A DNA stretch of 37,884 bases, taken from Bacteroidota bacterium. GTDB lineage: Bacteria > Bacteroidota > Bacteroidia > Chitinophagales > Saprospiraceae. The stretch spans positions 1 through 37,884 of the forward strand of contig JAAAOU010000096.1 in NCBI GenBank assembly GCA_009908745.1, written 5' to 3'. Shown here in pieces: positions 1-37,884 of this stretch; within the stretch, counting starts at the first letter, position 1; the number at the start of each line of letters is the position of its first letter. The notes under the pieces are model-generated. The model had not been told where the DNA came from, made no database searches, and worked only from the letters and a program-made list of their open reading frames with translations. Position numbers and translations under genes: made by a program.

Positions 1-36
1 GCAATTTTTTGGTTAGACGAGACCCGAAAACCGGAG

Positions 37-72
37 TTTAGCCTGAGCTAAATGCCCCGATAGCGATCGGGG
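37..72. other. Pair of adjacent short inverted repeats
   Basis: Two perfect hairpins lie side by side. The first has arms TTTAGC (37-42) and GCTAAA (47-52) around CTGA. The second has arms CCCCGAT (55-61) and ATCGGGG (66-72) around AGCG. Neither is followed by a T-run, so they are not convincing terminators; they may be the end of an upstream transcript or a small interspersed palindrome. The rest of 73-366 shows no gene I can support and no clear TAnnTTTG promoter box. Confidence 0.45.
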
Positions 73-366
73 TTCGGAACGAAGTATAAGCAAAAAAGTG
101 CAGTTTGCAGACCGATTACTAAAGTCCCAACAAGCTCTAAAAGAAGGCTTTTCTTGCTTTTTTAATGATCAATCGCTTGTTGTGGTCAGGGGCGCCATCA
201 GGGCTGTCAAAAAGACGCGTCAAGGTATTGTTTATTTTTATTTATTCAAAAGGCTGCCGTTAATAATTGGCGGGCAAGGCAGTCCAGCGCATAGCCTTTG
301 GGAAGATTGCAAAGGAAATGCTATTTTAGCCGGAGTAAAGCACCCCCAACGAAGAATAATCACCCA

Positions 367-924
367 TTGCGACAACCTTACACGGATAAAGAACTCATTC
401 GACTGCTGGGCGACGATAGTGAACGGGCCATCGTGCTACTTTTTGAGGCCTACTACAGCTATATTTGCAAAGCAGTTTACAAAATCATACCCGACGCTGT
501 TCTAGTGGAGGATTTGGCACAGGAGGTTTTCTTGGAATTATGGCGCAAGCGGGCACAGCTTCGTATCACCACTTCCCTGAAAGCTTATTTGCGCCGCGCC
601 GCGGTCAACAAAGCCCTGAACTACATCCGCGACGAGCGGGTGAAGTTGACAGACGAGTCGCGGGCCCCCGAAATACGCGCGAAGCAAGCTGGCGCCCTCG
701 AGCGCATGGAAGCCGAAGAACTGCAAGCGGTAATCGACCGGGCCGTAGACAGCTTGCCCGACCGTTGCCGCATTATCTTTGTGCTCAGCCGCTTCGAAGA
801 TAGGACGTACAAAGAAATCGCCGAGCAGCTCGGCATATCTGTCAAGACGGTAGAAAATCAAATTTCTAAAGCCTTGCGGACCTTACGAGAGCAGTTAGGC
901 CCCTATTTCGGCCAGACGCTTTAA
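367..924 (+). CDS. ECF-type RNA polymerase sigma-70 factor
   Basis: This is an extracytoplasmic-function sigma factor of about 185 residues that would direct RNA polymerase to a small regulon. Sigma region 2 is visible in the first third (FEAYYSYICKAVYK, then EDLAQEVFLELWRKR), followed by a link containing LKAYLRRAAVNKALNYIRDE. Region 4 is at the C-terminus (LPDRCRIIFVLSRFEDRTYK and the helix-turn-helix IAEQLGISVKTVENQISKAL). The frame is closed by a stop at 292-294 and contains no ATG before the conserved part, so the start must be a TTG at 298, 307 or 367. I chose 367 because it gives a family-typical N-terminus (MRQPYTDKELIRLL). The FecR-type gene follows 209 bases downstream on the same strand and is the expected anti-sigma partner. 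No TonB receptor gene follows the pair directly, which is unusual for this architecture. Confidence 0.9.
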   Translation: MRQPYTDKELIRLLGDDSERAIVLLFEAYYSYICKAVYKIIPDAVLVEDLAQEVFLELWRKRAQLRITTSLKAYLRRAAVNKALNYIRDERVKLTDESRAPEIRAKQAGALERMEAEELQAVIDRAVDSLPDRCRIIFVLSRFEDRTYKEIAEQLGISVKTVENQISKALRTLREQLGPYFGQTL

Positions 925-1133
925 AGCCCTGATTTGGTTGCTGGCAGACAATTTTACCGCTAAGCAGGAAAAGGGGCAGCGTTCATTAGGGGGGAAGGTA
1001 CGAACAGGGTGTCATAAAGATGTGCCTTGCCTATTGGGGTAAGTCAACGCTTGCGCTGAATGAGAGATAGCTGCGGATTTACCGCAAGCCGGCTGCCGTT
1101 CATCAAAAGCAGAGCGGTTTTTTGCAATAAAAA

Positions 1134-2114
1134 ATGCGAATGAAGACTTCGGACTATATCATATTATTACACAAAAGGCTCCGCGGGGATATTGAACCCA
1201 ATGAGGAGCAAGCTTTGGACGATTGGCTGGATAACCAGCCTGATCGCAATCTGGCCGACGAAATGGAACAGGCTTGGGTGTGGACAGCCCGGTATAAGTC
1301 GGACTATGAGCCCGATACCAAACAAGGCTTAGCCGACTTTAAAGCAAAACTTCACCAAACGGCCAATACAGGCGAGCCACAACTGAAACGACGCTACCTC
1401 CGCCCTTCTTGGTGGGCTGTTGCTGCTAGCTTGCTGCTGATAACGGCGGGAGTGTGGTGGTGGGCTAACCAAGCTTACAGTAGCAGCGATGAGATTTACG
1501 CAACGGAAGCTGGTGAAACCCGTACAGTAGAGCTGCTTGACGGTTCGACGGTAAAGCTTAATGCTTCTTCTCAACTGACTTTTACCGACCTCGGCAATGA
1601 GCGCCGAGCTACTTTTTCGGGCGAAGCCTTTTTCTCCATCGTTTCCGACCCTAGCCGCCCCTTTGTGATTGCGGCCAACGGTACCCAAACCCGCGTACTG
1701 GGCACCGCCTTCAACCTGCGGGCTTACCCTGATGAGCCGACAGTGGAGGTAGAAGTAAAGGAAGGGAAAGTCGAACTCGCCGGCCCCGCGTCGGCTGGCC
1801 CGATACAATTGTCCGCCAAAGAAAGAGGAATCTGTAGCCCGCGCCAAGACCAGTTGTACAAAGTCCCCGCCGAAGACCTGAATGCGCTGGCTTGGCACAC
1901 CGAGCCATTTGGCCAGGCACTGCTGGAGATGGAACGTTACTACCGCATTGATTTGGAGCTCGCTAACGAGCGGCTGGCCGACTGTGCTTACAACGGTGCT
2001 TTCAATAGCGATAACGTAGAGGAATTGCTGACGAACCTTACTCTGGTCTTCGGCCTCGATGTCGAAAAGACGGGTGAGCGGATGTACCGACTTGAAGGGG
2101 GGCGTTGCCGATAG
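1134..2114 (+). CDS. FecR-family anti-sigma factor
   Basis: This is an inner-membrane anti-sigma/signal-transduction protein of 326 residues. The N-terminal cytoplasmic part (about 1-90, with NEEQALDDWLDNQPDRN) would hold the ECF sigma factor. One membrane segment follows (about 92-112, SWWAVAASLLLITAGVWWW). The periplasmic FecR domain comes next (about 122-215: AGETRTVELLDGSTVKLNAS, GEAFFSIV, RPFVIA, VLGTAFNLRAY, VEVKEGKVEL). A C-terminal DUF4974-like domain (about 250-322) is the part that normally contacts the N-terminal signalling domain of a SusC/FecA-type receptor. An ATG at 1140 is an alternative start. The preceding gene encodes the matching ECF sigma factor. The stop lies 14 bases from the convergent lectin-OmpA gene. 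The receptor that feeds this pair is not adjacent and cannot be named from the window. Confidence 0.92.
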   Translation: MRMKTSDYIILLHKRLRGDIEPNEEQALDDWLDNQPDRNLADEMEQAWVWTARYKSDYEPDTKQGLADFKAKLHQTANTGEPQLKRRYLRPSWWAVAASLLLITAGVWWWANQAYSSSDEIYATEAGETRTVELLDGSTVKLNASSQLTFTDLGNERRATFSGEAFFSIVSDPSRPFVIAANGTQTRVLGTAFNLRAYPDEPTVEVEVKEGKVELAGPASAGPIQLSAKERGICSPRQDQLYKVPAEDLNALAWHTEPFGQALLEMERYYRIDLELANERLADCAYNGAFNSDNVEELLTNLTLVFGLDVEKTGERMYRLEGGRCR

Positions 2115-2127
2115 TTGTTAATACCTC

Positions 2128-3213
2128 TTAAGCAATGGGCTTACTCAAGCGGAAGTCCACCCGGCGGTTTTTCAGCCGGCCGGCAGCACTCTTGTTAGAA
2201 TGTTTGGGAAAGCGCTCTCCCAACCCCCGGGAATTGAGCTGCGCTTCGGGTATGCCTTTTTCCTGTAGGTACTTAGCCACGGCGCGCGCCCGCCGCTCCG
2301 ATAGTTGCTGATTGTTGCTGGCAGAGCCGACATTATCGGTATGGCCCAAGATGTCCAGCTTCCAACCTGGGCGGGCTTTTATGATGCGGGCCAGTTCATC
2401 AAGCTCCATTTGGGAGGCCGGCAGTAGCTTGGCACTGCCGCTTTCAAATTTGATATTGCTGAGCGAAATAAACTCCCCGTCAATCAGGCGGTTTGCTTTC
2501 GGCCCAGCCAGCTCAAGATTGGGCCGTTCTTCCACCAGCTTGAAGTCCAGCTTTTCTATACAAACCGACTGCCGGTTGCTATACTGCCCTGTCCCCGAGG
2601 TGACACCCCAGTATACCTTGTCTTTGCCGCGGAATACCTCATTAAGCAGGTCGCCTTGGTAAAAAAGCACCTGCCGCCCGTCGATATAAATGGTCAATTG
2701 CTCCCGATTGGGATACCAGTTGATACGCAGGTCGTGCTCGGTACAGTCTTCGATATTGCGGATAGGGTTAGGGCCCTCAAGGTTGCGGTAGTGGGCTACG
2801 CTGCCATCCCGCAGCAGGGCGATATGGTCCTGCCCAGGGTCGCCAAGGTGCTCGTTTTCCCAAGTGTCAATTTCGATACCAATAGAAGGGCGCAAACCGG
2901 AGAACCCCATGCCTTCGCCGGCGTAGCCTACCCGGCGGTCATTGGGGTGAAAGACGAACACCATGCCGTCGGCACCGTCTCGGTTCTTGCAGCCCAGCAT
3001 CACCTTGAGCTCCATGGTGAATGGCGACTTCAGGCTGATGGCTTCTTTGTACCATATTGAACCTGAGGACCAGCGTTGGTCAAAGGTCAGTTGGATACAG
3101 CGGTCCCCCGTTTTAACGGCGTCGCCGGAAAGGCGGAAATCGCTGATGGCTGGGCGTTGTGCAATGGCAAAAACAGGCGTCAGGAAAAGGAGTAAAAGGT
3201 AAAGGTGCCGCAT
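2128..3213 (-). CDS. Secreted L-type lectin / OmpA-like peptidoglycan-binding fusion protein
   Basis: This 361-residue protein has a signal peptide (about 1-18, ending FAIAQ). A legume-type (L-type) lectin domain spans about 22-225. It keeps the sugar-site aspartate in ADGMVFVF (D82) and the metal-binding set in IGIEIDTWEN...DPGQDH (E114, D116, N120, D125, H130). An OmpA C-terminal domain spans about 248-357, with ILGHTDNVG (D293) and LSERRARAV (R308), the residues that in OmpA bind diaminopimelate. No beta-barrel lies between the two, so the product should be periplasmic or, if exported, surface-held. The likely role is to bridge a glycan and peptidoglycan; this is inference from the domains. 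It stands alone, convergent with the fecR-type gene and downstream of the cys terminator. I am confident of both domains, less so of the ligand. Confidence 0.88.
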   Translation of the reverse strand: MRHLYLLLLFLTPVFAIAQRPAISDFRLSGDAVKTGDRCIQLTFDQRWSSGSIWYKEAISLKSPFTMELKVMLGCKNRDGADGMVFVFHPNDRRVGYAGEGMGFSGLRPSIGIEIDTWENEHLGDPGQDHIALLRDGSVAHYRNLEGPNPIRNIEDCTEHDLRINWYPNREQLTIYIDGRQVLFYQGDLLNEVFRGKDKVYWGVTSGTGQYSNRQSVCIEKLDFKLVEERPNLELAGPKANRLIDGEFISLSNIKFESGSAKLLPASQMELDELARIIKARPGWKLDILGHTDNVGSASNNQQLSERRARAVAKYLQEKGIPEAQLNSRGLGERFPKHSNKSAAGRLKNRRVDFRLSKPIA

Positions 3214-3280
3214 AACAGCCGTTTTGGGTGAATGTTATACGGGAAGAACGGAAAGCGTTGAGGATTAGTTCTTTGTGAGC

Positions 3281-3332
3281 GGCAAAAGAAAAGAGAAAAG
3301 TGGCCCGACGGCATTTGTTTGCCATCAGGCCG
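3281..3332 (-). terminator. Rho-independent terminator of the cys operon
   Basis: Read on the minus strand, an 11-bp stem pairs 3331-3321 with 3312-3302 around an 8-base loop (3320-3313). The imperfect positions are G-U pairs only in the minus-strand RNA, which fixes the direction. A T-rich tract (ACTTTTCTCTTTTCTTTTG) follows immediately at 3301-3283. It lies just after the cysN stop codon. Confidence 0.8.
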
Positions 3333-3342
3333 AGTTTCGTTC

Positions 3343-4602
3343 TTAAATAATCATACCCGCCCCAACGGTATCATTCGTGCCCTCCTCTACGAAAAGCAAG
3401 CTGCCCGTAATGCGGTTTTTGCGGTAAGCATCGAAGAACAGCGGCTTGGTAGTACGGATAACGACGCGGGCGATGTCATTCATGCCAATTTGCTTGTCTT
3501 CCTCATTGCGGTGCAGGGTATTGATGTCCAGTTTGTACCGTATCTCCTTGACGATACAGCGCACCTCCTGCGTGGTATGCAAAATGGCGTACTTCCCGCG
3601 CAATTGCAGCGGCCGGTCGTGGAACCAGCAGACCATCACCTCCAAGTCCTGTTCTACTTCCGGGTGGTTGTTTTCCCGTACGATCATATCGCCCCGGCTC
3701 AAATCCAGGTCATCCTCCAGCAGCATAGTGACGGACATGGGCGGGTAGGCCTCTTCCAGTTCGCCGTCTAGCGTGTCAATCTTAGCAATCTTGGAAGCAA
3801 AGCCAGAAGGCAGCAGCATCACCTTATCGCCTTTCTTGAACACCCCGCCAGCGATACGGCCGGCATACCCCCGGTAATCGTGGAACTCATCCGTGTTGGG
3901 GCGCAGGACCAACTGCACCGGGAAGCGGCAATCGATGAAGTTATGGTCGCTGCCGATGTGCACGTTTTCCAAGTAGTAGAGTAGGGTAGACCCTTGGTAC
4001 CAAGGTGTCTTATCGGAAGGGTTGACCACATTATCGCCTTTCAGTGCGGAGATGGGGATAAAGTGCACATCGTTGACGTCCAGTTTGTAGGAGAACTCCT
4101 CGAAGTCCTGTTTGATTTTTTCGTATACCTCTTCATTGTAATCCACCAAGTCCATCTTGTTGATGCAGACCACGAGGTGCGGTATTTGCAGCAGCGAGGC
4201 GATGAAGGCGTGCCGGCGGGTTTGCTCCAGCACCCCCTTGCGCGCGTCGATGAGGATCAAAGCCACGTTAGCGGTAGAGGCGCCAGTGACCATGTTGCGG
4301 GTATACTGAATGTGGCCCGGCGTATCCGCGATGATGAATTTACGCTTTGGAGTGTTAAAATACCGGTACGCTACATCTATGGTGATGCCCTGCTCGCGTT
4401 CGGACTTCAGGCCATCGGTCAGCAAAGCCAGGTTGACACCTTCTTCCCCTCGGCGCTCGCTGCTGTCGCGCACGGCATCGTACTGGTCTTCAAAAATGGA
4501 TTTGCTGTCGTATAGCAATCGCCCGATCAAAGTGGATTTGCCGTCGTCTACGCTGCCCGCTGTGGTGAAGCGGAGGAGTTCCATGTTGGTATAGTCAGTC
4601 AT
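3343..4602 (-). CDS. cysN: Sulfate adenylyltransferase subunit 1 (GTPase subunit)
   Basis: CysN is the GTP-hydrolysing subunit that drives CysD to make adenylyl sulfate (APS) from ATP and sulfate. It has 419 residues, a normal length for a CysN without a fused APS kinase. The G1 motif is at residues 15-24 (AGSVDDGKST), the effector/G2 region is in REQGITIDVAYRYF, G3 is DTPGH (93-97) and G4 is NKMD (148-151). The C-terminal half holds the beta-barrel domains of the EF-Tu-like family. It is the last gene of the cys operon and is followed by a terminator, but it is separated from cysD by about 0.7 kb of inserted sequence carrying another gene and two tandem repeats. How CysD and CysN stoichiometry is kept with such an insert is an open question. 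Confidence 0.97.
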   Translation of the reverse strand: MTDYTNMELLRFTTAGSVDDGKSTLIGRLLYDSKSIFEDQYDAVRDSSERRGEEGVNLALLTDGLKSEREQGITIDVAYRYFNTPKRKFIIADTPGHIQYTRNMVTGASTANVALILIDARKGVLEQTRRHAFIASLLQIPHLVVCINKMDLVDYNEEVYEKIKQDFEEFSYKLDVNDVHFIPISALKGDNVVNPSDKTPWYQGSTLLYYLENVHIGSDHNFIDCRFPVQLVLRPNTDEFHDYRGYAGRIAGGVFKKGDKVMLLPSGFASKIAKIDTLDGELEEAYPPMSVTMLLEDDLDLSRGDMIVRENNHPEVEQDLEVMVCWFHDRPLQLRGKYAILHTTQEVRCIVKEIRYKLDINTLHRNEEDKQIGMNDIARVVIRTTKPLFFDAYRKNRITGSLLFVEEGTNDTVGAGMII

Positions 4603-4616
4603 TAGTGGTTAATTTT

Positions 4617-4741
4617 GGAATTCGGAATTCGGAAATAGTAATTCGGAAATGGGAATTCGGAAATGGGAATTGGGAAATGGGAATTCGGAAGTGGGAATTC
4701 GGAAGTGGGAATTCGGAAATGGGAATTCGGAAGTGGGAAAT
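4617..4741. repeat. 14-bp tandem repeat upstream of cysN
   Basis: Seven consecutive 14-base units of the type CGGAAATGGGAATT occupy 4644-4741, differing mainly at one A/G position and one C/G position. More degenerate copies reach back to 4617, just upstream of the cysN start. The plus strand is almost pure purine apart from the TTC or TT. Reading frames through it give a repetitive peptide and are not genes. Together with the repeat at 5220-5330 it brackets the four-helix-bundle gene. Confidence 0.85.
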
Positions 4742-4787
4742 ATTAATTGTCTGATTATCCATCGAGGTCAATTCCATGTATTGGGTT

Positions 4788-5183
4788 TCACAGTTTCTTT
4801 TTGGCCTTCTTTATAAGAGAAACGATGATTGCCGTCAGTTGGTCTGCTTCGCTTTGTAATTCCAAGGCTAAAGCCTCAAGGTTGCTCCACTGCTTTCTAG
4901 CGGCGGAAATGTCTAACCAGAAAGATGACTCATCTGCTTCTTCTTCTGCTATTCCAAGTTTAGCGATATACTCCTTGACAGAGCGGCCTCTGAAGGCAGC
5001 CCGGAAGTTTGCCCCCACAGAAGAAGACGATCGAGTAAGTTGATTAGCGACGTTTCTTCCGGAAGGAGATCCTGGAAGCTGATCGCAAAAGTCCCAAACT
5101 TCTAGTATGAACCGTTTGATCCGTTGGTTCAAACCATACCTTGCTGCTTCTTCCTTTAAAATACTCAAGTCAGTAGCACTCAT
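4788..5183 (-). CDS. Four helix bundle protein (23S rRNA-intervening-sequence protein family)
   Basis: This is a 131-residue helical protein of the TIGR02436/S23 family, related to proteins encoded in 23S rRNA intervening sequences and to the Avd accessory protein of diversity-generating retroelements. Family-typical segments are IKRFILEVWDFCDQLP, NVANQLTRSSSSVGANFRAA, KEYIAKLGIAEEEADESSFW and ADQLTAIIVSLIKKAKKKL. The frame stays open upstream through the tandem repeat, but those residues are repeat-encoded (WKLEGG), so I place the start at the ATG at 5183. The biochemical role of stand-alone members is not established; nucleic-acid binding is suspected from relatives. It is placed between cysD and cysN, where no such gene belongs, and flanked by skewed repeats on both sides, which suggests it arrived as a cassette. 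No reverse transcriptase or variable-repeat target is nearby, so this is not a diversity-generating retroelement. Confidence 0.88.
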   Translation of the reverse strand: MSATDLSILKEEAARYGLNQRIKRFILEVWDFCDQLPGSPSGRNVANQLTRSSSSVGANFRAAFRGRSVKEYIAKLGIAEEEADESSFWLDISAARKQWSNLEALALELQSEADQLTAIIVSLIKKAKKKL

Positions 5184-5219
5184 AATAGTGTATTGATTAT
5201 TGTATTTTTTTATGCCGAA

Positions 5220-5330
5220 AGCTTCCGCCCTCCAACCTCCGCCCTCCAACTTCCAACCTCCGCCCTCCAACTTCCAACTTCCGCCCTCCAACTTCCAACT
5301 TCCAACTTCCAACTTCCGCCCTCCAACTTC
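5220..5330. repeat. Pyrimidine-rich tandem repeat abutting the cysD stop codon
   Basis: The segment is built from short units of the CTTCCAA and CTTCCGCCCTCCAA types, almost pure pyrimidine on the plus strand (purine on the minus, coding strand). It ends exactly at the base before the cysD stop codon (5331-5333) and lies upstream of the four-helix-bundle gene. It is opposite in strand skew to the repeat at 4617-4741, so the two flank the gene in an inverted sense without being the same sequence. Confidence 0.85.
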
Positions 5331-6239
5331 CTAAAAATACCCCTGCTTCTTACGGTCTTCCATCGCCGTCTCCGAGCGCTTGTCATCCGCCCGGCCCCCG
5401 CGCTCCGTCTTGCGGGCTATAGACACCTCTTTAATGATATCCTCGATGGTAGCGGCTTGCGATTCCCATACGCCGGTGCAGGTCATATCGCCTATAGTAC
5501 GGCAGCGGACCATACGCTCTTCTATGGCACCTTCCTCTTCCGGCCGCTTTTGGATATAGTCGCAATCGGCCAGCAGGATGCCATCGCGCTCGAAGACCGG
5601 GCGCTCGTGCGCGAAATAAAGGCTCGGCAACTCCACGCCCTCGGCTGCCAAGTACATCCACACATCGAGTTCCGTCCAGTTGCTGATGGGGAAGACGCGG
5701 AAATGCTCGCCGTAGTTCTTTTTGCCGTTAAACAAATTCCACAGCTCCGGGCGTTGATTCTTGGGGTCCCACTGCCCAAATTCGTCGCGGTGGGAGAAGA
5801 AGCGCTCCTTGGCGCGGGCCTTTTCCTCATCGCGGCGGGCGCCACCCAGCGCGGCGTCGTACTTGCCTTCCTCCAGCGTTTCCAGCAGTACGGAGGTTTG
5901 CAAGTAGTTGCGGCTGGCGTTGTAGCCTTTTTCCTCTGCGATTTTGCCTTCGTCTATAGCGTCCTGCACGGAGCCTACGATGAGCTTCGCCCCGATTTCT
6001 TCCACCAGCTTGTCGCGGTATTCAATGGTTTCGGGAAAGTTATGCCCCGTATCAACGTGCAACAAAGGGAAAGGGATGCGGGCCGGGTAAAAGGCTTTTC
6101 TCGCCAAGTGGACCATGAGAATGGAGTCTTTGCCCCCTGAGAACATGAGTACGGGGCGCTCAAACTGCGCCGCGACTTCCCGCAGGACAAAGATCGATTC
6201 AGATTCCAGCTCTTTCAGGTGATTCAGATGGTAGCTCAT
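5331..6239 (-). CDS. cysD: Sulfate adenylyltransferase subunit 2
   Basis: CysD is the catalytic N-type ATP-pyrophosphatase subunit of ATP sulfurylase; it joins sulfate to AMP to make APS, with CysN as partner. The PP-loop SGGKDS is in VLMFSGGKDSILMVHLARKA, followed by FPLLHVDTGHNFPE, the GGARRDEEKARAKER segment and RVFPISNWTELDVW. The C-terminus has MRCRTIGDMTCTG-like residues (RTIGDMTCTGVWES) and ends in KKQGYF, all standard. I chose the ATG at 6239 (MSYHLNHLKELE), which matches the usual CysD N-terminus; an ATG at 6272 would add eleven residues. It lies 41 bases after cysC. Its stop codon is directly joined to a tandem repeat. Confidence 0.97.
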   Translation of the reverse strand: MSYHLNHLKELESESIFVLREVAAQFERPVLMFSGGKDSILMVHLARKAFYPARIPFPLLHVDTGHNFPETIEYRDKLVEEIGAKLIVGSVQDAIDEGKIAEEKGYNASRNYLQTSVLLETLEEGKYDAALGGARRDEEKARAKERFFSHRDEFGQWDPKNQRPELWNLFNGKKNYGEHFRVFPISNWTELDVWMYLAAEGVELPSLYFAHERPVFERDGILLADCDYIQKRPEEEGAIEERMVRCRTIGDMTCTGVWESQAATIEDIIKEVSIARKTERGGRADDKRSETAMEDRKKQGYF

Positions 6240-6280
6240 ATCAATTGGAGGATGCTTGTTTAGCCAAACCATGACCGCTG

Positions 6281-6880
6281 CTATTCGTAGCGGATGATTG
6301 GCGCGATGAAATCAAAGACTTGGTCTACGCAGGCCTCTAAAGCCTGCTCGTGCGTACGTATTTCCAAAGCGGGGCGCAGCGGCGGTTCGTAGGGCGCGTC
6401 AATGCCCGTAAACCCCTTTATCGCTCCGGCTCTAGCTTTTTGGTATAGCCCTTTCACGTCCCGCTCTTCACAGACTTCCAGCGGCGCATTGACGAATATC
6501 TCCAGAAAGTCTTCGGACCCGATGATGCCGCGCGCCATCGCCCGTATCTGCCGGGTCGGGCTAATGAAGGAGTTGAGCGTGATAATACCGCTGTTGAGGT
6601 ACAAACGCGCCACTTCTGCAATCCGGCGGATATTTTCACGGCGGTCCTGCGGGCTGAACCCTAGGTTGTTGTTGATGCCGCTGCGAATATTGTCGCCGTC
6701 GAGCACTTGGGCGAAGTAGCCCTCGTTGTAAAGCCGTCTTTCCAGATGCTCCGCAACGGTGCTTTTCCCGGAACCCGATAGGCCCGTAAACCAAAGCACT
6801 TTGCTCCTTTGCCCAAGGCGCCGTTCCCGGTCACCGCGCTGTAGCAACCGGTCAAATATAGGATGGATATTGTCCGCCAA
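6281..6880 (-). CDS. cysC: Adenylyl-sulfate kinase (APS kinase)
   Basis: CysC phosphorylates APS to PAPS. It has 199 residues. The Walker A motif GLSGSGKST is at 33-41, DGDN at 61-64, the ISPTR phosphate-site segment at 106-110, and the lid-type segment GLYQKARAGAIKGFTGID at about 144-161. The start is a TTG at 6880: it gives the family-typical NIHPIFDRLLQR opening, and the ATG a few bases upstream (6887) is out of frame. It is the first gene of the cysC-cysD-cysN order and is divergent from the gene at 7067, so the 186-base gap holds the operon's promoter, although I see no clear box. No PAPS reductase, sulfite reductase, cysQ or sulfotransferase is in the window, so whether PAPS feeds cysteine synthesis or sulfation cannot be decided here. 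Confidence 0.96.
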   Translation of the reverse strand: MADNIHPIFDRLLQRGDRERRLGQRSKVLWFTGLSGSGKSTVAEHLERRLYNEGYFAQVLDGDNIRSGINNNLGFSPQDRRENIRRIAEVARLYLNSGIITLNSFISPTRQIRAMARGIIGSEDFLEIFVNAPLEVCEERDVKGLYQKARAGAIKGFTGIDAPYEPPLRPALEIRTHEQALEACVDQVFDFIAPIIRYE

Positions 6881-7066
6881 CGGTCATAAGGTTTAAGTGA
6901 ACTGCAAAGAAATAGTAATTCTGCCTTATACCCAAATCTGGCCCGTGCTTTCGCAGCGGGATGAATAATCTGCCAGATTAGGTGCGGCACGAATTGCCAA
7001 GAACGCCTGCAGCCATACAATAAGCCAGCCCGTAAAGACGTATATTGGCAGAACAAAACTACGTTT

Positions 7067-7882
7067 ATGAAAAATACGCTTATTCTGTTGCTGACGATGG
7101 CTTGCCCGCTAATGCTTATGAGCCAGGCTTATTCCGCTGTCTTCAAAAACGGGGATACCCCTACAGATATTGGCCTGCGCCTGAGTTGGGAAGACTTCAC
7201 CAAGCGGCACGAGCAGCTACAAGCCAAGAACTTTGAGTTAGTAGACTTGGAAACCGCCCGTGACGAGGGCGAACGCTACTACTATGGCGTGTGGAAAGAA
7301 CGGGCGGAAGCACCGGAAGTCATTGTCAAGCAGGTGCCCGGCTGGGACTCGCTAGTGGTGCTAAAGCGGCAAATGGCAAGGGACAAATACGTCATGCAGG
7401 ATATCGAGGCTTATGTGGAAGGGGAAGAAGAAGTCTACTTCGTGGCTTGGTCGCCCGGCACTACCCTGCACAAAGTACGCAAACTGTCTTCTTGGACGGG
7501 GCTCATGAACGACCACGAGGAGCTGGGCCGCCGTGAGTTGCACATGGTGGATTTGGAAGGCTTCGAAATGGCCGACGGCAAGACCTATTACCTGGCGCTT
7601 TACCACCAACTGGTACCCGAAGCACAAACCTACCCCTTCCGCGCACCCGACCCGGAAAGCTTCAGCACCGATAAAATATACCGGAATAAAAGCCGCTTTT
7701 TCCTCTTCGATTTCGAGCAGTTTGAAAAGCGCGGAAAGCCGTTCTTGTTTGGCTTGTACGACGCTCAGCGCATAGGAGACACGCTGATCGAAGCTTGGGA
7801 TCAGGAAGGGCTGCTGGAAAAAGCCGCTAGCCTGAAAGAAGAAGGCATGGAGCTCTACGACCTGGACGCTGTGGAATATTAA
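7067..7882 (+). CDS. Secreted protein with tandem repeats resembling bacterial tandem repeat domain 1
   Basis: This is a protein of 271 residues with a signal peptide (MKNTLILLLTMACPLMLMSQ, cleavage near 20-22). The mature part is made of about four related segments in which a helix is followed by a strand pair: LSWEDFTKRHEQLQAKNFELV...YYYGVW, VLKRQMARDKYVMQDIE...VYFVAW, SWTGLMNDHEELGRRELHMV...TYYLALY, and a last one ending EGLLEKAASLKEEGMELYDL. The pattern (fixed-spaced W/F, a basic-acidic helix, then YxxxW) resembles the BTRD1 repeat found in polyglycine hydrolase-type proteins; this is a pattern match, not a search result. No catalytic triad is evident. It precedes the GH18 gene on the same strand with a 65-base gap and may be co-transcribed with it. 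Confidence 0.8.
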   Translation: MKNTLILLLTMACPLMLMSQAYSAVFKNGDTPTDIGLRLSWEDFTKRHEQLQAKNFELVDLETARDEGERYYYGVWKERAEAPEVIVKQVPGWDSLVVLKRQMARDKYVMQDIEAYVEGEEEVYFVAWSPGTTLHKVRKLSSWTGLMNDHEELGRRELHMVDLEGFEMADGKTYYLALYHQLVPEAQTYPFRAPDPESFSTDKIYRNKSRFFLFDFEQFEKRGKPFLFGLYDAQRIGDTLIEAWDQEGLLEKAASLKEEGMELYDLDAVEY

Positions 7883-7947
7883 CACTTCCGGTACGCCGAT
7901 ATCAGGAAAGAATGCCTATTATGGCGGGAGCTATTTATCCCGCATCT

Positions 7948-9354
7948 ATGCATCTACGAATCGTAACCGTTTCACTGCTGCTGTTCTCTTGGGGGGCAGC
8001 GCTGCAGGCTCAAGTTTCCCCCGCGGCTAAAGTCGTGGGCTATTTGCCGTGCTACCGTTTTCCCGTAGTGGAGGACTTGCAGCTGGACAAGCTCACGCAC
8101 CTCTGCATTGCTTTCGCCAATCCTGATGCCTATGGCCGCCTGCAAACGGAAGGCATTGATATCAAGCCGGTAGTCAAGCGGGCGAAGCGCGATAGTGTCA
8201 AAGTCCTTATTTCTCTGGCGGGGGGAGGTTTGCGGGAGGAATGGAAGACCGCTTGGAAGCAATACTTGCAGCCTTGGAACCGCCCTTTGCTGATCAACAA
8301 TATCGTACAGTACGTTCGCGAACATAATCTGGATGGCGTGGACGTGGACCTGGAGTGGGGGGACGTAGATGAAAATTACAGCCCCTTTATCTTGGCGCTG
8401 AGCCGGGCATTGCAGGCCGAAGGTAAAATCATGTCCATAGCGGTGCCGGCCAAACACCGGTACAAGCATATGAGTAAAAAAGCCCTAGCCAGCGCTGACT
8501 TTGTCAACATCATGGCTTATGACTTGACGGGGCACTGGGCACCAGACCGGCCGGGGCCGCACGCGCCTTACCTGCTGGCCAAATCCGCTTTGAAATACTG
8601 GAAGAGCCAAGGCTTGCCGAAGAAAAAGCTCGTGCTTGGTTTGCCTTTCTACGGTTGGGATTTCAGCAGCAAACGGGTGCGTTCCATGAACTTTGCGGAA
8701 ATCGTAGCCGAAAACCCCGCCTTCGCCCATCAAGACCAGATGGGTAAGGTCTATTACAACGGCTTGACGACCATTACGGCCAAAACCGAATTGGCGATGC
8801 AAGAGGCAGGCGGGGTAATGATTTGGGAGATTGGGCGGGATGCGTTCGGAACGCCTTATTCGCTGCTTACGGCTATTGCCAAGACCGTACACAGCCCGGC
8901 AGGAGCAGCGCACGAACCCATAGAAGCGGAGGAAATAACAGGAACCAAAACTTCTCCGCTAGCCGAAGCCCCCCTGCCGCCTCGGCCTGAGCTGCCTGAC
9001 GCTATGGTAGAAGGCGATTTCGGGCAAGAGCCACTCCCGACGACGGACACTGATCCCCACTCACTTCAGGTTCAAGTGTATCCAAACCCTTTCAAAGACA
9101 GCGTGACCATCTCCAACGAAGAGGAGCATCTGTTGGAATTGACCCTGACCAATCAGGAAGGCCGGGTATTGCACCAAGCCGACCTGTTGCCAGGCAGCGC
9201 CATCAGCTGGGATACCGACAGCTTCCCCCACGGGCACTACACCTTGTCAGCGGTGGTGGAAGGCAGGCAACAATCTAAACAATTGGTGAAAATGGTGGAA
9301 GTCAAGGAAGAAACGGAAGGGCGTTCTGTGCTGCGCAATTGGACGGTGGACTAA
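7948..9354 (+). CDS. GH18 chitinase-like glycoside hydrolase with T9SS type A sorting domain
   Basis: This is a secreted family 18 glycoside hydrolase of 468 residues. A signal peptide (about 1-22, LLLFSWGAALQAQ) precedes a TIM barrel (about 27-320). The catalytic motif DGVDVDLE is at 129-136 with the acid/base E136 intact, and VLISLAGGG (86-94), FVNIMAYDLTGHW and KLVLGLPFYGWDF are also conserved. A proline-rich linker leads to a C-terminal T9SS domain (VQVYPNPFKDSVTISN ... GHYTLSAVVEGRQQSKQLVK), so the enzyme is exported across the outer membrane. The substrate is probably chitin or another GlcNAc polymer; a role in binding or turning over peptidoglycan-derived or N-glycan chains is also possible. 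The frame starts at 7912, but the ATG at 7948 gives the clean signal peptide. Its TAA overlaps the stop codon of the convergent gene. Confidence 0.93.
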   Translation: MHLRIVTVSLLLFSWGAALQAQVSPAAKVVGYLPCYRFPVVEDLQLDKLTHLCIAFANPDAYGRLQTEGIDIKPVVKRAKRDSVKVLISLAGGGLREEWKTAWKQYLQPWNRPLLINNIVQYVREHNLDGVDVDLEWGDVDENYSPFILALSRALQAEGKIMSIAVPAKHRYKHMSKKALASADFVNIMAYDLTGHWAPDRPGPHAPYLLAKSALKYWKSQGLPKKKLVLGLPFYGWDFSSKRVRSMNFAEIVAENPAFAHQDQMGKVYYNGLTTITAKTELAMQEAGGVMIWEIGRDAFGTPYSLLTAIAKTVHSPAGAAHEPIEAEEITGTKTSPLAEAPLPPRPELPDAMVEGDFGQEPLPTTDTDPHSLQVQVYPNPFKDSVTISNEEEHLLELTLTNQEGRVLHQADLLPGSAISWDTDSFPHGHYTLSAVVEGRQQSKQLVKMVEVKEETEGRSVLRNWTVD

Positions 9355-10067
9355 AGCATGAAATCCGCCCAGTACTGATAGTCTTTAATCGGCCAGCATC
9401 GGGCGTCTTCGCTAGCGGGGCCGAGCTCCATGAGCGGGTAAGAGATAATAGCCCGCCCCTTTTTGACGGAAGCGATAATCCCGAAGCAGTCTTCCTCGTC
9501 TACGCCTTCTATGCCTACTACCTCCACGGGGGTGCCGTGTGGCAGCTGGGTGAAAATCAACCCGGCGGCCACGGCTGGCAACGGGTACTGCACTTCGTTG
9601 CGGAAGAAATCCAACCAATTGTCCAGGTCACTGCTACTAGGGTTCTTCATCATGATCCGATGGATACGGGTAGCTTGCTGGTCTTTTTCGATATCCCCCC
9701 AAAAGTAGCGGTGGTAGACCGCGCGCTGGGCGGCCGTTGCTTCTTCAATCGTGTCTCTGGGGGATGCCGTTTGCAGCTCTTCGGCCAAGAACTCGAAGGA
9801 AGGGAGGGGCGACTCTTCGCAAAGCATTTTCAAGAACGCTTCGGGCAGGGCAGCGATGGTAGGGCTATCCAACTCAATCGAATAGATAACGCGGTTTCCG
9901 TCTGTCAGTGCTTCCTCGACTCGGCCGTGCCAACCTTTGGTACTGATCCCCGGAAAGCCCTGCTTGTCCAGCTGGTTGTCGGCGGTAACCGCCACTACAC
10001 TGCCCGCCGGAAACTTGGGGGAGTAGACAGGGTACCACTCTTCATCCTCGAAATACTCGTAACTCAT
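9351..10067 (-). CDS. Protein with C-terminal CcbP-like calcium-binding domain
   Basis: This is a cytoplasmic protein of 238 residues without a signal peptide. The C-terminal part (about 148-238: DLDNWLDFFRNEVQYPLP, GTPVEVVGIEGVDEEDCFGI, KKGRAIISYPLMELG, PIKDYQYWADF) follows the pattern of the cyanobacterial calcium-binding protein CcbP family: an acidic loop, a beta-barrel with a PL-E motif, and an aromatic tail. The N-terminal part (about 16-75) looks like a small SH3-like beta domain (GSVVAVTADNQ, GWHGRVEEAL, VIYSIELDSPT). The middle is helical. The domain call rests on remembered family pattern, so it is moderate. The gene lies downstream of carB on the same strand (99-base gap) but has no evident link to it. 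Confidence 0.78.
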   Translation of the reverse strand: MSYEYFEDEEWYPVYSPKFPAGSVVAVTADNQLDKQGFPGISTKGWHGRVEEALTDGNRVIYSIELDSPTIAALPEAFLKMLCEESPLPSFEFLAEELQTASPRDTIEEATAAQRAVYHRYFWGDIEKDQQATRIHRIMMKNPSSSDLDNWLDFFRNEVQYPLPAVAAGLIFTQLPHGTPVEVVGIEGVDEEDCFGIIASVKKGRAIISYPLMELGPASEDARCWPIKDYQYWADFML

Positions 10068-10165
10068 GGCGTATTGATCGTTCGTTCCATTCAGTCAGAA
10101 CGTACTGGCGCGGGGCTTAGTTTTACGCCATACCGGTATTCAGGCCAATTTGGGCAAACGGAGAC

Positions 10166-12982
10166 CTACCGCGTGAGGTACATGTAGCGTTGGCGGTCCA
10201 GCTCGCGGAAGAAGGGGTCGCTCAAATCCTTGATGAACCGGATGCCCTCGCCGGTGGAGCGCATCTCCGGCCCCAGGTTCTTGTCCACATTCGGGAATTT
10301 GTTGAAGGAGAACACCGGCACCTTGATTGCGAAACCACCAGGCCGGGGCTTGATGTCAAAGTCCTTGAGCTTATGGGTGCCCATCATCACCTTAGTGGCG
10401 ATATTCAGATAGGGCACTTGGTAAGCCTTGGCTATAAAGGGCGTGGTGCGCGAGGCTCTCGGGTTAGCTTCGATCACATAGACCTTGTCGTCTTTAATAG
10501 CAAACTGAATATTGATCAGCCCCCGGATATCGAGCGCCTTGGCCAGTTTTTCAGCATACTCCACCATTTTGTTGACGGCTGCTACAGACAGGCTGTAGGT
10601 CGGCAGCACAGCGGAACTGTCCCCGGAGTGCACGCCGGCCGGCTCGATGTGCTCCATGATACCCATGATGTGCACTTCGTCGCCGTCACAGATGGCATCA
10701 ATTTCCGCTTCTTTTGCCCGGTCGAGGAATTGGTCGATGAGTACCCGGTTGTCAGGCAAATGCTTGAAGATGCTCAGCACATGGCGCTCCAGCTCTTCGT
10801 CGTTGATGACGATGCGCATGCGTTGGCCGCCTAAAACATAGGAAGGCCGCACGAGCGCCGGGTAGCCCGTCTGCTGGGCGATGGCAAGTGCTTCGTCGGC
10901 GTCGTTGGCTACACCGTATTCTGGGTAGGGTATTTCAAGTTCTTTCAGCAGGTCGGAGAAAGCCCCCCGGTCCTCCGCCAAGTCCATGTTCTTAAAACTA
11001 GTGCCGATGATGTTGTACCCTTTTTCATCCAGCGTCTCGGCCAGTTTCAGAGCCGTTTGCCCGCCGAGTTGTACAATAATGCCATCCGGCTTTTCCAATT
11101 CCAGCACTTCTTCCAGGTGCTCCCAGAAAACAGGCTCGAAGTAGAGCTTGTCTGCCACATCGAAATCGGTAGACACCGTTTCCGGGTTGCAGTTGACCAT
11201 TACCGATTCGTAACCGGCTTCTTTGATCGCCAGCAGGCCGTGGACGCAGCAGTAGTCAAACTCTATACCCTGCCCGATGCGGTTGGGGCCAGAGCCCAGT
11301 ACTACGATTTTCTTCTTGTCGCTTGGCACGCTTTCGTTCTCGGTGTCGAAGGTGGAGTAGAAGTAAGGGGTTTGCGCCTCAAATTCCGCCGCGCAAGTAT
11401 CCACCATCTTATAGGTACGGCGTATGCCCAAGTTTTTGCGGTAGGTGCTGACTTCCTGCTCTTTGATGCGCAGCAGCCAAGCGATTTGGGCATCGGAGTA
11501 GCCTACTTCTTTGAGCTCGCGCAGGAAGTCTTCGGGGAGGTCCTCCGCCACGTTGTAGCGCATCAGCTGCTGCTCCATTTTCACCAGCTGCTTGATCTGC
11601 TTGATAAACCAAGGGTCAATACGGGTCAGCTTTTGGATGGTCTTTTCGGGCACACCTAGCCGCAGCGCGTCTTTCAGGCGGAAAATGCGGTCCTCGCTGG
11701 GGTGCTCAAGCCGCTCCAGGATGTCCGCGGTCTTGATCCACTCTTTCTTGTCGGCGCCCAGGCCCATGCGGTTGTTCTCCAGCGACTGGCAGGCTTTCTG
11801 AAGCGCCTCTAAGAAATTGCGGCCAATAGCCATGACCTCGCCTACGGACTTCATTTGCAGGCCGAGGCTGTGGTCCGCACCGTGAAACTTCGAGAAGTTC
11901 CAGCGGGGCATTTTGACGATCACATAGTCGAGTGTAGGCTCGAAGTAAGCGGAAGTATTTTGCGTGATCTGGTTTTTCAGCTCGTCAAGCGTGTAACCGA
12001 TGGCCAGCTTGGCAGCAATTTTGGCAATGGGGTAGCCGGTGGCTTTACTGGCCAGTGCAGAAGAGCGGGAGACGCGGGGGTTGATCTCGATGACGATCAG
12101 CTTCTCGTCGGCTGGGTTGATGGCAAACTGTATGTTGCAGCCGCCGGCGAAGTTGCCCAGCGAGCGCATGGCTAGAATGGCTTCGTCCCGCATTTGCTGG
12201 TAAGCGCGGTCGGATAAGGTCATAGCCGGCGCGACCGTGATGCTGTCGCCCGTGTGTACCCCCATGGGGTCGAGGTTTTCTACCGTACAAATGATGACCA
12301 CGTTGTCATTAGCATCGCGCAGCAGTTCCAGCTCAAACTCTTTCCAGCCCAACACGGCTTTTTCGACCAGTACTTCGTGGGTAGGGGACATGTTGAGCCC
12401 CCGCCGCAGGGCGGCGTCAAATTCTTCTGCCGTATGCACAAAGCCACCGCCGCTACCGCCCAGGGTATAAGAAGGGCGGATCACCAAGGGGTAGCCGATT
12501 TCCTGCGCGGCCTCCTTGCCTTCCAAAAAAGAATTGGCAATTCGAGAAGGCGCTACGCTCAGCCCCATTTGGATCATGTGCTTGCGGAACGCCTCCCGGT
12601 TCTCAGTCAGCTCGATCGCGTCGAGGTCTACGCCGATCAGCCGTACGTTGTATTTGTCCCATACGCCCTGTTTGCCGGCTTCTATGGCCAAGTTCAACGC
12701 GGTCTGCCCACCCATGGTAGAGAGTACGGCGTCGAATTCCCGTTCTTCAAGAATCTGGACAATGCTCTCCACCGTTAGAGGCAGCAAGTAGACATGGTCG
12801 GCGGTCACCGGGTCGGTCATGATGGTCGCCGGGTTGTCGTTGATCAGCGATACCTCAATCCCTTCTTCCCGCAGGGAGCGGGCGGCCTGCGAGCCGGAAT
12901 AGTCAAATTCGCAGGCTTGGCCAATGATAATCGGGCCGCTGCCTATGATGAGGACAGACTTGATGGAGTTGTCTTTTGGCAT
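10166..12982 (-). CDS. carB: Carbamoyl-phosphate synthase large subunit, lacking the MGS-like domain
   Basis: CarB makes carbamoyl phosphate from bicarbonate, ammonia (from the small subunit CarA) and two ATP, for pyrimidine and arginine synthesis. Both duplicated halves are present: half one has SVLIIGSGPIIIGQACEFDY and MGGQTALNLA, half two has KIVVLGSGPNRIGQGIEFDY and QLGGQTALKLA, each with its ATP-grasp domain (TLGGSGGGF; VLGGQRMRIV) and an oligomerisation region between. The protein is about 938 residues, against about 1070 in E. coli. It stops soon after GPEMRSTGEGIRFIKDLSD, so the C-terminal MGS-like domain that binds UMP, IMP and ornithine in E. coli is absent; a short CarB is known from other Bacteroidota. 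The start is set at the ATG at 12982 (MPKDNSIKSVLI). carA is not in the window. Confidence 0.97.
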   Translation of the reverse strand: MPKDNSIKSVLIIGSGPIIIGQACEFDYSGSQAARSLREEGIEVSLINDNPATIMTDPVTADHVYLLPLTVESIVQILEEREFDAVLSTMGGQTALNLAIEAGKQGVWDKYNVRLIGVDLDAIELTENREAFRKHMIQMGLSVAPSRIANSFLEGKEAAQEIGYPLVIRPSYTLGGSGGGFVHTAEEFDAALRRGLNMSPTHEVLVEKAVLGWKEFELELLRDANDNVVIICTVENLDPMGVHTGDSITVAPAMTLSDRAYQQMRDEAILAMRSLGNFAGGCNIQFAINPADEKLIVIEINPRVSRSSALASKATGYPIAKIAAKLAIGYTLDELKNQITQNTSAYFEPTLDYVIVKMPRWNFSKFHGADHSLGLQMKSVGEVMAIGRNFLEALQKACQSLENNRMGLGADKKEWIKTADILERLEHPSEDRIFRLKDALRLGVPEKTIQKLTRIDPWFIKQIKQLVKMEQQLMRYNVAEDLPEDFLRELKEVGYSDAQIAWLLRIKEQEVSTYRKNLGIRRTYKMVDTCAAEFEAQTPYFYSTFDTENESVPSDKKKIVVLGSGPNRIGQGIEFDYCCVHGLLAIKEAGYESVMVNCNPETVSTDFDVADKLYFEPVFWEHLEEVLELEKPDGIIVQLGGQTALKLAETLDEKGYNIIGTSFKNMDLAEDRGAFSDLLKELEIPYPEYGVANDADEALAIAQQTGYPALVRPSYVLGGQRMRIVINDEELERHVLSIFKHLPDNRVLIDQFLDRAKEAEIDAICDGDEVHIMGIMEHIEPAGVHSGDSSAVLPTYSLSVAAVNKMVEYAEKLAKALDIRGLINIQFAIKDDKVYVIEANPRASRTTPFIAKAYQVPYLNIATKVMMGTHKLKDFDIKPRPGGFAIKVPVFSFNKFPNVDKNLGPEMRSTGEGIRFIKDLSDPFFRELDRQRYMYLTR

Positions 12983-13072
12983 TATCCTGTTTTTATTTGC
13001 CGGGTTGGGCGCAGTTTTCAAATTGCGTGCAAAGATACAACAGCAACGCTAGCTATTAAAATACAGGCTGAC

Positions 13073-13780
13073 TTATTTCACGACCTCAAACGGTTGGCTG
13101 TCGGAATAGTACTCCGCGGCAGCCCGCAGGCGGATGCCTGACAGTTGGGTGTCGCGGCTTACTTTGCGGACCAAATACAGGGTATGCGGCCCGGGGGAGA
13201 GTTTGCGCAGCCGCAGGGGGTGGAGTTTGATGGTGTCGTCGAATTGCGGGCCTGGCAAGGTGATGCTTTCCGCTTTGTTTTGCGCGTCGCTGAACAGCAA
13301 AACGAGCCGTTCGCCTTCCTGCAGCGGCTGCCCGTGCAAGTACAGCTTCATGCCATCGCTCAGGCTGGCACTGCCGCCTATGATGTCGAAGGAGTCGACA
13401 GCAGGGAGCTGCAGTTGGTAGGAGGTTGGTTGCCCGCCGGGTGGGGAAAAAGTAAAGGTGTTGCGCGGTTGGTAAGGGCTGGTGTTGTCCAAGCGATAAC
13501 GGGTGAGGCCCTGCGGCAGCGCATGGGCGTTCATCTCTTCCGACTCGAACTGTACGGGCTGCGGCAGCGATATGGGTTGGGCTGTCTTGAGGCTGTCCCC
13601 TTGCCGGAAAGAAGCCGAAGCCGTGCATTGCTGTTGGGGGGCGATGTAGCGTACGTAGAGGTCCGCAAAGAGTAGCGCTGCCGGTTCTTCGTCCTTTGGG
13701 GCAGGGGCGTCCTGGCAAGCGTTAAGAAAGAGGAGTGCCAATATCGAGCACATGGGCAGTGGCAGTGAAGCTAGCTTCAT
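13073..13780 (-). CDS. Putative lipoprotein of unknown function
   Basis: This protein of 235 residues begins with a lipoprotein signal (MKLASLPLPMCSILALLFLNACQ) with the lipobox cysteine at about position 22. I do not recognise the family. The mature part is beta-rich (YRLDNTSPYQPRNTFTF, SYQLQLPAVDSFDIIGG, GMKLYLHGQPLQEGERLVLL, GPHTLYLVRKVSRDTQLSGI), like an Ig-fold or carbohydrate-binding sandwich, but no motif decides this. The chosen ATG at 13780 is the one that yields the lipobox. A box TACTTTTG (13799-13792) lies just upstream on the minus strand. It is in line with carB (about 90 bases upstream of it) but probably unrelated in function. Confidence 0.78.
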   Translation of the reverse strand: MKLASLPLPMCSILALLFLNACQDAPAPKDEEPAALLFADLYVRYIAPQQQCTASASFRQGDSLKTAQPISLPQPVQFESEEMNAHALPQGLTRYRLDNTSPYQPRNTFTFSPPGGQPTSYQLQLPAVDSFDIIGGSASLSDGMKLYLHGQPLQEGERLVLLFSDAQNKAESITLPGPQFDDTIKLHPLRLRKLSPGPHTLYLVRKVSRDTQLSGIRLRAAAEYYSDSQPFEVVK

Positions 13781-13791
13781 GTTTTTGGAAG

Positions 13792-13799
13792 CAAAAGTA
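13792..13799 (-). promoter_or_regulatory. Candidate -7 promoter box for the lipoprotein gene
   Basis: The minus strand reads TACTTTTG, a match to the Bacteroidota -7 element TAnnTTTG. It would give a very short leader before the ATG at 13780. No clear -33 TTTG is seen at the usual distance, so the call is weak. Confidence 0.3.
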
Positions 13800-13858
13800 A
13801 TAAACGAGACACTAATTCTCGGCTTGTCGCGTAGAGGACGAAGCACAACAATTATCAT

Positions 13859-14305
13859 TTTAGGAAGGAACCCTTATATTTGTGCCTTGTGAACGAAATT
13901 CCCTCCCCCAAACCAAGTTCTTGAAAGCGGCTTTTATCGGTTATTTTTAATAGCCAGAAAACTGTTTAATCAGCGCCAAGGTGTCCACTTGGTAAAGAGA
14001 AAACAAAACAGGTAGCTTGTCAGAAACCTGACTTATCTTAAAAAAGGAATCTGTAGGCTTACCATAATCTATTACATTTGATCCCATCAATCCAACAACC
14101 GCTGAAACAGGCTGCTTGCAGGGTAGGGTGCGGGAAATTTCGGCTGCCCGACAAATAAAAGTCGGAATCTGCCCCCTATCTTAGCGCGCAATTATGGATA
14201 TTCGCGCTGCTGAGTACTATTCGTAGTTTGGCTTGGCAGGAAGGAAAATATGCTAACATTATTGAACCCTTGGATTCAATAGAATTTTTTAAAACAGGAA
14301 ATTTT
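13859..14305 (+). promoter_or_regulatory. Upstream region of the TonB receptor locus with two candidate promoter boxes
   Basis: This gene-free region of about 450 bases carries two TAnnTTTG matches on the plus strand, TATATTTG at 13875-13882 and TACATTTG at 14073-14080. Either would start a transcript with a long leader (roughly 420 or 220 bases) before the receptor gene at 14306. Neither has a textbook -33 TTTG. A small inverted repeat GTCAG/CTGAC lies near 14017-14032. Nothing else recognisable is here. Confidence 0.35.
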
Positions 14306-17300
14306 ATGGTACGTTATTTACTGTTAATTTTTGCACTCACGGTCTCGGGTGTGGCTGCTTTCGGGCAGACCTCGCTGCAGGGCAAAGTGGTGGACGATAC
14401 CGGAGAACCCGTTATCTTCGGCTCCGTCGCCCTGTACAAAAACGAGGTGCTCATTACGGGTGCAGAGACCGACTTTGACGGCAACTATGCCTTCAACGAG
14501 CTTGACCCCGGTACGTATGACCTTGAAGTGAGCTACGTTGGCTTGACGACTAAGCGCGTGAACGGTATTCAGGTGTTTGCCGGCAAAGCCAACATTTTGA
14601 ACGTAGAAATGACTTCCGACGCCGTCACACTCGAAGGGGTCGAAGTCGTTGACTACAAAGTCCCGCTCGTCGAAGCGGACAACACTACTCAGGGCGGTAC
14701 GCTGACTAGCGAGCAGATCAAGAACCTCCCTACTCGTAACATTAACGCGTTGGCCGCTCAGACTGCGGGTATCGCCTCATCGGACGAAGGGGACGCCATC
14801 GCTATCCGAGGTTCCCGGAGCAACGCTACGGACTATTACGTAGACGGTATCCGTGTACGCGGTAACTTGGTGCCTGAATCCGAGATCGAGCAGCTGCAAG
14901 TCATCACCGGCGGTATTGAAGCACAGTACGGTGACGTGACCGGTGGTGTGATCTCTATTACCACCAAGGGGCCATCTAGGAATTGGTCCGGTGGCGTGGA
15001 AGTGGAGACCTCCGAATTCACCGACCCTTACAACCAGCGCTTGATCGGATTCAACCTCTCCGGGCCGCTGATTAAAAAAACGAGTGACGATGGCAAGCGT
15101 GAAAAGTCTATCCTCGGTTTTCGCCTGGCTGGCCGTATCACCGATCAACTCGACGACGACCCGCCGGCGACCAATATCTTCCAAGTCAAGCCAGAAGTAC
15201 TCAACGAGCTGCAGGCGAACCCAGTAACCGATAGAGATGGTGTCGACTTTACGGCGGCGGATTTCATCGATAATGGGGATGTTAATGTGTTGGACATCAA
15301 CCCGAATGAAAACTTTTTGCGTTATGCGGGTACGGGCAAAATTGACGCCCGCCTCAGTGACAATATTGATATTACGCTTTCCGGCCAAGTCAACCTGTCG
15401 GAGAATACCTTCACGCCCGGTGGCTGGCAGCTGATGAACACGCAGAACAACCCGACTTCGTTCAGCGACAACTACCGTGGTAACTTCCGCTTCCGCCACC
15501 GTCTAGGCCGCGGCGGGCAGCAAGGGGAAGACGGGCAGACGAAAGGCTCCCTGATTCAAAATGCATCTTATACCCTGCAATTTGGCTATGAGCGCCGCGA
15601 CACAAGACTCTACGACCCCCGCCACGGCGACAACCTTTTTGACTACGGCTACATCGGGGAGTTTGTGCAGGAATGGGTGCCGAGCTGGGAAACCCGGCTA
15701 GTGTTTGATGATGCGGGTACACCAATCGATGTGATCGGCGTACACACGGACTACACGCCCGTGTTCCGCGATTACGATCCGAACCAGGATATCAACCCCG
15801 TACTAGCCAACTACAATAATACTTTCCTTAACGACGAAGGGGGATACGACTTGCCAAGCAATATCCCTAGCATGAATACCTTCAACGGGGATGTCAACGA
15901 TATATTCAGCAACTCTTGGGGGCTGCATACGAATGTAGGCTCTGTCTACAACTTGAACCGTACTTTCGCGCAGGATGTCTACACCCTGCAGGCTCGTACT
16001 TCTTTCGACCTCGTACCTGGCGGCTCTGACAAAGGCCGGCACAGCATACAGATGGGCGTTTGGTACGAGGAGCGGATCAACCGCAACTACGATATCAACC
16101 CGCGTGCGCTTTGGCTGCTAGCTCGACAGCTTGCTAACGAGCACATTCAGGGGGTTCCCTTTGGCGACGACAACCTGCCGATCAGCGACACGCTCGATAT
16201 TGTGCCCGTCACAACCGTTAACGGCGATACCGTTACCAACGGCTTCACCGGGGAGCCGCTCTTTGGCGCCTTGCACGACGTAGAGATCGCACCGGGCGAA
16301 GGTGCCCGTTTCTACGAACAAGTGCGCCAAGTCGCCGATGTGGGGCTGCGCGAGTTCGTCAACGTCGATGCGTTGAGCCCCGATCAGTTGAGCCTCGATA
16401 TGTTTTCCGCCCGAGAATTGACGGACTTCGTGAATAACGGCTCGCCTATTCTCGACTACTATGGTTATACCTACTTGGGGGAAGTTTTCAATGGTACTTT
16501 TGATGATTTCTTTACCGCCCGGGACGAGAACAACGTGCGCACCTTCCCGGTAGCGCCTTTCCGCCCTATTTACGGTGCGGCATTTATACAGGATAAGTTT
16601 ACGTTTAAAGACATCATCTTCCGTCTTGGTGTGCGGGTAGACCGCTATGATGCCAACACCAGCGTATTAAAGGATAACTACTCCTTGTACGATATTCAGG
16701 GCGCCGGAGATTACCACGCGGAATTTGGTGGCGAAGCACCGGGGAACATCGGTGATGACTTTAAGGTATACGCCGACGAAACCGGAGAGGAAGTTGTGGC
16801 TTACCGTAACGAAGACGAGTGGTTCCAGCCCAACGGCAACCCGGTTAACAACCCCTCCTTGATTTTCCAAGGCGGTACGGTCAACCCTGTTTACGCCAAC
16901 CCCAACGCCCGTGACAACGACAACTACATCAAAGAGCCGGGCTTTGACACGGATGCTTCTTTCGAAGACTACGAAGTGCAGGTAAATGTGATGCCACGTT
17001 TGGCCTTCTCTTTCCCGATCTCGGATGAAGCCAACTTCTTTGCGCACTACGATATACTTGTGCAGCGTCCGCCTTCTAATTCTATCGCCACGGCACTGGA
17101 TTACTTCTACTTCTACGACCGGCCCAATCTGGACAAGAACAACCCGAATCTGCGGCCGGAGCGTACGATCGACTATGAGGTAGGTTTCCAGCAGAAGCTG
17201 AGCAACTCTTCTGCCCTGAAAATCTCTGCTTACTACAAGGAGATGCGGGACATGATTCAGCTGCGCACCTTCTTCCCGGTACCGGTCATCGGCCAGTACA

Positions 17301-18016
17301 CTACATTTGACAACATCGACTTTGGTACCACCAAAGGGTTTACTTTTGTATACGATTTGCGCCGTACGGGCAACCTGTCCATCAATGCCAACTACACTTT
17401 GCAGTTCGCAGACGGCACCGGCTCTAATGCCCAGTCGCAGCGGAATGTAAGTAACCGGGGGGTACTGCGGACCTTGTTCCCGCTCAACTTTGACGAGCGC
17501 CACCGCTTCGTATTGAACTTGGACTACCGCTATGCTTCGGGCAAGGCGTATACGGGCCCGCGTTTGTTTGGCTCTGATATTTTTGCCAACGCCGGGGTCA
17601 ACTTGCAAGGCTCCGCTGTTTCCGGCCGTCCTTACACCGCTACGCAGCAGCCGTTGCAATTTGGCGGTGCGGGCGTCATCGGCTCTTTGAATGGCGCGCG
17701 TAAACCTTGGAATTTTGTACTGAACCTGCGGGTGGACAAAAACTTCAACATTGGTAAATCCATGGGGCTGAATGTCTACTGCCGGATTTCCAACTTGCTG
17801 GACCGCCGCAACGTTCTGAATGTATATTCCGCTACAGGCTCGGCTACCGACGATGGCTACATCGCCTCTGAGATCGGCAGCCGTCAGCTAGAGAATATCG
17901 AAGGCTCTCAGCGCCAGGTGGCCAACTTCTTGGCTTCCTATCAGTGGCGCCTGCTGAACCCTGACTTCTTCACGCTGCCACGCCGTATCTACCTAGGTGC
18001 TATTTTTGATTTCTAG
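14306..18016 (+). CDS. TonB-dependent outer membrane receptor with CarboxypepD_reg-like domain
   Basis: This is a large outer-membrane receptor (1236 residues) that would take up a ligand using energy from TonB. The order is: signal peptide (about 1-21, ending VAAFGQ); CarboxypepD_reg-like domain (about 22-105, LQGKVVDDTGEPVIFGSVAL ... DFDGNYAFNELDPGTYDLEV); a TonB-box-like stretch (VTLEGVEVVDYK); plug domain (NLPTRNINALAAQTAGI, IAIRGSRSNATDYYVDGIRV, IEQLQVITGGIEAQYGDVTG); and a 22-strand-type barrel to the C-terminus, which ends in an aromatic residue (YLGAIFDF). The ATG at 14306 gives the signal peptide; the frame is open from 14228. No SusD-type lipoprotein follows; instead a giant T9SS cargo protein and a PorV-type barrel do. 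No N-terminal signalling domain is present, so it is probably not the direct partner of the sigma/FecR pair at the start of the window. Confidence 0.93.
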   Translation: MVRYLLLIFALTVSGVAAFGQTSLQGKVVDDTGEPVIFGSVALYKNEVLITGAETDFDGNYAFNELDPGTYDLEVSYVGLTTKRVNGIQVFAGKANILNVEMTSDAVTLEGVEVVDYKVPLVEADNTTQGGTLTSEQIKNLPTRNINALAAQTAGIASSDEGDAIAIRGSRSNATDYYVDGIRVRGNLVPESEIEQLQVITGGIEAQYGDVTGGVISITTKGPSRNWSGGVEVETSEFTDPYNQRLIGFNLSGPLIKKTSDDGKREKSILGFRLAGRITDQLDDDPPATNIFQVKPEVLNELQANPVTDRDGVDFTAADFIDNGDVNVLDINPNENFLRYAGTGKIDARLSDNIDITLSGQVNLSENTFTPGGWQLMNTQNNPTSFSDNYRGNFRFRHRLGRGGQQGEDGQTKGSLIQNASYTLQFGYERRDTRLYDPRHGDNLFDYGYIGEFVQEWVPSWETRLVFDDAGTPIDVIGVHTDYTPVFRDYDPNQDINPVLANYNNTFLNDEGGYDLPSNIPSMNTFNGDVNDIFSNSWGLHTNVGSVYNLNRTFAQDVYTLQARTSFDLVPGGSDKGRHSIQMGVWYEERINRNYDINPRALWLLARQLANEHIQGVPFGDDNLPISDTLDIVPVTTVNGDTVTNGFTGEPLFGALHDVEIAPGEGARFYEQVRQVADVGLREFVNVDALSPDQLSLDMFSARELTDFVNNGSPILDYYGYTYLGEVFNGTFDDFFTARDENNVRTFPVAPFRPIYGAAFIQDKFTFKDIIFRLGVRVDRYDANTSVLKDNYSLYDIQGAGDYHAEFGGEAPGNIGDDFKVYADETGEEVVAYRNEDEWFQPNGNPVNNPSLIFQGGTVNPVYANPNARDNDNYIKEPGFDTDASFEDYEVQVNVMPRLAFSFPISDEANFFAHYDILVQRPPSNSIATALDYFYFYDRPNLDKNNPNLRPERTIDYEVGFQQKLSNSSALKISAYYKEMRDMIQLRTFFPVPVIGQYTTFDNIDFGTTKGFTFVYDLRRTGNLSINANYTLQFADGTGSNAQSQRNVSNRGVLRTLFPLNFDERHRFVLNLDYRYASGKAYTGPRLFGSDIFANAGVNLQGSAVSGRPYTATQQPLQFGGAGVIGSLNGARKPWNFVLNLRVDKNFNIGKSMGLNVYCRISNLLDRRNVLNVYSATGSATDDGYIASEIGSRQLENIEGSQRQVANFLASYQWRLLNPDFFTLPRRIYLGAIFDF

Positions 18017-18036
18017 CACAGCCAAAAGACCACGTG

Positions 18037-18066
18037 TGCCCGGGGCGTTTAGAGACGTTCCGGGCA
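18037..18066 (+). other. Intercistronic hairpin between TonB receptor and T9SS cargo genes
   Basis: An 11-bp stem (TGCCCGGGGCG at 18037-18047 with CGTTCCGGGCA at 18056-18066, two G-U pairs in the plus-strand RNA) closes an 8-base loop. No T-run follows, so it is more likely an mRNA-stabilising or partial-termination element inside the operon than a full terminator. A similar hairpin precedes the third gene. Confidence 0.55.
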
Positions 18067-18124
18067 ACTATGCTGCATAGCAAGCACGTAACCATATAAC
18101 TTTGAAAATTAAAAAATACGAGCA

Positions 18125-21100
18125 ATGCGTAAATTAATACTCAGCTTGTTTGGAATGATGCTGACCGTGGCGGTGGCCACTGGGCACGTTCCCCCGAAAG
18201 AGGGGCAAGCTTCAAATCAGACGGACCGGGTCTCCTTCCGGGAAGACTGTGACCTGGCCAAGGCGCAAGTCGAACAATCTGTAAACAACGTACGGGCCCG
18301 CTTGACCACCGGCGGCGATGTTTGGTGGGATGGCAACAACGCCCGCTATATCGTCCCTAAAGTGCCTCCTGGCCAGCCCGAAGTCGCTTCTATCTTTGCC
18401 GGCGCGGTATGGCTCGGTGGGGTAGACAGAGGCGGGCAGCTGAAAGTAGCCGCTCAGACTTACGGCCGCTCTAGCGGACAGTCCGACTTTTGGCCAGGGC
18501 CGCTGACACCACTGACCGCTGAGACGCCAGGTGTAACTAGCCAGACCACTTGCGCCAACTGGGATAAGCTCTTCCATGTTACTGGCGACGAGATTGACGA
18601 GCACATCCGAAATTTCGAAGAAGCGGAAGAAACCGGTGAACCTTACGATCCAGCTCTGATCCCGGATGGCGTGAAGGGCTGGCCCGGCCAGGAAAACCCT
18701 TTCTTCTTTGAGCAGCATGGTTTTGACCTGCCGGTAACCGGGCAGGCCTTGGCTGGCTTTAAAGATGAGGATAACAACGGTTTTTATTCTCCTTTGGGAG
18801 GGGACTACCCCACCATTGAAATTCGTGGCTGTGGGGCCAACCCGCAGTACCCGGATGATATGTACTTCTGGATTTACAATGATGCAGGCAACACCCACAC
18901 GGAGTCCAATGCTTTGCCCATCAAAATGGAGGTGCAGGTGCAGGCCTTTGCTTATGCTAGCAACGACGAGCTGAACAACATGACCTTCCAGCGCTACAAG
19001 CTGATCAACCGGGCCATTGAGCCGATTGATAGCACCTTCTTCGCTATGTGGGTAGACCCAGACTTGGGGTGCTATGTAGATGACTACGTCGGTTGTGATA
19101 CTTCTCGTAGCTTGGCGTACATCTATAACGAAGACGGCCTCGATGGCCAAACGGGTTGTACCTGCCCGCAGGGGGTAGAAACCTACTGCGATGAAATTCC
19201 TGTTTTGGGGGTCGACTACTTCCGTGGTCCAGAAGGGCCAGCACTGGTCGATGAAAATGGCAACGTATTCCCGCCGGATGTGGAGGGGGGAGAAGACCTT
19301 AAAGATACACTGGTAGAACTGGGGATGTCTTCCTTTACTTACTATCACAACGCTGGTGACAACGTACCAGACAATATGACCGACCCGGATAACGGGCCAC
19401 AGTACTATAATTACCTGACGGGTTCTTGGCGTAGCGGTGAGCCCTTCGAACTCGGAGGCGATGCTTACCAAGAAAATTCTGAGCCGATCAAGTATGCTTT
19501 TATTTCCGAGCCGGATGACGAAGGCGATAATGCTTGGTCTATGTGCTCCGAAGACCTGCCTCCCGGAGACCGCCGTACCATTCAGGCTTCCGGCCCGTTC
19601 CGTCTCGATCCAGGTGCTGTCAACGAGCTAATCATCGGTGTGGTTTGGACCCCGAGCCTCGATCACCCTTGTCCCAATATCCGGGAATTGCAAAATGCAG
19701 ATGATATTGCCCAGGCACTGTTTGACAATTGCTTCGAACTGCCGGAAGGACCGGATGCGCCCGATGTGGACATCATCGAGCTGGACGAAGAGCTCATCCT
19801 CGTACTTACGAACGATACCGTTACGTCCAATAACGCCTACGAAGAGTACGCCGAGGAAGGCCTGGAGATTCCAGATGGCGTGGAGGATAACCTCTACCGC
19901 TTTGAAGGCTACCGGATTTACCAAGTGGCTGGCCCTAACATCGGCTTGACGGAGGCCAACCGGCAAAACACCGAACTGGTGCGTCCCGTAGCGACCGTAG
20001 ACCTTGTCAACGGCGTCACGGAAATCTACGACTGGGAAGCTGTAGAGGGGCCAAACGACTCGGATATTTTTGTACCCCGCCTCCGTGTGAATGGCACAGA
20101 CAACGGCATTCGCAATACCTTCCGCATCACCTCTGATGCTTTCGGGGGCGACTTGGTGAACCACCGGCCGTACTATTACACGGTGATCGCCTATGGGTAC
20201 AACAATTACGAAGATTTTGACCCGGAAACCTTGATTGGCCAGCGGGAACCTTATATCGAAAGTAAGAACAACATCGGCCCGAATGATGATGGCTTGCCGT
20301 ATACAGCCATCCCGCGTCCGATTGTCGACCGCGACCTCAAGGCGCAATTCGGCGATGGTGCGGTGATTACCCGCTCCGACGGGCTGGGTAGCGGCGAAAA
20401 CTTCCTGGACATCGGCACTGAAAGCCGCCAAGAAATTGAAGAGACGCAGATTTTGGAAAATGGTTCCTTCAGCGGCGAAATCACTTATGCTCCGGGCCGT
20501 GGCCCACTGAGTATCAAAGTCTACAACCCACTGGAGGTGGTGGATGGTGATTACGAAATTCAGTTTATTGATAGCGACCTGAGCGACGATATGCTGGACG
20601 AGGATGCTCGTTGGGTGCTGCGTGAACAGGACAATCCCGAAACGGAAATCGTTTCTGCCAAAACGATCGAGCAAATCAATGAGCAGACGATTGCGGAGTT
20701 TGGCTTTTCCGTAACCATCGGCCAAGTGCCGGCGCCAGGTTCCTTAGTGACGCGCAACAACGGGTATGTAGGGGCAGAAGTAGAGTATGCCAACCCCGAG
20801 ACAGAGAAAGAATGGTTTACTTTTGTACCGGAGGAAACGAACCTCTTCCCGGTACCGGCTTTTGATGATAACGTTTTTGATTATTTCCAGACGGAAGAAA
20901 CGCAGCCCGACGCCGCGCTTGACCCCTTCCCGGATCAAGGGTTGTCACAGTTTGGCGAGACGCCGTTCATGCCGTATTACCTGCTGGGTTTTGTACAGCG
21001 TAGTGATTTCAACTTCCCGTACGTCAGCCCTGTATACAACGACGATGTGACTGTCGCCCGCCGGGTGCGCAGCAATACTAGCTTGAGCGAACTGAATAAC

Positions 21101-22240
21101 GTAGACATCGTCTTCACTTCCAATAAGGATCTGTGGAGCCGCTGTGTGGTCGTAGAGACGGCCAACAGCTTCTACCGTCAAGACCCGAACTTGGTAACCG
21201 AGGGGGACGTCGATCAGTTCTTCCCGCGTCAAGCGCCTTCTGTGACGAAGCAAGCGGACGAAAATGGCAACCCTATTCCTGAAGATGACGAGGTGGAGCC
21301 TCGATCTGGCTTTGGCTGGTTCCCCGGTTATGCCATTGATGTGGAGACCGGTCAGCGCCTAAATGTTTTCTTCGGGGAGAACTCCGTATACCGGAATGAC
21401 CCCGACAGTTACATGTTCGATTTTTACGAAGAAGCGGGAATCAAACCTACCGGTGGAGACATGATGTTCAACCCGGGATGGGAAATCGTATTGGCAAATG
21501 CATTAGAAGACCCTACCTCTCCGCAGGCGTGGACAGCTGGTGGCCAGCACATGGTATACGTTACCAATCAGCCCTACGACGGGTGTGAAAGCCTTTACGA
21601 TTTCTTCGACGGCCCTTCTATCTTCAAGTCTTCTGGATTGCAGGCAATCAAATGGGCCGGCATGATACTTTCGGATCAAGAGGTGCCCATGAGTTCGTAT
21701 GAGGATGGCTTGATCCCGGAGGACGTACGTGTGAAAATGCGCGTCACTAGCAGCTACAAAGTAGAGACTGGCGACAATCGGACGGGTACAGGGGTTAATA
21801 ATTTCCACCCGCAGTATCGCTTCTCCCTCGATGGCCTGCAAGCCGAAGGGCTTACGGAAGAAGGGGTGGAGAACGCGCTGGATCAGATTCTGGTGGTACC
21901 TAACCCTTACTACGGATTCTCCGAATACGAGACTTCGCAGTTCACCAATACCGTGAAAATCACCAACCTGCCTGCACAGTGTGTGGTAACCATTTACACC
22001 CTGGAAGGCAAGTTTATCCGTCAGTACCAGCGTGATGAAGTAGGCATGACGCCCGAAGGCAATAACCGGGGTATACAAAAGGCGCAGATCAACCCGGCGC
22101 TAGAGTGGGACTTGCGCAATAGCAAGCAAATTCCGGTTGCCAGCGGTGTTTACCTGATTCACATATCGGCGGAAGGCTTGGGAGAACGCACCATCAAATG
22201 GTTTGGCGTGAATCGTCAGTTCGACCCCTCCGGACTGTAA
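18125..22240 (+). CDS. Giant surface protein with T9SS-type C-terminal sorting domain
   Basis: This 1371-residue protein has a signal peptide (about 1-20, LFGMMLTVAVATGHV). A conserved N-terminal block contains VRARLTTGGDVWWDG, ARYIVPKVP, ASIFAGAVWLGGVD, LKVAAQTYG and SDFWPGPL, found in many large proteins of this kind in Bacteroidota. The long middle is acidic and beta-rich (HNAGDNVPDNMTDPDNGPQ-type segments, DEDDN loops that may bind calcium). The C-terminus carries a T9SS domain (ILVVPNPYYGFSEYE, VVTIYTLEGKFIRQYQRDEV, IPVASGVYLIHISAEGLGE) followed by a longer tail than usual (RTIKWFGVNRQFDPSGL). The function is not known. Its place between a TonB receptor and a PorV-type barrel suggests a cell-surface partner of the receptor, taking the position SusD has in other loci; that is inference. 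The gap to the receptor gene is 108 bases. Confidence 0.9.
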   Translation: MRKLILSLFGMMLTVAVATGHVPPKEGQASNQTDRVSFREDCDLAKAQVEQSVNNVRARLTTGGDVWWDGNNARYIVPKVPPGQPEVASIFAGAVWLGGVDRGGQLKVAAQTYGRSSGQSDFWPGPLTPLTAETPGVTSQTTCANWDKLFHVTGDEIDEHIRNFEEAEETGEPYDPALIPDGVKGWPGQENPFFFEQHGFDLPVTGQALAGFKDEDNNGFYSPLGGDYPTIEIRGCGANPQYPDDMYFWIYNDAGNTHTESNALPIKMEVQVQAFAYASNDELNNMTFQRYKLINRAIEPIDSTFFAMWVDPDLGCYVDDYVGCDTSRSLAYIYNEDGLDGQTGCTCPQGVETYCDEIPVLGVDYFRGPEGPALVDENGNVFPPDVEGGEDLKDTLVELGMSSFTYYHNAGDNVPDNMTDPDNGPQYYNYLTGSWRSGEPFELGGDAYQENSEPIKYAFISEPDDEGDNAWSMCSEDLPPGDRRTIQASGPFRLDPGAVNELIIGVVWTPSLDHPCPNIRELQNADDIAQALFDNCFELPEGPDAPDVDIIELDEELILVLTNDTVTSNNAYEEYAEEGLEIPDGVEDNLYRFEGYRIYQVAGPNIGLTEANRQNTELVRPVATVDLVNGVTEIYDWEAVEGPNDSDIFVPRLRVNGTDNGIRNTFRITSDAFGGDLVNHRPYYYTVIAYGYNNYEDFDPETLIGQREPYIESKNNIGPNDDGLPYTAIPRPIVDRDLKAQFGDGAVITRSDGLGSGENFLDIGTESRQEIEETQILENGSFSGEITYAPGRGPLSIKVYNPLEVVDGDYEIQFIDSDLSDDMLDEDARWVLREQDNPETEIVSAKTIEQINEQTIAEFGFSVTIGQVPAPGSLVTRNNGYVGAEVEYANPETEKEWFTFVPEETNLFPVPAFDDNVFDYFQTEETQPDAALDPFPDQGLSQFGETPFMPYYLLGFVQRSDFNFPYVSPVYNDDVTVARRVRSNTSLSELNNVDIVFTSNKDLWSRCVVVETANSFYRQDPNLVTEGDVDQFFPRQAPSVTKQADENGNPIPEDDEVEPRSGFGWFPGYAIDVETGQRLNVFFGENSVYRNDPDSYMFDFYEEAGIKPTGGDMMFNPGWEIVLANALEDPTSPQAWTAGGQHMVYVTNQPYDGCESLYDFFDGPSIFKSSGLQAIKWAGMILSDQEVPMSSYEDGLIPEDVRVKMRVTSSYKVETGDNRTGTGVNNFHPQYRFSLDGLQAEGLTEEGVENALDQILVVPNPYYGFSEYETSQFTNTVKITNLPAQCVVTIYTLEGKFIRQYQRDEVGMTPEGNNRGIQKAQINPALEWDLRNSKQIPVASGVYLIHISAEGLGERTIKWFGVNRQFDPSGL

Positions 22241-22292
22241 ACAAGCTGCCGTGGGGCGTAAGCTCCAACGAGGGCTATTCCTAAAATAGTAA

Positions 22293-22321
22293 AGTGGGCC
22301 CGGTATAAGGCCGGGCTCGCT
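22293..22321 (+). other. Intercistronic hairpin upstream of the PorV-family gene
   Basis: An 11-bp stem (AGTGGGCCCGG at 22293-22303 with CCGGGCTCGCT at 22311-22321, wobble pairs in the plus-strand RNA) closes a 7-base loop, 15 bases before the next start codon. It has the same size and GC-rich tip as the hairpin at 18037-18066 and no strong T-run. Confidence 0.55.
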
Positions 22322-22336
22322 TTCAAAAATAGAAGT

Positions 22337-23425
22337 ATGAACAAGTTTATTACACTACTTTTGACAATCGGCTTCTTTTACGGAGCCACACAGGCTGCTC
22401 AAGCGGGCAACCCTGACCGTCAGGGGGAAGCCGGCGCAGCCCAACTGCTGCTCAATCCTTGGGCACAGAGTGCGGGCCTGCACTCGATGTCCACTTCCTT
22501 TGTCTCAGGAGTGGAGTCTATGCGCATTAACGTCGCCGGCCTGTCCCGCATACGCAAAACGGATGTTACGGTAGGCCACGCCCGGTATCTGGAAGGAACG
22601 GATATCGCGCTCAACGGGCTGGGGATTGCCCAGAAAGTAGGGGAGTCCGGTGCTATCGGCATTAGCTTGATGGCTATGGATTTCGGGGATATCCGCGTTA
22701 CCACCACGGAGCAACCCGGGGGTACAGGAGCTACCTTTTCGCCCGCTTTCTTCAACATTGGCTTCGGCTATGCCCACACGTTTGAGAACAAAATCTCCGT
22801 GGGTATCCTGTTCCGGGGTATTTCCGAGTCTATCGCTGACGTCAACGCCTTTGGCTTTGCGATTGACGCGGGCGTACAGTATGTGACTGGCCCGAATGAT
22901 AACTTCCGCTTCGGTATTTCACTGCGTAACATCGGCTCCCGCATGGAGTACGGCGGCGAAGGTTTGACCACGCAAGGGCCGGCACCGGATGGCGATAGCT
23001 ACGAGCTGACGTATAACCAGCGGGTAGCCGACTTTGAGCTGCCTTCTATGCTGAACATCGGCCTTTCCTACGATTTCCTCATCGCTGGTGGTACGCACCG
23101 TATCACGCCGCTGGCGAACTTCACCTCCAACTCCTTCTCTGAAGACCAAATTGGGGCTGGCTTGGAGTACTCGCTGAACGACATGTTCATGGTGCGGGGC
23201 AGTTACCGTTACGAATTTGGCTCTAATGATGCCGATACCTTCGACGACCCGATCTACACCGGTCTGAGTGCGGGCGCTACAATCGCCGTACCCCTAGGCA
23301 AAGACGAGCCAGCAGAGGGGAATATGCCAGCGAAAATGGCACCTCGGTTCGCTATCGACTATGCATATCGCAATACCCGGGTGTGGGACGGCACGCATAA
23401 CATTGGTATCCGCATTAGTATTTAA
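22337..23425 (+). CDS. PorV/PorQ-family outer membrane barrel protein
   Basis: This 362-residue protein has a signal peptide (about 1-23, GATQAAQAG). The FadL-like/UPF0164 N-terminus of the PorV family is clear: GEAGAAQLLLNPWAQSAGLH followed by SFVSGVESMRINVAGLSRI, then alternating beta-strands (GISLMAMDFGDIRVT, FSPAFFNIGFGYAHTF, ISVGILFRGISESIADVN, AFGFAIDAGVQYV) ending in NIGIRISI. PorV is the outer-membrane shuttle that takes T9SS cargo from the translocon to the attachment complex. This copy may be a paralogue dedicated to the cargo protein encoded just upstream, but it could also be the general PorV. It is the third gene of the locus, 96 bases after the cargo gene. Confidence 0.88.
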   Translation: MNKFITLLLTIGFFYGATQAAQAGNPDRQGEAGAAQLLLNPWAQSAGLHSMSTSFVSGVESMRINVAGLSRIRKTDVTVGHARYLEGTDIALNGLGIAQKVGESGAIGISLMAMDFGDIRVTTTEQPGGTGATFSPAFFNIGFGYAHTFENKISVGILFRGISESIADVNAFGFAIDAGVQYVTGPNDNFRFGISLRNIGSRMEYGGEGLTTQGPAPDGDSYELTYNQRVADFELPSMLNIGLSYDFLIAGGTHRITPLANFTSNSFSEDQIGAGLEYSLNDMFMVRGSYRYEFGSNDADTFDDPIYTGLSAGATIAVPLGKDEPAEGNMPAKMAPRFAIDYAYRNTRVWDGTHNIGIRISI

Positions 23426-23517
23426 GTGCCAGCAGGGGGCAGAGCGGCTAACATAGCACCTTTGGCCTCTTTACTCAACCCTCGGCGGGCTCACCCATAA
23501 GCAAGAGGGAAACACAC

Positions 23518-23548
23518 TTGTTTCTTTCCTTAATATTGCTTATTTTTG
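23518..23548 (+). promoter_or_regulatory. Bacteroidota-type promoter upstream of greA
   Basis: TTG at 23518-23520 and TATTTTTG at 23541-23548, separated by 20 bases, match the -33 TTG/-7 TAnnTTTG promoter of Bacteroidota. Transcription would start near 23555, only a few bases before the strong hairpin at 23561. The region is AT-rich, so a chance match is possible. Confidence 0.5.
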
Positions 23549-23560
23549 TTGAATACAAAT

Positions 23561-23607
23561 AAGGCAAGAACGTTTTCACCACAAGTGTGAGAGCGTTCTT
23601 GCCTTTT
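23561..23607 (+). terminator. Strong terminator hairpin in the PorV-greA gap
   Basis: A 19-bp stem (AAGGCAAGAACGTTTTCAC at 23561-23579 pairing with 23587-23605; two G-U pairs) closes a 7-base loop and runs into TTTT at 23604-23607. It can end the surface-locus transcript, 135 bases after the PorV-type gene, and would also end any RNA started at the promoter just upstream after about 50 nucleotides. Confidence 0.8.
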
Positions 23608-23757
23608 AGTAGGGCTTATTGTTAAGCCTCTAACCGCCGCCTTTTCACCACGCTGTTAACGGGTTCGCGAATGTTTCAACCACGGCAGATTTGAGTTTGC
23701 CCCGGCTGAATGTGACAATACCTTACCCTTTTAGGCAGCAAACTGGAACAGAGCGGT

Positions 23758-23809
23758 GGCCCGTAAAAACAGGGGGCCCTAACTCCAACAACTTGTAATC
23801 GGAGCCCCT
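23758..23809 (+). promoter_or_regulatory. Overlapping alternative hairpins in the greA leader
   Basis: GGCCC (23758-23762) can pair with GGGCC (23774-23778). Alternatively AGGGG (23771-23775) can pair with CCCCT (23805-23809), supported by an inner CTCC/GGAG stem (23783-23786 with 23801-23804). The two share 23774-23775 and exclude each other. The sequence after CCCCT (TATTGT) is a poor T-tract. The remaining gap 23608-23757 shows nothing I recognise. Confidence 0.35.
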
Positions 23810-23834
23810 TATTGTAAAGTAAAACGAATAGAGA

Positions 23835-24311
23835 ATGCCTGACATCAATTATCTGACGCCTGAAGGCTACAAGAAGCTGAAAGAAGAACTCGACGAACTG
23901 AAAGGCAAAGGGCGCACCGAAGCTGCCGCCGCTATTGCCGAAGCCCGCGAAAAGGGCGATCTGTCGGAAAATGCAGAATACGATGCCGCCAAAGACGCAC
24001 AGGGTATGCTGGAAATGCGGATCAGCGAGCTGGAAAAGACCCTGTCTAATTCCCGTGTGCTAGACGCCAGTCAGTTAGATACTTCCAAAGTTACCGTTTT
24101 GTCTGATGTAGTCATCAAAAATGTGAAAACGGGCAAAGAGATGAAGTACAAGCTCGTTTCTGAATCCGAAGCGGACGCCAAAGCCCGCAAAATATCGGTC
24201 ACCTCGCCGATCGGTAAAGGCCTGCTGGGCAAAGCAGTGGGCGAAATCGCGCAAATACAAACGCCGCGTGGCCCCATTGAATTTGAAGTCGTCGATATTT
24301 CTATCAGCTAA
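23835..24311 (+). CDS. greA: Transcription elongation factor GreA
   Basis: GreA binds the RNA polymerase secondary channel and stimulates cleavage of backtracked RNA. At 158 residues it has the normal length. The N-terminal coiled-coil runs from about 8 to 75 (LTPEGYKKLKEELDELK), with the tip motif ENAEYDAAKDAQG containing the acidic pair (D, E) that coordinates the catalytic magnesium. The C-terminal FKBP-like domain (about 80-158) includes SPIGKGLLGKAVGE and IEFEVVDI. It is followed after 14 bases by the HIT-family gene, an arrangement seen in other Bacteroidota, and preceded by a 400-base leader with a promoter and a strong terminator. Confidence 0.97.
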   Translation: MPDINYLTPEGYKKLKEELDELKGKGRTEAAAAIAEAREKGDLSENAEYDAAKDAQGMLEMRISELEKTLSNSRVLDASQLDTSKVTVLSDVVIKNVKTGKEMKYKLVSESEADAKARKISVTSPIGKGLLGKAVGEIAQIQTPRGPIEFEVVDISIS

Positions 24312-24325
24312 AACCAGTTCACCCA

Positions 24326-24724
24326 ATGTCTTCTATCTTCACCAAGATCATTAATGGGGAAATCCCCGCCCACAAGCTGGCTGAAAATGACAGCTATCTG
24401 GCTTTCTTGGATATCCGCCCGCTGGCCAAGGGGCATGCCCTAGTGGTGCCGAAGCAAGAAATTGATTACTTGTTTGACCTCAGCGACGAACAGCTCAGTG
24501 GTTTGATGGCTTTCGCCAAACGCGTAGCCAAAGGCCTGGAAGCGACAGTAAGCTGCAAACGGGTAGGGGTGATGGTGGTTGGCACGGAAGTACCACACGC
24601 CCATGTGCATCTCGTGCCTTTCCAAAAAGAAGCGCAGATTGACATTACCCGCAAGCCCATCGAGATGACGCAGGAGGAAATGGCCGCGCTCGCCGAGCAA
24701 ATCCGGCCCAACATTACAACGTAA
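24326..24724 (+). CDS. HIT-family nucleotide-binding protein (HINT-like)
   Basis: This is a histidine-triad hydrolase or transferase of 132 residues acting on nucleoside phosphoramidates or dinucleotide substrates. The active-site triad HAHVHLV is at 91-97 (H91, H93, H95). The family opening SIFTKIINGEIPAHKLAEND and the conserved LAFLDIRPLAKGHALVVPK are also present. It follows greA by 14 bases and is closed by a terminator at 24751, so the two form an operon. The physiological substrate is not indicated by context. Confidence 0.94.
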   Translation: MSSIFTKIINGEIPAHKLAENDSYLAFLDIRPLAKGHALVVPKQEIDYLFDLSDEQLSGLMAFAKRVAKGLEATVSCKRVGVMVVGTEVPHAHVHLVPFQKEAQIDITRKPIEMTQEEMAALAEQIRPNITT

Positions 24725-24750
24725 AGCGATACGGCGGCAGTAGCTGCCTG

Positions 24751-24795
24751 ACGGGGTGTTTTCGATAAGCGGAGACACCCCGTTTGTTATTTCTT
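24751..24795 (+). terminator. Rho-independent terminator of the greA-HIT operon
   Basis: A 9-bp perfect stem (ACGGGGTGT at 24751-24759, ACACCCCGT at 24775-24783) with a 15-base loop is followed by a T-rich run (TTTGTTATTTCTT). The tract runs into the last codons of the convergent ruvC gene. Confidence 0.8.
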
Positions 24796-25350
24796 CCTAT
24801 GCGGGTTGTCTTTGAGAAAGCTGCCCCAGTCGTTATAGCGCTTTTGCCCCTTTAGTACGCTGCCAGATTGGTAGAAATGGCACACGGCAGTAGCAAGTGC
24901 GTCGGTGGCATCCAAGTAGTAGTCGTCAATATTGAATTGCAGGATGCTGCCGAGCATAGCCGATACCTGCTCTTTACTAGCGTTGCCTTTGCCCGTTACG
25001 GATTGCTTGATCTTCCGGGGGGCGTATTCGGTAATGTTTACCCCCTTGGTCATTGCGGCGGCGATAGCTACCCCCTGCGCCCGGCCCAGTTTGAGCATCG
25101 ACTGCGGGTTTTTGGCATAAAACGGGGCTTCAATGGCCATTTCTCTAGGCTCGTAAGTGGTGATGATGCTTTGGAGGCGTTCAAAAATGTGTTGCAACTT
25201 CTCTTGGTGCGTTTCAAACTTACCGGGGTAGATCACGCCCATATCGCATAGGGCCATTTTCTTCCCTTGGATATCGAGCAGTGCATACCCTAGCACATTG
25301 GTGCCGGGATCAATGCCCAGTAAACGGTAGCGGGATACTTGTTTCTTCAC
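24787..25350 (-). CDS. ruvC: Holliday junction resolvase RuvC
   Basis: RuvC cuts four-way DNA junctions in recombination repair together with RuvAB. At 187 residues it is of normal length. The RNase H-like catalytic acids are in place: D14 in LLGIDPGTNVLGYA, E74 in MAIEAPFYAKNPQSMLKLGR, D147 and D150 in YYLDATDALATAVCH. The start is GTG at 25350 (MKKQVSRYRLLGIDPG); no better ATG precedes the conserved strand. It stands alone on this strand, divergent from the membrane-protein gene at 25452 and convergent with the HIT gene. Confidence 0.96.
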   Translation of the reverse strand: MKKQVSRYRLLGIDPGTNVLGYALLDIQGKKMALCDMGVIYPGKFETHQEKLQHIFERLQSIITTYEPREMAIEAPFYAKNPQSMLKLGRAQGVAIAAAMTKGVNITEYAPRKIKQSVTGKGNASKEQVSAMLGSILQFNIDDYYLDATDALATAVCHFYQSGSVLKGQKRYNDWGSFLKDNPHRKK

Positions 25351-25421
25351 GTTGCGGCTTATCTTTACAAAAATCTACCGCCAAGGTAGTGATTATTTAA
25401 GCCGAAAACAATTGCTTTGAA

Positions 25422-25429
25422 TACTTTTG
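25422..25429 (+). promoter_or_regulatory. Candidate -7 promoter box before the membrane-protein gene
   Basis: TACTTTTG matches TAnnTTTG and sits 23 bases before the ATG at 25452. The expected -33 position holds TTTAAG rather than TTTG, so only half of the promoter is convincing. Confidence 0.45.
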
Positions 25430-25451
25430 TTAACCCTCGTAAGCGCTCTTG

Positions 25452-26537
25452 ATGCCCTTGAGCACCTACATATCCTGGCGCCGTGCTGTTAACGGCGGCG
25501 CAAAGCTGCTGATCATTGGTTTGTTAGGGTGGGCCCTGTATAGCGAACTGCAGGGCGAGGTAGATATACCGACCCTACAGCGTCTGTTCGGGCGTTCTTG
25601 GCAGGGGCACCGAGGACATTTCCTGATATTGGCTATAGTGTTGATGCCGCTGAATTGGGCAATGGAAGTAGAGAAGTGGCGGGTCTTCCTGAGCCCGTTT
25701 TGGCGGGCACCCAAGAGGCTGGCTTGGAAGGCGGTGTTTGCGGGTGTGGCACTGTCGTTGTTCACGCCCAACCGTATTGGCGAGTACGGGGGGCGCGTGC
25801 TGGCCGTGCCGGCGCGGTACAACTGGGCGGCGGTGCTCGCTACGGCAGCGGGTAGCTTGGCGCAGCTGATTGCCTTGTTGGGCGGCGGCTTGGCGGGCGT
25901 GTTTTTCTACCTGAAGCAGCGGCAGCTGTTGCCGGAACTGTGGGGAAGTATGGGGTGGGCGGTGCTGCTTTGCACACTGCTGGTGTTAGCGTTGTTTTTG
26001 TATTTGCCCCGGCTTGTTGTCGTACTGCGGCGGTTGCCTTTGCCGCAAAAGTGGTGGGCGCCAATCGCGCAATTGAAGCATTACCGCCGACGGCAGTTGC
26101 TAAGCGGGCTGGCTTGGGCCGTGTGCCGGTACAGTTTGTATTCCTTTCAGTTTTTCTTGCTGTTGCGTTTTTTCGGCCTGAACTTGCCGGTGGGCGCTGC
26201 TCTAGGAGGAATTGCTACGCTATTTTTGGCACAGCTGTTTTTACCCCTGCCGCCGGTGGCTGCACTGCTGGCCCGCGGGGAGTTGGCCCTGTTGATTTGG
26301 TCGCCTTTTGCGCCGGAGAAGCTGAGCATAGTGGCAGCCACATTCAGTTTGTTTATAATAAATTTGCTCCTGCCCGCGTTACTTGGAGCAGTATTCATCG
26401 TCAAAATAAATGTCTTAAAATCACTAGGTTATGATCAAGAAGCTAAGCGGTACGATTCTGGTCCTGATGCTTCTAATGGCATTTACAGCCCCAGCACCGA
26501 ATCCATGGAAAACAACAACGACTCCACCTCAGCATGA
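25452..26537 (+). CDS. Integral membrane protein, lysylphosphatidylglycerol synthetase transmembrane-region family
   Basis: This is a polytopic inner-membrane protein of 361 residues from the LPG_synthase_TM/flippase-like family (UPF0104 type). The family core LNWAMEVEKWRVFL, AGVALSLFTPNRIGEYGGRVL and TAAGSLAQLIALLGGGLAG is clear, with about seven hydrophobic segments up to ALLGAVFIVKINVL. It lacks the soluble aminoacyl-transferase domain of MprF, so it is likely a lipid-handling membrane protein rather than a synthase; the substrate is unknown. ATG at 25452 is used, although an in-frame TTG precedes it directly. The last 36 codons or so (SLGYDQEAKRYDSG...) lie beyond the final membrane segment and overlap the next gene by 107 bases in another frame. 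Confidence 0.86.
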   Translation: MPLSTYISWRRAVNGGAKLLIIGLLGWALYSELQGEVDIPTLQRLFGRSWQGHRGHFLILAIVLMPLNWAMEVEKWRVFLSPFWRAPKRLAWKAVFAGVALSLFTPNRIGEYGGRVLAVPARYNWAAVLATAAGSLAQLIALLGGGLAGVFFYLKQRQLLPELWGSMGWAVLLCTLLVLALFLYLPRLVVVLRRLPLPQKWWAPIAQLKHYRRRQLLSGLAWAVCRYSLYSFQFFLLLRFFGLNLPVGAALGGIATLFLAQLFLPLPPVAALLARGELALLIWSPFAPEKLSIVAATFSLFIINLLLPALLGAVFIVKINVLKSLGYDQEAKRYDSGPDASNGIYSPSTESMENNNDSTSA

Positions 26538-27294
26538 GGTAGAGATGTCCCCCTGTTCTATTCAAAACAAAGCGTTCCGCCACGGCGAGACGATCACATA
26601 CAAGCTCTACTACAACTGGAACTTCGTCTGGCTGTCCGCCGGGGAAGTCACCTTCAAAGTCCAAGAGCTGGACAATACTTACCACCTTTCTGCCTACGGG
26701 GAGACTTACAAATCCTACGAGTGGTTCTACAAAGTGCGCGACCGCTACGACACTTACGTCGATAAGGAAACTTTGCTCCCCAAAACGTCTATTCGCGATA
26801 TCCTGGAGGGCAAGTACACGCTATACGACAAAACGACCTTCGACCAGTCCAAAAACAAAGCCTACTCCCTGCGTGGCAAAACCCGCTCCACTGCTGAGCT
26901 GAAGTCTTACCCCGTAGAAGGCTGCATGCACGATATTCTGTCCATGATCTACTATACCCGCAATATGGACATCACAAAACTGCAACCCGGCACCAAAATC
27001 CCGGTGAAGATATTCATGGACGAAGAAACCTGGCCACTCAAATTGGCTTACCGGGGCATTGAAAAAAACATGAAAGTCAAAGGGCTGGGGCGATTCGATG
27101 CCATTCAGCTGAGCCCGGAGGTGATTGCCGGCGATATTTTTGACGAAGGCACGGAGATGAACATTTGGGTCTCTGCCGATGCTAACCGCGTCCCCCTGCT
27201 TATCGAATCCCCCCTTTCCGTCGGCTCCGTCAAAGCGGTGCTCAAAGACTATGAGGGGCTGCGGTACGAGCTGGATGCGCAATCCGGTAAATAA
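26431..27294 (+). CDS. DUF3108 domain-containing exported protein
   Basis: This 287-residue protein has a signal peptide (about 1-22, GTILVLMLLMAFTAPAP). The DUF3108 core is visible as FRHGETITYKLYYNWNFVWL, AGEVTFKV, YHLSAYGETYKSYEWFYKVRD, DKETLLPKTSIRDILEGKY, MHDILSMIYYTRNMDI and the C-terminal VWVSADANRVPLLIESPLSVGSVKAVL-like stretch (NIWVSADANRVPLLIE). The function of the family is not known; it is periplasmic, beta-rich and common in Bacteroidota and Proteobacteria. The signal peptide fixes the start inside the preceding gene (107-base overlap). Its stop overlaps the next start as TAATG, so translation is probably coupled to the DUF4230 gene. Confidence 0.9.
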   Translation: MIKKLSGTILVLMLLMAFTAPAPNPWKTTTTPPQHEVEMSPCSIQNKAFRHGETITYKLYYNWNFVWLSAGEVTFKVQELDNTYHLSAYGETYKSYEWFYKVRDRYDTYVDKETLLPKTSIRDILEGKYTLYDKTTFDQSKNKAYSLRGKTRSTAELKSYPVEGCMHDILSMIYYTRNMDITKLQPGTKIPVKIFMDEETWPLKLAYRGIEKNMKVKGLGRFDAIQLSPEVIAGDIFDEGTEMNIWVSADANRVPLLIESPLSVGSVKAVLKDYEGLRYELDAQSGK

Positions 27295-27941
27295 TGATCA
27301 AGAAATTTTTTGTCCTATTAGGGGTTATCGCCGCATTTGGCCTGGGGATCCTCGTGACGCGCTGGTTTTTCCAAGCACCGCAAACCGACGAGACCATCAC
27401 CAATAGTACAGTCTTGCTGGAAAAAGTCGAGCAGGTATGCAAGCTCGTCACCGTGGAGGGAAACTTCTCGGAATTATACGACGAGACCAATATCCGCAAG
27501 TTTACCATTTATATGCCACTGCCGAGTACTTGGCGCTTCTCTAAGCAGGCCATCATCAAGGTAACAGGCAAGGTGCTGGTCGGTTATGACCTGAAAAACC
27601 TCAAAGTCACTGCGGATAGTACCCGCAAACAGGTCATTCTCTCCAATATCCCCGAGCCCGAGATTTTGTCCATCGACCACAATCTGGAGTACAAAAACCT
27701 CACCGAGAGCTTCTTCAATTCCTTTGAACCCGAGGACTACACGGCCCTAAACGCTAATGCCAAAGCCGTTTTACGCCAAAAAGCGGAGGAAAGCCGCCTG
27801 ATGCAGGAAGCCCGACTGGAAGGCAATCAGCTCATCCGCATCATGCAATTCATCGTGGAATCGGCGGGATGGACCTTGGTGGTAGAGCAGCCGGGCAAGC
27901 CTGCCATAGCCATCGACAGCCTGTTTCAGTTCAAAAACTAG
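27294..27941 (+). CDS. DUF4230 domain-containing membrane-anchored protein
   Basis: This 215-residue protein has an N-terminal membrane anchor (about 5-25, FVLLGVIAAFGLGILVTRWFF). The remainder is an extracytoplasmic domain of the DUF4230 type: LLEKVEQVCKLVTVEGNFSE, a beta region with KQAIIKVTGKVLVGYDLKNL, ILSNIPEPEILSIDHNLEY, then an amphipathic helical stretch (NANAKAVLRQKAEESRLMQE) and VESAGWTLVVE. The function is unknown; the helical tail recalls band-7/SPFH-type arrangements, which is a loose resemblance only. It begins inside the DUF3108 stop codon (TAATG). It probably ends the transcript; 86 bases separate it from the ABC transporter operon. Confidence 0.87.
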   Translation: MIKKFFVLLGVIAAFGLGILVTRWFFQAPQTDETITNSTVLLEKVEQVCKLVTVEGNFSELYDETNIRKFTIYMPLPSTWRFSKQAIIKVTGKVLVGYDLKNLKVTADSTRKQVILSNIPEPEILSIDHNLEYKNLTESFFNSFEPEDYTALNANAKAVLRQKAEESRLMQEARLEGNQLIRIMQFIVESAGWTLVVEQPGKPAIAIDSLFQFKN

Positions 27942-27994
27942 CCGACATTTCCCCCAGCTAGCGCGGTATAAAATAACGGCAAAGGCAACCATAG

Positions 27995-28018
27995 GCCAAG
28001 GAATCGCATTACCTTGGC
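27995..28018 (+). promoter_or_regulatory. Inverted repeat just upstream of the ABC transporter operon
   Basis: GCCAAGG (27995-28001) and CCTTGGC (28012-28018) are perfect inverted repeats with a 10-base spacer that itself contains AAT/ATT. It ends nine bases before the start codon of the binding protein gene, so it could be an operator or an mRNA hairpin limiting initiation. No THI-box/TPP riboswitch signature is seen here. Confidence 0.45.
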
Positions 28019-28027
28019 AGAAAAAGT

Positions 28028-29266
28028 ATGGCTATGTCGAAAAGCATCATTTACAGTCTGATTGGGGCTGTGATTTCAATAGCGCTTGCGGCCTGCGGCA
28101 GTGAAGCGGACGACGCTACATCGCAGCCGGATTTAAAGGATTTAAGCTGGGAAGAAATCGAAGCCCAAGCACAAGGCACCACCCTCACCCACATGATGTG
28201 GACCGGAGACCCGCTCATCAACGATTACATGAACAATTATGTCAAGCCCGCGGTCCAAAAGCGCTACGGCATCGACCTGAATATCGTCAGCGGGCAAGGG
28301 GCAACTATCGTGCAATCTATGATGGCGGAGCTGCAGGCCGGCAAGCAGGAGAGCGAGGTGGATATGATGTGGATCAACGGAGAGACCTTTTACCAGTTGC
28401 GGCAAATCGAAGCGTTGCACGGTCCTTGGACAGATCGCCTTCCCAACGCGCAGTATATCGACTTCGATAACCCCTTCATCGGTGTGGACTTTCAGCAGCC
28501 GGTGGATGGGTACGAGTGCCCTTGGGGCAATGTGCAGATGGCGATCATCTATGACACCCTGCGCACGCCCAATCCCCCGCAGAACCGGTCGGAACTGCTG
28601 GCCTATGCTAAAGCAAACCCCGGCACTTTTACCATTGACACCCGCTTTACCGGTCTGACTTTCCTAAAGGCTTTGCTGATCGACATCGCCGGGGGGCAGG
28701 AGGTGCTAGCCGGCGACTTTGACGAAGCCAAGTACAAGCGTTACGCCCCGCAGCTGTGGGATTACCTGCGTAAGCTCAAGCCTTACCTGTGGAAGGAAGG
28801 GCAGTCCTTTCCGGAAGGCGTGGCGCCTATGCATCAGATGTTTGCCAACGGCGAGCTGCACTTCAGCATGAGCAACAACGACTGCGAAGTCGACAACAAG
28901 GTGATGCAAGGGCTATTCCCGGAAAGTACCCGCGCTTATGTCTGGGAGCTGGGCACTATTCAAAACTCTCATTACTTGGGCATCGCGAAGCATTCTGCCA
29001 ACAAAGCGGCTGCTATGGTCGTCGCCAACTTTATGATTTCCCCTGAGGCGCAATACCGCAAAATGGACCCGGCCGTTTGGGGAGACGGCACCGTGCTGGA
29101 CCTGGACCAACTCCCGGCGGAATGGGCGGAGAAGTTTCGCAACCTGCCCAACCGAAAATACGCTCCCGACCGGCAAGCTATACAGAATCGCGCACTGATG
29201 GAATTAGCGCCCGAGTATATGATCCGCCTGGCCGAAGATTTCCGTAAAGAAATAATAGAGGGTTGA
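28028..29266 (+). CDS. YnjB-like ABC transporter substrate-binding lipoprotein
   Basis: This is an extracytoplasmic solute-binding protein of 412 residues. A lipoprotein signal (SLIGAVISIALAACGS, lipobox Cys about 23) is followed by a two-lobe binding fold. The sequence follows E. coli YnjB (COG4134) in its key stretches: MWTGDPLINDYMNNYVKPAV, YGIDLNIVSGQGATIVQSM, VDMMWINGETFYQLRQIEAL, GPWTDRLPNAQYIDFDNPF, then TRFTGLTFLKALLIDIAGG and NDCEVDNKV. The ligand of YnjB-type proteins has not been settled; thiamine, polyamine and similar solutes are neighbours in the superfamily. An in-frame ATG at 28034 is an alternative start. It heads the operon with two permeases, an ATPase and a radical SAM gene, and overlaps the first permease as TGATG. 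Confidence 0.9.
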   Translation: MAMSKSIIYSLIGAVISIALAACGSEADDATSQPDLKDLSWEEIEAQAQGTTLTHMMWTGDPLINDYMNNYVKPAVQKRYGIDLNIVSGQGATIVQSMMAELQAGKQESEVDMMWINGETFYQLRQIEALHGPWTDRLPNAQYIDFDNPFIGVDFQQPVDGYECPWGNVQMAIIYDTLRTPNPPQNRSELLAYAKANPGTFTIDTRFTGLTFLKALLIDIAGGQEVLAGDFDEAKYKRYAPQLWDYLRKLKPYLWKEGQSFPEGVAPMHQMFANGELHFSMSNNDCEVDNKVMQGLFPESTRAYVWELGTIQNSHYLGIAKHSANKAAAMVVANFMISPEAQYRKMDPAVWGDGTVLDLDQLPAEWAEKFRNLPNRKYAPDRQAIQNRALMELAPEYMIRLAEDFRKEIIEG

Positions 29267-30123
29267 TGCAAGCGAATGGGGCCGCCCAATTTGGCCGTTT
29301 TCTCTTTGTTTTGCTGTCTGCCGTGCCGATAGTAGCCGGCGTGGGCTATGCGCTGCTGTATAGCCTCGGGCTGACGGGGGTGATGGCAGAGGGTATGACA
29401 GGGGCCCACTGGCGGGAAGTGCTCAGGGATGCGGCTTTCTGGCGGACGATCGGCTTTAGCTTGTACGTGGCGCTGGTGAGTATTTTGATCGCCCTGGCAA
29501 TTGCCCTGGCTTTGGTGCTGCGGTCGCCCCGTACTTTTACCAAAGGCAGCCTGTCTTATATGATTTACCTGCCGCTGAGTATCCCGGCTATTGTGATGGC
29601 GTTTTTCATCTTCCAATTGCTGGGCAAAGGCGGCTGGCTTTCAAGGCTGGCGCATCAGCTGGGGATGATCAGCGCGCTGGGCCAATTTCCAGATTGGGTG
29701 AATGACAACTATGGGATAGGCATTATCGTAGCGCATGTGGTCATGGCGGCACCGTTTTTCACCATATTCTTTGCCAATTTGTACGAAAACGAGCGCTTGG
29801 GGGATTATTTGCACTTGGCGACAACGCTCGGGGCAGGGCGGCGGCAGCGCATCTTCCGTGTAGGGGTGCCCATACTGCTGCGCCGGGGGCTGGCCACGGT
29901 CTTTTTGTACTTTATGTTCGTCATGGGCAGTTACGAGATTCCGCTCTTGCTGGGCAGCCAATCGGTGCAGATGGTCTCCATCCGGACGATACAGCGGCTG
30001 CAGCGCTACAACCTCGGTGACATCCCCGAAGCCTATGCCATCAGCGTAGCGTATACGGTCTTGGTCGTGGTCTTGCTGAGTGCTTTGCTATGGTTCAACC
30101 GCCGTCAAATGAGACCGTCATGA
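29266..30123 (+). CDS. ABC transporter permease, first subunit (YnjC N-terminal half-like)
   Basis: This is an inner-membrane permease of about 285 residues with six hydrophobic segments and the binding-protein-dependent permease loop (DYLHLATTLGAGRRQRIFRVGVPILLRRG), the EAA-type contact site for the ATPase. Start ATG 29266 overlaps the preceding TGA by one base. In E. coli the single protein YnjC carries two such domains in one chain; here the two halves are separate genes, this one matching the first. It overlaps the next permease as ATGA, which points to coupled translation and a one-to-one ratio. Confidence 0.9.
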   Translation: MQANGAAQFGRFLFVLLSAVPIVAGVGYALLYSLGLTGVMAEGMTGAHWREVLRDAAFWRTIGFSLYVALVSILIALAIALALVLRSPRTFTKGSLSYMIYLPLSIPAIVMAFFIFQLLGKGGWLSRLAHQLGMISALGQFPDWVNDNYGIGIIVAHVVMAAPFFTIFFANLYENERLGDYLHLATTLGAGRRQRIFRVGVPILLRRGLATVFLYFMFVMGSYEIPLLLGSQSVQMVSIRTIQRLQRYNLGDIPEAYAISVAYTVLVVVLLSALLWFNRRQMRPS

Positions 30124-30875
30124 GCCGAACCGTAAAAGCCATGCTGGTGGGGCTGATCTTGTTCCCCTTCGCCTTTCTGCTGATGCTGTCGGTGGGGCGC
30201 CAATGGCCCTATCCGGCTTTGTTCCCGCAGCAGTGGTCCTTGGCCAATTGGGCGATGGTGTGGGGTGGGAGTGAGGGCCTGAGCAACAGTGTGGCGATTT
30301 CGGTGTTGCTATCTACAAGCGTCGCGGCACTATCCACTGGCACGAGCTTTTGGGTCAGCCGCCACATCGCTTACCACCCCAAGCGGGAGGCTTGGCTGAG
30401 CATGGCCTATTTGCCGTACGTTTTTGCGCCGGTGATTTTGGCGGCCTGCTTGCAGTTCTTTTTCATACTGGCAGGGCTATACGGTACTTTTGGCGGGGTG
30501 TTGGTGGCACAGTTGTTTATCACTTTCCCCTACGGCGTGATCTTTTTCAGCAGTTTCTGGAATGAGCGCCTGCGGAATATGGAGCAACTGGTCAAAACGC
30601 TAGGGGGCAACAGCCGGCAAGCGTACGCCAAGGTGTTGATCCCGGTAGCACGCGGAGCGCTGGCCACTTGCTTTTTTCAGCTTTTTCTCATCTCTTGGTT
30701 CGAGTACGGCCTGACGAACCTTATCGGGGTGGGGAAGGTGCCAACGCTGACTATACGCGTCTTCCAGTATGTGAACGAGGCGAATCTATTCTTGGCGGCC
30801 TTGGCGAGCTGCTTGCTGGTTTTTCCGCCGCTCTTGCTGCTTTGGGTGAATCGGCGGGTGGTTTTTAAGGGTTGA
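30120..30875 (+). CDS. ABC transporter permease, second subunit (YnjC C-terminal half-like)
   Basis: This is an inner-membrane permease of 251 residues with about six hydrophobic segments. Its cytoplasmic EAA-type loop is NMEQLVKTLGGNSRQAYAKVLIPVARGALA. The ATG at 30120 (MSRTVKAMLVGL) is preferred over an in-frame ATG at 30090, because it forms the ATGA overlap with the upstream permease and gives a normal first membrane segment. The stop codon TGA at 30873-30875 is itself the first part of a G-rich tandem repeat, so the true C-terminus may have been trimmed or reset when the repeat arose (VVFKG then stop). Confidence 0.89.
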   Translation: MSRTVKAMLVGLILFPFAFLLMLSVGRQWPYPALFPQQWSLANWAMVWGGSEGLSNSVAISVLLSTSVAALSTGTSFWVSRHIAYHPKREAWLSMAYLPYVFAPVILAACLQFFFILAGLYGTFGGVLVAQLFITFPYGVIFFSSFWNERLRNMEQLVKTLGGNSRQAYAKVLIPVARGALATCFFQLFLISWFEYGLTNLIGVGKVPTLTIRVFQYVNEANLFLAALASCLLVFPPLLLLWVNRRVVFKG

Positions 30876-31095
30876 AAGGTTGGAAGGGTTGTAGGGTTGG
30901 AAGGTTGGAAGGGTTGTAGGGTTGGAAAGTTGGAAGGGTTGTAGGGTTGGAAAGTTGGAAGGGTTGTAGGGTTGGAAAGTTGGAAGGGTTGTAGGGTTGG
31001 AAAGTTGGAAGGGTTGTGAAGGTTGGAAGGTTGAAAGGGTTGAAGGGTTGGAAGGTTGAAGGGTTGGAAGGTTGTAGGGTTGGAAAGTTGGAAGA
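30871..31095. repeat. G-rich 25-bp tandem repeat inside the ABC operon
   Basis: Five 25-base units occupy 30879-31003; each is made of GTTGGAA, GGGTTGTA and GGGTTGGAAA blocks and the copies are almost identical. More irregular copies of the GGTTGGAA and GGGTTGAA blocks continue to 31095. The coding strand has no C in the units, so runs of GG and GGG spaced by 2-5 bases are repeated and could form two-layer G-quadruplexes in DNA or mRNA. The array starts at the stop codon of the second permease. Long reading frames on the opposite strand are repeat artefacts. Confidence 0.9.
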
Positions 31096-31101
31096 CACAT
31101 A

Positions 31102-31148
31102 AGACTTGACAAGTTTTCCGAGTGGATAAGCCCGCCCTTGTCAAGTCT
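31102..31148. repeat. 12-bp perfect inverted repeat at the end of the tandem array
   Basis: AGACTTGACAAG (31102-31113) and CTTGTCAAGTCT (31137-31148) are perfect inverted repeats with a 23-base spacer. They lie between the tandem array and the ATPase gene start (31168). No T-run follows. It could be a hairpin that terminates or stabilises the transcript, or the end of a small mobile repeat. Confidence 0.65.
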
Positions 31149-31167
31149 AATAAAACATAAAAAGCAA

Positions 31168-31896
31168 ATGCTCCAAACCAAGAATATCAGCAAGGTCTTT
31201 CAGGGCGAGCAAGTCTTGGAGGGCCTAAGCTTCCGGATCAACGAGCATGAGATGCTCAGCATACTCGGCCGCTCGGGGAGTGGCAAAACCACCTTGCTGA
31301 AGGTGCTGGCGGGCTTGGAAACTGCCGATAGGGGGCAAGTGATTCTGGAAGGCCAAGACATTACTACTGTCCCTGCTAATCGACGGGGGATAGTTTATCT
31401 ATATCAAGAGGCACTGCTGTTCCCCCACCTCAATGTGTTTGAGAATATCGCCTTCGGCCTGCGGTTGCGCAAGCAGCCTGAGTCGGTGATCAAGGACAAC
31501 GTCTACGCCCTACTCGAGCGGCTGGAACTACCAGAGCAGGCGCAGAAAATGCCCGAGCAGCTTTCCGGCGGGCAGCGGCAGCGGGTGGCTTTCGGCCGGG
31601 CGCTGGTGATTGAGCCGCGGGTGCTGCTGCTGGACGAGCCGTTCGGCGCACTGGATAGCGAGACGCGGACAAATATGCAGGATTTGCTCAAAGGTGTGGC
31701 GAAAGATTACGGGCTGACCGCTATATTCGTCACCCACGACCTCAAAGAAGCCATGCTGATGGGCGATCGTATGGGCATGATGCAAAAGGGTAAACTGAAC
31801 ATTTACGACAAGCAAGCCGATTTTATCGCCGACAAAGCGACTGGGGTATTGGAGGAAGCCCAGTTTTGGATCAACCTCCAGGATTTAAAAAAATAG
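31168..31896 (+). CDS. ABC transporter ATP-binding protein (YnjD-like)
   Basis: This is the ATPase subunit of the importer, 242 residues. Walker A is GRSGSGKTTLL (about 30-40), the Q-loop lies in YLYQEALLFPHLNVFENIAF, the signature is LSGGQRQRVAFGRAL, Walker B is VLLLDEPFGALD, and the H-switch is in IFVTHDLKEAML. The tail is short (KLNIYDKQADFIADKATGVLEEAQFWINLQ), without the C-terminal regulatory domain of MalK/PotA types. ATG at 31168 (MLQTKNISKVFQGEQ) is chosen; upstream in-frame codons lie in the inverted repeat. It is separated from the permease genes by 292 bases of repeats and followed after five bases by the radical SAM gene. Confidence 0.94.
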   Translation: MLQTKNISKVFQGEQVLEGLSFRINEHEMLSILGRSGSGKTTLLKVLAGLETADRGQVILEGQDITTVPANRRGIVYLYQEALLFPHLNVFENIAFGLRLRKQPESVIKDNVYALLERLELPEQAQKMPEQLSGGQRQRVAFGRALVIEPRVLLLDEPFGALDSETRTNMQDLLKGVAKDYGLTAIFVTHDLKEAMLMGDRMGMMQKGKLNIYDKQADFIADKATGVLEEAQFWINLQDLKK

Positions 31897-31901
31897 ACGA
31901 C

Positions 31902-32855
31902 ATGAAAGCAGATTTCAACCACTGCGAATCTTTATACTGGGTCTTCACCCAACTTTGCAACGACGAATGCGACCACTGCTACAACAACTCCGGCCCCTTT
32001 GGCGAGCGCATCAGCGAAGAGGAGTGTATGATGATCATTGACAATATGCCGGAGCGGATCGATCGCCTGATTTTGTCGGGCGGGGAGCCCATTGCCGACC
32101 GTAAGAAACTCTACAATATACTGGATGCCCTGCGGGAGCCTTACACGGATCAGGGCACGCAGATTATGCTGCAGACCAATGGTGATCTGTTGAATGAAGA
32201 AATCCTGGACACGCTGATCGAAAAAGGCGTCACCCGCTTTGACATCGCGAGCATTGACCGTTTTCACAAAAAGGCGGGTGCGCGCCTGATGGAGCTTGCC
32301 GAGCTGTTTGACTCGCGCGGCGTCAATGGCGACGACAAAGACCCGCTGGTCGATAAGCAGAACTACCTGCACGGCCACCCGCTAAGCTGGGGGGCCTGGG
32401 GCGCTACGGACGATATGTGGCTCGGCGGCAACTGGGCCCGCGGCCGGGCGATGGAAAAAGACATCTGGAAGCGCGACCCGGAGCATAACTTCTGTGCTAT
32501 ACTTTCCGGTGCCCGCAACTTCCTCGGCGGCTACGAGGATATCCCGCAGGAAATCAGCATTCAGTTGTGGAAGATTAACCCTTGCTGCCCGGGTACGCAA
32601 TTCCCGATGGGCGACGCCCGGCGCGAAAAGGTCGTCGATGTACTGGAGCGAATGGCGGAGCACCCCGTCTTCCAAAAGCTGAACGAGGGCGACCCTTGGC
32701 GCATGGGCGAGCACTTGGGCGTGACGGAGGCGGAAGCCAAAGCCCGTACTCGTGAGCTGGAAAACATTTGCTTGTACTGCGACGAGTTTTTCAACAACCA
32801 CCTGCAAGACTTGAACCCGGATACGTTTGTGGAATTGCCGGTGGTGAAGGCGTAG
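31902..32855 (+). CDS. Radical SAM protein linked to the YnjBCD-like transporter
   Basis: This is an enzyme of 317 residues. The radical SAM cluster motif CX3CX2C is at C19, C23 and C26 (QLCNDECDHCY), followed by the SAM-contacting GGEP at 60-63 and the MLQTNGDLL strand. The second half has five more cysteines: C198, the pair C228-C229 (KINPCCPGTQ), and C290-X2-C293 (NICLYCDEFF), which could hold an auxiliary iron-sulfur cluster as in SPASM/twitch enzymes, although the spacing is not the standard SPASM pattern. An unusual segment rich in W and G (LSWGAWGATDDMWLGGNWAR, 161-180) lies between. I do not recognise the exact family. The five-base gap after the ATPase gene means co-transcription. 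No small precursor peptide gene is seen beside it. The reaction is unknown. Confidence 0.9.
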   Translation: MKADFNHCESLYWVFTQLCNDECDHCYNNSGPFGERISEEECMMIIDNMPERIDRLILSGGEPIADRKKLYNILDALREPYTDQGTQIMLQTNGDLLNEEILDTLIEKGVTRFDIASIDRFHKKAGARLMELAELFDSRGVNGDDKDPLVDKQNYLHGHPLSWGAWGATDDMWLGGNWARGRAMEKDIWKRDPEHNFCAILSGARNFLGGYEDIPQEISIQLWKINPCCPGTQFPMGDARREKVVDVLERMAEHPVFQKLNEGDPWRMGEHLGVTEAEAKARTRELENICLYCDEFFNNHLQDLNPDTFVELPVVKA

Positions 32856-32859
32856 GGTG

Positions 32860-33031
32860 TACCGGCGGCTTCAGCTGCTTAGTTATAGTAACCCTGATGG
32901 AACTGATTGGGCTGATTGTACTGATTTGTGCAGACGCTACGGTCTGCACGGCAAGCACATCAGCCTAGCGCAGCCACGAAGTGGGCGCCAAGATCAGTCG
33001 GATCAGTGTTCCCATACTGTTGGCGCTGAAA
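32860..33031. repeat. Left copy of a 172-bp direct repeat with three hairpins
   Basis: This segment is repeated in the same orientation at 33876-34047 with only scattered differences. Each copy contains GGCGGC-TTCA followed by its (here wobble-paired) complement, the perfect hairpin GTGCAGAC/GTCTGCAC around GCTACG or its equivalent, and a longer-range inverted pair GCGCCAA/TTGGCGC. It starts five bases after the radical SAM stop codon. No coding sequence is supported. Confidence 0.85.
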
Positions 33032-33064
33032 GCGGCCCGGCGCTCGGTTATGTAGCCATGAATG

Positions 33065-33800
33065 CCCCTGACGAAGCTGTGCTTGTCAGGGTCCTACGGG
33101 CACGAATGTACTCTGCCGAAGCTGCGCTTGTACGACGCATTTTATTGCCACGAATTTCACGAAGGGGCACGAATGCGAGCGTGTCGTGTATGGGTTTTGG
33201 CATAGCCAAAGCAGACTTCGTGTCCCTTCGAGTCATTAGTGGCTAACCTTACGTAGCGCCTGCCTAGCGTATTGTGTCGCCCCTGACGAAGCTGCGCTTG
33301 TCGGAGCCCTGCGGGCACGAATGCGAGCGTGTCGTGTGTGGGTTTTGGCCTGGCCAAAACGGCTTCGTGTCCCTTCGTGCCCTTAGTGGCTAACCTTACG
33401 CCGCGCTTGCCTAGCGTATTGCATCGCCCCTGAAGAAGCTGCGCTTGTCATGGCCCTGCGGGCACGAATGCGAGCGTGTCGTGTGTGGGGTTTTGGCATG
33501 GCCAAAACAGACTTCGTGTCCCTTCGTGCCCTTAGTAGCTAACCTTACATAGCGCCTGCCTAGCGTATTTTGTCGCCCCTGACGAAGCTGTGCTTGTCAG
33601 GGCCCTACGGGCACGAATGCCCTCCGACGAAGCCAAGGCTTGTCGGGGTCCTACGGACACGAATTTTCTCGGACGAAGCTGCGCTTGTCGGAGCCCTGCG
33701 GGCACGAATGCGAGCGTGTCGTGTGTGGGGTTTTGGCATGGCCAAAACGGTCTTCGTGTCCCTTCGTGCCCTTGGTGGCTAACCTTACGCTGCGCTTGCC
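33065..33800. repeat. Four tandem units of a structured intergenic repeat
   Basis: Units begin at 33065, 33280, 33427 and 33576, each opening with CCCCTGA(C/A)GAAGCTG. They share GGGCACGAATGCGAGCGTGT, a hairpin GTTTTGGC/GCCAAAAC with a 3-base loop (33194-33212, 33342-33360, 33490-33508, 33730-33748), CTTCGTGTCCCTTCG and GGCTAACCTTACG. Unit lengths are about 215, 147, 149 and 225 bases. The first copy of the hairpin has a G-U pair, so pairing is kept although bases differ. Reading frames inside are repeat artefacts. Confidence 0.85.
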
Positions 33801-33875
33801 AGGGTAATTTATTGAAGAAGCAAAACCTGTCAGAGCCCTAAATGCCCCTCGCTACGCGGTGGATAGAGCATGCAG

Positions 33876-34047
33876 TACCGGCGGCTTCAGCCGCCCGGAG
33901 AATAGTAACCCTGATGGGACTGATTGGGCTGATTGTACTGATTTGTGCAGACGCTACGGTCTGCACGGCAAGCACGTCAGCCTAGCGCAGCCACGGAGTG
34001 GGCGCCAAAATCAGTCGGATCAGTGTTCCCATACTGTTGGCGCTGAA
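33876..34047. repeat. Right copy of the 172-bp direct repeat
   Basis: This is a direct-oriented copy of 32860-33031, roughly nine bases in ten identical. The first hairpin is perfect here (GGCGGC-TTCA-GCCGCC), whereas the left copy reads GCTGCT, which still pairs by wobble. It closes the composite repeat region; 34048-34171 up to the next gene shows nothing recognisable. Confidence 0.85.
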
Positions 34048-34171
34048 ACCAGCTAAAACCGCCCGGACATTACGGTACGCACGGCGGCGTAGAGTCAACA
34101 AGACAACCATAATGACAAGCCCGTAGCAGCAGACTTGCCCCAAAATTTGTAAATTGCCCAAAAAACCAGCC

Positions 34172-35722
34172 ATGCTACGCTATACGCTATTCTTACTATC
34201 CTCTCTTCTCCTACTTGCAGCCTGCGAACCGGCGGAAGCTCCGCCAGAAAACCGATTGGGAGATGCCCACCTTGCCACAAGCGGGGACGAGGCCGCCCTG
34301 CCCCATTTCGAAAAAGGCCTGCTCTTGCTGCACAGCTTCGAATACGAAGACGCCCGCACCGCTTTCGTAAAAGCACAGGAAGCCGACCCCGATTTTGCCA
34401 TGGCCTATTGGGGAGAAGCCATGACCCACAATCAGCCCATCTGGCACCGGCAGCAGTACGAGGAGGGGCAGGCTGCCTTGGCAAAGCTAGGCGATACCCC
34501 CGAGGCGCGTTTGGCGAAAGCCGAAACCGAACTGGAAAAAGACCTGCTGAAAGCGGCGGAGATATTGTTTGGCAAAGGGGAAAAGGTAGAGCGGGACAAA
34601 GCCTATGCCGATTACTTGGCAGATATTCATGACAAATACCCGGAAAATCAAGAAGTGGCGGCCTTTTACGCCCTTTCCCTGCTGGGTGCCGTGCCCGTGG
34701 GGCGCGATGAAGCAGCCTACGAGCAAGGGGCGGCGATCGCCCAAGGTATACTGAAAGAAAACCCGCGCCACCCCGGCGCGCTGCACTACCTCATCCATTC
34801 CTACGATGATCCCGGTCATGCCCGTTTGGCCCTGGAGGCGGCCAACAGCTACGCTAAGGTTGCACCCGACGCGGCGCACGCCCTGCACATGCCGTCGCAT
34901 ATTTATGTAGCCATGGGCATGTGGGACGAGGTGATTTCCTCCAATATTGCTTCCTATGACGCTAGCGTCAAGCGGATGGAAGAAAAAGACCTGACCAACG
35001 ATGCGCGCAGCTACCACGCTTTTCATTGGTTGCTGTACGGCTATACACAGAAGGGGAATACCGATAAGGTGGTAGACATCCTGCAAAAAATGGTGCAGTA
35101 CACCGAAGAGGAACCGTCTAAGACTGCGCGTGCTTACCTAGTGCGCATGAAGGGCAACTTCTTGGTAGAAACGCAGCGCTGGGGGCACGAGCTGGCAGCA
35201 ACTGAGGTGGATTTGGAGGGCTTGAATATTAGCCATCAGGCAGTGGGGCATTTCTTGGAAGGCATGCAAGCTTACCGCTCTGCTGACCAAGCGAAACTGT
35301 CTGCCATTATCGACACCCTGTCCAGCAAAAGGCAGCAAGCCGCTATGGGGATGACGAACGAGGGTATTCCCTTTTGCAGTGCCGGCGGCAGTTTTGGCAA
35401 ACCCAACCGGGTAGATGTGGGGCAGGCGGAAGTGATGGAGTTGGAATTGAAAGCCCTGTTGGCCCGGTTGCAGGGGGAAGAGCAAAAAGCGGAGGCGCTG
35501 ATGCAGCAAGCCGTCGCTACGCAGGACGGGCTCAACTACTCCTATGGCCCGCCGGAAATTGTCTACCCCGCTTACGAATTCTACGCGGATTACCTGGTGG
35601 AGCAAGGGCGCTACGAGAAGGCCTTGGCGCAATACGAGCGGGCATTGGATAGAGGCCCGGGCCGGCGCAGGGCATTGGCCGGCAAAGAGCGGGCGGAGCA
35701 AGAAAATCACCACTCTCTTTAA
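34172..35722 (+). CDS. TPR-repeat lipoprotein
   Basis: This 516-residue lipoprotein has the signal LRYTLFLLSSLLLLAAC with the lipobox Cys at about 18. The mature part is helical with tetratricopeptide-type repeats: LPHFEKGLLLLHSFEYEDAR, AFVKAQEADPDFAMAYWGEA, HPGALHYLIHSYDDPGHARL, AHALHMPSHIYVAMGMWDEV and, at the end, ADYLVEQGRYEKALAQYERA. The MAYWGEAMTHNQPIWHRQ stretch is typical of a widespread Bacteroidota/Proteobacteria TPR family of unknown function, possibly with a metal-like HxxH (LHMPSH) motif. ATG at 34172 gives the lipobox; a TTG upstream at 34154 is less likely. The next gene follows after 18 bases and is probably co-transcribed. Confidence 0.9.
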   Translation: MLRYTLFLLSSLLLLAACEPAEAPPENRLGDAHLATSGDEAALPHFEKGLLLLHSFEYEDARTAFVKAQEADPDFAMAYWGEAMTHNQPIWHRQQYEEGQAALAKLGDTPEARLAKAETELEKDLLKAAEILFGKGEKVERDKAYADYLADIHDKYPENQEVAAFYALSLLGAVPVGRDEAAYEQGAAIAQGILKENPRHPGALHYLIHSYDDPGHARLALEAANSYAKVAPDAAHALHMPSHIYVAMGMWDEVISSNIASYDASVKRMEEKDLTNDARSYHAFHWLLYGYTQKGNTDKVVDILQKMVQYTEEEPSKTARAYLVRMKGNFLVETQRWGHELAATEVDLEGLNISHQAVGHFLEGMQAYRSADQAKLSAIIDTLSSKRQQAAMGMTNEGIPFCSAGGSFGKPNRVDVGQAEVMELELKALLARLQGEEQKAEALMQQAVATQDGLNYSYGPPEIVYPAYEFYADYLVEQGRYEKALAQYERALDRGPGRRRALAGKERAEQENHHSL

Positions 35723-35740
35723 AATAAAATTTTTTGAGTC

Positions 35741-36298
35741 ATGCATCCCTACCTTCGTTACTACCTATTGATGTTTATCTCCTACGGGCTGGTTTTCCTG
35801 CTGCTGCACTTGGGTATTGACTACTTTACAGGCGATAGCGGGGAAAGCTTGGCTGGTGCTGTTTTGGCAACTGTGCTAACCACTGCCTTTTTCGCTGCGT
35901 TCATGCTGTATATGGAAGTACGCGGTTTGAAAAAGGCAGGCGTCAAGCAAATCCGTTGGGACGATTTAGGGGGAGATTATGGCGAAGAACTCTCCATGCC
36001 GCTTTCCGTTAAAGAGATACTTGGGCTACTGGCAGAAGACGTGCGTTTCTTGTTGGAAGATGGCGTTCAGCCGGGCGAGTACAAAGTGTTAAACCGCGTA
36101 TACGGCCACTACGGTAAGCATCGTACCTATTTGGTTGTACTGGAAGAAGGGGAGGGGCGATGTACGCTTAGGCTGGAGAACCGTTTTAAAAACGCCTACC
36201 AACTGAGTGACCTTGGGTACAGCCGGCAGCAGTACGAAGAGATAAAATCGGTGCTGCTTCGCGAGCGTCAGAAATGGGCAGATGAAAAAGTGGCGTAA
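35741..36298 (+). CDS. Small membrane protein of unknown function
   Basis: This 185-residue protein has two N-terminal membrane segments (about 6-25, LLMFISYGLVFLLLHLGI, and about 38-58, AGAVLATVLTTAFFAAFML). A cytoplasmic part follows, with basic (VRGLKKAGVKQIRWDDL) and acidic stretches and a helical C-terminus (SRQQYEEIKSVLLRERQKWADEK). I do not recognise the family. It follows the TPR lipoprotein gene by 18 bases. Its stop codon overlaps the end of a terminator acting on the opposite strand. Confidence 0.8.
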   Translation: MHPYLRYYLLMFISYGLVFLLLHLGIDYFTGDSGESLAGAVLATVLTTAFFAAFMLYMEVRGLKKAGVKQIRWDDLGGDYGEELSMPLSVKEILGLLAEDVRFLLEDGVQPGEYKVLNRVYGHYGKHRTYLVVLEEGEGRCTLRLENRFKNAYQLSDLGYSRQQYEEIKSVLLRERQKWADEKVA

Positions 36299-36322
36299 AA
36301 AACAACCGCAGCACCCTTGCGG
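36297..36322 (-). terminator. Candidate terminator for the helicase / small coiled-coil operon
   Basis: On the minus strand CCGCA (36322-36318) pairs with TGCGG (36310-36306) around a 7-base loop and is followed by TTGTTTTTT (36305-36297). The stem is only five base pairs. It lies about 160 bases after the 80-residue gene; the stretch 36323-36478 has no other feature. Confidence 0.45.
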
Positions 36323-36478
36323 GCACCACGGCTGATTGGGGGGAATCGTAATTTTTACAAAACAGATATACCTGCTACGGGCTTGCCGGTGGCAACCCTT
36401 TTTGTCTTTTCCCAACTTGTTTTGTGCATTTCTATACAGACCCGATTTTAGGCAAAAGTGCTGCCCAATGGCCAATAA

Positions 36479-36721
36479 TTACTTTCCCTCTGCTTCTTGG
36501 AGTACACGGCGCAAGTCTTCCACCAAGCTGTCGAGCTCGTCCTCCGCTTGCTGCTCCATAGCCGTAGCGATGCGTTGGCTGATGCTGCGCAGTTCCTGTA
36601 GCCGCTCCCAGCCCTCTGGCCAGTGCTCGTCCCCTTCGAGGGCTTGCAATTGCCGGAACCAGCGCCGACGGAGCCATTCTGCTTCCTGCAGCAGGGCCGT
36701 AATATCCTTGCGGTCGTCCAT
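36479..36721 (-). CDS. Small coiled-coil protein translationally coupled to the helicase gene
   Basis: This is an 80-residue, highly charged, helical protein (ITALLQEAEWLRRRWFRQLQ ... AEDELDSLVEDLRRVLQEAE), predicted soluble and coiled-coil. I know no family for it. Its ATG overlaps the helicase stop codon as TGATG (36723-36719), the main reason to believe it is expressed and coupled to the helicase. A role as a small partner of the helicase is possible but only inferred from position. Confidence 0.72.
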   Translation of the reverse strand: MDDRKDITALLQEAEWLRRRWFRQLQALEGDEHWPEGWERLQELRSISQRIATAMEQQAEDELDSLVEDLRRVLQEAEGK

Positions 36722-37884
36722 CAGTTCAGAATTTGCAGCTTGGCGAATTTGAGCATAATCTTGCGCTGCTGCGGGTCATCGGCATCCTTGAAGAAAATAG
36801 TGGCAATCCGGCTGTTGGCCGAGCCGTCTATACTAAGTACTTTCCCTTCGCCAAATTTGAGGTGGAGCACTTTCATGCCCGCCTGTATGTCCTGCGGTTT
36901 AGCAGGCTTGAAGTCTTTAGGGTTGATGAGTGGCGCTCGGCGCGGGCCGCGCTTGCGGAAGTTGCCGCTCACCTTAGCACCGCCGCTGCTGCCGTTGCCC
37001 CCCGCCTCTGAACCGGAGAAGGAACGGTCGAAATGCCCCCGGCTGCGGGTGTGGCCCACGCTTTCTACTCGTTGCGCGGGTATCTCTTCCAGAAAGCGGC
37101 TCGGCTCGTTGTAGCGCATCTGGCCGTAGCGGTAGCGGCTGTTGGCGTAGGAAAGGGTCAAGAACTGCTCCGCCCGGGTGATCGCCACGTAAAACAAGCG
37201 GCGTTCTTCATCCAGGCCGTCCTGCGTATCCATCGCCATAAAGGAGGGGAAGAGCTTTTCTTCCATGCCTACGACGAAGACCGACTTGAACTCTAGGCCC
37301 TTGGCGGCGTGCACGGACATCAGCGTGACGAAGTCGTCATTGTCGTCTTCCTTCGTATCAAGGTCGGTGAGCAAGGCAATGTTCTGCAGGTAGCTGGCCA
37401 AGGATTTGTCTTCTACGATATCCGTGTCGATAACGGTGCTTTCCTCCACAAAGGCTTTGACGCCGTCGATGAGGGAATTGACGTTTTCCAGGCGGTTCAC
37501 ACCCTCCACCGTCTGGTCGTTCTTGAGCTCGTCGAGAATACCGGAGCGCTTGATGATGAATTCGGCCACTTCAAAGGCATTGTCGTTTTGGGCTTTGCGC
37601 TGGAAGGACTTGGCCATGTTTTTGAATTCCGTGATGGCGTTCTGGGCGCGTTTGCCCAAGGCCACTTTGCCGAGCACCTCCCACATCGGTTTGTCGAGCT
37701 GGCTGGCGGCTGTGGACAGTTTCTCTACCGTCGATTTGCCGATGCCCCGCTTCGGGTAGTTGATGATGCGCCGTAGGGCTTCTTCATCCTGCGGGTTGAC
37801 GGCCAAGCGCAGGTAGGCGATGACATCCTTGACCTCTTTGCGCTGGTAGAAAGAAAGCCCGCCGAAGACTTTGTACGGCACGTT
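36721..37884 (-). CDS. ATP-dependent DNA helicase PcrA/UvrD, C-terminal part (runs off the window)
   Basis: Only the last 387 codons or so of this superfamily 1A helicase are present; the start lies beyond base 37884. The visible part begins in the NVPYKVFGGLSFYQRKEVKD segment of domain 2B/2A and contains motif V/VI (LMSVHAAKGLEFKSVFVVG; DEERRLFYVAITRAEQFLTL), then YNEPSRFLEEIP. The C-terminal Tudor-like extension typical of PcrA (KVLHLKFGEGKVLSIDGS ... IATIFF) is complete. It unwinds DNA in nucleotide excision repair and in removing blocked polymerases. The stop codon overlaps the next small gene. The GTG within the first visible codons is not a start. Confidence 0.96.
   Translation of the reverse strand, partial: NVPYKVFGGLSFYQRKEVKDVIAYLRLAVNPQDEEALRRIINYPKRGIGKSTVEKLSTAASQLDKPMWEVLGKVALGKRAQNAITEFKNMAKSFQRKAQNDNAFEVAEFIIKRSGILDELKNDQTVEGVNRLENVNSLIDGVKAFVEESTVIDTDIVEDKSLASYLQNIALLTDLDTKEDDNDDFVTLMSVHAAKGLEFKSVFVVGMEEKLFPSFMAMDTQDGLDEERRLFYVAITRAEQFLTLSYANSRYRYGQMRYNEPSRFLEEIPAQRVESVGHTRSRGHFDRSFSGSEAGGNGSSGGAKVSGNFRKRGPRRAPLINPKDFKPAKPQDIQAGMKVLHLKFGEGKVLSIDGSANSRIATIFFKDADDPQQRKIMLKFAKLQILN

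Follow-up and report, generated by a model that had tools for sequence, protein, structure and literature searches.

A widespread YnjBCD-type importer paired with a radical SAM protein in Bacteroidota and its candidate solutes

Results

The stretch of Bacteroidota DNA analysed here (37,884 nucleotides, referred to as the window) encodes a YnjB-type solute-binding lipoprotein (SBP), two permeases, an ABC ATPase and a radical SAM (rSAM) protein, and the unit to which they belong is widespread. Tentatively, and with somewhat less than even confidence, we regard it as an import-and-conversion unit, most likely for an unusual ribonucleoside or riboside with a 5-modification; arsenosugar-type organoarsenicals are the leading candidates.

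The five genes lie on one strand (Table 1). A preliminary description had proposed this arrangement, with a CX3CX2C motif in the rSAM protein and TGATG, ATGA and 5-base junctions, and reading the ORFs and junctions directly confirmed it. The SBP stop and the permease 1 start overlap as TGATG (29264-29268, ATG at 29266), the two permease genes overlap as ATGA (30120-30123, permease 2 ATG at 30120), and 5 bases separate the ATPase stop (31896) from the rSAM ATG (31902). Three of the four junctions are tight. The fourth, from the permease 2 end at 30875 to the ATPase start at 31168, is not: it spans 292 bases, consists mostly of a GGTTGGAA-type tandem array and holds 11 exact GGTTGGAA copies. This repeat-filled gap was absent from the preliminary description, and no GGTTGGAA copies were found in the corresponding gap of three other loci (L067-L069). 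A single transcript may cover all five window genes.

Table 1. Features of the importer and rSAM locus in the window
Feature	Position	Strand	Details
YnjB-type solute-binding lipoprotein (SBP)	28028..29266	+	412 aa; NF008633, SBP_bac_8
SBP lipobox Cys23	28094-28096	+	read from sequence
Permease 1	29266..30123	+	PF00528 46.2 bits, cut-off 26.4
Permease 2	30120..30875	+	PF00528 29.8 bits, cut-off 26.4
GGTTGGAA / 25-base tandem array	30868..31094		Tandem Repeats Finder
ABC ATPase	31168..31896	+	242 aa from ATG; PF00005 123.6 bits, cut-off 25
Radical SAM (rSAM) protein, unnamed family	31902..32855	+	317 aa; PF04055 55.9 bits, cut-off 29.5
CX3CX2C motif CNDECDHC, Cys19/Cys23/Cys26	31956..31979	+	Cys in 60/60 aligned rows each
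Putative auxiliary-cluster cysteines, overall	32493..32780	+	alignment conservation
Cys198	32493-32495	+	61/61 rows
Cys228-Cys229	32583-32588	+	61/61 rows each
Cys290	32769-32771	+	60/61 rows
Cys293	32778-32780	+	60/61 rows

With 404.4 bits against a curated cut-off of 203, the SBP is a member of NCBIfam family NF008633 (YnjB), and the window holds a YnjBCD importer in the sense of a binding protein, permeases and an ATPase in one strand order. The E. coli ydjXYZ-ynjABCD(E) operon resembles it in the YnjB family and the ABC importer. Unlike the separate window permeases, however, E. coli YnjC is a fused permease, and ynjBCD of E. coli K-12 is adjoined by neither an rSAM nor a receptor gene, with ynjF present. 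YdjX, YnjA, YnjF and relatives of TVP38 and CDP-alcohol phosphatidyltransferase found no counterpart in the window at E 1e-4, and searching the Bacteroidota loci for these types at E 1e-6 was equally negative. We do not see the E. coli-type neighbourhood as a requirement for membership of the transporter family.

As stated in the preliminary description, the YnjBCD solute lacks a firm assignment: we found none in the literature consulted, in which one paper names the YnjBCD group and describes it as uncharacterized (PMC9207381). A table in a review puts YnjB among the polyamine-type binding proteins (PMC9397018). Among the papers listed by our literature searches, none was seen to link YnjBCD with arsenic or a radical SAM enzyme. 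We judged polyamine import by YnjB unlikely, since no polyamine genes were noticed on general inspection of the neighbourhoods. Since no PDB chain matched the SBP by sequence at E 1e-5, ligand assignment through solved structures on that basis was rejected. An AlphaFold2 model of the SBP (pLDDT 92.3) was then used for a fold search, in which all 1,000 of the 1,000 aligned chains reached a Z score of at least 8. Sugar-binding proteins occupied the top rows, with polyamine and sulphoquinovosyl-glycerol binders within about 3 Z units of the best. Sugar, polyamine and other binders being alike in this search, the ligand cannot be read from the fold.

The rSAM protein belongs to the radical SAM superfamily according to its PF04055 score and conserved CX3CX2C motif. 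Prediction of its family with HMMs, a check suggested earlier, placed it in no named NCBIfam family: no rSAM equivalog was found, and the best match, AhbD (heme b synthase), reached 48.3 bits against a cut-off of 500. Among the best 25 of 37 matching families, the 25th of which scores 24 bits, peptide maturases account for many of the weak matches to the core of the rSAM protein, and ArsS (TIGR04167, cut-off 300 bits) is absent. Judged by its sequence, the protein represents a new radical SAM family without a name in NCBIfam. Its structure model (pLDDT 86.8) was nearest in fold to EpeE (Z 18.1), followed by BtrN (Z 15.9), at about 17% identity. BtrN is a sugar-alcohol dehydrogenase that acts on an aminocyclitol. 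A profile search of the PDB reached no further than BtrN, YydG and a third entry labelled as a radical SAM core protein, with matches over the core, and assignment by solved structure was rejected. The likeness to the twitch-type enzymes EpeE (YydG) and BtrN extends to a second set of conserved cysteines, although the low identity and the missing equivalog or family assignment set the window protein apart from them. Cys198, Cys228, Cys229, Cys290 and Cys293 are also invariant in a nine-sequence alignment that includes relatives of about 30% identity. Together, the alignments and the model suggest a second, twitch-type iron-sulphur cluster.

How closely is the rSAM protein tied to YnjB? Among 80 named rSAM loci from many genera, 68 carry ynjB upstream on the same strand (61/68 where at least 7.5 kb of upstream sequence was available), an adjacency far beyond chance. 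The functional link drawn in the preliminary description would have fallen if rSAM homologues usually lay away from ynjB-type genes, and this count upholds it. Even rSAM relatives of only about 30% identity adjoin a ynjB (L028, L029). Co-occurrence at genome level agrees: YnjB was present in 7 of 9 rSAM genomes in a sample of 395 genomes of the phylum (Fisher p 1.4e-8) and, within the window's family, in 9 of 11 from a sample of 140 genomes (p 5.8e-9), both p values being uncorrected for phylogeny. Divergence of rSAM and YnjB was correlated (r 0.72, 51 shared rows), for which shared species history alone could suffice. The pairing has exceptions in both directions. YnjB was missing from 2/9 and 2/11 rSAM genomes in the two samples; rSAM has no ynjB nearby at L025, L026 and L183, and genome G395 carries its ynjB on another contig. 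Conversely, in the phylum sample rSAM is missing from 14 of the 21 genomes with YnjB and is therefore one of several alternative partners; in genome G516 the slot 3' of the ATPase is empty.

Further genes recur in the rSAM loci, namely one for a TonB-dependent receptor (64/80) and a DUF2064-like gene (55/80), both usually placed upstream of ynjB. Neither this receptor nor the DUF2064-like partner of the unit was found in the window's genome.

The alternative occupants of the slot after the ATPase point to the kind of solute. In 12 of the 14 Bacteroidota loci without rSAM, this position is taken by a nucleoside phosphorylase-like (8) or nucleoside-hydrolase-like (4) gene, compared with 0/80 rSAM loci (p 2e-13), and methylthioribose-kinase-like genes are present in 9/14. 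The slot enzymes scanned are divergent homologues whose scores fall well short of the cut-offs for the true methylthioadenosine/methylthioribose NCBIfam families. In Peptoclostridium, a nucleoside hydrolase gene precedes ynjB. As rSAM is swapped for nucleoside-cleaving genes, a modified ribonucleoside or riboside is probably what the unit takes up and converts. Two observations run against this. Seven rSAM loci contain a purine nucleoside phosphorylase, with a weak match (22-31% identity) to the phosphorylase-like references. In addition, of 14 plasmid records examined from Pseudomonadota, Bacillota and Fusobacteriota, chosen by hand and including several close relatives, 10 carry a CDP-alcohol phosphatidyltransferase gene adjacent to ynjBCD or no more than two genes away. 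This partner outside Bacteroidota points to an alcohol and away from a nucleoside. The Bacteroidota loci searched gave no match to the phosphatidyltransferase at E 1e-6.

Arsenosugars are the leading candidate because ArsS clusters of Aquimarina and Ulvibacter contain the module and, in another locus (L118), arsR and arsM adjoin it. ArsS lies within 10 kb of rSAM in 3/80 loci, with 0.17 expected; in these loci, from two Aquimarina and one Ulvibacter (L103, L135, L137), an arsenosugar biosynthesis cluster (ArsM, ArsS, TIGR04282, TIGR04283) encloses the module. The Aquimarina algicola cluster scores 442 bits for ArsS (cut-off 300), 583 for ArsM (400), 198 for TIGR04169 (120) and 221 for TIGR04282 (134). 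At L118, from an assembled genome, ArsR and ArsM (368 bits, cut-off 263) follow the module. ArsM-like references matched 5/80 rSAM loci; L118 and two loci with genes below the cut-off (L112, L124) were counted, and L119 and L138, matched only at 34-35% and on the other strand, were left out. The Aquimarina cluster also holds loose counterparts of E. coli YnjA (AhpD/CMD-type) and YnjE (sulphurtransferase), a TIGR04169 protein and an NF045521 rhodanese. We rejected YnjA and YnjE as members of these arsenosugar-associated AhpD and rhodanese families on account of weak local matches, the first being limited to a 36-residue stretch and the second running via rhodanese segments only.

The arsenosugar-cluster context is lacking in the window and in most of the 80 rSAM loci. 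The window rSAM is not ArsS. Searches of the window's genome found no ArsS (threshold E 1e-60) and nothing that matched the arsenosugar ArsM model (E 1e-15); one TIGR04282 gene was found away from the unit. ArsS was present in 155/395 genomes of the phylum sample, yet in none of the 21 with YnjB, and in 94/140 genomes of the window's family, yet in 0/15 YnjB and 0/11 rSAM genomes. A general rule by which a genome has ArsS or YnjB, never both, was rejected since 21 of the 80 named rSAM genomes encode ArsS (13/19 Hymenobacter, 8/61 others); the exclusion stands only in those two samples. Among 44 genomes chosen by hand from the 140, arsenosugar ArsM exceeded its cut-off in 0/17 YnjB/rSAM genomes, 5/15 ArsS genomes and 0/12 with neither, a distribution that is not informative on the substrate; TIGR04282 did so in 14/17, 15/15 and 7/12, respectively.

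Discussion

In the mechanism that we propose, YnjB would capture a small solute in the periplasm, and the two permeases and the ATPase would carry it across the inner membrane. The cytosolic rSAM would then act on it via a 5'-deoxyadenosyl radical, assisted by the putative second cluster. Where encoded, as in most related loci, the upstream TonB-dependent receptor would pass the solute through the outer membrane; the window genes would form the inner-membrane and enzymatic part of the unit. We infer both that rSAM acts on the imported solute and that it performs ribose chemistry. The route from outer-membrane receptor to binding protein to ABC importer recalls systems of the BtuB-BtuCDF type, that is, TonB receptors with ABC importers for vitamins or metallophores. 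Here, by contrast, the ABC part has a binding protein of the polyamine/thiamine/sugar type, and an enzyme is included. The exchange of rSAM with nucleoside-cleaving genes supports the transport-and-conversion unit of the preliminary description, whose interpretation is upheld in part. It has to be amended, however: related units normally include a receptor and a DUF2064-like gene, and rSAM is one of several alternative partners. Where it left the substrate open, neighbouring genes allow the solute class to be narrowed.

Ordinary salvage of 5'-modified nucleosides (methylthioadenosine, 5'-deoxyadenosine or similar) that involves no arsenic is an unlikely alternative. It would fit the phosphorylase-, hydrolase- and methylthioribose-kinase-like genes adjoining the ATPase as well as the hydrolase of Peptoclostridium, and on this account arsenosugar-cluster neighbours would be present since those pathways handle nucleosides too. 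The ArsR-ArsM (L118) and ArsS clusters around the module are nevertheless left unexplained, and the low scores against true methylthioadenosine/methylthioribose families speak against it. We consider import of an alcohol or polyol that ends up as a phospholipid head group, and is dehydrogenated or epimerised by the Bacteroidota rSAM in the manner of BtrN, quite unlikely. The phosphatidyltransferase of the plasmid records, ynjF in E. coli K-12 and the rank of BtrN as second-best fold are in its favour, but that enzyme was matched neither in the Bacteroidota loci nor in the window at the thresholds given above, and nucleoside-cleaving genes occupy the slot in Bacteroidota instead.

The rSAM might also modify a protein or peptide (for example the receptor, YnjB or a small peptide) rather than a small molecule, as its nearest fold, the peptide epimerase EpeE, and the weak matches to peptide maturases could suggest. 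Its exchange with nucleoside-cleaving enzymes argues otherwise, as does the 5-base ATPase-rSAM junction of the window, which is too short for a precursor-peptide gene, and we hold this to be very unlikely. That rSAM is a chance neighbour, read with the ABC genes and otherwise unrelated to them, is barely credible: genomes with rSAM and no YnjB and loci in which the two lie apart exist, but one order is shared by 68/80 loci across many genera, and the correlated divergence points the same way, species history permitting.

Returning to modified ribosides as the favoured solutes, we infer both the solute class and the arsenic in it; the candidate solutes would include the ArsS product and arsenosugars formed from it. 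We hold it unlikely that TonB receptor, YnjBCD and rSAM make up a dedicated pathway for uptake and breakdown or re-use of arsenosugar-type organoarsenicals, with rSAM abstracting hydrogen from the ribose. If they did, rSAM would cleave or rearrange an arsenic-bearing ribose compound, and the pathway would in effect give the arsenosugar cycle a bacterial scavenging branch. If arsenosugars are indeed the solutes, the unit would supply the uptake genes for them. The neighbourhoods yield a short list of ligands for YnjB and a new rSAM family, as defined by sequence, with an obvious assay partner.

Importer and radical SAM genes form a conserved unit

The preliminary description had placed a YnjB-type solute-binding lipoprotein, two permeases, an ABC ATPase and a CX3CX2C radical SAM protein (rSAM) on one strand with TGATG, ATGA and 5-base junctions, and all five genes and these three junctions were present when the sequence was read. 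Tight spacing does not hold for the fourth junction, permease 2/ATPase, where the gap of 292 bases consists mostly of a GGTTGGAA-type tandem array and contains 11 GGTTGGAA in the window. This array looks like a local insertion, because the nucleotide match to the three nearest relatives (loci L067-L069) stops at either side of it and GGTTGGAA is absent from their corresponding gap. The window's genome (5.39 Mb in 541 contigs, the window being C404) also showed intergenic repeats downstream of rSAM at 33165-33711 (a 147-base unit, 3.1 copies, and a 46-base unit, 2.9 copies); by eye, the stretch at about 32858-33030 is found again at about 33875-34050, and putative cysN-, cysD- and cysC-like sulphate-activation ORFs lie on the minus strand at 3343-6880.

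Features of the importer locus
Feature	Position	Strand or location	Basis or detail
YnjB-family lipoprotein	28028-29266	+	sequence, profile match
Permease 1	29266-30123	+	sequence, profile match
Permease 2	30120-30875	+	sequence, profile match
GGTTGGAA / 25-base tandem array	30868-31094	between permease 2 and ATPase	8.7 copies, 91% match
ABC ATPase	31168-31896	+	sequence, profile match
Radical SAM protein	31902-32855	+	sequence, profile match

The proposed association of rSAM with YnjBCD was borne out by co-occurrence and by gene order. A phylum sample of 395 genomes held strong rSAM relatives in 9 (12 weak core-only matches left out), YnjB over the cut-off in 21 (one match below it left out) and both in 7 (p 1.4e-8). 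In the family to which the window belongs, 140 genomes held rSAM in 11, YnjB in 15 and both in 9 (p 5.8e-9); neither p-value allows for relatedness. Named genomes yielded 241 rSAM relatives when scanned, and the counts below use the best 80 of these, all labelled as Bacteroidota except for L067 (unplaced) and L082 (labelled Thalassovita); Phaeodactylibacter, assigned by NCBI to Bacteroidota, order Saprospirales, are the window's closest named relatives among them. In 68/80 loci ynjB precedes rSAM on its strand (61/68 when counted over loci that extend 7.5 kb or more upstream), and ATPase and rSAM matches are at most 150 bases apart in 61/71 loci that have a match to each. The unit is real and conserved, and it is not described in the literature searched. 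Three rSAM relatives without ynjB nearby (L183, L025, L026) have a GH32-like gene (by eye) alongside, or a DUF2064-like gene and a receptor after.

The window probably carries a reduced version

Among the best 80 of 241 loci the usual order is DUF2064-like gene (55/80), TonB-dependent receptor (64), YnjB (68), permeases (69 and 70), ATPase (71) and rSAM (80). A pair of proteins of about 206 and 217 aa, the two tested having no match in Pfam or NCBIfam, accompanies 24/80 rSAM loci (e.g. L091:7932-9198). Receptor, DUF2064-like gene and pair are all present in the Phaeodactylibacter loci L068 and L069, and the first two in L067. None of the three was found in the window, which is therefore probably a reduced version of the larger system. 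One receptor reference matched 14657-15139 weakly (26%), the window's whole genome gave nothing for the receptor at E 1e-40 in a search without positive control, and its sole TIGR04282-type match is on contig C532, away from the unit.

By eye, L067:6060-6250, just before ynjB, resembles a remnant of the pair, with the start of the first protein and the end of the second. A TIGR04282-type gene sits between ynjB and permease 1 in L073, L074 and L193, and that of L193's genome (G524) exceeds the family cut-off (185.7/134 bits). Comparison by eye of the DUF2064-like protein L103:2623-3306 with the true TIGR04282 protein L103:11453-12052 showed that the former has no GKxKTRL stretch; it matches the TIGR04282 profile in its later part alone. 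In L178 and L180-L182 a DUF2064-like gene was also seen, by eye, ahead of apparent SusC and SusD genes, and it may there be the partner of a second, different importer; next in L178 come a weak sodium/solute symporter match, with ORFs resembling it seen by eye in L180 and L182, and then an AhpD-ArsS pair.

rSAM is a putative twitch-type enzyme

rSAM exceeds the PF04055 cut-off (55.9/29.5 bits) and falls below every NCBIfam equivalog cut-off, the top family being heme b synthase (48.3 bits vs 500). In a 61-row alignment its three cluster cysteines are kept in 60/60, Cys42, 198, 228 and 229 in 61/61 and Cys290 and 293 in 60/61 rows; relatives at 29-30% identity are still invariant at all of these except Cys42. 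The AlphaFold2 model (pLDDT 86.8) is nearest in fold to EpeE (Z 18.1, 255 residues, 3.6 A), whose structure entries contain [4Fe-4S] clusters, followed by BtrN (Z 15.9, 220 residues, 3.3 A) and viperins (Z about 14). We read rSAM as a putative twitch-type enzyme that would take hydrogen from a small substrate.

rSAM exchanges with nucleoside-cleaving enzymes

rSAM is missing from 14/21 YnjB genomes (loci L052-L065), and 12/14 of these loci carry a methylthioadenosine-phosphorylase-like (8) or nucleoside-hydrolase-like gene (4); in the other two (L056, L059) the sequence stops a few kilobases past the transporter. A methylthioribose-kinase-like gene accompanies 9/14. References for these three types were the best label in 0/80 rSAM loci, again among the best 80 of 241 (swap of rSAM vs nucleoside-cleaving genes, Fisher p 2e-13). 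A purine nucleoside phosphorylase, different in type from the phosphorylase-like slot gene, occurs in 9/80. The phosphorylase-like references gave weak matches (22-31% identity) in 7/80, and in the six with a listed protein start the position falls on that purine nucleoside phosphorylase or is unlabelled. The scanned slot enzymes score well under their true-family cut-offs (105 of 275, 82 of 382 and 74-120 of 275 bits), as would be expected of specialised paralogues. In one genome (G516) the slot is empty. From the 12/14 against 0/80 we conclude that rSAM would stand in for enzymes opening a ribonucleoside-like compound. Of all the evidence, this swap says most about the class of solute.

Arsenosugar genes flank some units

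In Aquimarina algicola, A. aggregata and Ulvibacter litoralis, ArsS and its AhpD-like partner (TIGR04169) lie on one side of the module and a rhodanese-TIGR04282-phosphorylase-TIGR04283 block on the other, with arsenosugar ArsM in both Aquimarina; these genes were HMM-scored in A. algicola and assigned in the other two species through their similarity to the A. algicola proteins. In 8/80 loci (best 80 of 241) the module is accompanied by rhodanese, TIGR04282 and phosphorylase genes. After the module, L118 carries an arsR-family regulator set between two genes of arsenite-methyltransferase type, which score 221 and 368 bits against a cut-off of 263, and also an aquaporin. Between ATPase and rSAM, an ArsM-like gene below cut-off is present in L112 (181 bits) and L124 (190 bits). 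ArsS lies within 10 kb in 3 of 80 loci, two of them from one genus, vs 0.17 expected by chance. ArsS is described as the radical SAM enzyme adenosylating arsenic in arsenosugar biosynthesis (PMC12159101) and, in Synechocystis, as acting with ArsM in the first steps of that pathway (PMC8552651). On that account ArsS makes a nucleoside modified at the 5' position, in keeping with the genes that occupy the slot after the ATPase.

Genomes might either make or import such compounds. ArsS is present in 94/140 genomes of the window's family, yet in 0/15 with YnjB (p 9e-9) and 0/11 with rSAM (p 2e-6), and in 155/395 of the phylum sample, but in 0/21 YnjB genomes (p 3e-5); two genomes of the genus that includes the window differ likewise, G000 carrying YnjB with rSAM and G488 carrying ArsS without either. 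A general exclusion is ruled out by ArsS in 21/80 named rSAM genomes (Hymenobacter 13/19, others 8/61; best 80 of 241), so that a make-or-import trade-off is lineage-specific at most.

YnjBCD has other partners outside Bacteroidota

A plasmid collection yielded 75 records with a YnjB match, and a search of it for rSAM gave no match at E 1e-15. Of 14 records selected for variety, 10 (L196-L198, L200, L202-L204, L206-L208) have a YnjF-type CDP-alcohol phosphatidyltransferase adjoining ynjBCD or at most two genes away, and 4 have none annotated nearby; TVP38 or FAD-dependent oxidoreductase genes are frequent company. Searches of Bacteroidota loci and of the window showed no such transferase, and a phospholipid link is a candidate outside the phylum. 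Peptoclostridium has a nucleoside hydrolase near ynjBCD (26% identity to one from Bacteroidota). Given these differing partners outside vs inside Bacteroidota, YnjBCD appears to be a carrier whose conversion enzymes can be exchanged, its solutes possibly related rather than identical across partners. For the solute, the candidates come down to compounds resembling a ribonucleoside or an alcohol, among which the still unproven arsenosugar-type arsenicals rank first.
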